Source: Streptomyces diacarni
GTDB taxonomy: Bacteria > Actinomycetota > Actinomycetes > Streptomycetales > Streptomycetaceae
Length of the DNA stretch: 64,000 nt
Assembly (NCBI RefSeq): GCF_003323715.1
Contig: NZ_QOIN01000048.1
Location: 372,001-436,000, forward strand
Direction of reading: 5' to 3'
Each line of letters opens with the position of its first letter. Position 1 is the first letter of the stretch. This document shows, in pieces, positions 1 through 64,000 of the stretch. The position numbers and the translations under genes were made by a program. The notes beneath the pieces are model-generated. The model saw nothing but the letters and a program-made list of their open reading frames with translations, ran no database searches and had not been told where the DNA came from.

Positions 1-64
1 AGCTCCAACTCGCATTTCCCACCGCCCTCAGTGGGCCCGCGACCGACGGCTGGGTCCGGGCCGC

Positions 65-122
65 GTGTCCGCAGGACCGGACACCTCATCAGCACTAACG
101 CCTGACACGTGCCAAAGGCACG
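65..122. terminator. Two short hairpins at the window's left edge
   Basis: GTGTCCG (65-71) pairs with CGGACAC (78-84) around a 6-base loop, and CGTGCC (108-113) pairs with GGCACG (117-122) around AAA. No T-tract follows either. They could end transcription of a gene lying left of the window. The rest of 1-310 shows no convincing gene: the open frames there lack a ribosome binding site and have composition typical of GC-rich shadow frames. Confidence 0.35.
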
Positions 123-310
123 GCCCGTGATCCGATTCGTGTGATGAACGGCAACCCGGGCCTGCCTGTGGACAACCGGCAGCGGTGCTCCACGGCGTGC
201 GTAGGCTGGAATGCACACGGCCACCGCCGGCCCGTGGCTCAAGCGTGCGGCCCCGGAGCGGCGAGGGGCCGTCCGCCGTCCACCGTCGCCGACCCACCGA
301 GGTGCCCCAC

Positions 311-673
311 GTGTCCCCGCGTCGAAACCGCTCCCGCAGCGGTGCCGCCAAACCAGCAAAGGCCGCCCGCACCGGCGCCGGGGCGCGTCGTGACGAGGAC
401 GAGCGCGAGGGCCGCGAGCGCTTCGGCCTGGAGCGCACCGAGGACTGGCGGGGGGAGGAGTGGGCGGTCCGCCGGATAAGCGGAGGCGCGGCCCTCAAGC
501 GCTACCGGTGCCCCGGTTGCGACCAGGAGATCACCCCCGGCGTCCCGCACGTCGTCGCCTGGCCGCTGCTCGGCGATGTCGCCGACCGGCGCCACTGGCA
601 CGGAGCCTGCTGGAACGCGCGGGACCGCCGGAGCGCCAGGCTCCAGCGGTCCCGTAACGCCCCCCGGTACTGA
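311..673 (+). CDS. Small basic protein with a CxxC-type metal-binding motif, function unknown
   Basis: A 120-residue protein of unknown function. The GTG at 311 is chosen because GAGG sits 8 bases upstream; an in-frame GTG at 302 is less well placed. The N-terminal third is Arg/Lys/Ala-rich and looks disordered. The C-terminal half carries a compact conserved-looking segment with YRCPGC, then PHVVAW, a HWH and a Cys-Trp, so two Cys, two His and a further Cys could bind one zinc ion. It runs towards the ABC transporter genes, which are on the other strand. Proteins ending in this RCPGC...HWH segment are, as I recall, widespread in Streptomyces. I infer a small nucleic-acid- or metal-binding protein and cannot assign a role. 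Confidence 0.7.
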   Translation: MSPRRNRSRSGAAKPAKAARTGAGARRDEDEREGRERFGLERTEDWRGEEWAVRRISGGAALKRYRCPGCDQEITPGVPHVVAWPLLGDVADRRHWHGACWNARDRRSARLQRSRNAPRY

Positions 674-760
674 ACCCCGGTGCTGAATCCTCGGTACTGA
701 GTTCGGTATGGGGCCCTCGGTACGGAAGGGGGACGTCGGTGTCCGGACGGGGCGTTGGTC

Positions 761-1780
761 CTACACGTCGCGCTTGTTCAGCAGCGCGCACGCCCCCGCG
801 AAGACGACGAGGGTGACGACTGCGAGTCCGCCCAGCAGCGGCCAGCCCGTGGCGTCCTGGTCGGTGGTCATCGGGATGCGGTAGAGGGAGGCCAGCCCGT
901 TGAGCGGGGAGTACTCGATGAGGAAGTCCCGTACGTCCTGCAGCGCCTCGCCTGCCATGAACATCGCCATCAGCAGCGGCAGCAGCACCACGCCCAGCAT
1001 GGCGGTGATGGCGCCCGCGGAGTGCCGCAGCAGCGCGCCCACCGCCAGCGACAGCAGACCCAGCAGGGCCACGTACAGCCCGGCGCCCACCGTCGCACCC
1101 AGCCACTCGCTGCCGGAGGCGACGAGTTTCCCTCCTTCGAAGGAGTCGGCGAGTTCGCTGCCCCTCTCGTACGGGGGAAGCGTCTGGTCGCTCAGCAGCG
1201 CGGAGTTGATCAGCGCGGTGAGGGCGCAGGCGAGCGTCGTCATCACGAAGGCCAGCAGGAAGAAGACCGTGGCCTTGGCCAGCAGGACCCTGGCGCGCTG
1301 CGGGCAGGCGGTGAGGGTCGTACGGATCATGCCGGTGCCGTACTCGGAGGTGACGACCAGCACGCCGAGCGTGATCACGCAGATCTGCCCGAGCATCAGC
1401 CCGAACAGGCCGCTGGAGAGCAGCGGCATCCCGGTGTAGTCGCCGCTCAGCCCGACGGCGGACAGCAGGCCGATGCCGACGACGAGAGCGAACATCACGC
1501 CGAGTGTCCACACGGTGGAGCGGACGGTGCGGATCTTCGTCCATTCCGAGACCAGCGCGTGCCCGAGGTTGGTGCGCGCCATCGGGATGGGGGAGCTGTA
1601 GGGGGCGATGCCGCCCGGCCAGTGCCCCTGGCCCGGCTGCCCTTGCCCTGGCTGCTGCCCGGCGCCGACGCCGGCGCCGACGCCGGCGGGTGGGACCGTT
1701 CCCGCGGGGGCGGGTGCGGGCATGTGCGCGGCCGCCTGCTGGGCGGGGGCCGCCTGGCCGTTGTGCTGCTGGGTGCTCAT
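761..1780 (-). CDS. ABC-2 type transporter permease
   Basis: Membrane subunit of an ABC transporter, 339 residues. The first 75 residues are Ala/Pro/Gly/Gln-rich and probably cytoplasmic. The rest has about six hydrophobic segments in the ABC-2 permease arrangement, including one ending before a conserved SEYGTGMIRTTL stretch typical of this family. Its start overlaps the stop of the ATPase gene upstream by 4 bases (ATGA), so the two are translationally coupled. It closely resembles the second permease at 3221-3991 in the SEYGTGMIR region, so the two modules are tandem paralogues. The substrate is unknown; single-ATPase, single-permease systems of this kind usually export drugs, lipids or peptides. 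Confidence 0.88.
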   Translation of the reverse strand: MSTQQHNGQAAPAQQAAAHMPAPAPAGTVPPAGVGAGVGAGQQPGQGQPGQGHWPGGIAPYSSPIPMARTNLGHALVSEWTKIRTVRSTVWTLGVMFALVVGIGLLSAVGLSGDYTGMPLLSSGLFGLMLGQICVITLGVLVVTSEYGTGMIRTTLTACPQRARVLLAKATVFFLLAFVMTTLACALTALINSALLSDQTLPPYERGSELADSFEGGKLVASGSEWLGATVGAGLYVALLGLLSLAVGALLRHSAGAITAMLGVVLLPLLMAMFMAGEALQDVRDFLIEYSPLNGLASLYRIPMTTDQDATGWPLLGGLAVVTLVVFAGACALLNKRDV

Positions 1781-3087
1781 CGGGCGTCCTCGCCTTCGTT
1801 CGTGGCGCCGCCTGGCATGCCCTCAGCCGCGCCCGGGGCCGCGGGGCCCGCCGGGGGAGCGGTGGGTGCTGCCGGGGCGGCGGCGTACGGGTCGGTGCCG
1901 GGCCGCGGCGCGCGCATCTGCAGCGTGCCGCCGCCGGGCACGCCCGGCTGCGGGGCGTCCTGCGGCCCTCCCGGATACGCGGCGGCGCCGTGGGCGGGCG
2001 CGGGGGCCGCCTGCTGCCCTGGCGGCATCTGGGGCGCGGCGGCCATGCCGGGCACGGCCGCCTGCTGCGGTGCGGCGCCGGGCACGGCGGGGGCGACGGC
2101 GCCCGCCGTGCCCGGCGCACCTGCCATGGCGGGGGCCCCCGCGGGCTGCTGGAGACCCGCGCGCATGTCGGTCGTGGAGCGGTAGTCGACGGAGCCCTGG
2201 GTCAGCCGCATGTAGGCCTCTTCCAGTGAGGCCTGATGCGGGGAGAGTTCCCACAGCCGCACGTCGGCGCCGTGCGCGAGGTCGCTGATGCGGGGCAGCT
2301 CCAGGCCGGTGACGCGGAGCGCGCCGTCCTCTTCCGGCTGGGTCCGCCCGCCTGCCTCGTGCAGCGCGGCGACCAGTTTCTCGCGCTGCTGCGGCTCGCT
2401 GTCGGGCGTACGGACGCGGGCGAAGCCGATGGAGTTGCGCGCGATGAACTCCGTCACCGACATGTCGGCCATCAGCTGTCCGCGGCCGATGACGATGAGG
2501 TGCTCGGCGGTCTGCGCCATCTCGCTCATCAGGTGGCTGGAGACGAAGACCGTGCGGCCCTCGCTCGCGAGGCGCTTCATCAGGTTGCGGACCCACAGGA
2601 TGCCCTCGGGGTCGAGGCCGTTGACCGGCTCGTCGAAGAGCAGCACCTGCGGGTCACCGAGCAGCGCGGCGGCGATGCCGAGGCGCTGCCCCATGCCGAG
2701 CGAGAAGCCCTTGCAGCGCTTCTTGCCGACCTCCTGGAGCCCGACGACGCCGAGCACCTCGTCGACGCGGCGCGCCGGGATGCCGGACAGCTGCGCGAGG
2801 GAGAGCAGGTGGTTGCGCGCGCTGCGGCCGCCGTGCACGGCTTTGGCGTCGAGCAGGGCGCCGACCTGGCGTGGGGCGTTGGGGAGGCCTCTGAAGGCGT
2901 GCCCGCCCACGGTGACCTGCCCGGACGTCGGTGCGTCCAGCCCCAGGATCATGCGCATGGTGGTCGATTTCCCTGAGCCGTTCGGCCCCAGGAATCCGGT
3001 GACGGCCCCCGGCCGTACCTGGAAGGACAGGTTGTACACGGCCGTCTTGGCGCCGTAGCGCTTCGTCAGGCCGTATGCCTCGATCAT
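1777..3087 (-). CDS. ABC transporter ATP-binding protein with long low-complexity tail
   Basis: Nucleotide-binding subunit, 436 residues. Walker A GPNGSGKST is at 34-42, the signature at 130-134 reads LGMGQ in place of LSGGQ, and Walker B with the catalytic Glu is LLFDEP (about 149-154). The D-loop GLDPEG and the switch His in SSHLMSEM follow. From about residue 315 the protein becomes an Ala/Pro/Gln/Gly-rich tail of some 120 residues with no predicted fold. It is coupled to the permease at 761-1780. The duplicate ATPase at 3991-5142 lines up with it motif for motif. The ATPase and permease probably export an unknown substrate; the tail's role is unknown. Confidence 0.9.
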   Translation of the reverse strand: MIEAYGLTKRYGAKTAVYNLSFQVRPGAVTGFLGPNGSGKSTTMRMILGLDAPTSGQVTVGGHAFRGLPNAPRQVGALLDAKAVHGGRSARNHLLSLAQLSGIPARRVDEVLGVVGLQEVGKKRCKGFSLGMGQRLGIAAALLGDPQVLLFDEPVNGLDPEGILWVRNLMKRLASEGRTVFVSSHLMSEMAQTAEHLIVIGRGQLMADMSVTEFIARNSIGFARVRTPDSEPQQREKLVAALHEAGGRTQPEEDGALRVTGLELPRISDLAHGADVRLWELSPHQASLEEAYMRLTQGSVDYRSTTDMRAGLQQPAGAPAMAGAPGTAGAVAPAVPGAAPQQAAVPGMAAAPQMPPGQQAAPAPAHGAAAYPGGPQDAPQPGVPGGGTLQMRAPRPGTDPYAAAPAAPTAPPAGPAAPGAAEGMPGGATNEGEDAR

Positions 3088-3220
3088 CCTTTGCCCCTGG
3101 ACGCAGTTCGGGGCTCACGTGCCCCCGGACATGGCCTAGGAGGTCACGAGAGGCCTGTTCGGTTCCATGCGGCGGCCCCTCGGTCGTGGGCGGGGGCCGG
3201 ACGCCCGGCCGTGGGCGGGG

Positions 3221-3991
3221 TCAGGCGTCGCGCTTCTTGAGGACGATGAAGCCGGCGATCAGTGCGGCCGCCGTCCACGCGGCCATGATCAGGAGCCCTT
3301 CCCAGGGGCCGTAGGGGCGGTCCAGCGCCTCGGGGACCACGGACATCACGGTGGTGCCGGCCTGGTCGGGGAGGTACTGGCCGACCTTCTTGGTGGCCTC
3401 CACCGAGCCGAGGATGTTCGAGACGAGGAAGAAGAACGGCATCAGGATGGCGAACGCGAGCAGCGGGCTGCGCAGCACGAAGGTGATGCCGACGGCGAAC
3501 AGGGCGATCAGCGCCATGTAGAGACCGCCGCCGACCACCGCGCGCAGCACCCCGGGGTCGCCGATGCCCACCCCGTGCTCGCCGAGGAGCGCCTGGCCGA
3601 GGAAGAAGGTGCAGAAGCTCGTGATCAGGCCGACGACCAGCACGAGTGGCCCGGCGACCAGCACTTTGCACCACAGGAACGTGCCGCGTTGCGGTACGGC
3701 GGCCAGCGAGTTGCGGATCATGCCGGTGCTGTATTCGGCGGAGACGACGAGGACGCCGAATGCGATCATCGCCAGCTGTCCGAGGCTCATGCCGGCGAAG
3801 CTGGTGAAGGTCGCGTCGAACGTGCGCCGGCTGACGGTCGACATGTCGTCGAAGGTCGAGGCGGTCACCGCGCAGATCAGCGCGCCGAGCCCGATGGAGA
3901 CGACGACCGCCGCGGCGAGGGTCCAGATCGTGGAGTGGACCGAGCGGACCTTCGTCCACTCGGATTTGAGGACGCGCGTGGTGTGACTCAT
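3221..3991 (-). CDS. ABC-2 type transporter permease (second module)
   Basis: Permease of 256 residues with about six membrane segments and the motif SAEYSTGMIRNSL, which matches the paralogous permease 1.4 kb away. It lacks that paralogue's Ala/Pro-rich N-terminus. Its ATG overlaps the stop codon of the upstream ATPase by one base (TGATG), so translation is coupled. The 133 bases between its stop and the next ATPase start hold only a weak hairpin, so all four transporter genes could be one transcript. The substrate is unknown. Confidence 0.88.
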   Translation of the reverse strand: MSHTTRVLKSEWTKVRSVHSTIWTLAAAVVVSIGLGALICAVTASTFDDMSTVSRRTFDATFTSFAGMSLGQLAMIAFGVLVVSAEYSTGMIRNSLAAVPQRGTFLWCKVLVAGPLVLVVGLITSFCTFFLGQALLGEHGVGIGDPGVLRAVVGGGLYMALIALFAVGITFVLRSPLLAFAILMPFFFLVSNILGSVEATKKVGQYLPDQAGTTVMSVVPEALDRPYGPWEGLLIMAAWTAAALIAGFIVLKKRDA

Positions 3992-5142
3992 CAGCGGCGC
4001 CTCCTGCGCTGCCAGTCCTCGCCCCAGGCGGGACCCTCCGGGGGCGGGCCCTGCGTGCCTGCCGGGGGCGGTGCCTGCCCAGTTCCCGGCGGCGGTGCCT
4101 GTGGGATGCCCGGCGGGGCCTGTGCGCCTCCTGGCGGGGCCTGGAGGCCTTCCGGTGGGGCCTGGGGGCCTTCCGGTGGGGGTTGGGGGGCTCCGGGCGG
4201 GACCTGTGCGCCTTCCGGCGGAGCCTGGGCGCCGCCGGGGGCGTGTCCGTGGTACTCGACGCTCTGTGCCGTCAGCCGCATGAACGCCTCCTCCAGCGAG
4301 GCCCGTTGCGGACTGAGTTCGTGCAGCACGATGCGGTGGGCCGCGGCGAGTTCGCCGATGCGGGCGGCGTCACCGCCGTCCACCTCCAGTGCTCCCCGCG
4401 TCCCGGCCGCGGGCCGCAGCCCCTCGGTGGTCAGGACGTCCAGCAGCCGCTCGGGTTCGGGCGTACGGACACGAACGTGTGTGCGGGAATTCTCCGCGAT
4501 GAACTGCGACATCGAGGTGTCCGCCAGCAGCTTGCCCTGGCCGATGACGATCAGGTGCTCGGCGGTCTGCGCCATCTCGCTCATCAGGTGGCTGGAGACG
4601 AACACCGTCCTGCCCTCGCGGGCCAGATGCTGCATCAGCGTGCGGATCCAGTGGATGCCCTCCGGGTCGAGGCCGTTGACGGGCTCGTCGAACATCAGGA
4701 TGCGCGGGTCACCCAGCAGGGCGCTCGCGATGCCGAGGCGCTGCCCCATGCCGAGCGAGAAGCCCTTCGGACGCTTGCGTGCCACGTCGTGCAGGCCCAC
4801 CATCTCCAGCACCTCACCGACCCGGCGCTCGGGGATCCCGTTGGACTGCGCCATGCACAGCAGATGGTTGTAGGCGCTGCGGCCGCCGTGCACGCCCTTG
4901 GCCTCCAGGAGCGCGCCGATGCTGTTGAGCGGCTCCTTCAGTTCGCCGTAGCGCTTGCCCTCGATGCGCACGTCACCGCGGGTGGGGGCGTCGAGCCCCA
5001 GCACCATCCGCATGGTGGTGGACTTTCCCGCGCCGTTCGGGCCCAGGAAGCCGGTGACCGTACCAGGCCGTACGGTGAAGCTGAGACCGTCGACGGCTGT
5101 CTTGTCCCCGTACCGTTTGGTCAGGTCCCGCAGCTCGATCAT
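3991..5142 (-). CDS. ABC transporter ATP-binding protein (second module), Pro-rich tail
   Basis: ATPase of 383 residues and first gene of the four-gene transporter run. Walker A GPNGAGKST is at 34-42, the signature LGMGQ at 130-134, Walker B ILMFDEP at 148-154 and the switch His at 185 (SSHLMSEM). Residues from about 305 to the end form a Pro/Gly/Gln repeat tail built on units such as QAPPEG and QAPPGG. The LGMGQ signature is shared with the other module and with the drug/lantibiotic-type ATPase branch. The gene lies just downstream of filP on the same strand, separated by a strong hairpin, so co-regulation with filP is not implied. Confidence 0.9.
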   Translation of the reverse strand: MIELRDLTKRYGDKTAVDGLSFTVRPGTVTGFLGPNGAGKSTTMRMVLGLDAPTRGDVRIEGKRYGELKEPLNSIGALLEAKGVHGGRSAYNHLLCMAQSNGIPERRVGEVLEMVGLHDVARKRPKGFSLGMGQRLGIASALLGDPRILMFDEPVNGLDPEGIHWIRTLMQHLAREGRTVFVSSHLMSEMAQTAEHLIVIGQGKLLADTSMSQFIAENSRTHVRVRTPEPERLLDVLTTEGLRPAAGTRGALEVDGGDAARIGELAAAHRIVLHELSPQRASLEEAFMRLTAQSVEYHGHAPGGAQAPPEGAQVPPGAPQPPPEGPQAPPEGLQAPPGGAQAPPGIPQAPPPGTGQAPPPAGTQGPPPEGPAWGEDWQRRRRR

Positions 5143-5206
5143 TCTTCGACGCTACGGTGCGACCGACACGCTCGCCACTCGTGCGCAGGATCCGCACATC
5201 ATTCAC

Positions 5207-5252
5207 ACATGCGAAACGCCCCGCACCATCCGGTGAGGGGCGTTTCGCATGT
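5207..5252 (-). terminator. Strong hairpin terminator downstream of filP
   Basis: A perfect 16-bp inverted repeat (5207-5222 with 5237-5252; arms begin ACATGCGAAACG and end CGTTTCGCATGT) lies 53 bases after the filP stop and 64 bases before the ABC ATPase start. The loop contains a further CACC/GGTG pairing. There is no T-tract, as is usual in Streptomyces. Confidence 0.7.
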
Positions 5253-5304
5253 CCGGGAACCGCGTCTTCGCAAGCCGCGTGTCCGGGAGGGGGCCCGAGC
5301 GGCC

Positions 5305-6255
5305 TCAGCGCGACTGCTGGGCGGGGACCGAGCGGCCCGCCGACTCCTCGTCGGCCGCCTCGTCGCCCGCCTGCCCGCCGGCGGCCACGGCCGCACCGGT
5401 GAGGGTGGCCAGCATCTCGCGCACGTTGGTCAGCTGCGCGTTGATGCTGTCGCGGCGGTTGGTGAGAGCGGCCAGCTCGCGCTCGGACTCGCTGCGCACC
5501 CGGTCGGCCTTGGCGTTGGCGTCCGCGACGATGTCCTCGGCCTGACGCTGCGCCGTCTCGACGGTCTGACGGGCGCGGCGCTCCGCGTCCGTGCGCAGCT
5601 TCTCGGCCTCCAGGCGCAGCTGCTCGGCACGGTGCTCGATCTCCGCGAGCCGCTTCTCCGCCTTCGCCTGACGGGAGGCCAGATCGCGCTCGGACTGCTC
5701 GCGCCGCTTGGCGAGGTTGGTCTCGAAGTCGGCGGCAGCCTGGGCGGCCTTCGCGCGGGTGTCCTCGAAGAGCGAGTCGGCTTCCTCGCGCTTGGACTGG
5801 GCGTCCTTCTCCGCGTCGCTGCGCAGCGTGGTGGCCTCGCCCTTGGCCTTCTCGACGATGCGGGCGCCCTCGTCCTCCGCCTTCTGCTTGCGCTCGGCGG
5901 CGAACTGCTCGGCGTCGTTGCGTACCTGCTGGGCCGCGCCCTCGGCGAGCTCGCGGTGCTGCTCGGCGGCGCGACGGGCCTCCTCGCGCAGGTCCTTGGC
6001 CTCCTCCTCGGCGAGGCGGAGGATCTTCTCGACACGGGCGCCGAGGCCGGCGTACGACGGCTCCGCGTCGTTGACCTGAGCCTGGGCGTTCTGCGTTTCG
6101 AGGTGGAGCTCCTCGATGCGCTTTTCCAGAGAGGTGATCCGGCCCAGGGCGCTGTCACGGTCGGCGACGAGCTTCGCGATGCGGTCGTCAACCTGTCCGC
6201 GGTCGTAGCCACGCCGCACGAGCTCGAAGCCGTAGGGGGAGGAAGTGTCGCTCAT
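5305..6255 (-). CDS. filP: FilP, coiled-coil intermediate-filament-like cytoskeletal protein
   Basis: Coiled-coil protein of 316 residues. After a short N-terminal part (GFELVRRGYDRGQVDDRI, a DivIVA-like segment) nearly the whole chain is Ala/Glu/Arg heptad-type helix with AEK, AER and EEA runs. An Ala/Gly/Glu-rich tail follows. FilP of S. coelicolor forms cytoplasmic filaments below the growing hyphal tip, gives the hyphae rigidity and interacts with DivIVA and Scy; length, composition and adjacency to scy fit that protein. The start is the ATG at 6255. It lies 126 bases downstream of scy on the same strand, a gap long enough for its own promoter. The C-terminal end (NVREMLATLTGAA) also matches the family pattern. 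Confidence 0.93.
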   Translation of the reverse strand: MSDTSSPYGFELVRRGYDRGQVDDRIAKLVADRDSALGRITSLEKRIEELHLETQNAQAQVNDAEPSYAGLGARVEKILRLAEEEAKDLREEARRAAEQHRELAEGAAQQVRNDAEQFAAERKQKAEDEGARIVEKAKGEATTLRSDAEKDAQSKREEADSLFEDTRAKAAQAAADFETNLAKRREQSERDLASRQAKAEKRLAEIEHRAEQLRLEAEKLRTDAERRARQTVETAQRQAEDIVADANAKADRVRSESERELAALTNRRDSINAQLTNVREMLATLTGAAVAAGGQAGDEAADEESAGRSVPAQQSR

Positions 6256-6381
6256 GGGGTTCCTGTCGAGTCAGACGGGTTATCAGACGGGGGGAGTGAT
6301 AGAGGGAATCCTAGGGGTCCAAGCGGCGTGTCATCGAGCTTATGCGCGTTTGATCTGGAGAATGTGCCCTCGTTCGAGTGG

Positions 6382-9300
6382 CTAACCCTCCGAACCCTTG
6401 CCATTCGAACGAGTTGTACCAGCGCCAACGCCCGCTGTCACACCACCGTTCGCGCCGGAGGCGCGCCCGCCCTTCTTGCCGGACCCCGAGCCGCGTCCCG
6501 AGCCGCCACCGGACCCCGAACCGCCGCCCGAACCCGAACCGGAACCCGAACCGGAATCCGCACCGGCAGTCGACTCCGCGTCCGCCTCCGCACCGTCCTT
6601 GCCGCCTGACGACGCGGCACCCGGCGCCTCGAACGACTCGAGCGCCTCCAACACGTCCTGCACGCGGGAGATCTCCGCGTTGATGTCCTCCTGGCGCCGC
6701 ATCAGCAGGTCCAGCTCGTGCTGCCCGGCCTCGACCGTGCGCTGCGCCTCCTCGGTGGCCTCCTCGCGCAACTGCTGGGCCTCGCGCTCCATCGCCGCCT
6801 GCTTGAGCTCCGCCTCCTTCAGCAGGCCCTCCGCCTTCTTCACGGCGGCGATGCGCACCTTGCCGGCCTCCGCGTTGGCCTCCGAACGCAACTCCTCGGC
6901 CTTCTCCCGCGCTTCGGCCAGCTGCTCCTCGGCGGCCTGGACGAGCTTGTCGCAGCGCTCCCCGGCCGACTGCATCGCCTCGGCCGCCTCCCGGCGCGCC
7001 CGCTCGTGCAGCTCCTCGACCTCCGCCTCGATGCGGGTGCGCAGCTCCTCGGCGCGCTCGCGGATGGCGCCGGAGTCGCTACGGGCCTCCTCCAGCAGCG
7101 TGTCGGCGTCCGAGCGTGCCTTCTCGACCAGCTCGCGGCCCTCGTCCCTGGCCTCGGTGACCAGCCGATCCGACTCGCCACGGGCGGCGCCCACCATGGC
7201 GTCCGCCTGTTCCTCGGCGGTGGCCTGGGCGCGCAGCGCCTCCTCCTGGGCCTGGGCCATGAGTTGGTCGGCCTGCTCGGCCGCCTCCGTGCGCTTGGCC
7301 GCGGCGTCCTCCCTGGCCTCGTCGCGCAGCCGGTCGGCCTCGGCGCGCATCTCCTCCGCGTACCGCTCGGCCGCGGCACGGGTTTCCTGGTCGAACTGCT
7401 GGGCGGCCGCCCTGGTCTCCTGGTCGTAGTGCTCCGCCGCCGCGCGGGTCTGCTGGTCGTACCGCTCGGCCTCGGCGCGCGTCTCACGGTCGAACCGCTC
7501 GGCCTCCGTGCGCAGCGCCCCGCTGACCCGCTCGGCCTCGGCCCGCGTCTCCTCGCCGGCCTGCTCGGCCTCGGCGCGCACCCGCTCGCCGAACTGCTCG
7601 GCGTCCACGCGCGTCCGGTCCCGGTACTGCTCGGCCTCCGTGCGGGTCTGCGCGCCGTACTGCTCGGCGGCGGACCGCGTCTCCTGGTCGAACTGCTGTG
7701 CGGCCGACCGGGTTTCCCGATCGAAGAGCTGAGCCGCTTCCCTGGTCTCCCGGTCGAAGCGCTCGGCCTCGGAGCGGGTCTCCGCTCCCGCGCGCTCCGC
7801 CTCCTCGCGGGTGCGGTCGGCCTCCTCCTGGGCCTTGGCCATGAGTTGGTCGGCCTGCTCGGCGGCCTCGGTGCGCTTCTTGGCGCCTTCCTCGCGGGCC
7901 TCGTCCAGGAGACGGTCGGCCTCCGTGCGGGCCTCTTCGCTGACGCGCTGCGCTTCCGCACGGGTCCGCTCGGCCTCGGTCACCGCTTCCGAGACGGTCT
8001 GCTCCGCCAGCGACCTGGCGGCGTCCGCCTCCTCCCGGGCCTCCCTGCGCACCGTCTGCGCCGCGTGCTCCGCGGCCGACCGCAGCCCGGCGATCTCCTC
8101 CTCGGCCTCCTCGCGCAGCCCCGCGACCGAGTCCCTGACCTGCTGAGCCGTCTCCTCGGCCGCGGCCACCAGCTCCGCCGCGCGGCGCTCGGCCTCCTCC
8201 GTCAGCCGCTCGGCCTCCGCCTGCGCCTCGGCGACCCGCTTGCGCGCGGACGCCAGCAGCTCCTCGCTCTGCTCGCGGGCCTGCGTGCGCTCCTGATGCG
8301 CCTCCTCGCGGGCCTCGGCCAGCAGCTCCTCGGCCTCGCGCCGGCGCCGGGCGGCCTCCTCCTGGGCGGCGCCCAGCGCCTCGGCGGCCTCCGCGTTCGT
8401 CCGCTCCGCCGCCGCGTCGGCCTCCGCGCGCACCCGGTCGGCCGTCGCCTGCGCCTCCTCGCGCAGCCGCTCGGCCTCCGCCGTCGCCTCGCCGCGCAAC
8501 TGGACGGCGACCGACTCGCCCTCCGCACGCGCCTGCGAGGCGTCCGAGGCCGCCTCCGTGCGCAGCCGCTCCGCTTCCTCCTCGGCCTGCTCACGCAGGG
8601 TGCGCGCGCGCTCCGCCGCCTCCGTGCGCAGCCGCTCGCTCTCCGCCCTGGCCTCGTCGCGCAGCCGCTCCGCCTCGGTGCGGGCCTCGGTCAGCCCCGA
8701 CTCGGCCTCGGCCAGCTTCGCCTCGGCCTCCTCGCGGAGCCTGGTCAACTCCGTCTCGGCCTCGGCCTTCCGCTGCGAGGCGGCCTCCTCGGCCTCCTCG
8801 CGGGTCTTGCGAGCCGCCTCGTCCGCCTCGGTCCTGGTCTGCTCCGCCGCCTCCTCGGCCAGCGAGTTCAGCTCCTCGGCCTCCGTGCGGGCCCGCTCCA
8901 ACGCCTCCTCGGCCTGCTTGCGCAGCGATGTGGCGCGCTCGATCGCCTCAGTGCGCACCCGCTCGCTCTCCGTGGCGGCGTCGGTGCGGGTCTCCTCCGC
9001 GTCGGCCTTGGCCTTGCCCAGCAGCTCCTCGGCGCGGTTGGCGGCCTCCTCGATCTGCTGGACGGCGTCGCGGCGGGCCTCGCCGCGGAGCTTCTCGCCC
9101 TCCTCGACGGCCTCCGCCCGCAGCTGCTCGGCCTCGCCGCGCAGCCTGCGCGCCTCCTCCTGGAGCTCGACCGTCTTGGCGCGGTAGTCCTTCGTGTCGT
9201 CCTTCGCGGCGCCCTTGAGCTGCTCGGCCACGTCGTGGGCCTCGGCCCGCAGCCGGTCGGCCTCCTCCTCGGCCTCCCGGCGCAGCCGCTCGGCCTCCTC

Positions 9301-10461
9301 GGACGCGGTCTTCGTGGTGGCCTTGGCCTCCTCGGACGCCTTGGTCAGCACGTCCTCGGCGGTGCGGGCCGCCTGCGCCAGCTGGTTCGCCGACTCCTCG
9401 GCCGTGGTGGTGCGCGCCTTCTCGCGGGCCTCGGCGATCAGCCGCTCGCCCTCCGCCTTGGCGTCCTCGCGCACCTGCTCGGCCTCGGCCCTGATGGCCT
9501 CCGACTCCTTGGTGGCCTGGCCCACCAGCCGCGCCACCTCCGCCTTCGCGGTACGGGTGCGCTGCTCGTTCTCCGACTCGGCGTCCGCGAGCCGCCTGCC
9601 CGCCTCGTCCTCGGCCTCCCTGAGCTTGTCCGAGGCCTGCTCACCGGCCTCGCGCAGGGCCTCCTCGGCCTGCCGCATCTGCTCCTCGGCGCGCCGCACC
9701 AGCTCGCCCGACTCGCGCCGGCTGCTCTCCGCCTCGCCCGCGGTGGTGGTACGCAGCTGCTCGGCGTGCTCGGTGGCCTCCTGGGCCTGCGTGGAGGCGG
9801 CGTTCAGCAGCCGCTCGGCGTCGGCACGGGCCCGGCGCAGGATCGACTCGGCCTCGCTGCGGGCGTTCTCCGCCTCGGAGCTGAGCCGCTGCCGCGCCTC
9901 CTCGGTCAGCCGCTGGGCCTCGGCACGGGCCCGCGCCAGCGACTGCTCCGACTCCGCCCTGGTCTCCTCCATGAGCCGCCGGGCCTGCTGCTCGGTGCGG
10001 GAGCGCAGCTGCTCGGCCCAGGCGATGTTGTCGTTGACGTGCGTCTCGACCGTGGCGCGGCGCTCGGACAGCTCCTGGTCGAGCTGCTGGCGGCGGCGCA
10101 CGGCCTCGGTGTGCAGCTCGGACTCCAGCCGGGACTGCGCCTCGGCCTGGTCCTGCAGCAGCCGCTGGGTCTGGGCCCGCGCGTCGCGCAGCTCACGCTC
10201 CGCGTCGGCGCGCATCTGGTCGGCCTGGAGCTGGGCGTTGCGGAGCAACTGCTCGGCCTGCTGGGAGAGGTTGTCGTACCCCGCAGGGCGCGTGGCCAGC
10301 GCGCGGCGCGCCTCGTGCAGCTTGGCGCGCAGCACTTCGACCTGGTAGCCGAGGTCGTCGGCATGCTCGACGGCCCTCTCCCGCTCCTTCTTCAGCCGGT
10401 CCATCTCGGCCTCGAACTGCGAGAGGTGGTCGTCAGCCTCGTAGCGGTCGTAGCCCCGCAC
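6382..10461 (-). CDS. scy: Scy, giant coiled-coil polarity scaffold of the hyphal tip
   Basis: A 1359-residue protein, nearly all of it Ala/Glu/Arg-rich coiled coil of the 51-residue-repeat type described for Scy and FilP. Scy is known in S. coelicolor as the scaffold that gathers DivIVA and FilP at tips and controls the number of growth zones. I chose the GTG at 10461 because the protein then begins MRGYDRYEADDHLSQFEAEM, the usual Scy N-terminus; an in-frame ATG at 10530 would add 23 residues that look unlike the family. The repeats run from about residue 15 to 1270. The end is an Asp/Ala-rich then Gly/Ser-repeat and Lys/Arg-containing tail. A stretch near residues 880-1000 is unusual, with repeats in the style of RFDRETR, QYGAQTR and QFDQETR spaced 14 residues apart. 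Confidence 0.92.
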   Translation of the reverse strand: MRGYDRYEADDHLSQFEAEMDRLKKERERAVEHADDLGYQVEVLRAKLHEARRALATRPAGYDNLSQQAEQLLRNAQLQADQMRADAERELRDARAQTQRLLQDQAEAQSRLESELHTEAVRRRQQLDQELSERRATVETHVNDNIAWAEQLRSRTEQQARRLMEETRAESEQSLARARAEAQRLTEEARQRLSSEAENARSEAESILRRARADAERLLNAASTQAQEATEHAEQLRTTTAGEAESSRRESGELVRRAEEQMRQAEEALREAGEQASDKLREAEDEAGRRLADAESENEQRTRTAKAEVARLVGQATKESEAIRAEAEQVREDAKAEGERLIAEAREKARTTTAEESANQLAQAARTAEDVLTKASEEAKATTKTASEEAERLRREAEEEADRLRAEAHDVAEQLKGAAKDDTKDYRAKTVELQEEARRLRGEAEQLRAEAVEEGEKLRGEARRDAVQQIEEAANRAEELLGKAKADAEETRTDAATESERVRTEAIERATSLRKQAEEALERARTEAEELNSLAEEAAEQTRTEADEAARKTREEAEEAASQRKAEAETELTRLREEAEAKLAEAESGLTEARTEAERLRDEARAESERLRTEAAERARTLREQAEEEAERLRTEAASDASQARAEGESVAVQLRGEATAEAERLREEAQATADRVRAEADAAAERTNAEAAEALGAAQEEAARRRREAEELLAEAREEAHQERTQAREQSEELLASARKRVAEAQAEAERLTEEAERRAAELVAAAEETAQQVRDSVAGLREEAEEEIAGLRSAAEHAAQTVRREAREEADAARSLAEQTVSEAVTEAERTRAEAQRVSEEARTEADRLLDEAREEGAKKRTEAAEQADQLMAKAQEEADRTREEAERAGAETRSEAERFDRETREAAQLFDRETRSAAQQFDQETRSAAEQYGAQTRTEAEQYRDRTRVDAEQFGERVRAEAEQAGEETRAEAERVSGALRTEAERFDRETRAEAERYDQQTRAAAEHYDQETRAAAQQFDQETRAAAERYAEEMRAEADRLRDEAREDAAAKRTEAAEQADQLMAQAQEEALRAQATAEEQADAMVGAARGESDRLVTEARDEGRELVEKARSDADTLLEEARSDSGAIRERAEELRTRIEAEVEELHERARREAAEAMQSAGERCDKLVQAAEEQLAEAREKAEELRSEANAEAGKVRIAAVKKAEGLLKEAELKQAAMEREAQQLREEATEEAQRTVEAGQHELDLLMRRQEDINAEISRVQDVLEALESFEAPGAASSGGKDGAEADAESTAGADSGSGSGSGSGGGSGSGGGSGRGSGSGKKGGRASGANGGVTAGVGAGTTRSNGKGSEG

Positions 10462-10939
10462 TGCGCGGTCCCATCCGTCCCCTGGTAGTCGTGGAGATGA
10501 TCCGAACCCTCTCCCCGGACTTGATGACACGTCCCGACGGAAATGGTGTCAGATCGTCGGCGGAACGTGGACCGAGCCCCCAACCCGGAGACCTCGTCGG
10601 GTGGGGAGGGCCCGCCCCGGCCGTCAGGCCACTCTACCGGGCTCGGAAGCGGACGTCAGTGGTCCGTTGGTGCGGCGGGGGTTTCCCGCCGTACGGACCC
10701 CTGGGCGGGGTTCACCGCTCCTGGTCGCCGGCGTGGCCGAGGTCACCAGTTCGGGCCGTGCTTTTCCTGGGGACGGCCCCCGGATTCCCAGCCGGGCCTG
10801 GTCGCCTGGTCAGTGCGGTCCGCTCTGGGATTCGGCCGAGGTCACCAGTTCGGTGAGCACTCCGTGGCAGTCCTTCGGGTGCAGGCTGTGTTTTCCCGGG
10901 GGATGACCCCCGGGCCCCCAGCCGGGCCTGGTCCCCTGG
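10462..10939. other. Gap between scy and mce: scy leader plus duplicated mce tail
   Basis: This 478-base stretch has no gene I can support. Its right half is the 130-bp repeat copying the mce 3' end, reported separately. The left half must carry the scy promoter and leader. Upstream of the scy GTG the bases GGATGGGA give only a weak ribosome binding site, about 7 bases away. I could not identify a convincing -10/-35 pair. Confidence 0.6.
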
Positions 10940-11015
10940 TCAGTGCGGTCCGCTCTGGGATTCGGCGGAGGTCACCAGTTCGGTGAGCACTCCGTGGCAG
11001 TCCTTCGGGTGCAGG
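10741..11015. repeat. 130-bp-period tandem duplication of the mce 3' end
   Basis: Bases 10791-10885 and 10921-11015 are the same 95-bp sequence with two mismatches. The right copy is the real end of mce including its stop codon; the left copy is non-coding. The 35 bases between them (10886-10920) contain a hairpin of CCCGGGGG and CCCCCGGG. A third, degraded partial copy lies at 10741-10790, where GGTCACCAGTTCGG jumps straight into a diverged version of the hairpin spacer. The pattern reads as unequal tandem duplication followed by decay. Confidence 0.88.
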
Positions 11016-11380
11016 AAGGTGATGCGGGAGTCCATGGAGCCGCGGCGGGGCTCGTCGTAGAGGACGCGGACGCCCTTGTCGCGGATGGCCGCCGCGTCGC
11101 CGTCGACGTCGGCGGTGCCGAAGGCGATGTGGTGGACGCCCTCCCCGTTCTTGGCCAGCCACTTGGCGACCGCGGAGTCCTCCCGGATGGGTTCGAGCAG
11201 CTGGAGGTAGGAGGAGCCTCCGTCGTCCGTCCCGTTGATCCGCAGCATGGCTTCCCGGACGCCTTGTTCCTGGTTCACCTCGGTGTGGAACACCTCGAAG
11301 CCGTAGGTGCGGGAGTAGAAGCCGACGGTGGCTTCCAGGTCCCGGCAGGCGATTCCGATGTGGTCGATACGCGTCAGCAT
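10940..11380 (-). CDS. mce: Methylmalonyl-CoA epimerase
   Basis: Interconverts (2R)- and (2S)-methylmalonyl-CoA, linking propionyl-CoA carboxylation to the B12-dependent mutase. The 146-residue protein is one VOC/glyoxalase-fold epimerase. IDHIGIA (His7), VHHIAF (His83/84) and GVLTELVTS (Glu134) supply metal ligands and acid-base residues, and the FLHPKDCHG motif is typical. I start at the ATG at 11380 because MLTRIDHIGIA is the family N-terminus. An upstream in-frame start at 11437 would add 19 basic residues. AGGAG lies 16 bases before the ATG, so a TTG two codons earlier is possible. It is divergent from the thiolase gene. Its 3' end is duplicated just downstream. Confidence 0.93.
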   Translation of the reverse strand: MLTRIDHIGIACRDLEATVGFYSRTYGFEVFHTEVNQEQGVREAMLRINGTDDGGSSYLQLLEPIREDSAVAKWLAKNGEGVHHIAFGTADVDGDAAAIRDKGVRVLYDEPRRGSMDSRITFLHPKDCHGVLTELVTSAESQSGPH

Positions 11381-11477
11381 GGGCAACAGTGCAGCGCTCC
11401 TCACCCGGTTACGCAACGTGCGCACGGTCACACTCACCGACCGGTGACCCGGACAGGTACCGCTCAGTATCTTGAGT

Positions 11478-11493
11478 GGTAACCCTCGTTAAC
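11478..11493 (+). promoter_or_regulatory. Inverted operator GGTAA-N6-TTAAC upstream of the thiolase gene
   Basis: The 16-mer has half sites GGTAA and TTAAC around CCCTCG and ends 22 bases before the thiolase ATG. It contains TAAC-N4-GTTAAC, found again at 62300-62313 before the enoyl-CoA hydratase. The arrangement resembles the GTTAA-N6-TTAAC site I recall for AccR, a TetR-type regulator of short-chain acyl-CoA genes in Streptomyces. The match and role are inferred. Confidence 0.5.
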
Positions 11494-11515
11494 TTCCCCG
11501 CCGGAAGGGAACCTC

Positions 11516-12715
11516 ATGACTGCCACTCCCAGCAGCTCCACCTCCGTGATCGTCGCGGGCGCCCGTACGCCCATGGGACGGCTCCTCGGCTCGCTGAAGT
11601 CGTTCTCCGGAGCCGACTTGGGCGGCTTCGCCATCAAGGCGGCGCTGGAGCGGGCCGGAATCGGGCCGGATCAGGTGGAATACGTGATCATGGGCCAGGT
11701 GCTGCAGGCCGGGGCCGGGCAGATCCCGGCGCGCCAGGCGGCGGTCAAGGCGGGCATCCCCATGAACGTGCCGGCACTGACCGTGAACAAGGTCTGCCTC
11801 TCCGGGCTCGACGCGATCGCGCTGGCCGACCAGTTGGTGCGCGCGGGTGAGTTCGACGTCGTCGTCGCCGGCGGCCAGGAGTCCATGACGAACGCCCCCC
11901 ACCTGCTGCCCAAGTCGCGCGAGGGCTACAAGTACGGCGCTCTCGAAGTGCTCGACTCCATGGCGCACGACGGGCTCACCGACTCCTTCGAGAACATCGC
12001 CATGGGCGCCTCCACCGAGAAGCACAACACCCGCCTGGGCATCCCGCGCGACGTGCAGGACGAGATCGCCGCCCGCTCCCACCAGCGCGCCGCCGCCGCC
12101 CAGCGCGACGGGCTCTTCGCGGCGGAGATCACCCCGGTGGAGGTTCCGCAGCGCAAGGGCGATGCGGTGCTCGTCTCCGAGGACGAGGGCATCCGCGGCG
12201 ACTCGACCGCCGAGTCGCTGGGCAAACTGCGCCCCGCCTTCGCCAAGGACGGGACGATCACGGCAGGTTCGTCCTCGCAGATCTCCGACGGCGCCGCGGC
12301 CGTCGTCGTGATGAGCAAGGCCAAGGCCGAGGAGCTGGGCGTCTCCTGGATCGCGGAGATCGGCGCGCACGGGAACGTGGCGGGCCCGGACAACTCGCTC
12401 CAGTCGCAGCCCTCCAACGCCATCGCGCACGCGCTCAAGAAGGAGGGCGGCTCCGTCGGGGACCTCGACCTGATCGAGATCAACGAGGCGTTCGCCGCGG
12501 TGGCCCACCAGTCGATGAAGGACCTGGGAGTTGGCCCCGAAAAGGTGAACGTGAACGGCGGAGCGATTGCCCTGGGACACCCGATCGGGATGTCCGGGGC
12601 GCGGATCGTGCTGCATCTCGCGCTGGAGCTGAAGCGGCGCGGGGGCGGTCTCGGCGCCGCGGCCCTGTGCGGGGGCGGCGGTCAGGGTGACGCGCTGCTC
12701 GTCCGCGTGCCGTAG
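11516..12715 (+). CDS. Acetyl-CoA C-acetyltransferase (thiolase)
   Basis: Condenses two acetyl-CoA to acetoacetyl-CoA, or thiolyses it, in the cytoplasm. The 399-residue length is normal for the family. The nucleophile is Cys94 ([11 protein letters not shown]); His355 ([11 protein letters not shown]) and Cys385 ([11 protein letters not shown]) complete the active site, and the NEAF motif is present ([10 protein letters not shown]). The ATG at 11516 has AAGGGA upstream. The gene is divergent from mce and followed by meaB, so it belongs to the acyl-CoA block. An operator-like repeat sits upstream. Whether it works in fatty-acid turnover or in precursor supply (ethylmalonyl-CoA pathway) cannot be told from sequence. 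Confidence 0.93.
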
Positions 12716-12750
12716 GAAGGTCCCCTCCCCGCGCCTTCGGGTGCCGGTCC

Positions 12751-12784
12751 CCATGTCTCCGGGTATCTCCGGGTATCTCCGGGT
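12751..12784. repeat. 10-bp tandem repeat between thiolase and meaB
   Basis: GGGTATCTCC occurs twice in tandem (12761-12780), preceded by a 7/10 variant (12751-12760) and followed by the start of a fourth unit. It sits in the 175-base non-coding gap. No function is evident; copy number probably varies by slippage. Confidence 0.7.
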
Positions 12785-12890
12785 TCCGGTCCCCGCACTT
12801 CCGGTTGCCGACCCGGTTGCCTCCGGGTCGGGAGGGCGGGACTGGGGGAGAATGCCTGGTCACAGCCACAGGAACGGAGCTGTAGGAGCA

Positions 12891-13847
12891 ATGGTGGATG
12901 TCGCAGCGTTGGTGGCGGGGGCCCGTGAGGGGGCGCCGCGCGCGGTGGCGCGGCTGATCTCCCTGGTGGAGGGCGCCTCCCCGCAGCTCCGCGAGGTCAT
13001 GGCCGCCCTCGCCCCGCACTGCGGCAACGCGTACGTGGTCGGGCTCACCGGGTCGCCGGGTGTCGGCAAGTCGACGACGACCTCCGCGCTGGTGACCGCC
13101 TACCGCGCGCAGGGCAGGCGCGTGGGCGTGCTCGCCGTGGACCCGTCCTCGCCGTTCTCGGGCGGAGCCCTGCTCGGGGACCGGGTACGGATGGGGGAGC
13201 ACGCCTCGGACCCGGGGGTCTACATCCGCTCCATGGCCACCCGCGGCCATCTGGGGGGCCTGGCGTGGGCGGCGCCGCAGGCGATCCGGGTGCTGGACGC
13301 GGCGGGCTGCGACGTCGTCCTGGTCGAGACGGTGGGGGTCGGCCAGTCGGAGGTGGAGATCGCCGCGCAGGCCGACACCAGCGTGGTGCTGCTGGCGCCC
13401 GGCATGGGGGACGGCATCCAGGCGGCGAAGGCCGGGATCCTGGAGATCGGTGACGCGTACGTCGTCAACAAGGCCGACCGGGACGGCGCGGGCGCCACCG
13501 TCCGCGAGCTCAACCACATGCTGGGCCTGGGCGAGGCCCGTCGTCCGGGCGACTGGCGGCCGCCGGTGGTCAAGGCGGTGGCCGCGCGCGGTGAGGGCGT
13601 GGAGGAGATGGTCGCGGCGCTGGACAAGCACCGCGGCTGGATGGAGGAGCACGGGGTGCTCGCCGAGCGCCGGGCCGCGCGGGCCGCGAAGGAGATCGAG
13701 AACATCGCGCTGACGGCGCTGCGGGAGCGCATGGGCGAGCTGCGGGGCGGCAAGCGGCTGGACGCGCTGGCCGCACGGGTGGTCGAGGGTTCGCTGGACC
13801 CGTACGCGGCCGCCGACGCACTGGTCGAGGGCGTCACCGAGGGGTGA
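12891..13847 (+). CDS. meaB: MeaB-type GTPase, chaperone of B12-dependent acyl-CoA mutase
   Basis: G-protein chaperone that loads and protects adenosylcobalamin in methylmalonyl-CoA mutase. The 318-residue protein has Walker A GSPGVGKST at 54-62, the switch segment DVVLVETVGVGQSE and the guanine-specificity motif VNKAD, in the order of the MeaB/ArgK family. The start is the ATG at 12891, with GGAG 5 bases upstream; the open frame extends further left only through low-quality sequence. It follows the thiolase gene with a 175-base gap. Its client could be methylmalonyl-CoA mutase elsewhere in the genome; isobutyryl-CoA mutase, whose large subunit is encoded 11 kb away, is a second possibility by inference. 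Confidence 0.93.
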   Translation: MVDVAALVAGAREGAPRAVARLISLVEGASPQLREVMAALAPHCGNAYVVGLTGSPGVGKSTTTSALVTAYRAQGRRVGVLAVDPSSPFSGGALLGDRVRMGEHASDPGVYIRSMATRGHLGGLAWAAPQAIRVLDAAGCDVVLVETVGVGQSEVEIAAQADTSVVLLAPGMGDGIQAAKAGILEIGDAYVVNKADRDGAGATVRELNHMLGLGEARRPGDWRPPVVKAVAARGEGVEEMVAALDKHRGWMEEHGVLAERRAARAAKEIENIALTALRERMGELRGGKRLDALAARVVEGSLDPYAAADALVEGVTEG

Positions 13848-13880
13848 GGCCCTGGCCGGCCCGACGGCGCGGATACGGCA

Positions 13881-13915
13881 GGGCGGGCGGGTGACCTGAT
13901 GTCACCCGCCCGCCC
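13881..13915. terminator. Bidirectional terminator between meaB and the PepSY gene
   Basis: A perfect 15-bp inverted repeat (13881-13895 with 13901-13915; GGGCGGGCGGGTGAC and its complement) with a 5-base loop sits midway between two convergent genes. Confidence 0.85.
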
Positions 13916-13950
13916 TCGTCCGTCCGTGTGACCTGCCGGGGTCCGGCGGA

Positions 13951-14658
13951 TCAGTCGTCGTCGCCCTGGTCGCTCTCGTGGTCGAGCACCTTGCCGGAGG
14001 CGCCGTCGAGGACGAGTTCGTGCTCGGTGCCCTGCTTGTCGACGGTCTCGGCCTCCCAGTGGCCCTTGGCGGCGCCGTCGTCGGCGTCGTCCTCCAGGCT
14101 GACGGAGGTGACCGTGCCGCCCTTGCCCGCGTCCGCGGCCTTCTTGCCCACCTCGGCGGCGTCGAGCTTGGCGGCACGGGCGACGGAGCGGTCGTCGTCC
14201 TTGTGGGTGTCCACGCGGTTGGTGACGACGTCGCCCTTGGTGGCGTCGATCTTCACCTCGTGCCACTTGTTGTCCTTGCCGAGGACGTCGGCCTCCCACA
14301 CGAGCGTGTTGTGGTCGGTGTCCAGCTCCAGCTCGGTGATGCTGCCGGGGACCTCCTTGAGCACGGACTGGGCCGCGCGGGCGAAGGAGACGTCCGCGGC
14401 GCCGGTGTCCTCGGCCTTGTCTGCGCGGTCGCCGTCCTTGCCGTCGGCGGCGCGGTCGTCCCGGTCACCGCGGTCGTCGTCGTGACCGTCGCCCCGGTCG
14501 TCGTCGTGTTCGGCCGAGCGGGTGTGCGACTGCGACGAGGAGGCCGGCTTGCCTTCGGCGCTGTCGCCGCCGCTGCCCGCGACCCCGAAGGCGGTCGCCG
14601 TACCACCTCCGACCAGCGCGGCCGCGGTGACGGTGGCGATGATGACCTTGCGCTTCAT
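13951..14658 (-). CDS. Secreted PepSY-domain protein
   Basis: Exported protein of 235 residues. It has a clear signal peptide (MKRKVIIATVTAAALVGGG then TATAFGVAGS), a 60-residue Asp/His/Arg-rich spacer, and two PepSY-like repeats of the pattern GSITELELD...WEADVLGKDNKWHEVKIDA and GGTVTSVSLE...WEAETVDKQGTEHELVLDGASG. PepSY domains occur in protease propeptides and in small envelope proteins next to two-component systems. This gene is divergent from just such a pair (14784-16938), so it is probably a regulon member or a signal input. The highly charged spacer could bind metal; that is only inference. Confidence 0.85.
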   Translation of the reverse strand: MKRKVIIATVTAAALVGGGTATAFGVAGSGGDSAEGKPASSSQSHTRSAEHDDDRGDGHDDDRGDRDDRAADGKDGDRADKAEDTGAADVSFARAAQSVLKEVPGSITELELDTDHNTLVWEADVLGKDNKWHEVKIDATKGDVVTNRVDTHKDDDRSVARAAKLDAAEVGKKAADAGKGGTVTSVSLEDDADDGAAKGHWEAETVDKQGTEHELVLDGASGKVLDHESDQGDDD

Positions 14659-14723
14659 GACGTTCGACTCCTCGGTTCGTGGGCTGCTCTCGCTTTCGAT
14701 GACTCCACGGTGGCCGACCGTTG

Positions 14724-14760
14724 CTGAACGTGAGCTGAAGCTACCTGAAGCCCTCTTCAG
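14724..14760 (+). promoter_or_regulatory. Direct-repeat box upstream of the response regulator
   Basis: CTGAA begins at 14724, 14735 and 14745 (spacing 11 and 10 bases), followed by an inverted CTTCAG at 14755-14760. Tandem half-sites one helical turn apart are typical targets of OmpR/PhoB-type regulators. The box lies in the 125-base divergent region, 24 bases before the regulator ATG, so autoregulation and control of the PepSY gene are likely. Confidence 0.55.
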
Positions 14761-14783
14761 CCGCGATTTGGCAGGCTGGGCGC

Positions 14784-15482
14784 ATGCGCCTGCTGATCGT
14801 GGAGGACGAGCGGCGACTGGCCCGGTCGCTCGCCGGGGGCCTGACGGCCGAGGGCTTCGCCGTGGACGTCGTGCACGACGGCGCGGAAGGCCTGCACATG
14901 GCCGTCGAACACGAGTACGACCTGATCGTGCTCGACATCATGCTCCCCGGCATGAACGGCTACCGGGTCTGCGGTGCGCTGCGCGCCGCGGGCGACGAGA
15001 CGCCGGTGCTGATGCTCACCGCCAAGGACGGCGAGTACGACGAGGCCGAAGGCCTCGACACCGGCGCCGACGACTACCTCACCAAGCCGTTCTCCTACGT
15101 CGTGCTGCTGGCCAGGGTCCGCGCGCTGCTGCGCCGCCGCACCCGGGGCGCCAGGGTCGCGCTGCGGATCGGCGAGCTGACCGTCGACCCGGCGGCGCAG
15201 CGGGTGACCGTGGGCGAGCGCGAGGCCGAGCTGACGGCCAAGGAGTTCGCCGTGCTCGAATACCTGGCCACCCGCGCGGGGGAGGTCGTCTCCAAGGCGG
15301 AGATCCTCGAACACGTGTGGGACTTCGCCTACGAGGGCGACGTCAACATCGTCGAGGTGTACGTGAGCGCGCTGCGGCGGAAGCTGGGCGCCGGCTGGAT
15401 CACCACCGTGCGCGGCGCCGGCTACCGGCTCCAGAGCGAGGCGGCCGGCGGCCGCAGGGACGGCGGGCGACGCGATGCGTAG
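14784..15482 (+). CDS. Response regulator, OmpR/PhoB family
   Basis: DNA-binding response regulator of 232 residues. The receiver domain (1-120) has the acidic pair in IVEDE, the phospho-acceptor Asp51 (LIVLDIMLPG), the switch Thr (MLTAKD) and the conserved Lys in YLTKPFSY. The C-terminal winged helix (about 130-225) contains LTAKEFAVLEYLATRAGEVV and ends with the standard TTVRGAGYRL. Its last 8 bases overlap the kinase gene, so the pair is co-translated. The upstream CTGAA repeats suggest autoregulation. A divergent PepSY secreted protein is the likely target. Confidence 0.95.
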   Translation: MRLLIVEDERRLARSLAGGLTAEGFAVDVVHDGAEGLHMAVEHEYDLIVLDIMLPGMNGYRVCGALRAAGDETPVLMLTAKDGEYDEAEGLDTGADDYLTKPFSYVVLLARVRALLRRRTRGARVALRIGELTVDPAAQRVTVGEREAELTAKEFAVLEYLATRAGEVVSKAEILEHVWDFAYEGDVNIVEVYVSALRRKLGAGWITTVRGAGYRLQSEAAGGRRDGGRRDA

Positions 15483-16938
15483 GGCGTCCGTACGCCTGCG
15501 CGCGGCGCTGGGCGCCACGCTGGTGGTGGCGCTCGCCCTCATCGCCGCCGGCTTCTTCGTCGTCTCGGCGCTGCGGGGCGGGCTCGCCGACACCGCCCGC
15601 CTGAACGCGGAGAATTCCGCTCGCGGCACGGCGGCGCAGCTCGCGGGCGTACCCGAAGGCGGCATCCCGGACGTCGACGGCCTCGACGGCGACGACCCCG
15701 TGCAGGTCGTCGACGCGGACGGAAAGGTGCTCGGCGCCAGCGACCCCCTCAAGGGCCGCGGCCCCGTGGCCGACTTCGCCCGCGCGGACAAGCCCGGGAG
15801 CCACTCCGACGGCGGCTCGTCGGACGCGGACGGCGGCGTTGAAGGCGACTCCGACGGAGACGAGGTCGACACCGACAGCGAGGATGAGACCCGCACCTTC
15901 CCCGTGGACGACGACGGCGAGGTCACCTACGACAAGGACGACATCACCGGCTCACAGGAGTTCAGTCTCGCCGCCGTCCAGGGCCGCACCCGGGCAGGCA
16001 CCCCCGTGACCGTCTACGCCGGTGTCTCCCTCGGCGCCCAGCAGGAAGCCGTCTCCACGGTGACCCGCTCCATGCTGTTCGGGCTGCCCGTGCTGCTCGT
16101 GGTCGTCGGCGGCGTCACCTGGCTCGTCACCCGGCGCGCGCTGCGGCCCGTGGAGGGCATCAGGCGGGAGATGAGCGCCATCACCGCCAGCACCGACCTG
16201 ACGCGCCGCGTGCCGGAGCCCGACGCGCGGGACGAGGTCGCCCGCCTCGCTCGCACCACCAACGAGACGCTCGCGGCGCTGGAGGGGTCCATCGAGCGCC
16301 AGCGGCGGTTCGTCGCCGACGCCTCCCACGAACTGCGCAGCCCCATCGCCTCCCTGCGCACCCAACTGGAGGTCGCCGCCGCGCACCCCGAACTCCTCGA
16401 CGTCGACGGCGCTGTCGAGGACACCGTACGGCTCCAGGCCCTCGCGGCCGACCTGTTGCTGCTCGCCCGGCTGGACGCGGGCGAGCGGCCCGCCGAAGGG
16501 CGCGTCTCCCTGGCCGCGTTGGTGCGCGAGCAGGTGGGGCAGCGGCCCCGCGACCCGCACCCGCTGCGCGTCGCCGCCCTCGACGAGGGGGAAGTGCGCG
16601 GCTCGGCGGCCCAGTTGGGGCGCGTGCTGGGCAACCTGCTGGACAACGGGCAGCGGCACGCCGCCGCGCGGGTCACCGTCGAGGTGCGGCGGGAGGGCGG
16701 GGACCTCGCGCTGGCCGTCAGCGACGACGGGGAAGGGGTGCCCGAAGCCGAGCGGGAGCGGATCTTCGAGCGGTTCGTGCGGCTGGACTCGGCGCGGTCA
16801 CGGGACGAGGGCGGCGCGGGGCTGGGGCTGGCCATCGCCGCGGACGTCGCCGAGCGGCACGGCGGCACGCTCGGGGTGGACAGCGCGCCAGGCGGGGGCG
16901 CCAGGTTCGTGCTGAGGCTGCCCGCGGCGGACGACTGA
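15475..16938 (+). CDS. Sensor histidine kinase
   Basis: Membrane sensor kinase of 487 residues. The first transmembrane helix is about residues 13-33. An extracytoplasmic domain follows with an unusual Asp/Ser/Gly-rich acidic stretch (about 100-150), which could sense cations or cationic peptides. A second helix (about 198-220) leads to HAMP, the phospho-acceptor region DASHELRSPIASL with His285, and the ATPase domain with N (NLLDNGQRH), G1 (DDGEGVP) and G2 (GGAGLGLAIA) boxes. It is partner to the regulator it overlaps. The stimulus is unknown. Confidence 0.94.
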   Translation: MRRASVRLRAALGATLVVALALIAAGFFVVSALRGGLADTARLNAENSARGTAAQLAGVPEGGIPDVDGLDGDDPVQVVDADGKVLGASDPLKGRGPVADFARADKPGSHSDGGSSDADGGVEGDSDGDEVDTDSEDETRTFPVDDDGEVTYDKDDITGSQEFSLAAVQGRTRAGTPVTVYAGVSLGAQQEAVSTVTRSMLFGLPVLLVVVGGVTWLVTRRALRPVEGIRREMSAITASTDLTRRVPEPDARDEVARLARTTNETLAALEGSIERQRRFVADASHELRSPIASLRTQLEVAAAHPELLDVDGAVEDTVRLQALAADLLLLARLDAGERPAEGRVSLAALVREQVGQRPRDPHPLRVAALDEGEVRGSAAQLGRVLGNLLDNGQRHAAARVTVEVRREGGDLALAVSDDGEGVPEAERERIFERFVRLDSARSRDEGGAGLGLAIAADVAERHGGTLGVDSAPGGGARFVLRLPAADD

Positions 16939-17038
16939 GACGGAAGGAGCGGCGCCGCCACGCCGCCGCCTCGTCACCGTGTCACCGCTTCAGCCGGGCC
17001 AGACCGCGAGAATCGGCGACAGGGGCGGGCCGGGGTCC

Positions 17039-17515
17039 TCACACGCGGCCGCGGCCGGCTCGCAGCTTCTCCGTCAGGGGCCGGAGCGTGCGCTCCAGGT
17101 GGGCGAGGTCGGCCGGGTCCACCCCGTCGATGAAGTGCCGGCGCACGGAGGCGACGTGGTGGGGTGCGACGCGCCGCATGGTCTTCCAGCCGTGGTCGGT
17201 GAGGACGGCGAAGAGGCCCCGCTTGTCGGACTCGCAGGACTCGCGCCGCACGAGTTCGGCTTTCTCCATCCGGGTGATCTGGTGGGACAGCCGGCTCTTG
17301 GACTGGAGGGTGGCGGCGGCGAGGTCGGTCATCCGCATGCGGTGCTCGGCCGACTCCGAGAGGTTGACGAGGATCTCGTAGTCGTTGAGTGTCAGCCCGA
17401 ACGGCTGGAGATCGCGCTCGAGCTGGTAGCTGAGGAGCCTGCTGACATCCAGGTGGGTGCGCCAGGCGCGCTGCTCGTCCTCGGTGAGCCAGCGGGTGCC
17501 GTCGTCGGTGTCCAT
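17039..17515 (-). CDS. MarR-family transcriptional regulator
   Basis: DNA-binding protein of 158 residues. The winged helix spans about residues 40-125, with the recognition helix region LQSKSRLSHQITRMEKAELVR and the wing ESCESDKRGLFAVLTDHG. The ATG at 17515 is used; a much longer open frame extends upstream but only as a shadow of the AIM24 gene. It is convergent with the kinase gene and lies 101 bases downstream of the AIM24 genes on the same strand, so it may be on their transcript or have its own promoter. Ligand and targets are unknown. Paralogues of this Streptomyces branch respond to small phenolics or oxidants. Confidence 0.9.
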   Translation of the reverse strand: MDTDDGTRWLTEDEQRAWRTHLDVSRLLSYQLERDLQPFGLTLNDYEILVNLSESAEHRMRMTDLAAATLQSKSRLSHQITRMEKAELVRRESCESDKRGLFAVLTDHGWKTMRRVAPHHVASVRRHFIDGVDPADLAHLERTLRPLTEKLRAGRGRV

Positions 17516-17616
17516 GTCGTGAGACTCTACCGAGCGTCGTACACACGTGCTTACGCGGTGTGGCGTGAAGATGTCGCAGCGTTGTCGCGTGGTGGCGTGT
17601 GCGCGGTGGGTGACGG

Positions 17617-18429
17617 TCAGAGGCCGAACCGCCGCTGGAGCCCGCCCAGCTGGCCGGGCAGCTGCGGGAGCTGCTGGCCACCGGGCCCGCCCGCGCCTCC
17701 GCTTCCGCCGTCGCCCGGCACCCCGGCCTGCTGCGGCACCTGGCCGGTGGAGCGGTCCGCCAGAAGCGTCTCGGTCGACTGGATCAGTACGGTCCCCGCC
17801 CCGACGAACTCGAACTGGTGCTCCTCGCCGGAGGCCCCTCCCAGCCCCGTCACGGCCCGCATGCCACCCAGGACGCCCCTCATGTACTGGTGGTCGTAGT
17901 GGTGGCAGGGGGAGGGGCAGTCCGCCCAGCCGACGAGCGCCTGGGGATCCACCCGCACCGGCGGCTCGACGAAGTGGACCTCGCCGTTGGAGGCGGCGAC
18001 GAACTTCCCCGTTCCGATCAGGGTGAGGAAGCCGGGGATGATCGACTGCTTCAGCGTCAGCGCGGGATCGAAGGCGAGCAGATTGCCGGAGCGGACGGTC
18101 AGGTTGCCGTCCTCCAGATCGAAGGAGTTGATGTCGAAGGCCCGGTCGGCGAGCAGCAGCTTGCCGCGCCCCTCGGCCACGACCCAGTCGGCGGCGTGGA
18201 GCGGCGAGTGGAAGCTGCCGGCGACGAGCCCGTCGAGCCGCCCGTGGCCGATGCCCTGGAAGTCGATCTGCCCGTAGTAGGCGATCATCTTCCCCTTCTG
18301 CAAGAACCACTGCCCGTCCAGGTCCACGGAGAAGGCGTACGGGTTGACGTTGTCGTTCGCGGGCAGGGTCGCCGCGTCGAAGACCTGGTAGCCCTGCGGC
18401 ACGGAGCCGTGCGGTGTCTGCGACGTCAC
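17617..18429 (-). CDS. AIM24 family protein, third of three coupled copies
   Basis: AIM24/DUF124 protein of 270 residues. It has the beta-rich fold pattern with INSFDLEDGNLTVRSGNLLAF, then a segment ending in VHFVEPPVRVDPQALVGWADC and a typical C-terminal GEEHQFEFVGAGTVLIQSTE. Unlike its two neighbours it carries a 45-residue Gly/Gln-rich tail and the Cys/His-containing insertion WADCPSPCHHYDH. Its start overlaps the stop of the second copy by 4 bases (ATGA). AIM24 proteins are widespread, with no settled bacterial function; the yeast member acts in mitochondrial inner-membrane organisation. I infer a cytoplasmic or membrane-associated assembly of all three. Confidence 0.9.
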   Translation of the reverse strand: MTSQTPHGSVPQGYQVFDAATLPANDNVNPYAFSVDLDGQWFLQKGKMIAYYGQIDFQGIGHGRLDGLVAGSFHSPLHAADWVVAEGRGKLLLADRAFDINSFDLEDGNLTVRSGNLLAFDPALTLKQSIIPGFLTLIGTGKFVAASNGEVHFVEPPVRVDPQALVGWADCPSPCHHYDHQYMRGVLGGMRAVTGLGGASGEEHQFEFVGAGTVLIQSTETLLADRSTGQVPQQAGVPGDGGSGGAGGPGGQQLPQLPGQLGGLQRRFGL

Positions 18430-19076
18430 AGTTTCTCCTCACTCGCCTGCACGAACACGGCTCCGCTCCCGTTCAGTTCCAGCTGGAAGGCCTCTCCGGA
18501 GCCGCGCCCCACCATGTCGCGCCAGCCCAGCGCGGAGGACAGCTTGTTGCGCACGTCACCGAAGTGGGCGACGTAGGCCTGCGGGTCGACGTGGACCGGG
18601 TGGCCCGGGGTGAGCGGGAGCTGGAGGATGCCGCCGTGGGCCATCACGGCCACCGAGCCCCTGCCCGTCAGCGTCGTGGTGAACAGGCCCTGGCCCGACA
18701 CCTGGCCGCGCACCATGCCCATGACGCCGCCGTCCCGGCCGAGGAAGAGGGTGCCCTGCTGGAGGCTGCCGTCGAAGGCGAGCAGCCGGTCGGCCTCCAC
18801 GCACAGCGTGTCGCCGTCCAGGTTGATCACCTCGACGTGGTGGCCGCCGTGCCCGAACATCACCGTGCCGTTGCCCTCGACGGTCATCAGCGGGGTCGCC
18901 TCACCCGCCACCCGCCGCCCGATCATGGACATCAGGCCGCCCTGACCGCCCTGGACGTTGGGCGTGAAGGTGACCTCGCCCCGGTAGCCGACCATGGCAC
19001 CGCGCTGACTGAACAGCCGCTGCCCGGGTACGACCTGCGCCTCGACGAGCTTGCCGGACAGCTCACGGAACGGCAT
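18426..19076 (-). CDS. AIM24 family protein, second of three coupled copies
   Basis: AIM24/DUF124 protein of 216 residues, with repeating beta segments such as GNGTVMFGHGGHHVEVINLDG, GSLQQGTLFLGRDGGVMG, GQGLFTTTLTGRGSVAVMAH and a VDPQAYVAHFGDV motif, ending GEAFQLELNGSGAVFVQASE. It overlaps the first copy by one base (TGATG) and the third by four, so all three are made from one message in near-equal order. The middle copy is the most typical of the family in length. Partners and ligand are unknown. Confidence 0.9.
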   Translation of the reverse strand: MPFRELSGKLVEAQVVPGQRLFSQRGAMVGYRGEVTFTPNVQGGQGGLMSMIGRRVAGEATPLMTVEGNGTVMFGHGGHHVEVINLDGDTLCVEADRLLAFDGSLQQGTLFLGRDGGVMGMVRGQVSGQGLFTTTLTGRGSVAVMAHGGILQLPLTPGHPVHVDPQAYVAHFGDVRNKLSSALGWRDMVGRGSGEAFQLELNGSGAVFVQASEEKL

Positions 19077-19720
19077 CAGACGTCACCCCCCAGGGTGTTG
19101 CGCTCGCTGGGCTGCACGTACACCACGCCGTCCCCCTCGAATCTGACCTGGAACGACTCGCCCGAACCCTCGCCCATGAACGTGCGGAAGTTCACACCGG
19201 ACTGGAAGCTTCGCCGCAGATCGCCCTGGTGCGCGACGTAGGCGCCCGGGTCGACCTGGAGCGGGGTGTCCCGCGTGACGCGCAGCAGCACCGCGGGCCC
19301 GTCCGACATGACGGCCGCCCATCCGGTGCCCTCGACCGAGGTCGTGAACAGGCCGTTGCCCTGGGAGGCTCCGCGCAGCCCGGTGAAGGTCGTGCCGGTG
19401 CGCAGGCCGCCGTCCGTGCACAGCAGGTTGCTGGCCTCCACGTGCAGCTTCTCGCCCGCCAACCGCACGAGGTTGATGTCGCTCGCCCGGTCGGCGAAGT
19501 AGCACGTGCCCTGCCCCTTCACCTCCATGACCGTCATCTGCTCGCCGGTCAGCCTGCGGGTGACCATGCCGCGGACGCCGTCTCCGCCGCCGCTCAATTT
19601 CTTGAACGTCATCTCGCCGTCGTAGGCGACCATCGAGCCGTTCTTCGCCTTGACCGTGTCGCCGCCTCCGCCGAGCGTGGCGGCCAGCACCTTGGTGCCC
19701 TGTAGTCGCAACTGAGCCAC
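19076..19720 (-). CDS. AIM24 family protein, first of three coupled copies
   Basis: AIM24/DUF124 protein of 214 residues starting at a GTG (19720), with MAQLRLQGTKVLAATLGGGG then VKAKNGSMVAYDGEMTFKK. The family core follows: GTCYFADRASDINLVRL, GNGLFTTSVEGTGWAAVMSD, VDPGAYVAHQGDL and GESFQVRFEGDGVVYVQPSE. It begins the coupled triplet and faces the DUF3817 gene across a 117-base divergent region. The three copies share layout but little exact sequence, so the duplication is old. Function is unknown. Confidence 0.9.
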   Translation of the reverse strand: MAQLRLQGTKVLAATLGGGGDTVKAKNGSMVAYDGEMTFKKLSGGGDGVRGMVTRRLTGEQMTVMEVKGQGTCYFADRASDINLVRLAGEKLHVEASNLLCTDGGLRTGTTFTGLRGASQGNGLFTTSVEGTGWAAVMSDGPAVLLRVTRDTPLQVDPGAYVAHQGDLRRSFQSGVNFRTFMGEGSGESFQVRFEGDGVVYVQPSERNTLGGDV

Positions 19721-19837
19721 CCTTCGAACCTACCCTGAGGCCGGGGACGGTCGGCAGAGCTGCCACAATGGCAGAGCTTGTGCTTGGCTTCACAAGCGAT
19801 CTCGTCGCCGATCCCGCAAACGATCTGAGGACCTGCC

Positions 19838-20236
19838 GTGGCCATACTGGAAACTCCTAGCGGCCTGCCGCCCAAGTCGGTCTCCGCGCTGCGCCGCCTG
19901 CGACTCACCTCGGTGCCCGAGGGAGTCTCCTTCCTCCTCCTGCTGGTCTGCTCGGTGCTGAAGCGGACCACGGACTTCAACGCCGTCCCGGTCATGGGCG
20001 CCGTCCACGGCGTCCTCTTCATCCTGTACGTGCTCTTCTGGGCCGACGCCTGGAACCGCATCAAGTGGCCGTTCGGCCGCGCCGCCCTCTACTTCGTCCT
20101 CTCCGTGCTGCCGACCGGCGGCTTCTTCGCGGACCGGATGCTGCGCGAGGAGGAGAAGGCCGGTGTCATCGCCGCCCGCGCCCGCAAGGAGCAGACGGGC
20201 ACCGTGAGCGCGGGCGGAAGCGCGGTCAACTCGTGA
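19838..20236 (+). CDS. DUF3817 membrane protein
   Basis: Integral membrane protein of 132 residues with about three hydrophobic helices ([51 protein letters not shown]). The motif [16 protein letters not shown] is the DUF3817 signature. The GTG start at 19838 has GAGGA 6 bases upstream. Its stop overlaps the next start by 4 bases (GTGA). A second DUF3817 protein lies at 23928-24266. The family has no established role; some members neighbour membrane-integrity genes. The tail is a charged cytoplasmic helix ([17 protein letters not shown]). Confidence 0.88.
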
Positions 20237-20529
20237 TCGTCGCGTTCTCCGTCACACCGCTCGGCGTCGGCGAGGACGTGGGCGAGTACGTGGCCGACGC
20301 CGTGCGGATCGTCCGCGAGTCGGGACTGCCGCACCGCACGGACGCCATGTTCACCTCGCTGGAGGGCGAGTGGGAGGAGTGCATGGACGTCGTACGCCGG
20401 GCCGTCGCCGCGGTCGAGGCGCGCGCCCCGCGCGTCTCGCTCGTCCTCAAGGCCGACATCCGCCCCGGTGTCGTCGACGGCCTCACCGCCAAGGTCGCCA
20501 CCGTGGACCGGTACCTGGACGAGGGCTGA
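20233..20529 (+). CDS. MTH1187/YkoF-type thiamine-binding family protein
   Basis: Small cytoplasmic protein of 98 residues of the MTH1187 family, with [24 protein letters not shown] at the start and [25 protein letters not shown] in the middle. Members form ferredoxin-like dimers or tetramers; some bind thiamine or hydroxymethylpyrimidine, others are of unknown use. The GTG at 20233 overlaps the DUF3817 stop (GTGA), so the two are co-translated. No thiamine gene or TPP riboswitch is visible nearby, so a vitamin role is not supported by context. Confidence 0.85.
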
Positions 20530-20625
20530 CCCGCCCCGGCCAGGCACCGAGCCGACCCGCCCGGCCAGCAACCGGACTGATCCGCCCGGCCGGACTCCGG
20601 CTGCGGTGACCCGCAGACCGCCTGC

Positions 20626-21645
20626 TCAGCCACCCGCGGGCGGCCCCGGCGGCTCCTGCGCCCGCCCCGCCAGCACGGCCGCGCCGAGGGCCGTACGGGA
20701 GTACAGCACCTGGTGTCCGACACGGCAGGACTCCAGCAGCCCGGCGCCGCGCAGCACCGACAGGTGCGCGGAGACGGACGAGGGCGCCAGCCGCAGCCGG
20801 AGCGCGAGCGCGCTCGTGGAGGCGGGCTCGTCCAGCGCCCTCAGGACGGCCGCGCGACCCCGCCCGAGCAGCCGCACCAGCGCCCGCGGCGGATCCAGGG
20901 GCGCGCTCGGCGCCCACAGGTGCCCGACGCCGCGCGCCGGGTACATCACCGCGGCCGGCGCGGGCGGCTCGAACCCCGCCGCCACCCCGGGCCACACGAA
21001 CGCGCTCGGCACCAGCGTCACCCCCTCGCCGCCGGTCAGGACGCGGGAGTGCCCGGGACGGCGCGCGATCCGCAGTGCGCCGTCCCGCCATGTGACCTGC
21101 GGGTGCAGCGCGGTGAGTACCCGGCCGAGCCCGCCGTCGGCCAGCCGCCGCGCCCGGAAGGCGATGTCCGCCTCCAGCAGCGCCCGCAGCCGGGGCCAGC
21201 AGGGGGCGAGGAGGCCCTCCCAGGCGCGGACCACGGCGCGCGCCAGCGTCTCGACGGCGGCGGCCGGATCCGCCAGCAGGCCGCGCCCCACCGCCGTGCG
21301 GGCGGCGCCGGGCGTTCCGGCCAGCGCCCGGGTGAGCTGCGCGTGCGCGCAGGCGGGGTCCGTGGCGCGGATGCGGGCCGCCTCCTCCGCGACGGTTGCC
21401 GCGGGCGCGGCCGGTGGGGGGAAGAGGAAGTCGGGGGTGTAGCCGCGGGCGGGCAGGACCGCCCACAGCGGATCCAGCGCCAAGGAGCGCGCGAGCGGCA
21501 GCGTGCGCCGCACCCAGCCGCCGTGCGGTGTTCCGTGGGGCGCGTGCGCCAGCGCCCGTAACGCCGCCTGCGTCTCCCACCCGGGGGAGAGGGCGAAGCG
21601 GCAGTTGAGCGGGTCCGCGGGCCCGAACCGGATCGTGATCGTCAC
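20626..21645 (-). CDS. DUF5937 / ArsR-type winged-helix regulator
   Basis: Transcription factor of 339 residues. The long N-terminal part (1-240) is the DUF5937 region common in Streptomyces. The C-terminal winged helix (about 250-325) reads LDEPASTSALALRLRLAPSSVSAHLSVLRGAGLLESCRVGHQVLYSRT, an ArsR-type HTH without the Cys metal sites. It is divergent from an MFS exporter gene with only 78 bases between the starts, so it probably controls that exporter. Ligand is unknown. High Ala/Arg content in the N-terminal part is typical of the family. Confidence 0.88.
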   Translation of the reverse strand: MTITIRFGPADPLNCRFALSPGWETQAALRALAHAPHGTPHGGWVRRTLPLARSLALDPLWAVLPARGYTPDFLFPPPAAPAATVAEEAARIRATDPACAHAQLTRALAGTPGAARTAVGRGLLADPAAAVETLARAVVRAWEGLLAPCWPRLRALLEADIAFRARRLADGGLGRVLTALHPQVTWRDGALRIARRPGHSRVLTGGEGVTLVPSAFVWPGVAAGFEPPAPAAVMYPARGVGHLWAPSAPLDPPRALVRLLGRGRAAVLRALDEPASTSALALRLRLAPSSVSAHLSVLRGAGLLESCRVGHQVLYSRTALGAAVLAGRAQEPPGPPAGG

Positions 21646-21723
21646 CCAGGCTCCCCGCAGCTGGAAGATTCGGCCGAGCCCGAAACACTATGCGGCGCCC
21701 GCCGCCCCCGCCAGGCTCGGCGC

Positions 21724-23238
21724 ATGCCGGAACGAGAGCAGCACGAAACCGCCCCCGGCGCCGGACCCGGGGACCGGGCCGACGGGGCCGGAGCCGACAC
21801 GACCGGGGGCGACGGGAGTGGATCCGACGGGACAGCCTGCTCTGGCGGCCAGACGGACGGGCGGGCCGCCCGCGTACCGGCGCCCGCACCGGCACCGGCG
21901 TCCGCACCGGCACCGGCGTCCGCGCCCGCATCCCCAGGCGAGGCGGCGGCCGCCGTCGGTTACGGATCCCTCTTCCGCGTGCGCGAGTTCCGCGCCGTGT
22001 TCGCCGCGCACGTGCTCTCCCTCCTCGGCACGGTGGTGGCGGGCCTCGCACTGCCCGTGATGATCTACGCGCAGACCTCCTCGCCTCTGCTGACCGCCCT
22101 CACCTTCGCGCTCGGTTTCCTTCCCAACGCGGTGGGCGGGGCGCTCCTGGCCCCCGTGGCGGACCGGTTTCCGGCCCGGCCCGTCCTGGTCGCCTGCGAC
22201 CTGTTCAGCGCCGCCTGTGTCGCGGTGATGCTGCTGCCGCAGGCCCATGTGGCGCTGCTGCTCGCTCTCCGCGCGGCCGCCGCGTTCGTGCAGCCCCTCT
22301 TCACCGGCGTACGGGCCGCGAGCCTGGGCGCGATCCTGCCGGACGAGGACTCCTTCGTACTGGGCCGCTCCCTCATCCGCGTCGTCGCCCAGAGCGCGCA
22401 GATCGTCGGCAACGCGGCGACGGGTCTCCTGCTGGTGCTCGTCGCCCCGCGTACCGCGCTGGTGGGGACCGTCGCCGGGTTCCTCGCCTCGGCGCTGATC
22501 CTCAGGGCGGGGACCCGGCTGCGCCCCGCGCTCGCCGGGGCCGCCACCCGCACCCGCGGCGGCACCCGCACCCGTGGCGGCGTCCGCACCCGTGGCGGCG
22601 TCCGCGCGCTGCTGGCCGATCGGAGGGTCCGCTCCCTGCTGCTGCTGTGCTGGCTGCCGCCGACCTTCGCGGTCGTCCCCGAGGGGCTGGCCGCGCCGTA
22701 CGCCGACGACCTCGGTGCCGGTCCGGTCGCCGTCGGGCTGCTGCTGGCGGCGGGCCCGGTCGGCAGCGTCGCGGGCGAGCTGGCGGTCGGCACGCTGCTG
22801 CGTCCCGCCGCCAGGGAACGCCTCGTGCTGCCGCTGGCCTCGGCGCTCCTTCTGCCGCTGCTCGTCTTCGCGCTGCGCCCCGCGCTGCCGTTGGCACTGG
22901 CCGCGCTGTGCGCGTCGGGGCTCGGCATGGGCTACACCCTCGGGCTGGACCGCTGGTTCTTCGACGCCGCGCCTCCTGGGCTGCGCGGCAGGGCGCTGAC
23001 GGTGATGTCGGCGGGGCTGATGAGCGCCCAGGGCCTGGGCATGGCCGTCGGCGGCGGGGTGGCCGAGTTCCTTCCCGCACACGCGGCGGTGGCGCTGACG
23101 GGCGCCGTGGGAACGGTGTGCGTCGTGGCGGTCGCCCGGAACGTGAGACGGCTTCAGACCGTCCCTGACCGGCCGGTAGGGTCGGAGCGTGCCGAAGCCT
23201 CTCAGCCTGTCGTTCGACCCGATCGCCCGTGCCGATGA
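21724..23238 (+). CDS. MFS transporter with low-complexity N-terminus
   Basis: Predicted exporter of 504 residues with 12 hydrophobic segments. The first ~80 residues are Gly/Asp/Thr then Pro/Ala repeats (APAPAPASAPAP) and are probably disordered and cytoplasmic. The first helix follows FRVREFRAVFAAHVLSLLGTVV. The central loop holds an 18-bp DNA repeat encoding TRTRGG three times, a strongly basic loop between the two halves. The gene is divergent from the DUF5937 regulator and its 3' end overlaps the next MarR gene by 50 bases. Its placement between two regulators suggests inducible efflux. An in-frame later start is possible because the N-terminus is so unusual. Confidence 0.87.
   Translation: MPEREQHETAPGAGPGDRADGAGADTTGGDGSGSDGTACSGGQTDGRAARVPAPAPAPASAPAPASAPASPGEAAAAVGYGSLFRVREFRAVFAAHVLSLLGTVVAGLALPVMIYAQTSSPLLTALTFALGFLPNAVGGALLAPVADRFPARPVLVACDLFSAACVAVMLLPQAHVALLLALRAAAAFVQPLFTGVRAASLGAILPDEDSFVLGRSLIRVVAQSAQIVGNAATGLLLVLVAPRTALVGTVAGFLASALILRAGTRLRPALAGAATRTRGGTRTRGGVRTRGGVRALLADRRVRSLLLLCWLPPTFAVVPEGLAAPYADDLGAGPVAVGLLLAAGPVGSVAGELAVGTLLRPAARERLVLPLASALLLPLLVFALRPALPLALAALCASGLGMGYTLGLDRWFFDAAPPGLRGRALTVMSAGLMSAQGLGMAVGGGVAEFLPAHAAVALTGAVGTVCVVAVARNVRRLQTVPDRPVGSERAEASQPVVRPDRPCR
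22546..22599 (+). repeat. 18-bp intragenic tandem repeat, three copies
   Basis: Three 18-bp units (22546-22563, 22564-22581, 22582-22599) differ at only one to three bases and encode (T/V)RTRGG units in the central loop of the MFS protein. Being a multiple of three, copy-number change would keep the frame. Confidence 0.9.
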
Positions 23239-23707
23239 GCACTGGAAGCAGCGATGGGGCTCTGTGCCGTCCATGGCCGCCATCACCTCGATCATGCGCG
23301 CCCAGCAGATCCTGCTGTCCGAGGTCGACGCGGTGGTCAAGCCGTACGGGCTGACCTTCGCGCGGTACGAGGCGCTGGTACTGCTCACCTTCTCGCAGCG
23401 GGGCGCGCTGCCGATGTCGAAGATAGGCGAGCGCCTGATGGTGCATCCGACCTCGGTGACCAACACCGTCGACCGGCTCCAGGCGGCGGGCCTCGTCGAG
23501 AAGCAGCCCAACCCCAACGACGGCCGCGGCACGCTCGCCGCGATCACCGGCAAGGGGCGCGAGGTGTGCGATGCGGCCACCGAGAAGCTGATGGCGATGG
23601 ACTTCGGCCTCGGTGTCTACGACGCCGGGGAGCTGGACGAGATCTTCACCCTGCTGCGCCCGCTGCGAGTGGCGGCGGGCGACTTCCCCGACGGCCCGGC
23701 GGACTAG
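23189..23707 (+). CDS. MarR-family transcriptional regulator
   Basis: DNA-binding protein of 172 residues with a conserved N-terminus (MPKPLSLSFDPIARADEHW) and winged helix containing MSKIGERLMVHPTSVTNTVDRLQAAGLVEKQPNPNDGRGTLAAIT. The GTG at 23189 lies inside the end of the MFS gene in another frame (50-base overlap), with AGGG about 7 bases upstream. The overlap implies co-transcription. The same protein family sits near the mutase gene in other Streptomyces as I recall, so a role in regulating the neighbouring acyl-CoA genes is possible but unproven. Confidence 0.9.
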   Translation: MPKPLSLSFDPIARADEHWKQRWGSVPSMAAITSIMRAQQILLSEVDAVVKPYGLTFARYEALVLLTFSQRGALPMSKIGERLMVHPTSVTNTVDRLQAAGLVEKQPNPNDGRGTLAAITGKGREVCDAATEKLMAMDFGLGVYDAGELDEIFTLLRPLRVAAGDFPDGPAD

Positions 23708-23773
23708 CTTTCCTGCGGATTGGGCTCCGGAGAGAGGGGTGCCGCTGCCCGTAGCGTGCGGTTCGCGGGCCGG

Positions 23774-23815
23774 CGGTGGCTTGTCGCGCGGTTCCCCGCG
23801 CCCCCGCGGGGCGCG
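23774..23815. repeat. Streptomyces intergenic repeat fragment with hairpin
   Basis: The sequence GGCTTGTCGCGC then GGTTCCCCGCGCCCC matches the start of a very common Streptomyces intergenic element, which normally continues as a long hairpin. Here the hairpin is short: CGCGCCCC (23797-23804) with GGGGCGCG (23808-23815). The whole 220-base gap to the next gene has no coding support. Confidence 0.55.
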
Positions 23816-23927
23816 TACACGCTCCGCCTGCTGCCCTCGGGCACGCCCCCGGCCCGCCGGCCCGAGGCCCGGCGCGGGGAGAGGGGGGCGGGAAGATCTC
23901 CCCGGCGCGCGGGCTACGCTCGGTGCC

Positions 23928-24266
23928 ATGAAACGAAGCGTGCTGACCCGCTACCGCGTCATGGCGTACGTCACCGCCGTGCTCCTCGTGCTGCTGACCC
24001 TCGGTGTGATCGGCAAGTACCTGCTGGGCATGGACGGCGCGGCGGGCTTCACCAGCATGGTCGGCATCGCGCACGGCTGGCTCTACATCCTGTACCTGAT
24101 CTTCGCGTTCGACCTCGGCCAGAAGGCGAAGTGGCCGCTCGGCAAGCAGCTGTGGGTGCTGCTCGCGGGCACCGTTCCGACCGCGGCGTTCTTCGTCGAG
24201 CGGAAGGTCACCCGTCAGGTCGAACCGCTGATCAAGGAGCGGGAAGCCACGCCTGTCGGCGTCTGA
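23928..24266 (+). CDS. DUF3817 membrane protein, second copy
   Basis: Membrane protein of 112 residues with three hydrophobic segments (YVTAVLLVLLTLGVIGKYLL, GIAHGWLYILYLIFAFDLG, WVLLAGTVPTAAFFVERKV). The HGWLYILYLIFAFDLG motif matches [14 protein letters not shown] of the copy at 19838. The ATG at 23928 is the only start that fits the family. It is upstream of icmA on the same strand, with a hairpin between. No role is established; two copies 4 kb apart bracketing regulators suggest an old duplication or parallel recruitment. Confidence 0.88.
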   Translation: MKRSVLTRYRVMAYVTAVLLVLLTLGVIGKYLLGMDGAAGFTSMVGIAHGWLYILYLIFAFDLGQKAKWPLGKQLWVLLAGTVPTAAFFVERKVTRQVEPLIKEREATPVGV

Positions 24267-24271
24267 CCGGT

Positions 24272-24292
24272 CCCCCGCCTTGGTGGCGGGGG
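24272..24292 (+). terminator. Hairpin between DUF3817 gene and icmA
   Basis: CCCCCGCC (24272-24279) pairs with GGCGGGGG (24285-24292) around TTGGT, 5 bases after the DUF3817 stop. It separates that gene from the icmA promoter. Confidence 0.65.
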
Positions 24293-24318
24293 CCACATCG
24301 GGCCTGTTGCCATCGACT

Positions 24319-24340
24319 TTTACTTGGACGTCCTAGTAAA
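24319..24340 (+). promoter_or_regulatory. 22-bp palindrome over the icmA promoter
   Basis: TTTACT, T, GGAC, GTCC, T, AGTAAA form a 22-bp palindrome with a single T/T mismatch pair, ending 9 bases before the icmA ATG. No clear ribosome binding site lies between, so a start of transcription close to the ATG is possible and the palindrome would cover the polymerase site. A dimeric repressor is the natural reading. The regulator is not identified. Confidence 0.6.
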
Positions 24341-24349
24341 TTCGGTGGT

Positions 24350-26050
24350 ATGGATGCTGACGCCATCGCACAGGGCCGCCGCCGCTGGCAGGAGCGCTAC
24401 GACTCCGCACGCAAGCGCGACGCCGACTTCACCACGCTCAGCGGCGACCCCGTCGAGCCGGTCTACGGACCCCGGGACGGCGACTCCGTGGAGGGGTTCG
24501 AGCGCATCGGCTGGCCGGGCGAGTTCCCCTTCACCCGCGGGCTCTACCCGACCGGCTACCGGGGCAGGACGTGGACCATCCGCCAGTTCGCCGGGTTCGG
24601 CAACGCCGAGCAGACGAACGAGCGGTACAAGATGATCCTCGAAGCCGGCGGCGGCGGGCTCTCCGTCGCCTTCGACATGCCCACCCTCATGGGCCGCGAC
24701 TCCGACGACCCGCGCTCCCTGGGCGAGGTCGGCCACTGCGGCGTCGCCATCGACTCGGCCGCCGACATGGAAACCCTCTTCTCCGGCATCCCTCTCGGCG
24801 ACGTCACCACCTCGATGACGATCTCCGGGCCCGCCGTCCCGGTCTTCTGCATGTACCTGGTCGCCGCCGAACGGCAGGGCGTGGACCCCGCCGTCCTCAA
24901 CGGCACGCTCCAGACCGACATCTTCAAGGAGTACATCGCGCAGAAGGAGTGGCTCTTCCAGCCGGAGCCCCACCTGCGGCTCATCGGCGACCTGATGGAG
25001 CACTGCGCGCACGGCATCCCCGCCTACAAGCCGCTCTCCGTCTCCGGCTACCACATCCGCGAGGCGGGCGCGACGGCGGCGCAGGAGCTGGCCTACACGC
25101 TGGCCGACGGCTTCGGCTACGTCGAACTCGGCCTCTCCAGAGGACTGGACGTCAACACGTTCGCGCCGGGGCTGTCCTTCTTCTTCGACGCCCACCTCGA
25201 CTTCTTCGAGGAGATCGCCAAGTTCCGCGCCGCCCGCCGCATCTGGGCCCGCTGGATGCGCGACGTCTACGGAGCGACCAGCGACAAGGCCCAGTGGCTC
25301 CGCTTCCACACGCAGACGGCCGGCGTCTCGCTGACCGCCCAGCAGCCCTACAACAACGTCGTACGCACCGCTGTGGAAGCCCTCTCGGCCGTCCTGGGAG
25401 GCACCAACTCGCTGCACACCAACGCGCTCGACGAGACGCTGGCGCTGCCCAGCGAGCAGGCCGCCGAGATCGCCCTGCGCACCCAGCAGGTCCTCATGGA
25501 GGAGACCGGCGTCACAGGTGTCGCCGACCCGCTCGGCGGCTCCTGGTACGTCGAGGCGCTGACCGACCGCATCGAGGCCGACGCGGAGAAGATCTTCGAC
25601 CAGATCCGCGAGCGCGGCCGCCGCGCCGTCCCCGACGACCAGCACCCCATCGGCCCGATCACCTCCGGGATCCTGCGCGGCATCGAGGACGGCTGGTTCA
25701 CCGGTGAGATCGCCGAGTCCGCCTTCACCTACCAGCGGGCGCTGGAGAAGAACGACAAGAAGGTCGTCGGCGTCAACTGCCACACCGGCTCGGTGACCGG
25801 CGACCTGGAGATTCTGCGGGTCAGCCACGAGGTCGAACGCGACCAGGTCAGCGCACTGGCGGACCGTCGCGCGGCACGGGACGACGCCGCCGTGAGCGCG
25901 GCGCTCACCGCCATGGTCGAGGCCGCGCGGGGGACCGGCAACATGATCGAGCCGATGCTCGAGGCCGTGCGGGCCGAGGCGACGTTGGGCGAGATCTGCG
26001 GCGTGCTGCGCGACGAGTGGGGCGACTACACGGAGCCCCCGGTGTTCTGA
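24350..26050 (+). CDS. icmA: Isobutyryl-CoA mutase, large (substrate-binding) subunit
   Basis: B12-dependent rearrangement of isobutyryl-CoA and n-butyryl-CoA, together with a small cobalamin-binding subunit (IcmB) that is not in this window. The 566-residue length equals that of known IcmA. The substrate residues decide the call: Phe80 (TIRQFAGF) and Gln198 (YIAQKEW) stand where methylmalonyl-CoA mutase has Tyr and Arg. The TIM-barrel motifs GLSVAFDMPT, TSMTISGPA, HTQTAGVSLTAQQPYNNVVRT and ALGG-type NSLHTNALDE are intact; the C-terminal B12 domain is absent as expected. The ATG at 24350 fits the family start MDADAI. A palindrome sits just upstream. It serves valine breakdown and butyryl/methylmalonyl-CoA supply for polyketides. 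Confidence 0.95.
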   Translation: MDADAIAQGRRRWQERYDSARKRDADFTTLSGDPVEPVYGPRDGDSVEGFERIGWPGEFPFTRGLYPTGYRGRTWTIRQFAGFGNAEQTNERYKMILEAGGGGLSVAFDMPTLMGRDSDDPRSLGEVGHCGVAIDSAADMETLFSGIPLGDVTTSMTISGPAVPVFCMYLVAAERQGVDPAVLNGTLQTDIFKEYIAQKEWLFQPEPHLRLIGDLMEHCAHGIPAYKPLSVSGYHIREAGATAAQELAYTLADGFGYVELGLSRGLDVNTFAPGLSFFFDAHLDFFEEIAKFRAARRIWARWMRDVYGATSDKAQWLRFHTQTAGVSLTAQQPYNNVVRTAVEALSAVLGGTNSLHTNALDETLALPSEQAAEIALRTQQVLMEETGVTGVADPLGGSWYVEALTDRIEADAEKIFDQIRERGRRAVPDDQHPIGPITSGILRGIEDGWFTGEIAESAFTYQRALEKNDKKVVGVNCHTGSVTGDLEILRVSHEVERDQVSALADRRAARDDAAVSAALTAMVEAARGTGNMIEPMLEAVRAEATLGEICGVLRDEWGDYTEPPVF

Positions 26051-26106
26051 CCCCGCCCCGCCCTTTCACCGCCTCCTGGGGGCCGCCCTCCCCGGGGCCC
26101 CCGGAC

Positions 26107-26152
26107 CTCAAGCGCCGGACAGGCCGCTGGCGCGGCCTGTCCGGCGCTTGAG
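26107..26152. terminator. Perfect 21-bp hairpin of the common Streptomyces intergenic type
   Basis: CTCAAGCGCCGGACAGGCCGC-type left arm (26107-26127, shown here by its ends CTCAAG and CCGC) pairs perfectly with 26132-26152 around TGGC. CTCAAGCGCCGGAC hairpins recur between genes across Streptomyces. Here it lies between the convergent icmA and PPOX genes and should end transcription both ways. Confidence 0.85.
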
Positions 26153-26278
26153 GACGAGCGAAGCGACAACCCGGGGGCGTGCGGGGCCCCGCAGAAAAGG
26201 TGAAACGGGGCCCGGACGCAGTCCGGGGGAGGGGCCGGGGCCGAGCGCGCCCGGCCGCTGTCCCAGGCCGCGTGGCCG

Positions 26279-26719
26279 CTATCCGGCGGCCGCTCCCGGC
26301 GCGCCGGACGGCAGCGGTTCGACGCCCACCACGTGCCGGACGCGGGTGGGCTCGATGAACACGGTGACCCGCTCCTCGCCGGGGAACAGCCACTCGTAGG
26401 CGGTGCCCAGGTAGGACTGGGCCAGCCGGTCCATGGTGCGGTCGGCCTCGGCGCCCTCCACGAAGCGGACGGCGCGGCCGCGGATCTGCACCCGGTCGAA
26501 GGGGTTGTCCGTGTCCGCGTGGGAGAGGAACACCCGGGGCTCGCGGCGCAGGTTGCGCTCCTTCATCCGTCCCCTCGAGGTGTTGAACAGCACCAGGTCC
26601 CCGTCGAGCCCCACCCACATGGGGCTCACGTGCGGCGAGCCGTCGGGATTCACGGTCCCGACGTGCCAGATGTGCGGCGCTCCGACGCGGGAGCGCAGGT
26701 CGTGCGGAATCTCGATCAT
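26279..26719 (-). CDS. PPOX-class flavin/F420-dependent protein
   Basis: Split-barrel protein of 146 residues of the pyridoxamine-phosphate-oxidase-like superfamily. HIWHVGTVNPDGSPHVSPMWVGLDGDLVLFNT is the classic N-terminal barrel pattern, followed by NPFDRVQIRGRAVRF. In actinobacteria such proteins often bind F420 or FMN and reduce small molecules; the exact cofactor cannot be told here. The start is the ATG at 26719. It lies 142 bases downstream of the TetR gene on the same strand, so the two may be co-transcribed. The C-terminus is a short Ala/Gly tail. Confidence 0.85.
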   Translation of the reverse strand: MIEIPHDLRSRVGAPHIWHVGTVNPDGSPHVSPMWVGLDGDLVLFNTSRGRMKERNLRREPRVFLSHADTDNPFDRVQIRGRAVRFVEGAEADRTMDRLAQSYLGTAYEWLFPGEERVTVFIEPTRVRHVVGVEPLPSGAPGAAAG

Positions 26720-26861
26720 GCCGGGGTCCTGCCCGGCAGGAAAGCCCGCATGCCGGTGGGCCCACGGTGAGCCGGCTCACGCCCGTACCGCCGGGTCAGC
26801 GGGGCCGGCAGGCACCCGTATCGCCGGTCGGCGGGGGGCTCGTACCCGTGGGGCCGCCAGG

Positions 26862-27488
26862 TCAGCGGGGAGCCGACGCGGAGCCCAGACCTTCCAGCAG
26901 CAGCGTGGTGAAGGTGGCCGCCCAGGCGCCGTCCACCGGGCAGTCGCTCACCAGCGACCTGTGCACCACGGCCCCGGCGATCACGTCGAAGATGAGGTCG
27001 ACGACCCGCTCGGTCTCGGCGGGGTCGGCGGAGTCGGGGGGCAGTTCACCCCGCTGCTGCGCCCTGGCCCGGCCGTCCAGGACCAGGCGCTTTTGGCGGT
27101 CGACGATGGCCGCCCGGATCCGCCTGCGCAGCGCCTCGTCGGTGGTGGACTCGGCGAGGACGGCCATCAGCGCCGTTTTGGCCTCGGGGCGGCGCAGCAG
27201 GGCGGCGAAGGAGAGGACGACGCCCTCGATATCGGCCCGCAGGCTGCCGCCGTCGGGGAGTTCGAGCTCGTCGAAGAGGACGGCGACGGCGTCGACGACG
27301 AGTTCACTCTTGGCCGCCCAGCGCCGGTAGAGCGTGGTCTTGGCGACACCGGCGCGGCGGGCGACCTCTCCCATGGTCAGCTTCGACCAGCCGACCTCGA
27401 CGAGCGCGGTGCGCGTGGCGTCGAGGATCGCGCGGTCCGCCGCGGCGCTGCGGGGGCGTCCGCGTCGGGGAGCGGGGCAACCTGCCAT
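26862..27488 (-). CDS. TetR-family transcriptional regulator
   Basis: Repressor of 208 residues. The N-terminal HTH reads ILDATRTALVEVGWSKLTMGEVARRAGVAKTTLYRRWAAKSELVVDAV, standard for the family, and is preceded by a basic arm (RRGRPRS). The C-terminal ligand domain resembles the TetR_C class with PDG and RPEAKTALMAVLAESTTDE. The ATG at 27488 is chosen as it gives the usual short arm; an ATG at 27554 would add 22 residues. A TACCG/CGGTA palindrome lies 11 bases upstream, a good autoregulatory operator. The likely targets are itself and the PPOX gene downstream. Confidence 0.9.
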   Translation of the reverse strand: MAGCPAPRRGRPRSAAADRAILDATRTALVEVGWSKLTMGEVARRAGVAKTTLYRRWAAKSELVVDAVAVLFDELELPDGGSLRADIEGVVLSFAALLRRPEAKTALMAVLAESTTDEALRRRIRAAIVDRQKRLVLDGRARAQQRGELPPDSADPAETERVVDLIFDVIAGAVVHRSLVSDCPVDGAWAATFTTLLLEGLGSASAPR

Positions 27489-27498
27489 GCGCCGACCA

Positions 27499-27510
27499 TA
27501 CCGAGCGGTA
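27499..27510 (-). promoter_or_regulatory. Putative TetR operator
   Basis: TACCG-AG-CGGTA, a 12-bp inverted repeat, sits 11 bases upstream of the TetR start codon, in the position expected of an autorepressor site. Confidence 0.5.
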
Positions 27511-27603
27511 CGGAGGCTCTTGGAGAGCGCGGAAGGCGCCGTGAGGCGGATCACCGGGCAGCGCCCGTGGCCGCCCTTGCGGAGCGGTTGCCCCTTCGAG
27601 TTA

Positions 27604-27684
27604 CGCTACGGGGCGTAGCGGAATGGGTGGCGGACCGACCACCGCGACCCTCGCGACAACCACCCGCCAGGTGGGGACCTGGCG
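27604..27684 (+). promoter_or_regulatory. Two hairpins in the leader of the thioredoxin-like gene
   Basis: CGCTACG/CGTAGCG (27604-27620, loop GGG) and a perfect 8-bp CGCCAGGT/ACCTGGCG (27665-27684, loop GGGG) lie 43-123 bases upstream of the ATG at 27727. The second may be in the 5' leader. GGGGGAGA just before the ATG is the ribosome site. No known riboswitch fits. Confidence 0.45.
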
Positions 27685-27726
27685 ACCACTGCACACGCGC
27701 CCGCGGATAAGGGGGAGACTGGTGCC

Positions 27727-28686
27727 ATGCAGCCACGCAACATGTCCATGAGCGGAGTGGTCGACCTCGCCGCGGTGAAGGCGGCCGGAGAGGCCAAGCA
27801 GAAGGCGGAGCAGGCGCGGGCCGACGCCGCCGAGGGCCACGGCGCCCCGGCCCCGGCCGGCCTGGTGATCGAAGTCAGTGAGGCGACGTTCGAGGCGGAG
27901 GTGCTCCAGCGCTCCGCCGAGGTCCCGGTCGTCATCGACTTCTGGGCCGAATGGTGCGAGCCGTGCAAGCAGCTCTCGCCGGTTCTCGAACGCGTCACCC
28001 AGGAGTACGCGGGCCGCGTGCTGCTGGCGAAGATCGACGTCGACCAGAACCAGATGCTGATGCAGCAGTTCGGCGTCCAGGGCATCCCGGCGGTGTTCGC
28101 CGTGGTGGCCGGGCAGGCGCTGCCGCTGTTCCAGGGGGCGGCCCCCGAGCAGCAGATCCGCGCGACGCTGGACCAGCTGATCGAGGTGGCCGAACAGCGC
28201 TTCGGCATCACGGGCCTCCAGGGCGTTGCCCAGGAGCCCGCGCAGGAGGAGCCCGTCGAGCCCGAGGTGCCGGAGGATCCGGTGCTGGCCGCGGCCCAGC
28301 AGGCGCTGGACGCCGGCGACCTGTCGGGCGCCATCCAGGCCTACCGCAACAAGCTGACCGACGAGCCGGCCAACGTCGAGGCGAAGGTCGGCCTGGCCAT
28401 GGCCGAACTCCTGGCCAGGGTGCAGGAGTTGGACGCGCGCCAGGTCCGCAAGGACGCGGCCGACCGGCCCGGCGACGCGGCCGCGCAGCTGCGGGTCGCG
28501 GATCTGGACATGGCGGGCGGCCACGTCGAGGACGCGTTCAGCCGGCTGGTGGACACGGTGCGCGGCTCGGCGGGGGAGGACCGGGACGCGGCGCGGGTGC
28601 GTCTGCTGGAGCTGTTCGAGGTGATCGGTCCGGAGGATCCGCGCGTCGTCACCGCGCGTGCGGCACTCGCTCGCGCGCTGTTCTGA
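27727..28686 (+). CDS. Thioredoxin-TPR protein, CnoX/YbbN-like
   Basis: Cytoplasmic protein of 319 residues. After an Ala/Glu/Lys-rich arm, a thioredoxin domain spans about residues 47-155 with the active site WCEPC (Cys77, Cys80) and the cis-Pro loop GIPAVFAV. TPR-like helices follow (about 190-319), such as AAQQALDAGDLSGAIQAYRNKLTDEPANVEAKVGLAMAELL. This order is that of CnoX, the chlorine- or oxidant-protective chaperedoxin that hands clients to GroEL. E. coli CnoX has lost the redox Cys pair; here both Cys are intact, so it may be a real disulfide reductase. The gene stands alone on the plus strand, facing away from tetR. Confidence 0.92.
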   Translation: MQPRNMSMSGVVDLAAVKAAGEAKQKAEQARADAAEGHGAPAPAGLVIEVSEATFEAEVLQRSAEVPVVIDFWAEWCEPCKQLSPVLERVTQEYAGRVLLAKIDVDQNQMLMQQFGVQGIPAVFAVVAGQALPLFQGAAPEQQIRATLDQLIEVAEQRFGITGLQGVAQEPAQEEPVEPEVPEDPVLAAAQQALDAGDLSGAIQAYRNKLTDEPANVEAKVGLAMAELLARVQELDARQVRKDAADRPGDAAAQLRVADLDMAGGHVEDAFSRLVDTVRGSAGEDRDAARVRLLELFEVIGPEDPRVVTARAALARALF

Positions 28687-28747
28687 CCTGCTCGTACCGA
28701 CGGTCACACGGACGTCGGCACGCGCCGTAATTCATCGACTCAGCGAC

Positions 28748-28793
28748 AACAGCGGCCGCACTTTGCCAAAACTTGGCAATTGCGGCCGCTGTT
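28748..28793. terminator. Very strong nested hairpin after the thioredoxin-like gene
   Basis: AACAGCGGCCGCA (28748-28760) pairs with TGCGGCCGCTGTT (28781-28793), and inside it TTGCCAA (28763-28769) pairs with TTGGCAA (28773-28779) around AAC. About 20 base pairs in all, with one bulge. It begins 61 bases after the stop of the thioredoxin-like gene. It may be a terminator, or the inner TTGCCAA-AAC-TTGGCAA an operator. Confidence 0.7.
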
Positions 28794-28805
28794 ACTCGTC
28801 GTAAC
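28791..28805 (+). promoter_or_regulatory. GTTAC-N5-GTAAC element A
   Basis: GTTAC-TCGTC-GTAAC, followed by GAAA. It overlaps the right arm of the hairpin. The same GTTACTCGT...GTAACGAA layout recurs 128 bases downstream. Confidence 0.45.
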
Positions 28806-28918
28806 GAAATCTCGCGGAAACCTTCCGCGATGCCCGGTTGTTCCGCATGCGTTCCCGTCCGGTGTCCTGACCCTGTGTCGTTGCGGACACCCATCGGGCG
28901 GCCTTCCGGTTATCCAGC

Positions 28919-28936
28919 CGTTACTCGTAAGTAACG
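28919..28936 (+). promoter_or_regulatory. CGTTACT-N4-AGTAACG element B
   Basis: A perfect 7-bp inverted repeat, CGTTACT and AGTAACG, around CGTA. It is the stronger of two related elements upstream of the DUF6230 locus and a good candidate operator for a dimeric regulator. Confidence 0.5.
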
Positions 28937-29386
28937 AACCCCCTTGTGTCACGGGCTCAGATGCACCACGATCGGCCAGGCTCGGTCCATTGCCCGCAGC
29001 CCGGCAACCATTCGGCGCCCCGCAGGCGATGGGTCCCCACCGAGCGGACCGGCACCGCACCATCCGCACCCGTACCACCCCGTCCCAACCGCCGGTCCGC
29101 AAGGACAGGGGGGTCCCTGCTCCACGGCAGGGCCTGTCCTCACAAAGCAAGGTTGCGCGAGAGCGTGGCCCGTGGTTGTCGCTCGGGGGTGATCGTCGAC
29201 AGCTCGGACGTGTCGTACCAAGAACGCCGCGTGCGGGCGACGTTGGCGCTCTCCGTTCCGAGGACGTAGCTCTTCTCCCTCCCCAGCCCCGTGGCCGGGA
29301 GGTACCCCCACGGCAGGAGCGGCCCGCTGAGTACAGGCGGCACGGCTCTCCGAGCCGGAGATGTACGTCCGAGAAGGAGGAAAGTC

Positions 29387-30004
29387 ATGGAGTCCCTGGC
29401 TCGTGGCGGGACCAGATGGAAGCGGTTCGCCGTCGTCATGGTGCCGAGCGTCGCCGCTACGGCAGCGATCGGCGTGGCCCTGTCGCAGGGCGCGTTGGCG
29501 GCGTCGTTCAGCGTCTCCGGCCAGCAGTTCAAGGTGACCGCCGACAAGCTGGATGGCACCGGCTTCGTTCAGTACGGCGCGATCGACACCACCCAGAAGG
29601 GTAAGAAGGCCGTCGCCGTCGTCGGCATGGACTCGGCGAAGATCACCAATCTCTGCCAGTCCGTCGTCGTCCCCGTCCCGGTCTTCGGCGACATATCGAT
29701 GAAGCTCAGCGCCGGCGGCGAGGGCGGCCCCCGCGTCGAGGCGAAGAAGCTCTACATCGATGCCGACGACCTGAACGCCAACGCGACGTTCAAGAACATC
29801 GACATCGGCGTCAACGTGGACAAGACCACCAAGGGTCCCGGTCCGCACAACGGCGACGACTACCCCAAGGGCTCCTTCTCCCAGCAGGCGGAGAGCGTCG
29901 AGTTCACCGACGTCAAGCAGCGCGCGTGGGCCACCACCGCCGGCACCTTCAAGCTCAGCGGCCTGCACCTGGCCGTCAAGAAGGGCAAGAGCGAGTGCTA
30001 CTGA
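29387..30004 (+). CDS. DUF6230 secreted or membrane-anchored protein
   Basis: A 205-residue protein of the DUF6230 family. It starts MESLARGGTRWKRFAVVMVPSV, followed by one hydrophobic segment (about 14-37, signal peptide or anchor) and AASFSVSGQQFKVTADKLDG. The rest is beta-rich and Lys-rich, ending with a LSGLHLAVKKGKSECY tail whose Cys could pair with the Cys in ITNLCQSVVV. The ATG at 29387 has AAGGAGG 7 bases upstream. A DUF6114 protein gene follows at 116 bases. The repeated GxxFKVTAD-like strands could form a lipid- or polymer-binding beta structure, but the family has no proven function. Confidence 0.88.
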   Translation: MESLARGGTRWKRFAVVMVPSVAATAAIGVALSQGALAASFSVSGQQFKVTADKLDGTGFVQYGAIDTTQKGKKAVAVVGMDSAKITNLCQSVVVPVPVFGDISMKLSAGGEGGPRVEAKKLYIDADDLNANATFKNIDIGVNVDKTTKGPGPHNGDDYPKGSFSQQAESVEFTDVKQRAWATTAGTFKLSGLHLAVKKGKSECY

Positions 30005-30120
30005 CGTGAGCGCCCCGCGGGTCCGGAGGAAACAGGGGCGCCCGCTCCGCTTCGCCCTCCGGGCCCGTAGGGTCCGCTGCACCCAGCAAGATTTGTGCCA
30101 GTTCCGAGGAGCCCGTACCC

Positions 30121-30717
30121 ATGAGTGCCGACACGCCAGCGAGGACGACGACCGGATTCGGCCACAGGCGGCAGGCCTTCCGTAACTGGCGCGGCCAGCG
30201 CCCGTTCTGGGGCGGGATGCTGACGCTGCTGGCCGGCATCCCGATCATGTACGTCCCCTACCAGAACCTCACTCTGGGGTCCCTGACCATCCGGATGTCG
30301 ACGACCGCGGGCGCCGGCTCGCTGATCATCGGCGTACTGCTGGTGGTCCTCGGGCTGACCATGTGGTTCCAGCCCCACTCGCGGGTCTTCGCCGGCATCG
30401 CCGCGATCCTGCTCGCGCTGGTCTCCCTCGTCGTGTCCAACTTCGGCGCCTTCCTGATCGGCTTCCTGCTCGGACTGATCGGTGGCGCGCTGGGCGTCTC
30501 CTGGGCCCCCGCCAAGCCGGCACGGGCCGAACGCGGCGCCAAGGACACGACCGGAACGGCGAGTGCCCCGGCGACCGCCGCCGACGAAGAGGCACCGCCC
30601 GCACAGGACCCGGCCGCCCCCCAGCAGGGCCCCCGGGACGACACTGCAGTCTCTGAGGCGTCCCCCGCAGCCGGGGCCGACGCGCATGACGGGAACGGGA
30701 GGCACCGTGCCGGGTGA
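30121..30717 (+). CDS. DUF6114 integral membrane protein
   Basis: A 198-residue DUF6114 protein with four hydrophobic helices: WGGMLTLLAGIPIMYVPY, SLIIGVLLVVLGLTMWF, VFAGIAAILLALVSLVVS, FGAFLIGFLLGLIGGALGVSW. A Pro/Ala/Glu-rich cytoplasmic tail follows. GFGHRRQAFRNWRGQRPFWGG is the conserved N-terminal motif. RBS GAGGAG lies 10 bases before the ATG at 30121. It sits between the DUF6230 gene and the charged secreted protein, overlapping the latter by 11 bases, so it is the membrane member of a three-protein system. Function is unknown. Confidence 0.88.
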   Translation: MSADTPARTTTGFGHRRQAFRNWRGQRPFWGGMLTLLAGIPIMYVPYQNLTLGSLTIRMSTTAGAGSLIIGVLLVVLGLTMWFQPHSRVFAGIAAILLALVSLVVSNFGAFLIGFLLGLIGGALGVSWAPAKPARAERGAKDTTGTASAPATAADEEAPPAQDPAAPQQGPRDDTAVSEASPAAGADAHDGNGRHRAG

Positions 30718-32200
30718 CGAGGTCCACGAGGGGGAGGGCGCGCGCGGGGTCTCCGCGCCCGGCGCCCGGGGGAGAATCGGTCCCCGGCACGCGGCGCCCA
30801 GAAAACCGCTGCTGACCCGGCTCCACCTGCCGGCGGGCAAGGCCGTGGCCATCGCCGCGATGCCCTCCGCCGTCCTGATGGGCATGGGGCTCACCCCCCA
30901 GCTCGCCAACGCCAAGCCCCTGCCCAAGAACCCCTTCAAGGGCGACTCCTGCGTCTCCATCACCGAGCAGCAGGAGACCGAGAAGGAGAAGCAGGAGCGC
31001 AAGGAGCGCGGCGAGAAACTCAAACGCGACCTCGCCAAGGCGCAGGCCGAGCGGGAGAAGGACGCCAAGGAGGCCAAGGAGGCCGAGGAGGCCGAGGAGG
31101 CCAAGGAGAAGGCCGAGGGTGACAAGGGGGGCTCCTCGGACGAGGGCTCGTCGAAGAAGCCCTCCGGCTCAAACGAGAGCTCCTCCACCCCCTCGGACGC
31201 CCCCTCCGGCTCCGACGAGCCCTCCACGCAGCCGGAGGACTCCGCGGGTTCCTCCTCCTCGTCGTCCTCCTCCGAGGAGGAGAAGAAGGAGAACCCTTGG
31301 TACGACCCGCTGGGGCTCGGCCAGAAGCTCGAGGACACCTTCAACCCGAACAAGGGCGGGGACAAGGACGAGGACAAGGACGAGCCCGCCGACGAGCCGG
31401 AGACCTCGCCCAGCCCCGACCCGACACCCTCCTCGCCGTCGCAGGACGACGACTCCGGCTCCGGTAAGCAGCGCAAGTCCCCGGCGCCGGGTGACAGCTC
31501 CGGCGGCGACCGGTCCGACGCGTCCGAGTCCGGGAAGCCGTCCGGGTCCGGGGCGGACGAGGACTCCCCGTCCAAGAGGGACACCGAGAAGGACTCCCCG
31601 TCCAAGAAGGACGCCAAGGACGACAAGGACGCCAAGGACGACAAGGCCTCCGACAAGGAGACCGGCGTCGACAAGAAGGACGGCACCGTCCGGGACTACG
31701 ACCCGGACAAGGACGCGGGCAAGCCGTTCCCCTGCCCGGAGAAGAAGGACGTCGAGGGCACCGCCGAGCAGACCCCCGCCCAGGTCGCCAACGACCCCTG
31801 GTTCCTGGAGGCCTCCTCCCTCACCCTCAAGGGCCTCGACTACAAGGGCGTCGTCAACATCACCACGCCCGACGGCAAGACCAAGCAGGCCCTCAAGTTC
31901 ACCTCCAGCGGCCTCGACATCGGCGACCTCCACCAGACGGTGAAGGGCCCCGACGGCCTCACCTACCACGTCCAGGCCGCCGAGGGATCGACCTCCACCA
32001 TCCGCGACGGCGAGGTCACGATGTACACGGAGGAGCTGAAGGGCAACCTCTTCGGGATTATCCCCATCACGTTCAGCCCGGACACCCCGCCGCCGATCAA
32101 CGTCCCCTTCGCCTACTTCACCGACGTCTCGGTCAAGCAGGCAGGCCAGTTCGGCGGCACGCTCACCATCCCGGGCCTGCACCAGTACGTGACGAAGTAG
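30707..32200 (+). CDS. Large charged secreted protein of the DUF6230/DUF6114 locus
   Basis: A 497-residue protein. The GTG at 30707 is chosen because GGGAGG lies 4 bases upstream; an in-frame ATG at 30686 has only a weak site. A hydrophobic segment (KAVAIAAMPSAVLMGMGLT, about 40-58) acts as signal or anchor and is followed by one Cys. Residues ~75-140 are a Lys/Glu helix, ~140-330 a Ser/Asp/Lys/Glu linker with no fold. The last ~160 residues are a beta-rich domain (LTLKGLDYKGVVNITTPDGK, GLDIGDLHQTVKGPDG, IPITFSPDTPPPINVPF, GTLTIPGLHQYV) with the same alternating pattern as the DUF6230 protein. I infer a surface polymer or envelope partner of its two neighbours. Not recognised as a named family. 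Confidence 0.82.
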   Translation: MPGDEVHEGEGARGVSAPGARGRIGPRHAAPRKPLLTRLHLPAGKAVAIAAMPSAVLMGMGLTPQLANAKPLPKNPFKGDSCVSITEQQETEKEKQERKERGEKLKRDLAKAQAEREKDAKEAKEAEEAEEAKEKAEGDKGGSSDEGSSKKPSGSNESSSTPSDAPSGSDEPSTQPEDSAGSSSSSSSSEEEKKENPWYDPLGLGQKLEDTFNPNKGGDKDEDKDEPADEPETSPSPDPTPSSPSQDDDSGSGKQRKSPAPGDSSGGDRSDASESGKPSGSGADEDSPSKRDTEKDSPSKKDAKDDKDAKDDKASDKETGVDKKDGTVRDYDPDKDAGKPFPCPEKKDVEGTAEQTPAQVANDPWFLEASSLTLKGLDYKGVVNITTPDGKTKQALKFTSSGLDIGDLHQTVKGPDGLTYHVQAAEGSTSTIRDGEVTMYTEELKGNLFGIIPITFSPDTPPPINVPFAYFTDVSVKQAGQFGGTLTIPGLHQYVTK

Positions 32201-32325
32201 CCCGCGCCACTTCTCCGGACTCCGCAACATCCGAGCACCGGGCGAGCCGCTACCGAGCTCGCCCGGCGCTCGGCTCTGTGCCGCACGGGGAGAGGGCCCC
32301 CGCCGCTTCGGTACCGTGGCGTCGT

Positions 32326-33219
32326 ATGACCGACTCCGAGATCGTGATCACCGCGGGTCTGGTCCGCGACCTGTTGCGGGAGCAGCATCCCGACCTCGCG
32401 GAGCTGGCCCTTCGCGAGGTGGCGGGCGGCTGGGGCAATCAGATGTGGCGGCTCGGGGACGAGTTGGCCGTACGTGTGCAACGCATGGACCTCACCCCGG
32501 ATCCCCAGCTCAAGGAGCGGCGGTGGCTCCCCGTGCTGGCCCCGCGGCTGCCGCTGCCCGTACCGACTCCGGTGCGGTGCGGGGAACCGTCCGCGCGTTT
32601 CCCCAAGCACTGGACCGTGATGACGTGGGTGCACGGCGAGCCGCTGGACCACGGCGCGATCAGCCGCGGCGCCCACGCGGCCGACACGCTGGCGGGCTTC
32701 CTCCGGGCGCTCCATGTTCAGGCGCCCGCGCAGGCGCCGACCGCGGGGGACCGCGGAGTCCACCCCAGGAGTTGCACGGACGGCTTCGAGACGTTCGTCC
32801 AGGCCGTCGCCCCCGACGACGCGGCCGATGTCCGGGCCGTCTGGGACGACGCCGTCGCGGCCCGCGCGTGGGAGGGCCCGCCGGTGTGGGTGCACGGCGA
32901 CCTCCATCCCGCGAACGTCCTCGTCGCGGAGGGCACGCTCTCGGGCGTCGTCGACTTCGGCGACATGTGCGCCGGCGACCCGGCGTGGGACCTCGCCGCC
33001 GCGTGGGTGCTGCTTCCGGAGGGAGCGGCCGCACGGTTCTTCGAGGCCTACGCCCGCGCGGACGAGGCGGCGATCCGCCGCGCCCGCGGCCTGGCCGCCC
33101 TCAAGAGCCTCTTCCTGATGCTCATGGGACGCAACGGAGACCGGGGCCTTCCCGGTGGCAAGCCCCACTGGGGGCCGGCAGGCCGGGCGGCACTCGACCG
33201 CGTCCTGAAGGGCGTGTGA
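32326..33219 (+). CDS. Aminoglycoside phosphotransferase (APH)-family kinase
   Basis: Small-molecule kinase of 297 residues. The catalytic loop VWVHGDLHPANVLV and the metal motif VVDFGDMCAGDPAWDLA are intact; WTVMTWVHGEPLD marks the hinge region, and NQMWRLGDELAVRVQR the N-lobe. The ATG at 32326 gives the family start. Despite the name most actinobacterial members are not known resistance enzymes; possible substrates include sugars, choline or antibiotics. It lies 125 bases after the charged-protein gene on the same strand and converges on pyk. A strong hairpin follows it. Confidence 0.9.
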   Translation: MTDSEIVITAGLVRDLLREQHPDLAELALREVAGGWGNQMWRLGDELAVRVQRMDLTPDPQLKERRWLPVLAPRLPLPVPTPVRCGEPSARFPKHWTVMTWVHGEPLDHGAISRGAHAADTLAGFLRALHVQAPAQAPTAGDRGVHPRSCTDGFETFVQAVAPDDAADVRAVWDDAVAARAWEGPPVWVHGDLHPANVLVAEGTLSGVVDFGDMCAGDPAWDLAAAWVLLPEGAAARFFEAYARADEAAIRRARGLAALKSLFLMLMGRNGDRGLPGGKPHWGPAGRAALDRVLKGV

Positions 33220-33262
33220 CGCGCGCTTCGGGGAAGTCCGGGAAGGTGCCGGGTGCGGTCCG

Positions 33263-33317
33263 CGCACGCGAACGGGCGCCCGGCCGGAGGGACCGGTCGG
33301 GCGCCCGTTCGCGTGCG
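33263..33317. terminator. Perfect 20-bp bidirectional terminator, APH-family gene / pyk
   Basis: Positions 33263-33282 are the exact complement of 33298-33317 (arms begin CGCACGCGAACG). The 15-base loop has a further CCGG pairing. It lies in the 105 bases between the convergent stops, closest to pyk. Confidence 0.9.
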
Positions 33318-33324
33318 GAGGGGA

Positions 33325-34752
33325 TCAGGCCGAGGGGTTGCCCAGGTGGTGGACGCGGACCATGTTGGTGGTGCCGGGGACGCCGGGGGGCGAGCCGGCC
33401 GTGATGAGCATGGTGTCGCCGGCCTCGTAGCGCTGGAGCTTGGAGAGCTCGGCGTCGACCAGCTCGACCATCTCGTCCGTGTGGTCGACGTGCTTGACGA
33501 CGAACGTCTCGACGCCCCAGCTGAGTGCCAGCTGGTTGCGGGTGGCGACGTCCGTGGTGAAGGCGAGGATCGGCTGCCTGACCCGGTACCTGGACAGGCG
33601 GCGCGCGGTGTCGCCCGACTTGGTGAAGGCGACCAGGGCCCTGCCGTCGAGGAAGTCGGCCATCTCGCAGGCGGCGCGGGCGACCGAGCCGCCCTGGGTG
33701 CGGGGCTTCTTGCCCGGCACCAGCGGCTGGAGACCGCGGCTGAGCAGCTCTTCCTCGGCGGCCTGCACGATCTTCGACATCGTCTTGACGGTCTCGATCG
33801 GGTACTGGCCCACGGACGATTCCGCCGAGAGCATCACCGCGTCGGCGCCGTCGAGCACCGCGTTGGCGACGTCGCTCGCCTCGGCGCGGGTGGGCCGCGA
33901 GTTGGTGATCATGGACTCCATCATCTGGGTCGCCACGATCACCGGCTTGGCGTTGCGGCGGCACATCTCCACCAGCCGCTTCTGCACCATCGGGACCTTC
34001 TCCAGCGGGTACTCGACCGCCAGGTCGCCGCGGGCCACCATGACGCCGTCGAAGGCCATGACGACCTCCTCCATGTTGGAGACGGCCTGCGGCTTCTCGA
34101 CCTTGGCGATGACCGGTACGCGCCGCCCGACCTCGTCCATCACGCGGTGCACGTCACGCACGTCGGAGGCGCTCCGCACGAAGGAGAGCGCCACCATGTC
34201 GCAGCCCATGCCGAGCGCGAACTTCAGGTCCTCGATGTCCTTCTCGCTCAGCGCGGGCACGTTCACCGCGGCGCCGGGCAGGTTGATGCCCTTGTGGTCG
34301 GAGATGACACCGCCCTCGATGACGATGGTGCGCACCCGCGGGCCCTCGACCTCCACGACCTGGAGCGCGACGTTCCCGTCGTTGATCAGCACCGGGTCGC
34401 CCTTGGAGACGTCGCCCGGCAGACCCTTGTAGGTGGTGCCGCAGATGGTCTTGTCGCCGGCCACGTCCTCGGTGGTGATGGTGAACTCCTCACCGCGCAC
34501 CAGCTCGACGGGGCCCTCGGCGAAGGTCTCCAGCCGGATCTTCGGACCCTGGAGGTCGGCGAGCACGCCGATGGCGCGGCCGGTCTCCTCGGCGGCCTTG
34601 CGGACGCGGTGGTACCGCTCCTCGTGTTCGGCGTGGGAGCCGTGGCTCATGTTGAAGCGGGCCACGTTCATGCCCGCCTCGATCAGCGTCTTGAGCTGGT
34701 CGTAGGAGTCGACGGCGGGACCGAGGGTGCAGACGATTTTGGAACGGCGCAT
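33325..34752 (-). CDS. pyk: Pyruvate kinase
   Basis: Makes pyruvate and ATP from phosphoenolpyruvate and ADP. The 475-residue protein has the start MRRSKIVCTLGPAVDSYDQLKTLIEAGMNVARFNMSHG (substrate Arg and Asn), the catalytic loop GVMVARGDLAVEYP, the metal-binding QMMESM region, ATP-site KVEKPQ and a C-terminal allosteric domain ending GSPPGVPGTTNMVRVHHLG. There is no ribosome site before the ATG; a TAGGAT box is 7-8 bases upstream, so a leaderless transcript is possible besides co-transcription with ackA, whose stop is 52 bases away. Streptomyces usually has two pyruvate kinases; this one is next to acetate genes, which fits overflow metabolism. Confidence 0.95.
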   Translation of the reverse strand: MRRSKIVCTLGPAVDSYDQLKTLIEAGMNVARFNMSHGSHAEHEERYHRVRKAAEETGRAIGVLADLQGPKIRLETFAEGPVELVRGEEFTITTEDVAGDKTICGTTYKGLPGDVSKGDPVLINDGNVALQVVEVEGPRVRTIVIEGGVISDHKGINLPGAAVNVPALSEKDIEDLKFALGMGCDMVALSFVRSASDVRDVHRVMDEVGRRVPVIAKVEKPQAVSNMEEVVMAFDGVMVARGDLAVEYPLEKVPMVQKRLVEMCRRNAKPVIVATQMMESMITNSRPTRAEASDVANAVLDGADAVMLSAESSVGQYPIETVKTMSKIVQAAEEELLSRGLQPLVPGKKPRTQGGSVARAACEMADFLDGRALVAFTKSGDTARRLSRYRVRQPILAFTTDVATRNQLALSWGVETFVVKHVDHTDEMVELVDAELSKLQRYEAGDTMLITAGSPPGVPGTTNMVRVHHLGNPSA

Positions 34753-34759
34753 GGGGGCG

Positions 34760-34790
34760 ATCCTATCGTTTTGTTTACGTACTGAACGAT
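34760..34790 (-). promoter_or_regulatory. Possible leaderless promoter and inverted repeat before pyk
   Basis: On the minus strand TAGGAT (34765-34760) lies 7 bases before the pyk ATG and could be a -10 box giving a transcript starting at or next to the A of ATG. ATCGTT (34765-34770) and AACGAT (34785-34790) form a 6-bp inverted repeat across it. The -35 match is poor, so this is tentative. Confidence 0.4.
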
Positions 34791-34804
34791 TCGGGGCGGC
34801 GGGC

Positions 34805-36076
34805 TCAGCCGGCGCCGCCCTCGGGCCCGGGGCCCGGTGAGGCGGTGACCAGCGCGTAGCTCTGCTCTGCGATCTCCAGTTCCTCGTCGGTCGGTACGAC
34901 GGCCACCTTGACCCGCGCGGACGCGGGCGAGATCAGCCGTGCTTCCTTGCCGCCCGCCGCGTTCAGGTCGCCGTCCACGGCCAGGCCCAGTTCTTCCAGG
35001 CCCGCCACGGCGGCCTCCCGCACGGGCGCGGCGTTCTCTCCGACGCCCGCGGTGAAGACCACGGCGTCCACCCTTCCCAGTACGGCGTAGTAGGCGCCGA
35101 TGTACTTCCGCAGCCGGTGGATGTAGATGTCGAACGCGAGCCGGGCGGCCGCGTCGCCCGCGTCCATCCGGCGGCGGATCTCCCGCATGTCGTTGGCGCC
35201 GCACAGCCCCAGCAGGCCGCTGCGCTTGTTGAGCAGGTCGTCCACCTCGTCGGCGCTCATCCCGGCGACCCTGCCCAGGTGGAAGACGACCGCCGGGTCG
35301 ATGTCGCCCGAGCGGGTGCCCATCACCAGGCCCTCCAGCGGGGTCAGCCCCATCGAGGTGTCCTCGCAGCGGCCCGCGCGTACCGCGGAGGCGGAGGCGC
35401 CGTTGCCCAGGTGCAGCACGATCAGGTTGATGTCGGCTGCGTCCTTGCCGTCCCTGCCCAGCAGTTCGGCGGCCTTGCGCGAGACGTAGGCGTGCGAGGT
35501 GCCGTGGAAGCCGTAGCGCCGCACCCGGTGGGCGTCGGCGGTCTCGACGTCGATGGCGTAGCGGGCCGCGTGCTCCGGCATGGAGGAGTGGAAGGCGGTG
35601 TCGAAGACGGCGACCTGCGGCAGGTCGGGGCGCAGCCGCTGCGCGGTGCGGATGCCGGTGACGTTCGCCGGGTTGTGCAGCGGCGCCACCGGAACGAGCC
35701 GTTCGATCTCCGCGAGGACGGCGTCGTCGATGACCGTCGGCTCGGTGAGCTTCAGACCGCCGTGCACCACCCGGTGGCCGATCGCCGCCAGCTCGGGCGA
35801 GTCCAGGCCGAGCCCGTCGGCGGCCAGCTCCTGCGCGATGGCGGCCAGCGCCGCGTCGTGGTCGGCCAGCTCGCCCTGCCACTCGCGTTTCTCGCCGCCG
35901 GTGGACAGCGGCTGGTGGGACACCGCCGAGGTCTCCTCGCCGATCCGCTCGGCGAGGCCTGCGGCCAGCCGCGCGCGGTCGGCCATGTCGATGAGCTGGT
36001 ATTTCACCGACGAGGAGCCCGAGTTGAGGACGAGGACACGGGTGGGGGCGGGGCTGGGGCCGGTCGGGGTGGTCAC
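34805..36076 (-). CDS. ackA: Acetate kinase
   Basis: Interconverts acetyl-phosphate and acetate with ATP. The 423-residue protein has the ASKHA family motifs: VLVLNSGSSSVKYQL, AIGHRVVHGG, YGFHGTSHAYVS, LHLGNGASASAVRAG, LTPLEGLVMGTRSGDIDP and the C-terminal VFTAGVGENAAPVRE. GTG start at 36076. It lies 51 bases downstream of pta and 52 bases upstream of pyk on the same strand, forming a probable pta-ackA-pyk operon. Slightly longer than E. coli AckA, with a low-complexity Gly/Pro-rich end. Confidence 0.95.
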   Translation of the reverse strand: MTTPTGPSPAPTRVLVLNSGSSSVKYQLIDMADRARLAAGLAERIGEETSAVSHQPLSTGGEKREWQGELADHDAALAAIAQELAADGLGLDSPELAAIGHRVVHGGLKLTEPTVIDDAVLAEIERLVPVAPLHNPANVTGIRTAQRLRPDLPQVAVFDTAFHSSMPEHAARYAIDVETADAHRVRRYGFHGTSHAYVSRKAAELLGRDGKDAADINLIVLHLGNGASASAVRAGRCEDTSMGLTPLEGLVMGTRSGDIDPAVVFHLGRVAGMSADEVDDLLNKRSGLLGLCGANDMREIRRRMDAGDAAARLAFDIYIHRLRKYIGAYYAVLGRVDAVVFTAGVGENAAPVREAAVAGLEELGLAVDGDLNAAGGKEARLISPASARVKVAVVPTDEELEIAEQSYALVTASPGPGPEGGAG

Positions 36077-36127
36077 GTCGCGAGAGCCTTCTTCAACGGG
36101 GGCGGGGGGTGGAGGCGGGAGCAGGGG

Positions 36128-38266
36128 TCAGGCGCCGGGGCCGGGGGCGTCGGCCTGCGCCTGGACGGCCGTGATCGCGACGGTGTTGACGATGTCCTGC
36201 ACCAGCGCGCCGCGGCTCAGGTCGTTGACGGGCTTGCGCAGGCCCTGGAGGACGGGGCCCACGGCGACGGCCCCGGCCGAGCGCTGCACGGCCTTGTAGG
36301 TGTTGTTGCCGGTGTTCAGGTCGGGGAAGACCAGCACGGTCGCCCGCCCCGCCACCTTCGAGTCGGGCAGCTTCGTGGCGGCGACCGAGGGGTCCACGGC
36401 GGCGTCGTACTGGATGGGGCCCTCCGTCAGCAGGTCGGGGCGGCGCTCGCGGACCAGTTCCGTGGCCCGCCGCACCTTGTCCACGTCGGCGCCGGAGCCC
36501 GAGGTGCCCGTCGAGTACGACAGCATCGCGATCCTGGGCTCCACCCCGAACCTGGCCGCGGTGGTGGCCGACTGGATCGCGATGTCCGCGAGCTGTTCGG
36601 CGTCGGGATCGGGTACCACGGCGCAGTCGCCGTAGACCAGCACGCGGTCGGCCAGGCACATGAAGAAGACGGAGGAGACGGTCGAGGCGCCAGGATCGGT
36701 GCGGATGATCTCGAAGGCCGGACGGATCGTCGCCGCAGTGGAGTGCACGGCGCCGGAGACCATGCCGTCGGCCAGCCCTTCCTGGACCATCATCGTGCCG
36801 AAGTAGGACACGTCGGCGACCACGTCGTGGGCCAGCTCGTGGGTCACGCCCTTGTGGGCGCGCAGCTTCGCGTACGACTCGGCGAACCGTTCCCGCAGCG
36901 GCGAGGTCTGCGGGTCGACGATCCTGGCGGTGGCCGCACCGCCGGTCGCGGGCGCCTCTCCGTCGGCCAACAGGTCGAGGCCGACGCTCAGCTCGGCGGC
37001 GCGTTTGCGGACGGTCACCGGGTCGCCGAGCAGCGTCAGGTCGCAGATGTTGCGCCGCAGCAGCACCTCGGCCGCGCGCAGCACCCGCTCCTCCTCGCCC
37101 TCGGGCAGCACGATGTGCTGCCGCCGGGCGGCCCCGGTCCGTGAGCGCTCCACCAGCTCGTGCTCGAACATCATGGGCGTGACGCGTGCGCTGCGCTCCA
37201 CGGCCAGCCGCTCGGACAGGCGCGCGGCGTCCACGTGCGTCTCGAACAGGCCCAGCGCGATCTCGGCCTTGCGCGGGGTGGCGGCGGTGAGCTTGCCCTC
37301 CAGCGACAGGAGGGCGTCCGCGGTCTCCATGGAGCCCTCGGTGACGACGAGCACGGGCGTGCCCGGCGCCAGCCGGGAGGCCAGCGCGAGCGTCTGCTCC
37401 CCGGGGTGCTCGTCCAGGGTGAGCAGGACCCCGGCGATGGCGGGGGAGCCGGCCGAGTGCGCGGCCAGCGCGCCGATGATCAGGTCGGAGCGGTCGCCGG
37501 GCGTGATCACCATGCAGCCTTCGGTGAGCGCCGGCAGGAAGGCGGGCAGGTGGGCGCCGCCGAAGACGAGGTGGCGGACGTCGCGGGAGAGGCCCGCGTG
37601 GTCCCCGAGCAGCACCTCGGCGCCGGTGGCCTCCTTGATCTGGGTCACGGTCGGCGCGGCCAGCGCGGGCTCCTCGGGCAGCACGTACACCGGTTCGGGC
37701 AGCCGCTCGGCCAGGCCCCGCACGGCCTCGGCGGCCGCCGGCTCCGCGACCCGGTTGGCGACCATCGCGATCAGGTCGGCGCCGAGGGAGGCGTAGGCGT
37801 GGTGGGCGTTGCGCACCTCGGCGACCACCGCGTCCGGTGCCTGGTCACGGGCCGCGACGACGGGCAGCACGGCGGCCCCGAACTCGTTGGCGAGCCGCGC
37901 GTTGAGGGCGAGCTCGGCGGGCAGCCCCGTGTCGGCGAAGTCGGTGCCCAGCACGAGGACCGCCTCGTAGGAGTCGGCGACCCGGTGGTAGCGCTCCAGC
38001 AGGCGCGATATCAGCTCGTCCGTGCCCTGCTCGGCCTGGAGCGTGGCCGCCTCCTCGTAGCTCATGCCGAAGACCGAGGAGGCGGGCTGGGAGAGCCGGT
38101 AGCGGCTGCGCAGCAGGTCGTAGAGGCGGTCGGGACCTTCGTGCACCAGCGGCCTGAACACCCCCACGCGGTCCACCTGCCGCGTGAGCAGTTCCATGAC
38201 GCCCAGCTCGACGACCTGGCGGCCGTCGCTGCGTCCGATGCCGGTCACGTACACGCTGCGCGTCAC
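36128..38266 (-). CDS. pta: Phosphate acetyltransferase, long multidomain form
   Basis: Converts acetyl-CoA and phosphate to acetyl-phosphate. At 712 residues this is the long Pta with an N-terminal BioD/CobQ-like P-loop-fold domain (about 1-200), a DRTGG domain (about 215-330; VITPGDRSDLIIGAL) and the catalytic domain (about 370-700; ARVTPMMFEHELVERS, HIVLPEGEEERVLRAAE, GMVSGAVHSTAATIRPAFEII, YSTGTSGSG, VLVFPDLNTGNNTYKAVQRS). The GTG at 38266 follows GGAGGAGACA. Together with ackA it handles acetate overflow; acetyl-phosphate can also phosphorylate response regulators. It is divergent from pfkA across 407 bases. Confidence 0.95.
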   Translation of the reverse strand: MTRSVYVTGIGRSDGRQVVELGVMELLTRQVDRVGVFRPLVHEGPDRLYDLLRSRYRLSQPASSVFGMSYEEAATLQAEQGTDELISRLLERYHRVADSYEAVLVLGTDFADTGLPAELALNARLANEFGAAVLPVVAARDQAPDAVVAEVRNAHHAYASLGADLIAMVANRVAEPAAAEAVRGLAERLPEPVYVLPEEPALAAPTVTQIKEATGAEVLLGDHAGLSRDVRHLVFGGAHLPAFLPALTEGCMVITPGDRSDLIIGALAAHSAGSPAIAGVLLTLDEHPGEQTLALASRLAPGTPVLVVTEGSMETADALLSLEGKLTAATPRKAEIALGLFETHVDAARLSERLAVERSARVTPMMFEHELVERSRTGAARRQHIVLPEGEEERVLRAAEVLLRRNICDLTLLGDPVTVRKRAAELSVGLDLLADGEAPATGGAATARIVDPQTSPLRERFAESYAKLRAHKGVTHELAHDVVADVSYFGTMMVQEGLADGMVSGAVHSTAATIRPAFEIIRTDPGASTVSSVFFMCLADRVLVYGDCAVVPDPDAEQLADIAIQSATTAARFGVEPRIAMLSYSTGTSGSGADVDKVRRATELVRERRPDLLTEGPIQYDAAVDPSVAATKLPDSKVAGRATVLVFPDLNTGNNTYKAVQRSAGAVAVGPVLQGLRKPVNDLSRGALVQDIVNTVAITAVQAQADAPGPGA

Positions 38267-38673
38267 GCGCTGTCTCCTCCGGGTCGCGGTCCGCTTGGTT
38301 TCGCGTCGCTTCTTGTGGCAGCCGTTTCCGCCGGCAGGCGCTTCTTCCCGAATCCACGGGTCTTCCGGAGACCACCGACAAGGGTACGGCTTTACCCTTG
38401 ACAGTACCTGCGCTCGTCGCTATACCGCTCGCCAGGCCGGCGCCGGTGCCCGGCACGCCGAAGCCCGGTGCCGGGCGCCGCGACGGCGGCCCGGGCACGG
38501 GTCCGCATGCTGGGCGGGGCCCATGCCCGCGTCTTCAAGACGTGAAACAATCGCACCGGCTCACATGGACCAGTGGCACCGGACAGTGAGGTCCGATCGT
38601 GCCCCAAGCGGCCCGCCCCCAGGCGGGCGCCCGTTCCCAGGCGGGCATCTACGGAGCAGGAGAAGCGAACCCC
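38267..38673. promoter_or_regulatory. Divergent pta / pfkA control region
   Basis: This gene-free 407-base stretch carries the pfkA promoter with its inverted repeat (separate entry) and must also drive pta. Besides these there are GGTCT-TCCGG-AGACC (38360-38374) and a short palindrome GTCTTCAAGAC near 38530. Between the pfkA promoter and its ATG lie about 240 bases of leader with GC-rich hairpin potential. No small gene or known riboswitch is evident. Confidence 0.55.
38380..38426 (+). promoter_or_regulatory. Vegetative promoter of pfkA with overlapping inverted repeat
   Basis: TTGACA (38398-38403), a 17-base spacer and TATACC (38421-38426) make an excellent housekeeping-type promoter. AAGGGTA (38380-38386) and TACCCTT (38393-38399) form a 7-bp inverted repeat that overlaps the -35 box, so a bound protein could block it. 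It predicts a transcript start near 38433. Confidence 0.7.
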
Positions 38674-39699
38674 ATGCGCATCGGAGTCCTCACCGCAGGC
38701 GGAGACTGCCCCGGTCTCAACGCCGTGATCCGATCCGTCGTGCACCGTGCCGTGCACGACCGCGGCGACGAGGTCATCGGCTTCGAAGACGGTTTCAAGG
38801 GCCTGCTGGAGGGCCGCTACCGCCCCCTCGACATAAACTCCGTCAGCGGCATCCTCGCCCGCGGCGGCACCATCCTCGGCTCGGCCCGCCTGGAGCGCGC
38901 CCGGCTCCAGGAGGCGTGCAACGACTCCGAGGAGCTGATCGAGCGCCTCGGCCTCGACGCGCTCATCCCCATCGGCGGCGAGGGCACGCTGACCGCGGCC
39001 CGCATGCTCGCGGAGATCGGCCTGCCGGTGGTCGGCGTCCCCAAGACGATCGACAACGACATCTCCGCCACCGACCGCACCTTCGGCTTCGACACCGCCG
39101 TCACCGTGGCCACCGAGGCCATGGACCGCCTCAAGACCACCGCCGAGTCGCACCAGCGCGTCATGGTCGTGGAGGTCATGGGCCGGCACGCGGGATGGAT
39201 CGCCCTGGAGGCGGGCATGGCGGGCGGCGCGCACGCCATCTGCGTCCCCGAACGCAACTTCGAGGTCGACGACCTGGTGAAGATGGTCGAGGAACGGTTC
39301 TCGCGCGACAAGAAGTTCGCGATCATCTGCGTCGCCGAGGGCGCCCACCCGGCCGAGGGCTCCATGCCGTACGAGAAGGGCGTGATCGACCAGTACGGGC
39401 ACGAGCGCTTCGCCGGCATCGGCAACCGGCTCGCGGTCGAACTGGAGCACCGCCTCGGCAAGGAGGCCCGCCCCGTCATCCTCGGCCACATCCAGCGCGG
39501 CGGCACCCCCACCGCCTACGACCGGGTGCTCGCCACCCGCTTCGGCTGGCACGCCGTCGAGGCCGCGCACCGCGGCGACTTCGGCCACATGACCGCGCTG
39601 CGCGGCACGGAGATCGTCATGGCGCCGCTCGCCGACGCGGTGACCGAACTCAAGCGGGTGCCGCAGAACCGCATGGACGAGACCGAAGCGGTCTTCTGA
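38674..39699 (+). CDS. pfkA: 6-phosphofructokinase
   Basis: Phosphorylates fructose 6-phosphate. The 341-residue protein begins MRIGVLTAGGDCPGLNAVI. IPIGGEGTLTAA carries the Gly typical of ATP-using enzymes and PKTIDNDISATDRTFGFDTA holds the catalytic region. VMGRHAGWIALEAG and the C-terminal HIQRGGTPTAYDR fit actinobacterial group III PfkA, of which S. coelicolor enzymes are ATP-dependent. The ATG at 38674 follows GGAGCAGGAGAA. Monocistronic by layout: strong promoter upstream, a hairpin downstream. Streptomyces has several PFK genes; which is dominant here is unknown. Confidence 0.95.
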   Translation: MRIGVLTAGGDCPGLNAVIRSVVHRAVHDRGDEVIGFEDGFKGLLEGRYRPLDINSVSGILARGGTILGSARLERARLQEACNDSEELIERLGLDALIPIGGEGTLTAARMLAEIGLPVVGVPKTIDNDISATDRTFGFDTAVTVATEAMDRLKTTAESHQRVMVVEVMGRHAGWIALEAGMAGGAHAICVPERNFEVDDLVKMVEERFSRDKKFAIICVAEGAHPAEGSMPYEKGVIDQYGHERFAGIGNRLAVELEHRLGKEARPVILGHIQRGGTPTAYDRVLATRFGWHAVEAAHRGDFGHMTALRGTEIVMAPLADAVTELKRVPQNRMDETEAVF

Positions 39700-39705
39700 G
39701 CCGAG

Positions 39706-39731
39706 GCCCGCGGGCGCCACGGCCCGCGGGC
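39706..39731. terminator. Bidirectional terminator between pfkA and the kinase gene
   Basis: GCCCGCGGGC at 39706-39715 pairs with the same sequence at 39722-39731 around a 6-base loop, 7 bases after the pfkA stop and 43 bases before the stop of the convergent kinase gene. Confidence 0.75.
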
Positions 39732-39773
39732 TGACGCGGCCCCTCCGGTCCCGGCGCACATCGCGGCGGGCGG

Positions 39774-42290
39774 CTACTTCGGCGCAGTGGAGAGCGTGCG
39801 TACCCGGTGCCATGCGCCGTCCTTCCGCTCGTCGACCCAGACGGGGCGGTCCGCGACCTGGCCGTCGGCCAGCCGGTAGGGGCCCAGCAGGCCGTCCGCC
39901 GAAGCGCCGGCCAGCTTCGTGCGCACGCGGTCACGGGCCTGGCCGACGGTCGGCTCGCCGTCCAGCACGGGCCCCAGCTGCTCGGCGGCCAGCAGCGTCG
40001 CGTCGTACAGCTCGGCGGCGCCGCGCAGCCGCAGCAGCTTCTTCAGGGAGGCGGGCACGGAGCACAGTTTCGGCGTGTGCGCGCAGTCCGGCTTCTGCGT
40101 CTCGTCGCGGAAGGAGCGGAAACGCAGCGTTCCGTCGGGAAGGTGCCGGTCCCTGCGCGCGTCCTCCGCGACGTCGTCGGAAGGGTCGCAGGCCGCGTAC
40201 CTGCCGCCGTGGAGCACGATCTGCTTCCCTTCCGCGCGGGCCGCCCGCGCCCACGCCGCCGTCTTCCCGTCGTCCGCCGACACGTCGTTGGGCAGCACCA
40301 CGCCGTCCGCGTCGTACCGCCGGATCGCTCGGCGCACGTCGGGCTCGCTCTCCAGCGGCTCGTCGGGCGCGACGGCCTCGACGCCCGAGGAGTTGAAGTC
40401 CGCTGCCTCCACAGCGGCCTCGTCGGAGACGAGGAGCGCGCGAACGCCGTGCTCTCGGCGCAGCTCGTCGGCCTCGACGCCGGCGAGACCGGCCTCGGAC
40501 ACCGAGAGGGACGCGCCACTCACCGGCCAGTCGGCACGGCAGGAGTCCAGCGTGGGAACCCTGGCGTCGGGGTGGTCGGCGTCACCGGACAGAGAGGCGG
40601 TCTTGCCGACCAGCGCCACCATGGAGGGGTGCTGGCGCAGCACGTCGGAGCCGGTGGAAGTGTTCGTGTCGACCGGTACGACGCGCAGCGGGACCTTCTC
40701 GCCTCGCCGGCGCTCCACCTCGTCGACCGCGGCCCTGGCCACCCGGGCGAGCTGATCGGACGCCGCCTGCGGGTCCTGGAGGGGCAGCGCGACACCGACG
40801 CCCAGTTCGTAGGTGTCGGGGGTCAGCCTCTCCGCGATGTCGAGGGCGGAGCTGCCGTTGCGTGCCGGGGCGTCGTCGTTCGCGCCGAGGACGAAGGACG
40901 AGCCGAAGACGAGGGCCGTCGCGGCGACGTAGGCAGCCCGCCGCCACAGCACCTTCTTCTCGCGGGCCGTCCTGCGGACCGGCGGGCGAAGCCGCGGCTC
41001 ACGGCCGTTCCGCCACCCGTACGGGTCTGCGGGGCCGGTCCGAGCCGGGACCGGGACCTGGCCGCGCCCCGCACCGGCCACCGTGCCCGCCGCACTTGAC
41101 GGCTGCACCGGGGCTGCTGGGGCCGCCGGGGCTGCTGGGGCCGCCGGTGCGGCCTTGCGGGGTACCTCCGGCTCGCGGAAGGCCGTGGGCGCGGCACGCT
41201 TCGGCTGCCGCTCGCCGGAACCGGCGGTGGAAGGGGACGCGCTCGCCTGCGAAGCGCCCGGTGCCGCCCCCGGGCCCCCTTCGCGCGCCTCCGTGCGCGG
41301 CTCGTGCTCTGCCGCCGGGGGCGGCGTCCTGCGGTCCGGTACGCGGGGTGTACGCAAGACCGTGCCAGGGCGGCCCTCCTGCTCCGGTCCGGCAGCGGCG
41401 TCGCCGCGCGCCTGCGCACCGGAGCCGGCGACCTCCCGGATGCGCGCCAGCGCCTCGGACGCGTCCGCCGGGCGGTCGACGGAGTCGCGGGCCATCAGGT
41501 CCAGGACCAGCCGGTCGACGCCCGGGGGCAGGGCCGCGCGTGCGCGACTGGGGCGCAGGGGCACGTCGTTGAGGTGGTTGTACATGACGCCGGCCGCCGA
41601 GCCGGTGTACGGCGGGCGCCCGACGAGGAGTTCGTAGAGCACGCAGCCGAGCGCGTACAGGTCGGTGCGCCCGTCCACGCCGGACTGCCGGAACTGCTCG
41701 GGGGCCATGTACAGGACGCTGCCGAACGGCATCTGGCCGGTCGCCGTCAGCTGCGGATCGCTCGACCGCGCCTCGGTGAACTTGGCGATGCCGAAGTCGA
41801 CGACCTTCGCGCGGCTGCGCCCCTCCTCGCCCTCGACCATGATGTTGGCCGGTTTGATGTCGCGGTGGACGACGCCCGCCGCGTGCGCGGTCTCCAGCGC
41901 GCGGCACACGTCCGCGCTCCAGCGCAGCGCGTCGGCGAGCGGGACGCGTCCCGCCTCACGCAGCACCTCGTGCAGGGAGGGGCCGTGCACGAGTGCCATG
42001 ACGAGGAACGGGGTGGCGGCCCCGTCCGAGGTGTCGGTGCCGTGGTCGTGGACGGCGGCGATGTGCGGGCTGTCCAGCGCGGCGGCCGAGCGGGCCTCGC
42101 GCCGGAAGCGGCCCAGCAGTTCCTCGTGCCCGGTGTCCTCGGCGGTGCCCTCCTGCGGCCTGAACACCTTGACGGCGACCTCGCGGTCGAGCGTGGTGTC
42201 GCGGGCCCGCCACACCTGCCCCATGCCGCCGGAGCCGAGCGGTGCGATCAGCTCGTAACGGTCGTTCAGCCGGCGCCCTCGCATGGGCAC
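39774..42290 (-). CDS. Transmembrane serine/threonine kinase with periplasmic-binding-like sensor
   Basis: An 838-residue Hanks-type kinase. The Gly-rich loop GSGGMGQV (19-26), Lys41, catalytic HRDIKPAN (Asp144) and DFG (165-167) are intact. After it come ~160 residues of Pro/Ala/Glu-rich linker (including an APAAPAAP repeat), a membrane helix (about 447-470, AAYVAATALVFGSSFVLGA) and an extracytoplasmic ~365-residue domain resembling a type-1 periplasmic binding protein (QDPQAASDQLARVARAAVDEVERR, VALVGKTASLSG, RALLVSDEA, DADGVVLPND, ELYDATLLAAEQLGPVL). I infer ligand sensing outside and phosphorylation inside. Three bases separate it from the upstream small gene, so three genes form one operon. 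The substrate is unknown. Confidence 0.92.
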   Translation of the reverse strand: MPMRGRRLNDRYELIAPLGSGGMGQVWRARDTTLDREVAVKVFRPQEGTAEDTGHEELLGRFRREARSAAALDSPHIAAVHDHGTDTSDGAATPFLVMALVHGPSLHEVLREAGRVPLADALRWSADVCRALETAHAAGVVHRDIKPANIMVEGEEGRSRAKVVDFGIAKFTEARSSDPQLTATGQMPFGSVLYMAPEQFRQSGVDGRTDLYALGCVLYELLVGRPPYTGSAAGVMYNHLNDVPLRPSRARAALPPGVDRLVLDLMARDSVDRPADASEALARIREVAGSGAQARGDAAAGPEQEGRPGTVLRTPRVPDRRTPPPAAEHEPRTEAREGGPGAAPGASQASASPSTAGSGERQPKRAAPTAFREPEVPRKAAPAAPAAPAAPAAPVQPSSAAGTVAGAGRGQVPVPARTGPADPYGWRNGREPRLRPPVRRTAREKKVLWRRAAYVAATALVFGSSFVLGANDDAPARNGSSALDIAERLTPDTYELGVGVALPLQDPQAASDQLARVARAAVDEVERRRGEKVPLRVVPVDTNTSTGSDVLRQHPSMVALVGKTASLSGDADHPDARVPTLDSCRADWPVSGASLSVSEAGLAGVEADELRREHGVRALLVSDEAAVEAADFNSSGVEAVAPDEPLESEPDVRRAIRRYDADGVVLPNDVSADDGKTAAWARAARAEGKQIVLHGGRYAACDPSDDVAEDARRDRHLPDGTLRFRSFRDETQKPDCAHTPKLCSVPASLKKLLRLRGAAELYDATLLAAEQLGPVLDGEPTVGQARDRVRTKLAGASADGLLGPYRLADGQVADRPVWVDERKDGAWHRVRTLSTAPK

Positions 42291-42293
42291 ATG

Positions 42294-42506
42294 TTAGAGC
42301 GTCTTCTCGAACGCCTGCCCGCCCGGCGCCTGTGCGGGCGCCGCCCGCAACTGGTCCCCGTACCGGAAGATCATCACAGGTGGCTCGCCCACGCCCCGCT
42401 GCTCCAGCAGCACCCGGTAGATGAACGGTGCGGGCCCGGTCACCTGTACGACGCGGCCCGCCTTGCCGGTCCTGGCGTCCCGCACCCGGTCGCCCTCCGA
42501 CCACAT
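42294..42506 (-). CDS. Small conserved-looking protein upstream of the sensor kinase
   Basis: A 70-residue protein, MWSEGDRVRDARTGKAGRV then VQVTGPAPFIYRVLLEQRGV. The N-terminal half looks like a small beta-barrel (SH3- or KOW-like: VRDARTGKAGRVVQV). Its ATG follows the stop of the next small gene by one base (TGA-G-ATG) and its own stop is 3 bases before the kinase start, so it is translated as part of the kinase operon. I do not recognise the family; it may be a kinase-associated regulator or a nucleic-acid-binding unit. Confidence 0.75.
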   Translation of the reverse strand: MWSEGDRVRDARTGKAGRVVQVTGPAPFIYRVLLEQRGVGEPPVMIFRYGDQLRAAPAQAPGGQAFEKTL

Positions 42507-42507
42507 C

Positions 42508-42708
42508 TCACACGCTCCGCAAGGGCCGCGTGACGGTGGTCGGTTCGCCGTGTGTGCGGCGCAGGTGGGCGCCGTAGAGCGCCTCCAGATCGGCCCTCGG
42601 TCGGGGGTCGCCGGCCGCCCGCCTGATCATCGTCCGGTACCACGCGCAGTCGGCGCAGTCCGGTTGTGCGCTTTCCTGTTCCTCGGATTCCGGTTCGGCC
42701 TGTGTCAT
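42508..42708 (-). CDS. Small CxxC protein, first gene of the kinase operon
   Basis: A 66-residue acidic protein with CADCAWYR (CxxC) and a C-terminal helix segment LEALYGAHLRRTHGEP. Two Cys plus H in HLRRTH could make one zinc site, C-X2-C...H-X3-H. The ATG at 42708 has GGGAG 5 bases upstream. It begins the three-gene kinase operon and faces the XRE/DUF397 genes. I do not recognise the family by name; similar short CADCxWYR proteins are common beside XRE-DUF397 genes in Streptomyces as I recall. Confidence 0.72.
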   Translation of the reverse strand: MTQAEPESEEQESAQPDCADCAWYRTMIRRAAGDPRPRADLEALYGAHLRRTHGEPTTVTRPLRSV

Positions 42709-42859
42709 GACTACTCCCGCCCATCCGCTGCGAGTTGGTGACTTTCTGTGGTGAGAACAACACGGAGAGGGCTAACGTGGTGCGGAGTGAACGCCGTCCT
42801 TCACATGTGCGGAGCATGCGCAAGGCGGTCTCGGCGGCTCTGTGGGCAGGTCAGCGGCT

Positions 42860-43795
42860 ATGAAGAGGCAGCAACGTGCTGTGAATGTGAGTTCCCCGAG
42901 TGGCGGCACTCTCGGCGACGACATCCGGCAAGTACGCGAAGCGCGTCGGCTCACCCAGCGTGCGCTGGGGGCGGCGGCCGGTTATTCGGTGAGCTACGTG
43001 ACCAAGGTGGAGACGGGGGTGGTGTTCCCGGCCCTGCGCTTCGTGGAGGGCTGCGACCGCGCCTTCGGCACGGGCGACCTGTTCGTCCGACAGCGGCGGC
43101 GGTTGGTGGAGGGCGAGAACCCGGCCTGGTTCACGCCCTACCTGGAGGCGGAGAAGGTGGCTACCAGTATCCGAGACTTCTCAACCGTGCTGATCAGTGG
43201 CCTACTTCAGCACGAGGAGTACGCGCGGGCTGTGCTTCAGAGCGGTCGTGCGGTCGCGCCGCAACTGGACCGCGACGCCCTGCTCGTCACGCGCCTGCGC
43301 CGCAGAGAGATCATGGAGCGCTCCGCACCCCCGCGGGTCTGGGTGATTCTCCATGAGGCATGCCTTCGTGCTGAGGTGGGATCGGCGCGGGTGATGGTGC
43401 GGCAAATGGTGCACCTCCTCACGGAGATCCGACAGCACCCCACGCTTACGGTGCAGGTCCTGCCGTACTCCGCAGCGAAGGACGCGACCGGCACTCCATA
43501 CGTACTGATGGAGATCCCTGACAGCGCCCCGCACGTGTTCATCGAACACCCACATGGCAGCCAGCCGTACAGCGCCCCGGCGAAAGTGGCTCATGCCTCG
43601 GCCCTTTTCGACTACTTGCGGGCCTGCTCCCTGAGCCCGGATGATTCCACCGCATGCATCAGAGCGATCAGGGATGACCATGAGCGAAACGCAGTGGATG
43701 AAGTCCAGCTACAGCGATCACCAAGGCGGCAATTGCGTGGAGTGGGCGCCGGGGCTCGCGTTCGGCGGCGGTCTGGTCCCGGTGCGGGACAGTAA
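42860..43795 (+). CDS. XRE-family regulator with DUF5753 (Scr1-type) domain
   Basis: A 311-residue DNA-binding protein. The HTH is at about residues 18-65 (DDIRQVREARRLTQRALGAAAGYSVSYVTKVETG) and DUF5753 fills about 95-275 (WFTPYLEAEKVATSIRDFSTVLISGLLQHEEYARA, VQVLPYSAAKDATGTPYVLMEIPD, PAKVAHASALFDYLRACSL). The ATG at 42860 has AGG upstream; a GTG at 42842 is also in frame. The usual stop near the DUF397 start is missing, so the frame runs on for 116 bases across the DUF397 gene, giving a spurious Arg-rich tail. Regulators of this family act with their DUF397 partner in Streptomyces development and antibiotic control. Confidence 0.88.
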   Translation: MKRQQRAVNVSSPSGGTLGDDIRQVREARRLTQRALGAAAGYSVSYVTKVETGVVFPALRFVEGCDRAFGTGDLFVRQRRRLVEGENPAWFTPYLEAEKVATSIRDFSTVLISGLLQHEEYARAVLQSGRAVAPQLDRDALLVTRLRRREIMERSAPPRVWVILHEACLRAEVGSARVMVRQMVHLLTEIRQHPTLTVQVLPYSAAKDATGTPYVLMEIPDSAPHVFIEHPHGSQPYSAPAKVAHASALFDYLRACSLSPDDSTACIRAIRDDHERNAVDEVQLQRSPRRQLRGVGAGARVRRRSGPGAGQ

Positions 43796-43877
43796 GGACA
43801 CTGGTCGTGCGCCGTTGTCGTTTCCGTCGGCGGCGTGGTCGGCGTTCGTCGAAGGTGTGAAGCGCGGCCGCGTCTGA
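43680..43877 (+). CDS. DUF397 protein, first copy
   Basis: A 65-residue DUF397 protein with the family pattern WMKSSYSDHQGGNCVEWAP, VPVRDSKD and a closing FPSAAWSAFVEGVKRG. The start at 43680 has AGGG 6 bases upstream; the ATG at 43674 is an alternative. It overlaps the XRE gene's abnormal 3' end in a different frame and is translated from the same message. DUF397 proteins bind and modulate their upstream XRE/DUF5753 partner. A second copy follows after 12 bases. Confidence 0.9.
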   Translation: MSETQWMKSSYSDHQGGNCVEWAPGLAFGGGLVPVRDSKDTGRAPLSFPSAAWSAFVEGVKRGRV

Positions 43878-43889
43878 AAGGCAGGTCAC

Positions 43890-44093
43890 ATGAGCGCCAG
43901 GCCCGTTTGGATCAGGTCCAGCTACAGCGACGGCACCGGCGGCAACTGCGTCGAGTGGGCGCCGGGGGTCGCCTCCCGCACCGGCGTCGTCCCGGTGCGG
44001 GACAGCAAGGACGTCCGCAGGGCGCCGCTGTCGTTCTCGTCCGCCGCCTGGGCCGCCTTCCTCGGAGGCGTGAAGCACTCTGCGGACTCGTGA
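43890..44093 (+). CDS. DUF397 protein, second tandem copy
   Basis: A 67-residue DUF397 protein, MSARPVWIRSSYSDGTGGNCVEWAP, VPVRDSKD, LSFSSAAWAAFLGGVK. It is a clear duplicate of the copy 12 bases upstream, sharing GGNCVEWAPG, VPVRDSKD and AAW-F-GVK, but differing in the first ten residues and the loop (VASRTGV for LAFGGGL). Ribosome site AAGGCAGG lies about 8 bases before the ATG. The two copies could compete for one XRE partner or serve a second regulator elsewhere. Confidence 0.9.
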   Translation: MSARPVWIRSSYSDGTGGNCVEWAPGVASRTGVVPVRDSKDVRRAPLSFSSAAWAAFLGGVKHSADS

Positions 44094-44116
44094 GCGCGGC
44101 CGGCCATCGGCCGCGC
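44094..44116. terminator. Hairpin between DUF397 and the DUF4232 gene
   Basis: GCGCGGCCG (44094-44102) pairs with CGGCCGCGC (44108-44116) around GCCAT, just after the second DUF397 stop and reaching the stop of the convergent lipoprotein gene. Probably ends both transcripts. Confidence 0.7.
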
Positions 44117-44955
44117 TACTCGCCGGCTGACGCCAAAGAGGTGGCCGCTTCCGCCACGCTGCTTTGGTAGAGGCCCATCGTGGGGTTGACGACTCGCGCG
44201 TCGCCGCCGAGCGGGAAGTTCCGGGTGGCCGCGAGAGGCATGTTGGTGCCCTCCTGGTCGGCCAGCACGTTGAGTTCGTCGACGTCGGCGGCACCGCCGC
44301 CGCGGGCGCCGCTCGGGTTGAGGTCGATCACCGTGTAGGCGCTTCGGCCCGCCGGGACCGGGAAGCGCGAGGTGCCGCTGGCGAGTATCGGCTTGATGTT
44401 CTTGCTCTGGTCCGGGGAGCCTGAGTTGCCCAGGTCGACCCCGGGGGAGGAGCTCAGGCTGCACGCGGCCGCGCCGGTGTTGCGCGTCTCGATGACCCGC
44501 TGGCTGGGCGCACCGGCACGTGCCGTCACGTTGATCGTGAGGTTCTGGCTGTCGCACGGGTGGGCTGCCGCGCCGTCGTCCGACGAGCCGGAGCCGGGCT
44601 TCCCGCCCGAGGCCCCGCCGGTGCCGCGTCCGCCCGAGCCGGACGTGCTCAGGGCGTCCTCGTTGTCTCCGCCGCCTTTCCCGGTCTGCGACGACGAGGG
44701 TGAGGCGCTCCCCTTCTCCGAGGAGCTGTGGGAGGGATCGCCCGGCGCGGGTGCCGCTTTGCCGGCCACCGTCTTGGGGGCGTCGGCCGTGTCGTCCTGC
44801 GCACCGCACCCGGTCAGCAGGGCCGCCGCGAGTCCCGCACCGACGGCCGTCGCGAGGCACATCCGCGTGGTGAGCCGTCGCCGGGCGCCCCGGGCCTGTT
44901 CGGGTCGTCCGCCCGCACGCGCCGCCCCAGGCTGCTGTTCTCCCACTACCGTCAC
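44116..44955 (-). CDS. DUF4232 lipoprotein
   Basis: Lipid-anchored exported protein of 279 residues. The GTG at 44955 starts an Arg-rich region ending RRLTTRMCLATAVGAGLAAALLTGCG; Cys50 is the lipobox Cys. An Asp/Ser/Gly/Lys linker of about 90 residues follows. The DUF4232 domain (about 145-279) includes LTINVTARAGAPSQRVIETRNTG and AAACSLSSSPGVDLG, with two Cys that probably form a disulfide. DUF4232 proteins are secreted beta-sandwich proteins of unknown function, common in Streptomyces. Both neighbours are unrelated; the gene converges on DUF397. Confidence 0.88.
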   Translation of the reverse strand: MTVVGEQQPGAARAGGRPEQARGARRRLTTRMCLATAVGAGLAAALLTGCGAQDDTADAPKTVAGKAAPAPGDPSHSSSEKGSASPSSSQTGKGGGDNEDALSTSGSGGRGTGGASGGKPGSGSSDDGAAAHPCDSQNLTINVTARAGAPSQRVIETRNTGAAACSLSSSPGVDLGNSGSPDQSKNIKPILASGTSRFPVPAGRSAYTVIDLNPSGARGGGAADVDELNVLADQEGTNMPLAATRNFPLGGDARVVNPTMGLYQSSVAEAATSLASAGE

Positions 44956-45232
44956 TCCCTGGCCGCCCTCCGGCGCGTAGAGGCCTTACGGGGTCACACA
45001 CGGCCTGCGGGGCCGGGCTACCGCCCCGTCTTCACTGTTCCTGCATGCTCCGATGATCGGTACGGCGAAAAGGTTCACGGAAGGGCCCTTGTTGTTCGAG
45101 TCTCCGGCAGGCTCCGCCGGTGGCCCTCTGGGGCGTGTTGCCAGGGTGGTTCGGCCACGAGGTCGCCGGACGGCCCGAGAGCGCGGCTACCGGCGCCTCA
45201 GCGGGTGTGGGCCCCGCGCCGCCCCGAAGCGC
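44956..45232. other. Gap between DUF4232 gene and MFS gene
   Basis: No gene is supported here. It must contain the promoter of the DUF4232 gene at its left edge. I see no strong hairpin or promoter consensus. Open frames are continuations of GC-rich shadow frames of the MFS gene. Confidence 0.5.
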
Positions 45233-46498
45233 CTACGCCACGTCGTCACCGTGCCCGGGCGAACCCGCAGATCCGCTGCGCGCCGCACACCGGGCTCCGG
45301 AGCGGGAGCGGACGGCGGGGTGGAGTGCCAGCAACACGACGGCGGTTGCCGCCAGTGCCGCGCCCGCCCAGAGGACGGCGGGAAGGGGCGCCGTGTCCGC
45401 GACGCGGCCGCCCGCCAGGGCGCCGAGGGCGATCGAGGCGTTGAAGACCGCGGCGAACAGCGCGCCCGCCGCCTCCCGGGTCCTCGCGGCCGTCGCCAGC
45501 ACGTATGCCTGACTGCTGACCGAGACCCCGCCGTAGAACACGCCCCACAGCAGCAGAACGCCGATCGCCGCGGGGGCGTGCCCGCCCAGCAGTGCCAGGG
45601 CGGCCATCGTCGCGGCCATGCCGCTGCCGAGTACCAGCAGGACGCGGCGCGGGGTGCGTGAGGCCGTCGTTCCGGCAGCGAAGTTGCCGGCGATGCCCGC
45701 CGCGCCGTAGCCCAGGAGCAGGACGCCGATCAGGCCGGGGGCGACACCGGAGACCTGTTCCAGGAAGGGGCGGACGTAGGTGTAGGCGGTGAAGTGGCCG
45801 ACCACCAGCAGGGCCAGGAACAGCATGCCGGTGCGCAGCGGCACGTTGCGCCGGAGTCCGGCGAGTTCGCGCGGGCGTACCGCTCGTTCGGCCGGGAGCG
45901 CGGGCAGCGCCAGCACCAGGGCCAGGGCGACGAGCGCGGTGAGGGCGGCAGCGCCGAAGAACGCGGCCCGCCAGTCCAGGAGCTGTCCGAGCATGGTGCC
46001 GGCCGGGACGGCGAGCACCGAGGCGGTGCCGATCCCGGCGAACACGGCGGACAGCGCCCGGCCGACCCGTGCGGCGGGCACGAGGCGTACCGCGAGGCTC
46101 GCCGCCACTGCCCACACGCCGCCGTGCGCCACCCCCGCCGCGACGCGGGCGAGCAGCAGCACGAGGAGCGAGGGGGCCAGCGCCGAGAGGAGGTTGGCGG
46201 CCGCCATCACGGCCATCAGCGCCGCCAGCAGGAGGCGCCGGTCCACGCGGCCGGCGAGCAGCGGCAGGGTGGGCGCCGCGACGGCCGCCGTCAGGCCCAT
46301 GAGGGTGACGGTGAGGCCCGCCGAGCCCTCGGAGACGTCCAGTGCGCCGCCCATCGGGGTGAGCAGGCCGACGGGCAGCATCTCGGTCGCGGTGATGGAG
46401 AACGTGGCGCCGGTGAGGGAGAGGACGGCGAGCCAGGAGCGGAGCGGCGTCCTGTCGGCTGCCCGGCCGGAGGCGGAGGCGGTGGCGGTTTCGGTCAT
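45233..46498 (-). CDS. MFS transporter, DHA1-type
   Basis: Exporter-like membrane protein of 421 residues with 12 hydrophobic segments; LLLARVAAGVAHGGVWAVAASLAVRLVP is the family motif between helices 4 and 5, and LGSGMAATMAALALLGGHAP a typical later helix. The ATG at 46498 is chosen as the first residues then read MTETATASASGRAADRTPLR. It is divergent from a LysR gene with 113 bases between the starts, so the LysR protein is its probable regulator. The C-terminus is Arg/Ser/Gly-rich. Related Streptomyces proteins export small toxic organics or arabinose-like sugars; substrate unknown. Confidence 0.9.
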   Translation of the reverse strand: MTETATASASGRAADRTPLRSWLAVLSLTGATFSITATEMLPVGLLTPMGGALDVSEGSAGLTVTLMGLTAAVAAPTLPLLAGRVDRRLLLAALMAVMAAANLLSALAPSLLVLLLARVAAGVAHGGVWAVAASLAVRLVPAARVGRALSAVFAGIGTASVLAVPAGTMLGQLLDWRAAFFGAAALTALVALALVLALPALPAERAVRPRELAGLRRNVPLRTGMLFLALLVVGHFTAYTYVRPFLEQVSGVAPGLIGVLLLGYGAAGIAGNFAAGTTASRTPRRVLLVLGSGMAATMAALALLGGHAPAAIGVLLLWGVFYGGVSVSSQAYVLATAARTREAAGALFAAVFNASIALGALAGGRVADTAPLPAVLWAGAALAATAVVLLALHPAVRSRSGARCAARSGSAGSPGHGDDVA

Positions 46499-46611
46499 GG
46501 ACCCAGCCAACGCCGCGCGACCTGCGGGAACAACGGCGGACTTCTCATCCTTCCATGAGCGGGACTCATCGATGGGCGAGGGGAGCGGGGACGGTGCCAC
46601 GGGAGGACGGG

Positions 46612-47577
46612 GTGCGGCCGGGCGGCGAGGGGCCGAGGTCGCTGGAGACACGCGAGCTGGAGTGCTTCCTCGTGCTGGCCGAGGAGCTGCACTTCGGCCG
46701 GGCGGGGGAGCGGCTGTACGTGTCGCAGAGCAGGGTGAGCCAACTGCTGCGCGCGCTGGAGGGCCGGATCGGGGCGCGCCTGGTGGAGCGCACCAGCAGG
46801 CGGGTGGCGCTGACGCCGCTCGGGGAGCGGTTCCGCGCCGAACTGGAGCCGGCTTACGGGCGGCTGGCCGCTGTGGTCGAGGAGGCGCGCTCCGCGGCCC
46901 GCTGCGTGCGGGGCAGCGTCCGGCTGGGCTTCCTGGGCAGCGCCCACCACCGGATGACGGCGGCGCTCGGGCTCTTCCACGCGCGGCATCCGGGCGTGAC
47001 GACCAGCGTCGTGGAGGTCACCATGGCGGACCCGTTCGGGCCCGTGCGGCGGGGCGAGGTGGACGCGGCGGTGCTTCTGCTGCCCGTCGACGAACCCGAC
47101 CTGGTGACGGGACCGCACTTCGAACGGCAGCCGTGGCGGCTGGCGGTGAGCATCCGGCACCCGTTCGCCGCGCGTACCGGGATCGACGCGGAGGAGTTGG
47201 TGGGGACCCCGCTGATCCACTCCGCGCCGCCCGCGCCCGCCTACTGGCGGGACCATCAGGCCCCGCTGCGTACCCCCGGCGGCCTCGCGGTGCCGCGCGG
47301 GCCCGCCGTGACCACGCTCCAGGAAGGGCTGGCGACGGCCGCGGCGGGCGGTGGCGGCATGCTGCTGTGCCGGCCGACGGCCGAGACGCACGTCCGCTCG
47401 GACCTGGCCTTCGTACCGGTCGCCGGACTCGGCTCCTCCGAACTGACCCTGGTGCGGGCCCGCGACGGTGAGACCGCCGTGGTCCGCGCCTTCGTGCAAG
47501 CCGTCACGGAGACGGCTTCGGGCACTGGCTCGGACACCGTCTCGGTCCCGCGGGCGCGCGCGGCGGTCGGCCTCTGA
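46612..47577 (+). CDS. LysR-family transcriptional regulator
   Basis: Regulator of 321 residues from the GTG at 46612, which has GGGAGG 5 bases upstream; a GTG at 46594 (GGGAG 8 bases upstream) and an ATG at 46555 are alternatives. The LysR HTH is complete: LETRELECFLVLAEELHFGRAGERLYVSQSRVSQLLRALEGRIGARLVERTSRRVALT. The inducer domain follows from about residue 85, ending LRARDGETAVVRAFVQAVTE. It is divergent from the MFS gene, the usual arrangement for LysR control of an exporter. Confidence 0.9.
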   Translation: MRPGGEGPRSLETRELECFLVLAEELHFGRAGERLYVSQSRVSQLLRALEGRIGARLVERTSRRVALTPLGERFRAELEPAYGRLAAVVEEARSAARCVRGSVRLGFLGSAHHRMTAALGLFHARHPGVTTSVVEVTMADPFGPVRRGEVDAAVLLLPVDEPDLVTGPHFERQPWRLAVSIRHPFAARTGIDAEELVGTPLIHSAPPAPAYWRDHQAPLRTPGGLAVPRGPAVTTLQEGLATAAAGGGGMLLCRPTAETHVRSDLAFVPVAGLGSSELTLVRARDGETAVVRAFVQAVTETASGTGSDTVSVPRARAAVGL

Positions 47578-47907
47578 CCGCGCCGCCGCCAGCGCACCTG
47601 ACGGGCGCTCACCCGCCTCGCGGAAACCTGCCGTGCGGCGTGCCGTCGGGCCGCCGCACGGCACGGGGGACGGATCACATCGGTGCGCCGCGGACCGTCA
47701 TCGAACCGCAACGTTGCCGGACGCGGCGTGCGGCCACAGCTGCGACCTGGGCTCCTGCGGCTGTGCCGGAGCGGTGCGGAACTGCTCGCTCCGGAGGAAG
47801 AGTTGAATATACCGGGGCGGGTGTGTCCCGGGTTGTGGAGGCGAGTACCGTGCTGTCACCCGCCGTGTGGGTTTTGTGCGCGGCGTGGCCCTACCGGAAG
47901 GAAAACG
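47578..47907 (+). other. Gap between LysR gene and LAETG gene
   Basis: No gene in these 330 bases. A perfect 12-bp hairpin at 47629-47663 should end LysR transcription. GAATATACC near 47810 resembles a -10 region and GGAAC about 19 bases before a GTT at 47775-47800 resembles a SigE-type promoter; either could drive the surface protein gene at 47908. Both are weak by eye. Confidence 0.4.
47629..47663 (+). terminator. Terminator after the LysR gene
   Basis: TGCCGTGCGGCG (47629-47640) pairs exactly with 47652-47663 around an 11-base loop, 51 bases after the LysR stop. No T-tract. Confidence 0.75.
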
Positions 47908-48531
47908 ATGACAGCACTGCGCCTCAGATGGCAGCGGTCGATCGCCATCGCGGCGACCGGTGCCGCGGCGTTCGTCGGCACCGCCATAGCGGCCGCCCCC
48001 GCCCAGGCACACACCCCCGGCTGGTCGGTCACCTGTGACTCGGTCTCCATCGACCTGAAGGCCTACGCCCAGAGCGGCAACAAGGTCACGGTCAAGGCCG
48101 GTGACGAGGTCCTGATCAGCGAGAACTTCGGCGCTTCCTTCAACAAGAAGGTCGACCTGCCCGAGCACAGCAAGCCGCTGACGGTGACGGCCCAGGTCGT
48201 CGCCTCGGACGGCGACCAGTACAGCTGGGGCCCGGAGACGAAGACGTCGCCGGTGTGCGACACCCCGGCACCGACCCCCAGCGAGTCGGAGTCCACCGAG
48301 CCCTCGCCCAGCGCCAGCCCCTCCCAGAGCGCGAGTGAGAAGCCGGAGCCGAGCGCGCCCGAGAGCAGCTCCAGCGCCCCGGCGGCCAAGCCGCAGAGCG
48401 GTGGCGAGGACCTGGCGGAGACCGGTTCCTCCAGCAACACCCCGATGATCGCCGGGATCGCGGCCGCCGTGGTCGTGGCCGGTGGCGGTCTCGTGTTCTT
48501 CGCGCGCAAGCGCCGTTCGTCCCACAGCTGA
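47908..48531 (+). CDS. LAETG-anchored cell-surface protein
   Basis: Sortase substrate of 207 residues. The signal peptide (LRWQRSIAIAATGAAAFVGTAIAAAPAQA) is followed by a short beta domain (about 38-115, HTPGWSVTCDSVSIDLKAYAQ...VVASDGDQYSWGP) with a probable disulfide. A Ser/Pro/Glu linker and the sorting signal LAETG (169-173), a membrane helix and RKRRS tail complete it. LAXTG is the pentapeptide of class E sortases, which anchor chaplins in Streptomyces. The ATG at 47908 has GGAAGGAAAA upstream. The small Cys domain resembles a bacterial-Ig-like surface domain. A terminator with T-tract follows. Confidence 0.9.
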   Translation: MTALRLRWQRSIAIAATGAAAFVGTAIAAAPAQAHTPGWSVTCDSVSIDLKAYAQSGNKVTVKAGDEVLISENFGASFNKKVDLPEHSKPLTVTAQVVASDGDQYSWGPETKTSPVCDTPAPTPSESESTEPSPSASPSQSASEKPEPSAPESSSSAPAAKPQSGGEDLAETGSSSNTPMIAGIAAAVVVAGGGLVFFARKRRSSHS

Positions 48532-48550
48532 GGACGGACCCCGTAACGCC

Positions 48551-48590
48551 GCCCGGCGGCCCGTCCCCTCGGGCCGCCGGGCACCTTTTT
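48551..48590 (+). terminator. Intrinsic terminator with T-tract after the LAETG gene
   Basis: A perfect 13-bp inverted repeat (48551-48563 with 48570-48582) with loop TCCCCT is followed by ACCTTTTT. T-tracts are rare in Streptomyces terminators, so this is the clearest intrinsic one in the window. Confidence 0.9.
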
Positions 48591-48657
48591 CTCGCCGCAC
48601 CGCCGCACCGCCGCGGAACGCGAAGGGCGCTGTGTGCGAAGGCCCCGGCCACGCGAA

Positions 48658-48690
48658 GGCCCCGCCACGGTGTCGCACCGTGACGGGGCC
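48658..48690 (-). terminator. Terminator of the chitinase gene
   Basis: GGCCCCG-C-CACGGT (48658-48671) pairs with ACCGTG-A-CGGGGCC (48677-48690), one mismatch, loop GTCGC. It lies 47 bases after the chitinase stop. Confidence 0.75.
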
Positions 48691-48737
48691 GGACGGCGGA
48701 GCTCACCCGGGCGGGTGCCGCCGGATCAGGTGTGGGC

Positions 48738-49772
48738 TCAACCGCCGTACCCGGCGAGGATCTTGGAGAACTCCCACTCCTGCTGGTCGACGCCGCTGCA
48801 CGAGTCGCCCGGGCTGCCGCCGCCCGCGCACGCGCGGTCGCGGTTGACGGCCCAGAAGCTCACCCGCGACAGGCCCTTGTCCTTCGCGTAGTCGACGATC
48901 TGCTGGAAGTCGCCGGGGGAGACCTGTTCGCCCTGCACGTCGGTGGTGCCGTTCATCGAGGAGAGCCCCGACTTGCCGTAGGCCTCCGCGTCGGACAGCC
49001 CGTAGGCGGCCTTGACCTCGTTCTTGAGCCCGTCGACGGCGGACTTGGTGGCGGCGACCATGTCCGTGGTGCCGTCGCCGAAGTCGAACGGCATCACCGT
49101 CCAGCCGTCCACGTCCAGCCCGGCCGCCGCGCCCTTGGCGATGAGGTCCTTGCCGTCGGCGGTCGGCCCCTGCGGGGTGGTGCCGAAGGTGACGTAGACC
49201 TTGATGCCCGCGTTCTGCTCCTTGACGATCTTGAGGGCGTCGACGACGCGCTGGCGGACCTCGGCGTTCTCCACCTCGCTCGCCTCGATGTCGATGTCGA
49301 TCGACTTCAGGCCGTAGGCGTCGATGACCTCCTGGTACGCCGCCGCCAGGTCCTCGGCGCTGGAACAGGCCTCGCCCAGCTTGTTGCCGCTCCAGCCGCC
49401 GACGGACGGGGTGACGTCGCCGCCCGCCTGCTGGATGGCCTTGATGGCCTGCTCGTCCTGGCCGCCGGCCAGCGGGCGCTGGCCGTCCCAGGCGGGGGAG
49501 CAGCCGCCGTCGGAGAGGATGAACGCCATGGTGAGCTGCTTGGTGCCGGTCGCCTCCATGAAGGAGACCGGGTCGGGCGGGTTGCCCCAGCCCAGGTAGA
49601 GGTAGGGGCCGTTCGTGCCGCTGGGCGCCGCTGTGGCGTTCGCGTGCTGCCCGCTCGCCTGTGCGGTGACGGACGGCAGACAGACGGCCAGGAGTGCGGC
49701 CGTCGCACCGAGGCCGGCCGCGACTCTGCGGTGGGCCCTGCGGCGGTGGCGGCGTGAGAGGTGGGGGGACAC
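48738..49772 (-). CDS. Secreted GH18 chitinase
   Basis: Hydrolyses chitin outside the cell. The 344-residue protein has an Arg-rich twin-arginine-like N-terminus (RRHRRRAHRRVAAGLGATAALLAV), a signal cleavage near SVTAQASG, and one GH18 barrel. SVGGWSG (123-129) is the family strand-3 motif. The catalytic strand reads SIDIDIE with Asp159, Asp161 and Glu163; the first Asp of the usual DxxDxDxE is replaced by Lys, as in a bacterial GH18 subgroup. There is no chitin-binding module. The GTG at 49772 has GGGAGAG upstream. A DasR-type operator lies about 70 bases before it, so N-acetylglucosamine control is likely. Confidence 0.9.
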   Translation of the reverse strand: MSPHLSRRHRRRAHRRVAAGLGATAALLAVCLPSVTAQASGQHANATAAPSGTNGPYLYLGWGNPPDPVSFMEATGTKQLTMAFILSDGGCSPAWDGQRPLAGGQDEQAIKAIQQAGGDVTPSVGGWSGNKLGEACSSAEDLAAAYQEVIDAYGLKSIDIDIEASEVENAEVRQRVVDALKIVKEQNAGIKVYVTFGTTPQGPTADGKDLIAKGAAAGLDVDGWTVMPFDFGDGTTDMVAATKSAVDGLKNEVKAAYGLSDAEAYGKSGLSSMNGTTDVQGEQVSPGDFQQIVDYAKDKGLSRVSFWAVNRDRACAGGGSPGDSCSGVDQQEWEFSKILAGYGG

Positions 49773-49841
49773 GCAACTCTCCCTTCGGGGGAACCGGTTG
49801 CTGATGCCGTGCTCGTTGCCGCCGCACGCTAGCCCCGCGGC

Positions 49842-49857
49842 ATTGGTATAGACAATA
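49842..49857 (-). promoter_or_regulatory. DasR-like operator (dre) of the chitinase gene
   Basis: ATTGGTATAGACAATA matches 11 of 16 positions of the dre-type consensus ACTGGTCTAGACCAGT and keeps its inverted-repeat character (ATTG...CAAT). It lies 70 bases upstream of the chitinase start. DasR binds such sites in Streptomyces chitinase promoters and is released by glucosamine 6-phosphate. The match here is by eye. Confidence 0.6.
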
Positions 49858-49896
49858 GGGCGGCAGGAATCGGCGCGGAACGCCCGTGCGGAAGGC

Positions 49897-50610
49897 TCAA
49901 CTCCCGCTCGTCGCGCCGGGCCCGGGTCCGCGCCACGCGTAGTGGTGCTCGGGGCGCCCCACCTGCCCGTACCGCTGCCGCCTGTCCGCGTCGCCGGTGG
50001 TGACCAGGTGCTCCAGGTAGCGGCGGGCCGTGATCCGGTTGATGCCCAGCGCGGTCGCCGTCTCGCTCGCGGTCAGCCCCCGGGCCGCGGCCTCCCGCAG
50101 GTGCGCGGTCACCCTGGCGAGGGTCGGCGCGCTGAGCCCCTTGGGCAGCGCGGACGACGCCGGGGCCGCCCGCAGGTCCGACAGCGCGCGGTCCACCTCG
50201 TCCTGGCTGGCCGCTTCGCCGTGCGCCTCGGCGGCCGTACGGAAGTCCCGGTACCGCAGCAGCCGGTCGCTGAGGGTGCGGAACGTGAACGGCTTCAGCA
50301 CGTGCTGCACGACGCCGAGGGACACGCCCTCCCTGATGACGGCGAGGTCCCGCGCCGAGGTCACGGCGAACACGTCCTGGGTGTGGCCGGCGGCGCGCAG
50401 CCGGCGCAGGAGTTCGAGGCCGTTGCCGTCGGACAGGTAGAGGTCGAGGAGGATCAGGTCGATGCGCGCCTCCTCGTCCAGGGCGCGGACGGCCTCGGCG
50501 CGCGAGTGGACGGTCGCCGCGACGGTGAAGCCCGGGACGCGGCCGACGTAGAGGGCGTGGGCGTCCGCCGCCACGGGGTCGTCCTCGACGACGAGGACCC
50601 GGAGTGTCAC
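49897..50610 (-). CDS. Response regulator, CitB/DcuR-type
   Basis: Two-component regulator of 237 residues. Receiver domain 1-125: VEDDPVAADAHAL, phospho-Asp in LILLDLYLSDGNG, the Thr in FAVTSARD and Lys in HVLKPFTF. The C-terminal HTH (about 165-235) has LTASETATALGINRITARRYLEHLV. The GTG at 50610 overlaps the kinase stop by 4 bases (GTGA). A longer frame running left to right through the kinase gene is a shadow. Target: very likely the dicarboxylate symporter beyond the kinase. Confidence 0.94.
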   Translation of the reverse strand: MTLRVLVVEDDPVAADAHALYVGRVPGFTVAATVHSRAEAVRALDEEARIDLILLDLYLSDGNGLELLRRLRAAGHTQDVFAVTSARDLAVIREGVSLGVVQHVLKPFTFRTLSDRLLRYRDFRTAAEAHGEAASQDEVDRALSDLRAAPASSALPKGLSAPTLARVTAHLREAAARGLTASETATALGINRITARRYLEHLVTTGDADRRQRYGQVGRPEHHYAWRGPGPGATSGS

Positions 50611-52289
50611 GAGCGTGCTCCTTCCTGCGCGCACGGCAGCCGCACGGTGAACTCCGCGCCGGCGGGCCGCAGATCGCGCGCGTGGACGTCGCCTCCGTGC
50701 CTGCGGGCCGTCTGCCTCACGAGCGCCAGACCGATGCCGCCGCCACCGCTCTTGGTGGTCCAGCCGCGCTCGAACAGGGCCCCACCGGCCCCGCTCGGCA
50801 GGCCGGGACCGTTGTCCGCGACGCGGAGCAGCAGCCGGCGCGTGGGGGTCTCCTCGACGGCGACGGTGACGGTGACGCGGGGGGTCCCGCCTGCGGGCCC
50901 CGCCTTTCCACGTGCGCCGGGTGCCGCACCCGGCTCCGACTCCGGGGCCCCCGCGCCGCCCGGTGCGGCGGCCTCGACCGCGTTGTCGATCAGATTGCCC
51001 AGGACGGTGACCAGGTCCCTGGCCGGCAGCCCCGAGGTGTCGTCCACGTGGCTGTCCTCGGAGAGCGTGAGGTCGACACCGCGTTCGTGCGCCTGGGCGG
51101 CCTTGCCCAACAGCAGGGCGGCCAGGACGGGCTCGGCGACCGCGCTGACCACGCGGTCCGTCAGCGCCTGCGCGAGCTCCAGCTCCTCGGTGGCGAAGTC
51201 CACCGCGTCCCGCACGCGGCCCAGTTCGATGAGCGAGACGACCGTGTGGAGCCGGTTGGCCGCCTCGTGGGCCTGCGAGCGGAGGGCTTCGGCGAAACCG
51301 CGCACCGAGTCGAGTTCGCCCGTCAGCGCGCGCAGCTCGGTGTGGTCGCGGAGGGTGACGACGGTGCCGCGTCCCGCGATCGGAGAGGTGTTGACGACGA
51401 TCACCCGCTGGTCGGTGAGGTGGACCTCGTCCACGCGGGCCTCGGCGCCCGAGAGCGCGTCCGTCAGCTCCCGGGGCAGGCCCAGCGCGGTGACGGGCGA
51501 GCCGACCACCTCGCCTCGCTCGGTGAGGCCCAGCAGGGTGCGGGCACCGTCGTTGACGAGGGCCACCCTGGCGTGTCCGTCGAGCAGCAGCAGCCCCTCC
51601 CGCACGGCGTGCAGCGTCGCCTGGTGGTAGTCGTACAGGCGGCTCAGTTCGGCCGCGTTCATGCCGTGGGTGTGGCGGCGCAACCGGGCGTTGACGACGT
51701 AGGTGCCCAGGCCGCCCAGCGCCAGGGCGCCGCCCGCGACCGCGAGCAGCGCTGCCAGCTGGTCGCTGACCTGCTCGCTGATGGTGTCGACGGCGATGCC
51801 CGCGCTGACCAGCCCGACGATGCGGCCGCCGTCGCGGACCGGGGTGACCACGCGCACCGAGGGCCCCAGTGTGCCGGTGTACGTCTCGTCGAACGTGCGT
51901 CCTTCGAGAGCGGGGCCGATGTGCCCCACGAAGCGTTCGCCGATCCGGTCCGGCTCGGGGTGGGTCCAGCGGGTGCCGTCGGTGTCCATGATCGTGATGA
52001 AGGTGACGCCGGTGTCGCGCCGGGTCTCCTCGGCGTACGGCTGGAGCCGCCGTGAGGGGTGGGGAGAGCGGATCGCGTCCCGGACGGAGGGGGAATCGGC
52101 CACCGCCTGCGTGGTCGCCCTCGCACGGTGCGTAGCGGACTGACTGGCCTGCGCCTTGCCGGACAGGTAGGCGAACAGCGCGCACCCGGCGACGACCACC
52201 GTGACCAGCACCACCTGCATGGCGAACAGCTGCCCCGCCAGGCTGCGCGGGCGGGACCGCACGGCAGGACGGGGGCGGGGGACACGCAT
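50607..52289 (-). CDS. Sensor histidine kinase, CitA/DcuS-type
   Basis: Membrane kinase of 560 residues. Helix 1 (about 21-44, LAGQLFAMQVVLVTVVVAGCALFAYL) is followed by an extracytoplasmic Cache/PDC domain (FITIMDTDGTRWTHPEPDRIG...GTLGPSVRVVTPVRDGGRIVGLVSAG), the region CitA and DcuS use to bind citrate or C4-dicarboxylates. Helix 2 (about 190-208) leads to a PAS domain, an H-box SQAHEAANRLHTVVSLIELG (His of AHEAANRLHTV) and an ATPase with NLIDNAVEAA and DNGPGLP. A ~30-residue Pro/Gly/Ala insertion interrupts the ATPase domain. ATG at 52289. Divergent from the symporter gene. Confidence 0.94.
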   Translation of the reverse strand: MRVPRPRPAVRSRPRSLAGQLFAMQVVLVTVVVAGCALFAYLSGKAQASQSATHRARATTQAVADSPSVRDAIRSPHPSRRLQPYAEETRRDTGVTFITIMDTDGTRWTHPEPDRIGERFVGHIGPALEGRTFDETYTGTLGPSVRVVTPVRDGGRIVGLVSAGIAVDTISEQVSDQLAALLAVAGGALALGGLGTYVVNARLRRHTHGMNAAELSRLYDYHQATLHAVREGLLLLDGHARVALVNDGARTLLGLTERGEVVGSPVTALGLPRELTDALSGAEARVDEVHLTDQRVIVVNTSPIAGRGTVVTLRDHTELRALTGELDSVRGFAEALRSQAHEAANRLHTVVSLIELGRVRDAVDFATEELELAQALTDRVVSAVAEPVLAALLLGKAAQAHERGVDLTLSEDSHVDDTSGLPARDLVTVLGNLIDNAVEAAAPGGAGAPESEPGAAPGARGKAGPAGGTPRVTVTVAVEETPTRRLLLRVADNGPGLPSGAGGALFERGWTTKSGGGGIGLALVRQTARRHGGDVHARDLRPAGAEFTVRLPCAQEGARS

Positions 52290-52315
52290 GGTGACAGTTT
52301 GCCGTGGCTTGTTTC

Positions 52316-52333
52316 ATGCACGTAATGCACGTA
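52316..52333 (+). promoter_or_regulatory. Tandem ATGCACGTA repeat between kinase and symporter genes
   Basis: ATGCACGTA occurs twice in direct succession (52316-52324, 52325-52333). It lies in the 177-base divergent region. A 9-bp direct repeat there is a good candidate for the response regulator's binding site at the symporter promoter. Confidence 0.5.
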
Positions 52334-52466
52334 AGGGTGACGCCCGTCGCACCGTGGTGCATAGTCACCGGGACTCAACACGATATGGATCCGCGATGAA
52401 CGTACCCCACCAGGGGCGTTACGCGGTGAGCAACGTGACGTGACCCATGGACGAGGAGCCGCCGAC

Positions 52467-53882
52467 GTGTCGAAGAAGACACCGCAGCAGGCCGCAGCAG
52501 GCGCTGCGCCGGACGCACCACGGGTGAAGCGGGATCGCACCCACTACCTCTACATCGCGGTGATCGGCGCGGTGGTGCTGGGCGTGATCCTCGGCCTCAC
52601 GGCACCCGGAGTGGCCACCGAGCTCAAGCCGCTGGGCGAGGGGTTCGTCAACCTCATCAAGATGATGATCTCGCCGATCATCTTCTGCACGATCGTGCTG
52701 GGCATCGGCTCCGTGCGCAAAGCGGCCAAGGTCGGCGCCGTCGGCGGGCTGGCACTCGGCTACTTCCTGACGATGTCGCTGGTCGCGCTGGCCATCGGGC
52801 TGGTCGTCGGCAACGTGCTGGAGCCGGGCCACGGGCTGCACCTGAGCGAGGCGGACCGCGAGGCGGGCGCCTCCCAGGCCGAGGGCGGGGAGGGCATGAC
52901 CGACTTCCTGCTCGGCATGATCCCCAAGACCATGGTCTCGGCCTTCACCGAGGGCGAGGTCCTGCAGACGCTGCTGATCGCCCTGCTCGTCGGCTTCGCG
53001 CTGCAGGCCATGGGCAAGGCGGGTGAGCCGGTGCTGCGCGGCATCGGGCACCTGCAGAAGCTGGTCTTCCGGGTGCTGGCGATGGTGATGTGGGCGGCGC
53101 CCGTCGGCGCGTTCGGCGCGATGGCCGCCGTGGTCGGCGAGACGGGCGTCGACGCGCTGAAGTCGCTGGCCGTCATCATGATCGGCTTCTACGTCACCTG
53201 TTTCCTGTTCGTCTTCGTCGTGCTCGGGCTGATCCTGCGGCTGGTCGCCGGCGTCAACATCTTCGCCCTGCTGAAGTACCTGGCCCGCGAGTTCCTGCTG
53301 ATCCTGTCCACCTCCTCGTCCGAGTCGGCGCTGCCGCGGCTGATCGCGAAGATGGAGCACCTGGGCGTCAGCAAGCCCGTCGTCGGCATCACCGTGCCGA
53401 CCGGCTACTCCTTCAACCTCGACGGCACGATGATCTACCTGACGATGGCCTCGATCTTCGTCGCCGAGGCCATGGGCGACCCGCTCAGCCTCGGCCAGCA
53501 GATCTCGCTGCTCATCTTCATGTTCATCGCCTCCAAGGGCGCCGCGGGCGTCACCGGCGCCGGGCTGGCCACCCTCGCGGGCGGACTCCAGTCGCACCGC
53601 CCCGAACTCGTGGACGGCGTCGGGCTGATCGTCGGCATCGACCGCTTCATGAGCGAGGCCCGCGCCCTGACCAACTTCGCGGGCAACGCGGTGGCCACCG
53701 TGCTGGTCGGCACCTGGACGAAGGAGATCGACAAGTCGCGGGTCGCCGAGGTCCTCGCCGGGCACGTGCCCTTCGACGAGAGCACCCTGGCGGCGGACAG
53801 CGCACCCGCGGACCGCACCGGCGACGACGCGGGCCAGGTTCCCGCCCAGGAGGAGCGCCCCCAGGTCGCCACCAAGGCGTGA
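52467..53882 (+). CDS. Dicarboxylate/amino-acid:cation symporter (DAACS family)
   Basis: Membrane uptake protein of 471 residues of the DctA/GltP family. The serine-rich re-entrant motif STSSSESALPRL and the TGYSFNLDGTMIYLT helix are intact, with eight or so hydrophobic segments (HYLYIAVIGAVVLGVILGL first). The GTG at 52467 with GAGGAG 8 bases upstream is chosen; the frame from 52440 adds nine residues. Substrates are C4-dicarboxylates such as succinate, malate and fumarate, or glutamate. The divergent CitA/CitB-type system is its natural regulator. A C-terminal acidic tail of ~45 residues is not part of the family core. Confidence 0.93.
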   Translation: MSKKTPQQAAAGAAPDAPRVKRDRTHYLYIAVIGAVVLGVILGLTAPGVATELKPLGEGFVNLIKMMISPIIFCTIVLGIGSVRKAAKVGAVGGLALGYFLTMSLVALAIGLVVGNVLEPGHGLHLSEADREAGASQAEGGEGMTDFLLGMIPKTMVSAFTEGEVLQTLLIALLVGFALQAMGKAGEPVLRGIGHLQKLVFRVLAMVMWAAPVGAFGAMAAVVGETGVDALKSLAVIMIGFYVTCFLFVFVVLGLILRLVAGVNIFALLKYLAREFLLILSTSSSESALPRLIAKMEHLGVSKPVVGITVPTGYSFNLDGTMIYLTMASIFVAEAMGDPLSLGQQISLLIFMFIASKGAAGVTGAGLATLAGGLQSHRPELVDGVGLIVGIDRFMSEARALTNFAGNAVATVLVGTWTKEIDKSRVAEVLAGHVPFDESTLAADSAPADRTGDDAGQVPAQEERPQVATKA

Positions 53883-53911
53883 GCACCCCCTCGCGCCGCA
53901 CGAGACGGCAA

Positions 53912-53959
53912 GGACCGCCCCCGACCCGCCCCCGACCCGTCCCGGGCCGGGGGCGGTCC
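53912..53959. terminator. Terminator between symporter and treS
   Basis: GGACCGCCCCCG (53912-53923) pairs with CGGGGGCGGTCC (53948-53959) around a 24-base GC-rich loop. It lies between two convergent stops. Confidence 0.7.
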
Positions 53960-53963
53960 CGGC

Positions 53964-55688
<1,725 letters not shown>

Positions 55689-56013
55689 CGGGTGCTGGCG
55701 CTCCGGTGGGTGAGGGCGGTCGGTCGTCCCGCCCCGGTGGTCGGACTCCTCGGCGCGCTCGCCGTGGCACCCGCGACGGCCTCCGCTCCGCTCACCTGAG
55801 CGGAGCTCGGCCCGGATGGGGCGAGCCGCGTCCTGTCCAACGACACCGTCGCCCCGGGGGTGTGGTGCGCGTCGGGCCGAAGCGCACGGCCACGGCGTCC
55901 TCAACCCCGCCACGGCGCCCCGGGGACACCGGGCAGCGCAAGGGCCCCGCCCCCGGGAGGGGGCGGGGCCCGTCAACGCCCGTGCTCAGTTGCCGGGTGC
56001 CGGGTGCCGGCGG
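55689..56013. other. Gap between treS and the metalloprotease gene
   Basis: 325 bases with no supported gene. The treS promoter must be at the left end; no clear -10/-35 is seen. A strong hairpin at 55942-55971 lies 42 bases after the protease stop. The treS start has GGAG 12 bases upstream. Confidence 0.5.
55942..55971 (-). terminator. Terminator of the metalloprotease gene
   Basis: A perfect 13-bp inverted repeat (55942-55954 with 55959-55971, arms GGGCCCCGCCCCC and complement) with a 4-base loop. Confidence 0.85.
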
Positions 56014-57615
56014 TCAGCCGCCGGTGACGTTCACCGCGGTCCAGGCGGCCTCGACCGTCTTGACCTCGGCGCTGTCGGCACCGTACAGGTCGGTGGCCGA
56101 CGCGACGGTGGCCTTGCGCGCGTCCGCGTAGTCCGTCGTCGACGTCATCTGCTCGGTGAGCGCCTTGAACCAGATCTGCTCGGCCTTCTCGATGCCGATG
56201 CCGTCGACCTTCGAGCCGTCCTTGGTGGGCGAGTTGTACTGCACGCCGTTCACCTCGCGCTCCCCGCTGCCCACCGACAGCAGGAAGAAGAAGTGGTTGG
56301 CGATGCCGGAGGAGTAGTGGACGTCCACGTCACCGGCGTTCGAGTCCCAGTAGTCCAGCGACTGGCCGTCCTTGCTGGGCTCGTCCATGTAGCGCAGCGG
56401 GGTGCCGTCGCCGTTGATGTCGATCTTCTCGCCGACCATGTAGTCCGGCGTGTCCTCCGGGCTGTCGGCGTGGAACTCCACGGCCGCGGCGAAGATGTCG
56501 GAGGTCGCCTCGTTCAGGCCGCCCGACTCGCCCGCGTAGTTGAGGTTGGCCGTGGTCGAGGTGACGCCGTGCGACATCTCGTGCGCCGCGACGTCCAGCG
56601 CCGTCAGCGGGTGCTCGTTGTTCTGCCCGTCCCCGTAGGTCATGCAGAAGCAGGAGTCGTCCCAGAACGCGTTGACGTAGTTGTCGCCGTAGTGGACCCG
56701 GCTGACCGCGCCCTTGCCGTCGCCCGCGATGCCCTCGCGGCCGTGCACGTCCTTGTAGTAGTCCCACGTCTGGCCCGCGCCGTAGTGGGCGTCGACCCCC
56801 GCGGTCGCCGGGTCGTTGACCGTCCCGTCGCCCCAGGTGTCGTCCTCGTCCGTGAACAGCTCGCCGTCGCCGCTGGAGCCGTTGTTCAGGTTGGTGGTCT
56901 TGTTGCCGCCCCGCGCCTCGTCGGTCATCGTGAACTTGCCCGAGGAGCCTGAGGTGCCGATCTCGACCTTGCCGCTGTACTGGCTGTTGCCGGTACCTTC
57001 CTTGATGCCCTGGAACTCGAAGAGCTTCTCGCCGGTCTTCGCGTCCGTGATGACGTGCAGCTGGTTGGGCGCGCCCGACTTCTGGACACCGCCGACGACG
57101 GTCTCCCACGCCAGTACGGGCTTGCCCTCGGCGGCCCACACGACCTTGCGGGGCGCCTCGCTGCCCTTCGCCTTGGCGAGCGAGGGCTTGTGCGCGGACG
57201 ACGCCTCGGTCTTCACGGCGATCTTCGCGGTGGTGGCCTTCGTGGTGCCGGTGCGCTTGCCGCTCGCGGACTTGTGGACGACCAGGTCGCCACCGAGCAC
57301 GGGCAGCCCGTCGTAGGTCCGCTCGTAGCGGACGTGTGTGGACCCGTCCTTGTTCTTGACGACGTCCTTGACGTGGAGCTTCTCCTTGGCGCCGAGGCCC
57401 AGCGCGTGGGCGTCGGCCGACTTGGCCGCCTCTGTGTTCGCGGACTTGACCAGCTTGCTGTGCTGGGTCGCGCTCAGCTGCGCGGGAAGCGCGCCGTTCG
57501 CCGAGGTCTCCCCGCTGGGGGCCGCGCCGGCGGTTCCGGCGGTGACACCCGCCGCTACCAGGGCCGCGGTGGCGGCGAGGGCGGATATCCGCTGCTTCGA
57601 GGTGAGGGGTCTCAC
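56014..57615 (-). CDS. Secreted M4-family neutral zinc metalloprotease
   Basis: Exported protease precursor of 533 residues. Signal peptide about 1-32 (AALVAAGVTAGTAGAAPSG), FTP/PepSY propeptide about 50-200 (VRYERTYDGLPVLGGDLVVHKSASG), then the thermolysin-like domain. His345, Glu346, His349 (HEMSH) and Glu369 (GGLNEATSD) give the zinc site and catalyst. DIFAAAVEFHAD and VHYSSGIANHFFFLL follow the M4 pattern. The GTG at 57615 has AAGGAG 8 bases upstream. It should be secreted as a zymogen and self-processed. AdpA-like TGGCCGGATT lies 194 bases upstream; AdpA often controls such proteases. Confidence 0.95.
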   Translation of the reverse strand: MRPLTSKQRISALAATAALVAAGVTAGTAGAAPSGETSANGALPAQLSATQHSKLVKSANTEAAKSADAHALGLGAKEKLHVKDVVKNKDGSTHVRYERTYDGLPVLGGDLVVHKSASGKRTGTTKATTAKIAVKTEASSAHKPSLAKAKGSEAPRKVVWAAEGKPVLAWETVVGGVQKSGAPNQLHVITDAKTGEKLFEFQGIKEGTGNSQYSGKVEIGTSGSSGKFTMTDEARGGNKTTNLNNGSSGDGELFTDEDDTWGDGTVNDPATAGVDAHYGAGQTWDYYKDVHGREGIAGDGKGAVSRVHYGDNYVNAFWDDSCFCMTYGDGQNNEHPLTALDVAAHEMSHGVTSTTANLNYAGESGGLNEATSDIFAAAVEFHADSPEDTPDYMVGEKIDINGDGTPLRYMDEPSKDGQSLDYWDSNAGDVDVHYSSGIANHFFFLLSVGSGEREVNGVQYNSPTKDGSKVDGIGIEKAEQIWFKALTEQMTSTTDYADARKATVASATDLYGADSAEVKTVEAAWTAVNVTGG

Positions 57616-57959
57616 GTCAGTGGCTCCTTCTGCCGTGGGGACCGGACGGCATGGGTGGTCAGCCGCCCGGGCAGAACTTCACGTGCGAGGCACCGTGCGG
57701 AAGTCCGACCGAGGGCCGTTCTGGCGTACGAATGCCGCACCGTGCGGTCGGCAGCCTGCCACCAATTGCATGTACATGTCACCAGTGCGTCACGCGTTGA
57801 CCAGAGGTTGGCCGGATTCTGTTCGTTGCTACGAAAGCGACGCCCGCATAGCGGACGCGCGCGCTCCGGCTCCCGCGTCCGGCGCCGCGCTCCTTCGTGC
57901 GCGGTGGCCACACCGCGCACGTCGGCCGCGCGGAAGGGGGGAAGGCGCGGGAGCGCGGG
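57616..57959 (-). promoter_or_regulatory. Protease upstream region
   Basis: No gene in these 344 bases. It must carry the protease promoter. TGGCCGGATT (57809-57818) fits the AdpA consensus TGGCSNGWWY on the plus strand. GCACCGTGCGG is present twice, about 57692 and 57737. ACATGTACATG near 57770 is palindromic. A ribosome site AAGGAG lies by the start. Chance matches to the AdpA motif are common, so its role is open. Confidence 0.45.
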
Positions 57960-59243
57960 TCAGGCGCCGCGGTCGGGCACCCGGTCGCCGGCGGCGCGGG
58001 TGTCTCCCGTGGACGAGGCGAGTGCCGTACCCGGTGTCACCGCGCGCAGGTTGCGGATCGCGGGGACCGCGAGCAGGGCCGCGCTCACCCCGATCATGAG
58101 GAAGCCGCCCGTGAGGAGCACCGTACGGCCGCCGAACAACTGCGCGGCGGGCCCGGCGAGCGCCTGGCCGACCGGCATCATCGCCAACGAGCCCGCCACC
58201 TCGTAGGCGTGGATGCGGTTGAGGATCTCTCCCGGCACCTGCGTCTGCACGCTCGTCGACCACATCACGGCCCAGACGCCGCCACCCAGGCCCCACAGGG
58301 CTGCGGCCGCCATCATGGCGGCCGGAGGCAGCGCCAGACCCACGGCGGCCGGGTAGAGGCAGCAGCCGAGCAGGGCGTAGGAGCCCGCGCGCAACTGCCG
58401 CACGGGACGGAAGCGCAGGGCCAGCAGCCCGCCGAGCGCCGTGCCCCCGCCGAGCGCCGAGTTGACCAGTCCGAACACACCGGGGCCGTCGGCCGGGATG
58501 ATCTCGGACGCGGTCAGCGGCACCAGCGGCCCCGAGACCGTGACCATGTAGACCATCCAGATGACGATGACGCTCCACATCCAGGTGCGCGCCCGAAACT
58601 CCCGCCAGCCCTCGGCCAGGTCGGCCCGGTAGGTGGGGCGCTCGGCCCGCGGCGCCTGTGCGGGCAGCCGCAGCAGCGCCAGGCAGACCGCGCTGAGCGC
58701 GTACGTGGCGGCGTGCGCGACGAACACCCCGCCGGGCGAGAAGGAGCCCACCAGCGCACCGGCCGCCGCGGGCCCCAGCAGCATCGCCAGCGACTCGGCG
58801 GTACGGACCAGTCCGTTGGCGCCCTGCACGTCGGAGGCGACGCGCGGGATGGTGCTGGCGACGCCGGGCTGGAAGAGGCCCGCGCAGATGCCGTTGACCG
58901 CGCCGATCGCGCACACCTGCCACAGCACCACGTGCCCCGTCAGGAACAGCGCGGCCATCAGCCCCTGCGTGCACACCCGCGCCAGGTCCGAGCCGATCAT
59001 CAGGGCGCGGGTGTTGAACCGGTCGCAGAAGACGCCGCCGAAGATGACGAAGCCCGCCAGGAAGACCGTCAGCGAGGCCAGCGCCGCACCGATCGCTCCC
59101 GGGCCGTGGCCCTGTTGGATCAGACCGGCCGACAGCGCCAGGGGCAGCATCGCGTCACCGAGCTTGGCGACGGCCCGACCGGTGAAGAACAGGACGAAGT
59201 TACGGGAGCGCAGGGAGGCCGTCTGGGCACCGGGAGAGGTCAC
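57960..59243 (-). CDS. MFS exporter, EntS/DHA3-like
   Basis: Exporter-like membrane protein of 427 residues with 12 hydrophobic segments. NFVLFFTGRAVAKLGDAMLPLALSAGLIQQG and DRFNTRALMIGSDLARVCTQG fit the EntS/DHA3 branch (Asp-Arg motif and a Gly-rich second half). The GTG at 59243 is chosen because GGGGG lies 3-7 bases upstream; an ATG at 59273 is the alternative. It is divergent from the L,D-transpeptidase genes and downstream of nothing related on its strand, so no substrate can be named. It may be a macrolide or siderophore-like exporter. Confidence 0.88.
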   Translation of the reverse strand: MTSPGAQTASLRSRNFVLFFTGRAVAKLGDAMLPLALSAGLIQQGHGPGAIGAALASLTVFLAGFVIFGGVFCDRFNTRALMIGSDLARVCTQGLMAALFLTGHVVLWQVCAIGAVNGICAGLFQPGVASTIPRVASDVQGANGLVRTAESLAMLLGPAAAGALVGSFSPGGVFVAHAATYALSAVCLALLRLPAQAPRAERPTYRADLAEGWREFRARTWMWSVIVIWMVYMVTVSGPLVPLTASEIIPADGPGVFGLVNSALGGGTALGGLLALRFRPVRQLRAGSYALLGCCLYPAAVGLALPPAAMMAAAALWGLGGGVWAVMWSTSVQTQVPGEILNRIHAYEVAGSLAMMPVGQALAGPAAQLFGGRTVLLTGGFLMIGVSAALLAVPAIRNLRAVTPGTALASSTGDTRAAGDRVPDRGA

Positions 59244-59440
59244 GGGCCCCCAGTCTGGTCCGGCCCCTCGCACCCGGCGAGTGATTTTCGCTCCCGGGGC
59301 CGGGGCCTCACCGAAAGGGAAACTCGTTCACTCGCGTGGTCGTGGTGTCCCCTTCGCACGCGCTTCGTTGGTCCAAACGTCCGTGGGGGTCGGACAGCAG
59401 CCAACGCGCCGGAACGGTTACACAGGAACGGGGACGCACC

Positions 59441-60748
59441 ATGTCACGGGGCGCACGCAGTACGACGGACGCAGGCGCCGGGGCACCGTGCGCCACGGCG
59501 GGGCGCGCGGCGCGGTGGGCACGCGCGCCCCGGATGGTGCGCGCCCTCGTGGCGGGGCTCGCGCTGCTGTGTGCGGCACCCGCGGGGTGCGGCCCCATGG
59601 ACGACGGGAAGCCGCCCGAGGACGCCATCCAGGTGAAGCCGGCCGACGGAGCGGACGACGTACCGACCGACGCCCGCGTCGAGGTGTCCGTGCCCGAGGG
59701 GAAGCTGCACAGCGTGCGCATGGAGCGCAAGGGCAAGGACGCGGGACGGCCCGTCGCCGGGCGGTTCTCACCCGACCGGCGCAGCTGGCGCCCCGTGCCC
59801 GCCACCGACGCGGACACCGCCGAACACCCGGACGGACAGCGCTCCGGCACGGTGCTGGAACTGGCCAGCACCTATGTGGTGGACGTGGTGGCCGTCGACG
59901 GGCAGGGGGACCGGGTGATCCGGCACGCCACCTTCTCCACCCGGGTGCCGCCGCACCGCTTCGTCGGCTACTTCCGCCCCGAGGACGACCAGACCGTCGG
60001 CACCGCGATGATCGTCTCGCTGGACTTCAACCGCTCCATCGCCGACAAGGCGGCCGTCGAGCGCGCGATCAGCGTCACCTCGCAGCCCCAGGTGCCAATC
60101 GCCGCCCACTGGTTCGGCGACAACCGCCTCGACTTCCGGCCGCGCACCTACTGGCAACCCGGCACGGAGGTCACCCTCGACCTGCGGCTGCGGGACGTGC
60201 GGGCGGCTCCCGGCGTCTACGGCACGCAGCGCAAGAAGGTGCGGTTCACCATCGGCCGCGACCAGCGCAGCGTCGTGGACGTGGAGCGCCGCACGCTGAC
60301 GGTGCGGCGCGCCGGCCGTACCGTCGAGAAGCTGAAGATCACGGCGGGGACGAAGAAGAACCCCACCTACAACGGCAAGATGGTCGTCAGCGAGAAGTTC
60401 GCCGAAACGCGGATGAACGGGGACACCGTCGGCTTCGGCGACGAGTACGACATCAAAGACGTGCCCCACGCCATGCGGCTGACCCGCAGCGGCACCTTCC
60501 TGCACGGCAACTACTGGGCACCCAAACGCACGTTCGGCCAGAAGAACACCAGCCACGGGTGCATCGGGCTGGCGGACAAGCGCGGCGGTGACGACAAGTC
60601 GCCCGCCGGGCGGTTCTTCGGCCAGTCGCTCGTCGGAGACCTGGTGACCGTGCGCAACTCCCACGACAGCACCGTCAAGCCGGACAACGGGCTCGGCGGC
60701 TGGAACATGCCCTGGAACGCGTGGGTGGCCGGCTCGGTGCTGAAGTAG
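59441..60748 (+). CDS. L,D-transpeptidase lipoprotein, first of two
   Basis: Cell-wall cross-linking enzyme of 435 residues. The signal ends ALLCAAPAGC, a lipobox, so the protein is lipid-anchored. Two Ig-like domains (about 60-150 and 160-250; TFSTRVPPHRFVGYFRPEDDQTVG) precede the YkuD catalytic domain, with HGNYWAP and SHGCIGL (His372, Cys374). The ATG at 59441 is chosen because an upstream frame from 59336 reads like non-coding sequence. A paralogue follows 199 bases downstream with the same domain order. Such Ldt enzymes make 3-3 links in Streptomyces peptidoglycan. Confidence 0.93.
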   Translation: MSRGARSTTDAGAGAPCATAGRAARWARAPRMVRALVAGLALLCAAPAGCGPMDDGKPPEDAIQVKPADGADDVPTDARVEVSVPEGKLHSVRMERKGKDAGRPVAGRFSPDRRSWRPVPATDADTAEHPDGQRSGTVLELASTYVVDVVAVDGQGDRVIRHATFSTRVPPHRFVGYFRPEDDQTVGTAMIVSLDFNRSIADKAAVERAISVTSQPQVPIAAHWFGDNRLDFRPRTYWQPGTEVTLDLRLRDVRAAPGVYGTQRKKVRFTIGRDQRSVVDVERRTLTVRRAGRTVEKLKITAGTKKNPTYNGKMVVSEKFAETRMNGDTVGFGDEYDIKDVPHAMRLTRSGTFLHGNYWAPKRTFGQKNTSHGCIGLADKRGGDDKSPAGRFFGQSLVGDLVTVRNSHDSTVKPDNGLGGWNMPWNAWVAGSVLK

Positions 60749-60947
60749 CCGCCCGGCCCTTCTTGGTCCTCCTTTCCACCTCCCCAAAACCGCGACCGAA
60801 CGGTGACCCGCCGGGGCACGTGCCGCCTCGCCCCGGTGTGGTTATCTAACAGGACGCGCGCACGCCGTCGTTCAGGAGCCGCCACGGCCCGACGGCCGCG
60901 CTGACGTGTTCGGGGGCGCACACGGGTGCGCGGAGCCGTGTGAGGAC

Positions 60948-62240
60948 ATGAGGGATGGGGCCGTCTTGGACCTGAAGAACCTGGCCAAGAGCAAGCTGTC
61001 ATGGGAGTCGATACGCGGGGACGGCCGCGCACAGGTCGTCGGCGGTTCCGCCGTCGGCCTCGTGGTGCTGCTCGTCGTCCTGCTGCTGACGCTGACCACC
61101 TGCGGGGGCGGCGGCGGTTCCGGGGCCCGCGCCAAGGACAAGGACGGCGGCGAGAAGGTGCCCAAGGGCCCCTCCGAGGCCGTGGTCGCCATCACGCCCG
61201 AGGACGGCGCCGACGACGTGAAGACCTCCGGCGCGCTCAAGGTGACGGCAGCCAAGGGCAAGCTGACGAAGGTGAGCGTCAAGGACGGCAAGGACAACCC
61301 GGTCAAGGGCTCCCTCACCGCGGACGGCTCGGCCTGGAAGCCCGCCACCCACCTGGCCGCGGGGACGAAGTACACGGTCGACGCGGTGGCCGAGGACACC
61401 GAGGGCCGCGCCTCTGCCAAGCACGCCGCGTTCACCACGTTCGTGCCGCAGAACACCTTCGTCGGCTACTTCACTCCGGAGAACGGCGACAAGGTCGGCG
61501 CGGGCATGCCGGTCTCGGTCAAGTTCAACCGCCCCGTCTCCGACAGGGAGGCGGTGGAGAAGGCGATATCCGTCACCGCGGACCCGAAGGTCGAGGTGGA
61601 GGGGCACTGGTTCGGCGACCAGCGTCTGGACTTCCGCCCCGAGGAGTACTGGAAGTCCGGCACGAAGGTCACCCTCGATCTGAACCTCAGCGGAGTCGAG
61701 GGCTCCGAGGGGGTCTACGGCACACAGCGCAAGACGGTGGAGTTCACCGTCGGCAGGCAGCAGGTCAGCGTCGTGGACGCGGAGAAGAAGTCCATGACGG
61801 TGACCAGGGACGGCAAGAAGATCAAGACCATCCCGATCACGTCGGGCAGCCCGGCCCACCCCACCTACAACGGCAAGATGGTCATCAGCGAGAAGCACCC
61901 GGTCACCCGGATGAACGGGGAGACCGTCGGCTTCGGCGGCGAGTACGACATCAAGGACGTGCCGCACGCGATGCGCCTGAGCACCTCGGGCACCTTCATC
62001 CACGGGAACTACTGGACGCCCAAGCCGCAGTTCGGCCAGGTCAACGCCAGTCACGGCTGTGTCGGCCTGTTCGACCTGCGCGGCGGCGGGGACAACGGCT
62101 CGCCGGGCGCCTGGTTCTTCGAGAACTCGATGGTCGGCGACGTCGTCGAGGTCAAGAACTCCAAGGACGAGACCATCGACCCGGACAACGGCCTCAACGG
62201 CTGGAACATGTCCTGGGAGAAGTGGACGGCGCCGCAGTAG
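60948..62240 (+). CDS. L,D-transpeptidase lipoprotein, second of two
   Basis: Paralogue of 430 residues. From the ATG at 60948: a short Lys/Arg-rich cytoplasmic start, a hydrophobic helix (VVGGSAVGLVVLLVVLLLTL) and TTCGGGG, a possible but weak lipobox (LTTC). Ig-like domains (about 70-150, 155-245) and YkuD with HGNYWTP and SHGCVGL (His369, Cys371) follow. NMSWEKW at the end matches NMPWNAW of the first copy, so the duplication covers the whole length. The second start is one of several; GAGGAC lies just before. A duplicate pair may share a substrate or act in different growth phases. Confidence 0.92.
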   Translation: MRDGAVLDLKNLAKSKLSWESIRGDGRAQVVGGSAVGLVVLLVVLLLTLTTCGGGGGSGARAKDKDGGEKVPKGPSEAVVAITPEDGADDVKTSGALKVTAAKGKLTKVSVKDGKDNPVKGSLTADGSAWKPATHLAAGTKYTVDAVAEDTEGRASAKHAAFTTFVPQNTFVGYFTPENGDKVGAGMPVSVKFNRPVSDREAVEKAISVTADPKVEVEGHWFGDQRLDFRPEEYWKSGTKVTLDLNLSGVEGSEGVYGTQRKTVEFTVGRQQVSVVDAEKKSMTVTRDGKKIKTIPITSGSPAHPTYNGKMVISEKHPVTRMNGETVGFGGEYDIKDVPHAMRLSTSGTFIHGNYWTPKPQFGQVNASHGCVGLFDLRGGGDNGSPGAWFFENSMVGDVVEVKNSKDETIDPDNGLNGWNMSWEKWTAPQ

Positions 62241-62297
62241 TCCCGCGCTCCTCGGGGACGGTGCGCTCCTCGGAGCGCCGGCGCCCTCCTCGGGGCG

Positions 62298-62313
62298 CGT
62301 AACGGCCGTTAAC
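62298..62313 (+). promoter_or_regulatory. Inverted motif CGTAA-N6-TTAAC before the enoyl-CoA hydratase gene
   Basis: CGTAA, CGGCCG, TTAAC in 16 bases, ending 9 bases before the ATG at 62323. Its core TAACGGCCGTTA is a perfect 12-bp palindrome, and TAAC-N4-GTTAAC is shared with the thiolase upstream region at 11480-11493. Probably the same regulator acts on both. Confidence 0.5.
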
Positions 62314-62322
62314 CTTCCCTCC

Positions 62323-63114
62323 ATGACGATTGACGAACCCAGCGGCGCGACCGCACGCCTCGAGGTCACAGGCGGCGTCGGCACCATCCGACTCGACCGG
62401 CCCAAGATGAACGCCCTCGACATCGCGACCCAGGACCTGTTGCGGGTACTCGCCGAGGAGGCGGCCCGCCGCGACGACGTGCGGGCCGTCGTGCTCTACG
62501 GCGGTGAGAAGGTGTTCGCCGCCGGAGCGGACATCAAGGAGATGCAGGAGATGGACCACGCCGCGATGGTCCTGCGCTCCCGCGGGCTCCAGGAGGCGTT
62601 CACCGCCGTCGCACGGATCCCGAAACCCGTGGCGGCCGCCGTCACCGGGTACGCGCTCGGCGGCGGATGCGAGCTGGCGCTCTGTGCGGACGTGCGGTTC
62701 GCCGGGGAGGGTGCCAAGCTCGGCCAGCCGGAGATCCTGCTCGGGCTCATTCCGGGTGCGGGCGGGACCCAGCGGCTCTCCCGGCTGGTCGGCCCCGCCA
62801 AGGCCAAGGACCTGATCTTCACGGGGCGGACGGTCGAGGCGGCCGAGGCCCACCGGATCGGCCTGGTCGACCACGTGGTGCCGGACGCGGAGGTCTACGA
62901 GCGTGCCCACGCCTGGGCGGCCCGGCTCGCGCGCGGTCCCGCGCTGGCGCTGCGCGCGGCCAAGGAGTCCGTCGACTTCGGTCTGGAGGCCGACATCGAG
63001 ACGGGGCTCGCGCTCGAACGCAACTGGTTCGCAGGGCTGTTCGCCACCGAGGACCGCGAGACGGGCATGCGCAGCTTCGTCGAGGAGGGCCCGGGCAAGG
63101 CGAACTTCCGCTGA
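62323..63114 (+). CDS. Enoyl-CoA hydratase/isomerase
   Basis: Crotonase-fold enzyme of 263 residues that hydrates 2-enoyl-CoA in fatty-acid breakdown. FAAGADIKEM (67-73) and the oxyanion motif GYALGGGCELALCAD carry Glu117; Glu137 in PEILLGLIPGAGGTQRL completes the catalytic pair, so it should be a real hydratase. ATG at 62323 with TCCCTCC before it and no strong ribosome site, so a short leader is possible. An operator-like palindrome covers the upstream region. It follows the transpeptidase genes without functional link. Confidence 0.93.
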   Translation: MTIDEPSGATARLEVTGGVGTIRLDRPKMNALDIATQDLLRVLAEEAARRDDVRAVVLYGGEKVFAAGADIKEMQEMDHAAMVLRSRGLQEAFTAVARIPKPVAAAVTGYALGGGCELALCADVRFAGEGAKLGQPEILLGLIPGAGGTQRLSRLVGPAKAKDLIFTGRTVEAAEAHRIGLVDHVVPDAEVYERAHAWAARLARGPALALRAAKESVDFGLEADIETGLALERNWFAGLFATEDRETGMRSFVEEGPGKANFR

Positions 63115-63432
63115 GCCCCGGCCCGCACGGGCGCCGGCCGACGGCCTGGCTGCTGGGAGCGGCCGGGGTGGTGGGGGGTGGCGTAAAGCGTGGCGTCACC
63201 AACCACCGCACCGTGCGGGGGATCGCGGGGCGCCACTCTGCGGGGCGACGCCGCCCGCTCGTGGCGCCTTGTGATCACTTGAACACCGGTTGTCGTGCCA
63301 GCTCAGAGCGCGGGTGCCCGGAACAGGGCGCGCTGCGGACCGCCGCGTGCCCGCCCGGACGCTCCGCCGCCGCCGTCCCGGAAACCGCCGAACCGCCCAC
63401 GACGGGTCGCGCCTGCCGTCATGATGGGGGCC
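63115..63432. other. Gap between enoyl-CoA hydratase and RsbW-like gene
   Basis: 318 bases with no gene. No strong hairpin was found. It should carry the promoter for the RsbW-like gene; TTGTGATCACTTGAACACCGG near 63270 has promoter-like A/T-rich sequence but I could not assign a sigma class. Confidence 0.45.
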
Positions 63433-63924
63433 ATGGCGGGTCAGGGAGATGTGGCGAGCGTGACCGAACGGGTTCCGGAAGACCTCGCGCGGATGTGGGA
63501 CGCCGAGCCGTTGAGCACCGTCCTCGACCGTGCGGGCGATCCGACCGTGCGGGAGGTGCCGCTGGTGAACCTCCCCGAGTCCGCGCGGCGCGCGCGCCGG
63601 CTCGCCCAGGCCGTCCTCCAGCAGCGCTGGGCCGTCTCCGCACAGATCACCGAGCACACGGTGCTGCTCGTCTCCGAGCTCGTCGGCAACGCCGTCCGGC
63701 ACACCGGCGCGCACACCATCGGCATCCGCATGCTGCGGCGCTCCGGCTGGATCCGCGTGGAGATCCGCGACCCTTCGCGCGGGCTGCCCTGTCTGCTGCC
63801 GGTCGGTGAGCTGGACGTCAGCGGCCGCGGCCTCTTCCTCGTGGACACGCTCGCCGAACGCTGGGGCGTGGACCTGCTGCCCCGCGGGAAGACCACCTGG
63901 TTCGAGATGCGGGCCGCGGACTGA
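63433..63924 (+). CDS. RsbW/SpoIIAB-like ATP-binding (anti-sigma-type) protein
   Basis: A 163-residue HATPase_c protein of the actinobacterial RsbW class. The N box (VSELVGNAVRHTG), the G1 Asp (VEIRDPSRGLP) and the G2 box (SGRGLFLVDTLAERWGV) are present, with WFEM at the end. The ATG at 63433 is used; GTGs at 63451 and 63460 are alternatives. Members bind anti-sigma antagonists or phosphorylate STAS-domain proteins; many Streptomyces copies are orphans, like this one. No sigma factor or antagonist gene is nearby in the window, which ends 76 bases later with nothing recognisable. Confidence 0.85.
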   Translation: MAGQGDVASVTERVPEDLARMWDAEPLSTVLDRAGDPTVREVPLVNLPESARRARRLAQAVLQQRWAVSAQITEHTVLLVSELVGNAVRHTGAHTIGIRMLRRSGWIRVEIRDPSRGLPCLLPVGELDVSGRGLFLVDTLAERWGVDLLPRGKTTWFEMRAAD

Positions 63925-64000
63925 CGCGGCGCGCACGGCTGGCGAGCTTCCCCGCGTGGCGCCACCCCACCAGTGGTGTCACCCCCTGCGCGGGGGCTGC

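Follow-up and report, generated by a model that had tools for sequence, protein, structure and literature searches.

Two predicted exported proteins encoded by a three-gene set of Streptomyces diacarni carry homologous domains, and the set also encodes a small membrane protein. The genes, for DUF6230, DUF6114 and a protein designated P3, occupy 29387–32200 of the window (the whole 64,000-nucleotide stretch that was analysed), all on the plus strand. We tentatively propose, at somewhat less than an even chance, that the set is a core envelope module of Streptomyces in which the homologous exported domains handle lipids together with the DUF6114 membrane protein. The preliminary description had suggested a membrane anchor and two surface partners; the shared domain revealed by profile homology, the linkage in 78 of 80 loci and a fusion in genome G204 support that arrangement. 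DUF6230 is present in all 61 sampled genomes of the window's genus, and the enzyme label of its S. coelicolor counterpart is unsupported by the predicted structure. If the module handles lipids, two DUF families would acquire a function, che1 RNA would acquire a target, and a route to lipid uptake through the wall of these bacteria would be indicated. Should DUF6230 turn out to be an esterase, its fold would be an unrecognised one.

DUF6230 (29387–30004, plus strand) is a predicted exported all-beta protein of 205 residues, its N-terminus judged by eye. It matches PF19741 over profile positions 1–145 with 198.9 bits, the cut-off being 27.5. DUF6114 (30121–30717, plus strand) is a small membrane protein of 198 residues with four hydrophobic stretches recognised by eye, and matches PF19609 over positions 1–106 with 126.1 bits against a cut-off of 27.9. 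The gene for the 497-residue P3 (30707–32200, plus strand) starts with GTG, 11 bases before the end of DUF6114. P3 consists of a signal or anchor (by eye), a charged stretch, a long Ser/Asp/Lys linker and a C-terminal beta domain (31751–32197, plus strand), in that order. No Pfam family was above cut-off for P3 in the Pfam profile search, and the NCBIfam profile search of the locus proteins gave nothing close to the cut-offs. The coordinates and the two Pfam matches agree with the three adjacent plus-strand genes first described. The 11-base overlap, also described then, recurs elsewhere: when in-frame start codons were tallied without positional preference, a predicted start lay exactly there in 75 of 78 loci, against 39 at the next commonest position.

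The co-occurrence survey had been set beforehand as a test. All three genes stand together in 78 of the 80 named loci (77 titled Streptomyces), and contig ends cut the other two; the genes are thus far from rarely adjacent. The phylum sample agrees, with DUF6114 following 27 of 28 DUF6230 matches at a distance of at most 291 bases and on the same strand. In G204, DUF6114 and the P3 domain share one frame of 512 residues. P3 was found in 11 of the 19 DUF6230-bearing genomes of the phylum sample, which was counted against the lipid module. Phage sequences gave no DUF6230 match.

The profile comparison shows sequence homology between DUF6230 and the C-terminal domain of P3. With the A1 alignment, which contains 25 of the 28 DUF6230 matches (L018, L019 and L023 left out), hhalign aligned the two over 136 columns at E 7.3e-6; the best of 60 column shuffles reached 0.097 and the reversed controls 0.56–0.8. 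The P3 side, A4, combines 42 domains of Streptomyces-type loci, one being the window's and 41 taken from the 78, with two further domains of G204 and G225; redundant and short domains were left out. In an earlier comparison of A1 with the P3 domain, E was 1.6e-5. The A5 alignment, 54 sequences picked from Streptomyces-type loci, gave 5.4e-5, and the narrow A2 alignment gave a weak match (probability 5, E 0.008). Along the alignment, the strands of the two domains agree at 0.82, and the best version slid by at least 3 gave 0.65. The strand pattern that had been noted as common to the first and third proteins can therefore be attributed to homology, and in sequence and strand order the two domains do not behave as unrelated folds.

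Both domains are predicted to be all-beta. The DUF6230 model has a mean pLDDT of 82.3, with residues 1–40 low, and its mature part contains strands plus one helix of 3 residues; the model of the P3 domain has a pLDDT of 95.7. No Foldseek match reached E 1e-3 when either model was searched against the PDB, or the DUF6230 model against BFVD. The PDB search gave a weak match to a LolA-superfamily chain (E 0.21, TM 0.11). In a second-look structure comparison, the best result for DUF6230 was acetoacetate-decarboxylase-like (Z 3.4, rmsd 4.4, 90 aligned) and that for the P3 domain had Z 2.5 (rmsd 4.7, 75 aligned); both values are under the tool's stated background and name no fold. Neither Foldseek nor the second look against the PDB recognised a lipid-carrier fold such as that of LolA, LppX/LprG or TULIP for either domain, and profiles searched against PDB chains gave chance-level matches only.

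By gene order, the window's DUF6230 gene holds the position of SCO5420 in S. coelicolor, between the thioredoxin gene SCO5419 and pyk2 (SCO5423). Xiang (2006, 2007) reportedly described Streptomyces cholesterol esterases, which we take to be DUF6230 proteins. SCO5420 bears the label cholesterol esterase, and an excerpt of PMC7494193 gives it an almost 37-fold increase on Tween; among the three genes, Tween induction is on record for this one alone. The initial view that no role had been described needs amending, since this label exists for the position and the leader contains a catalogued RNA, che1. DUF6230 might genuinely be a secreted enzyme that hydrolyses cholesteryl or fatty esters with an unusual all-beta fold and catalytic site, anchored or presented by DUF6114 and P3. 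The label and the Tween response favour such an enzyme, as do the Xiang reports and two extracellular S. scabiei proteins matched by label only, C9Z6Y6 and C9YUN4, which make up 33–39% and 2–5% of the lipid-metabolism class in the excerpt of PMC5158115. Against it, the DUF6230 model lacks the alpha/beta sandwich with helices of the alpha/beta-hydrolase architecture. A conserved Ser-His-Asp/Glu triad was not found either: His stays at or below 28% in every mature column of 39 first-copy DUF6230 sequences, where the best Lys and Glu columns reach 92%. Because the predicted architecture and a conserved histidine are both lacking, DUF6230 is unlikely to be a classical esterase, and the label of SCO5420 is doubtful. 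We regard the hydrolase reading as a whole as rather improbable. Since the labelled DUF6230 does not resemble a known esterase, the set is more likely a lipid-handling envelope device.

Several expression reports were counted against the lipid module. A DUF6230 gene of S. albulus is among moderate, presumed constitutive promoters in the list excerpted from PMC12835213, and S. scabiei C9Z6Y6 is not suberin-specific in the excerpt of PMC4098958. Genes labelled "cholesterol esterase", matched to DUF6230 by label only, respond to nitrogen (PMC3087709) and to xylose or xylobiose (PMC12772271). A literature search by family name found DUF6230 in that promoter list alone and did not find DUF6114; a search for SCO5419–5422 and SCO5393 found SCO5420 (PMC7494193) and neither SCO5421 nor SCO5422. 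PMC13118837 held no match for this locus.

The 700 bases before DUF6230 had been described as carrying palindromes and no gene. The palindromes are there and no protein gene was seen, yet the region also holds che1 RNA and promoter-like elements. After the thioredoxin gene lies an inverted repeat identified by repeat search (28748–28793; 16-base arms, 94% complementary), a candidate terminator or operator, whose core TNCCNAANCTTGGNA is present in 71 of 81 upstream regions. Site A, a TTACN5GTAA palindrome (28792–28804), occurs in 77 of the 81, with 0 in the reversed-string control. Site B, the palindrome GTTACTCGTAAGTAAC (28920–28935), is a candidate operator; its TTACN6GTAA form is found in 80 of 81 regions (control 0), and the exact full copy occurs nowhere else in the 7.66 Mb genome. 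Just 3′ of site B, a promoter-like stretch CTTGTG ... ACGATC (28943–28973, plus strand) is conserved in the alignment, and the two occur together in 79 of 81 regions. The che1 RNA (29102–29198, plus strand), 5′ of DUF6230, matches Rfam RF02935 at full length (model 1–91) with 89.5 bits, the gathering cut-off being 54.1. In S. lividans, che1 is listed before SLIV_11405 under "cholesterol metabolism" in the excerpt of PMC8079986; its function is called unknown in a passage of PMC11678152. A TetR gene at 26862–27554 was considered as the site B regulator and is unsupported, no other site in the window having fewer than 3 mismatches.

The palindrome has 5 exact sites in the genome, and the control has 0. 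They lie at this locus, before an acyl-CoA dehydrogenase, an Fe-S/CCG oxidoreductase and a small exported protein, and at one place with no called gene. The spacers of the acyl-CoA dehydrogenase and Fe-S sites are shared, by eye, with UDP-sugar-dehydrogenase-like and DnaK genes. Of 10 further sites examined in five relatives, 3 precede thiolase/reductase or Fe-S oxidoreductase genes, the thiolase/reductase pair being preceded in two relatives. Judged by eye, the palindrome also precedes NYN and luciferase-like/aldo-keto genes, as well as the gene of a small exported protein that faces an NRPS-like gene. Its occurrence before non-lipid genes was counted against the lipid module.

Related contexts bear on what the beta domains might bind. 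In f18, a family of another class, proteins of 814–945 residues lie near a DUF6230/DUF6114 pair and have a DUF6230-like start, which matches the opening portion of DUF6230 over 91 columns at E 3.9e-8, against 0.15 for the best of 40 shuffles. The long protein of L171, the sole f18 one scanned, has SLT and M23 wall-hydrolase domains; there, 3-hydroxyacyl-CoA and acyl-CoA dehydrogenase genes lie no more than about 7 kb from the pair, and a TetR gene adjoins it. In two Rhodococcus plasmids, the pairs are beside glycosyltransferase, FUSC, YihY/BrkB and envelope genes. These Rhodococcus neighbours, the joining to SLT and M23 domains and the long P3 linker would suit a binding or structural module of the wall or envelope polymers, in which P3 spans the wall and the ligand of the beta domains is peptidoglycan, teichoic acid or a glycan, not a lipid; the glycosyltransferase and envelope neighbours were counted against the lipid module. 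The Tween induction of SCO5420 (PMC7494193, excerpt) and the fatty-acid-type neighbours and palindrome sites argue against such polymer binding, which we judge a little less probable still than an esterase. That three unrelated genes are neighbours by accident is very improbable indeed, given the linkage, the fixed start, the shared domain and the G204 fusion. Rare DUF6230 copies in L174 and L175 suggested a link to MPAB/Lcp oxygenases, with at least one more case, G318:C20, among the PF09995 matches listed. A 326-residue protein of a G062 cluster is unsupported as a DUF6230 relative (E 0.083).

In favour of the lipid module are the linkage, the presence of DUF6230 throughout the sampled genus, the domain homology, the G204 fusion and the DUF6230-like start of the f18 proteins; the link to lipids comes from the SCO5420 rise on Tween, the palindrome before fatty-acid-type genes and the L171 neighbours. 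In this module, transcription would probably start at the promoter-like stretch behind the palindrome, to which a lipid-responsive regulator may bind, and che1 lies in the leader. DUF6230 would be exported and DUF6114 would be the small membrane protein. P3 would also be exported, its long flexible linker could span the wall, and it would end in the second DUF6230-type beta domain. Working with DUF6114 at the membrane, both beta domains may bind lipids or lipid esters, or extract them, within the envelope or beyond it; one use would be fatty acyl uptake when Tween-type lipids are the carbon source. We infer co-transcription, complex formation, the lipid ligand, the direction of transport and the identity of the regulator.

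A bolder form of the lipid module is unlikely, though worth stating. DUF6230 and the P3 domain would share one new beta fold and be founders of an actinobacterial trans-envelope lipid-transfer system, in which DUF6114 would be the membrane receiver for the two exported domains, fatty-acid signals and che1 would exert control, and the "cholesterol esterase" label would reflect lipid binding or a side activity.

LppX/LprG and LmeA/DUF2993 are exported lipid carriers of actinobacteria, beta-rich and lipid-binding. Their likeness to the present proteins is in the proposed job only: the searches with the locus domains gave no related sequence among PDB chains, and no fold matched clearly. The labelled SCO5420 shares the gene-order position of the window's DUF6230, and the Tween induction is that of S. 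coelicolor. DUF6230 differs from the label in being predicted all-beta, without a conserved histidine in its sequences, and in standing with DUF6114 and a homologous partner, both absent from the SCO5420 passages in the excerpt. The P3 domain is a distant relative of Pfam DUF6230, without a match above cut-off, while the window's DUF6230 and DUF6114 are full-length members of two families of "unknown function". The che1 stretch shows no difference from Rfam RF02935, of which it is a full-length member.

The three neighbouring plus-strand genes are best read as a conserved envelope module, a membrane protein with two homologous exported beta domains. DUF6230 (29387–30004, 205 residues) and DUF6114 (30121–30717, 198 residues) lie far over the Pfam cut-off. 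The third gene (30707–32200, GTG start) encodes the 497-residue exported protein P3, in which the Pfam scan found no family over cut-off. DUF6114 has four hydrophobic stretches (by eye), and its end overlaps the start of P3 by 11 bases. A thioredoxin gene (27727–28686) lies upstream of the set. Downstream is an APH-type kinase gene, and beyond it are genes for pyruvate kinase and acetate kinase (by eye).

Linkage was surveyed in the best 80 of 553 relatives from a scan of named genomes; 77 records are titled Streptomyces, and 3 Streptomycetaceae or Actinobacteria bacterium. The set is complete and in order at 78 of these 80 loci, and on L120 and L128 the contigs stop before the third or second gene. 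An in-frame start codon stands at exactly −11 from the DUF6114 end in 75 of the 78 loci, the next commonest position counting 39.

Profile comparison shows that DUF6230 and the C-terminal domain of P3 (31751–32197) are homologous. Profiles of 25 DUF6230 and 44 P3-domain sequences align end to end over 136 columns (E 7.3e-6, score 40.7). Reversed profiles gave E 0.56–0.8, and the best of 60 column shuffles E 0.097 with a score of 16.3; a narrower profile of ten DUF6230 sequences reached only E 0.008. Both domains are predicted to be all-beta by AlphaFold2, with a mean pLDDT of 82.3 for DUF6230 (residues 1–40 below 50, 127 residues at 90 or above) and 95.7 for the P3 domain. Strand states agree in 82% of the aligned pairs, and in 65% in the best alignment slid by at least 3. 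The putative common fold is based on sequence and strand order; the preliminary description had noted a shared alternating strand pattern. The PDB search with the two models gave no match at E 1e-3 or better. On a second look the best Z was 3.4 for the DUF6230 model (rmsd 4.4, 90 aligned) and 2.5 for the P3-domain model (rmsd 4.7, 75 aligned). A new fold is a possibility, which a missing PDB match does not prove.

In the phylum sample, DUF6230 is present in 19 of 296 genomes and DUF6114 in 23 (21 over cut-off). A same-strand DUF6114 follows within 291 bases after 27 of the 28 DUF6230 matches, the exception being a copy in genome G062. Two of the 29 over-cut-off DUF6114 matches, in G026 and G098, have no DUF6230 match at threshold; by eye, a DUF6230-like frame adjoins DUF6114 in each. 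A search for P3 in 292 genomes matched 12. Nine of these belong to the window's genus, counting its own genome, and G204 and G225 carry P3 in the corresponding position; the match in G075 is weak (E 0.006), lies inside an amylase-like protein and was discounted. P3 thus accompanies DUF6230 in 11 of the 19 DUF6230 genomes. All 61 genomes sampled from the window's genus carry DUF6230, in one to four copies.

DUF6230 also occurs on seven plasmid records, two of them from Rhodococcus with an annotated overlapping DUF6114. On these two (L195, L198) the genes overlap by 7 bases, and the pair adjoins four glycosyltransferase-type genes, FUSC and YihY/BrkB genes. In G062, three DUF6230 and two DUF6114 genes are clustered (L167, 7137–11621) with a 326-residue protein of no recognised family. 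MPAB/Lcp-type oxygenase genes (rubber oxygenase family) adjoin rare extra DUF6230 copies at L174 (6323–8108, G161) and L175 (6748–7578, G128) and, from coordinates, a third in G318:C20.

In G204, DUF6114 is joined to the P3 domain in a single frame of 512 residues, with a linker and then an additional hydrophobic stretch between them. This natural fusion favours a joint function. The family f18 belongs to a different class of the phylum; at the four loci read there, a protein of 814–945 residues is encoded by a divergent gene at most about one gene from the DUF6230–DUF6114 pair. The N-terminal parts of these proteins match the early part of DUF6230 over 91 columns (P0001 residues 33–130, E 3.9e-8; reversed control 0.3, best of 40 shuffles 0.15), and therefore a second DUF6230-like protein recurs near the pair without P3. 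The Pfam scan of these large proteins covered L171 (4506–7040, 844 residues), in which SLT transglycosylase and M23 peptidase domains share one protein with the DUF6230-like stretch. A wall-polymer module is a real rival reading.

Upstream regions were compared for the window and 80 loci. The palindrome TTACN6GTAA (within 28920–28935) is found at −285 to −470 in 80 of the 81 regions, and TTACN5GTAA (28792–28804), further upstream, in 77. CTTGTG and ACGATC follow TTACN6GTAA at near-fixed spacing in 79. Reversed strings of the 81 regions gave no match to the palindromes or the promoter-like pattern. The counts reflect conservation, not independent origin, because the regions are orthologous. A strong inverted repeat around CCAAAACTTGG (28748–28793, arms GCGGCCGC) lies 3′ of the thioredoxin gene. 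The repeat, whose core is preserved at 71 of the 81 loci, is a candidate terminator or operator.

The Rfam RNA che1 matches at full length at 29102–29198. It occurs at 6 of 18 further DUF6230 loci, namely every one of the six first-copy loci included from the window's genus, and is absent from the six second or third copies and the six loci of other genera. Accessible portions of three papers list che1 before SLIV_11405 in S. lividans (PMC8079986), call its function unknown (PMC11678152) and credit it to Weinberg 2017 (PMC8388888).

The exact 16-base palindrome at 28920–28935 is single-copy in its own genome, and exact TTACTN4AGTAA has five sites there (control 0) and 17 in five relatives (control 1). 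Apart from the one at this locus, the own-genome sites lie before an acyl-CoA dehydrogenase gene, in a spacer common to a UDP-sugar-dehydrogenase-like gene (by eye); before an Fe-S/CCG oxidoreductase gene, its upstream spacer common to a DnaK gene (by eye); between an NRPS-like gene (by eye) and the gene of a small exported protein; and at a spot without a called gene. One-mismatch copies precede a DUF4442 (thioesterase-like) gene and separate S15-type peptidase and nitrilase-like genes. Of the relatives' sites, the 15 with loci were read, with Pfam on single examples. Five are the DUF6230 locus itself; the other ten are at luciferase-like/aldo-keto (4), thiolase/reductase (2), NYN (2), Fe-S oxidoreductase (1) and TetR (1) genes. 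These associations lean towards fatty-acid metabolism, short of proof. In four relatives (L180, L183, L184 and L186) the palindrome lies between or at luciferase-like monooxygenase and aldo-keto reductase genes, a second recurring target.

The label cholesterol esterase probably originated with Xiang and colleagues, known to us from titles. In the S. coelicolor material available in part, SCO5419 is thioredoxin, SCO5423 is pyk2, and SCO5420, called cholesterol esterase, goes up almost 37-fold on Tween (the latter two from PMC7494193). The window reads thioredoxin, DUF6230, DUF6114, P3, kinase, pyruvate kinase; SCO5420 is therefore matched to DUF6230 by gene order. Excerpts of PMC5158115 assign 33–39% of the S. 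scabiei extracellular lipid-metabolism class to C9Z6Y6 and 2–5% to C9YUN4, both so labelled.

An esterase of unusual fold is a real rival. In the mature part of 39 first-copy sequences, where polar, charged, Cys and Trp residues were examined, the invariant ones are S40, S44, Y63, C90, D125, W181, T183 and C204. A purely lipid-induced gene fits less well: in the available parts of the sources, C9Z6Y6, known by label, is not suberin-specific (PMC4098958), a DUF6230 promoter of S. albulus is among moderate, presumed constitutive ones (PMC12835213), and others bearing the label respond to nitrogen (PMC3087709) or xylose (PMC12772271). A classical esterase is disfavoured by the predicted DUF6230 model, which lacks alpha/beta-hydrolase architecture, and by the 39 sequences, which hold no conserved histidine (top His column 28%).

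Lipid handling is the most likely putative function of the module, and its conserved promoter-like region may be responsive to lipids. In the literature covered, which includes few subscription papers, we found no published account of the homology between the beta domains, of the fusion in G204, of the three genes as a set or of the palindrome. Names for the two DUFs, che1 and the esterase label all existed already.
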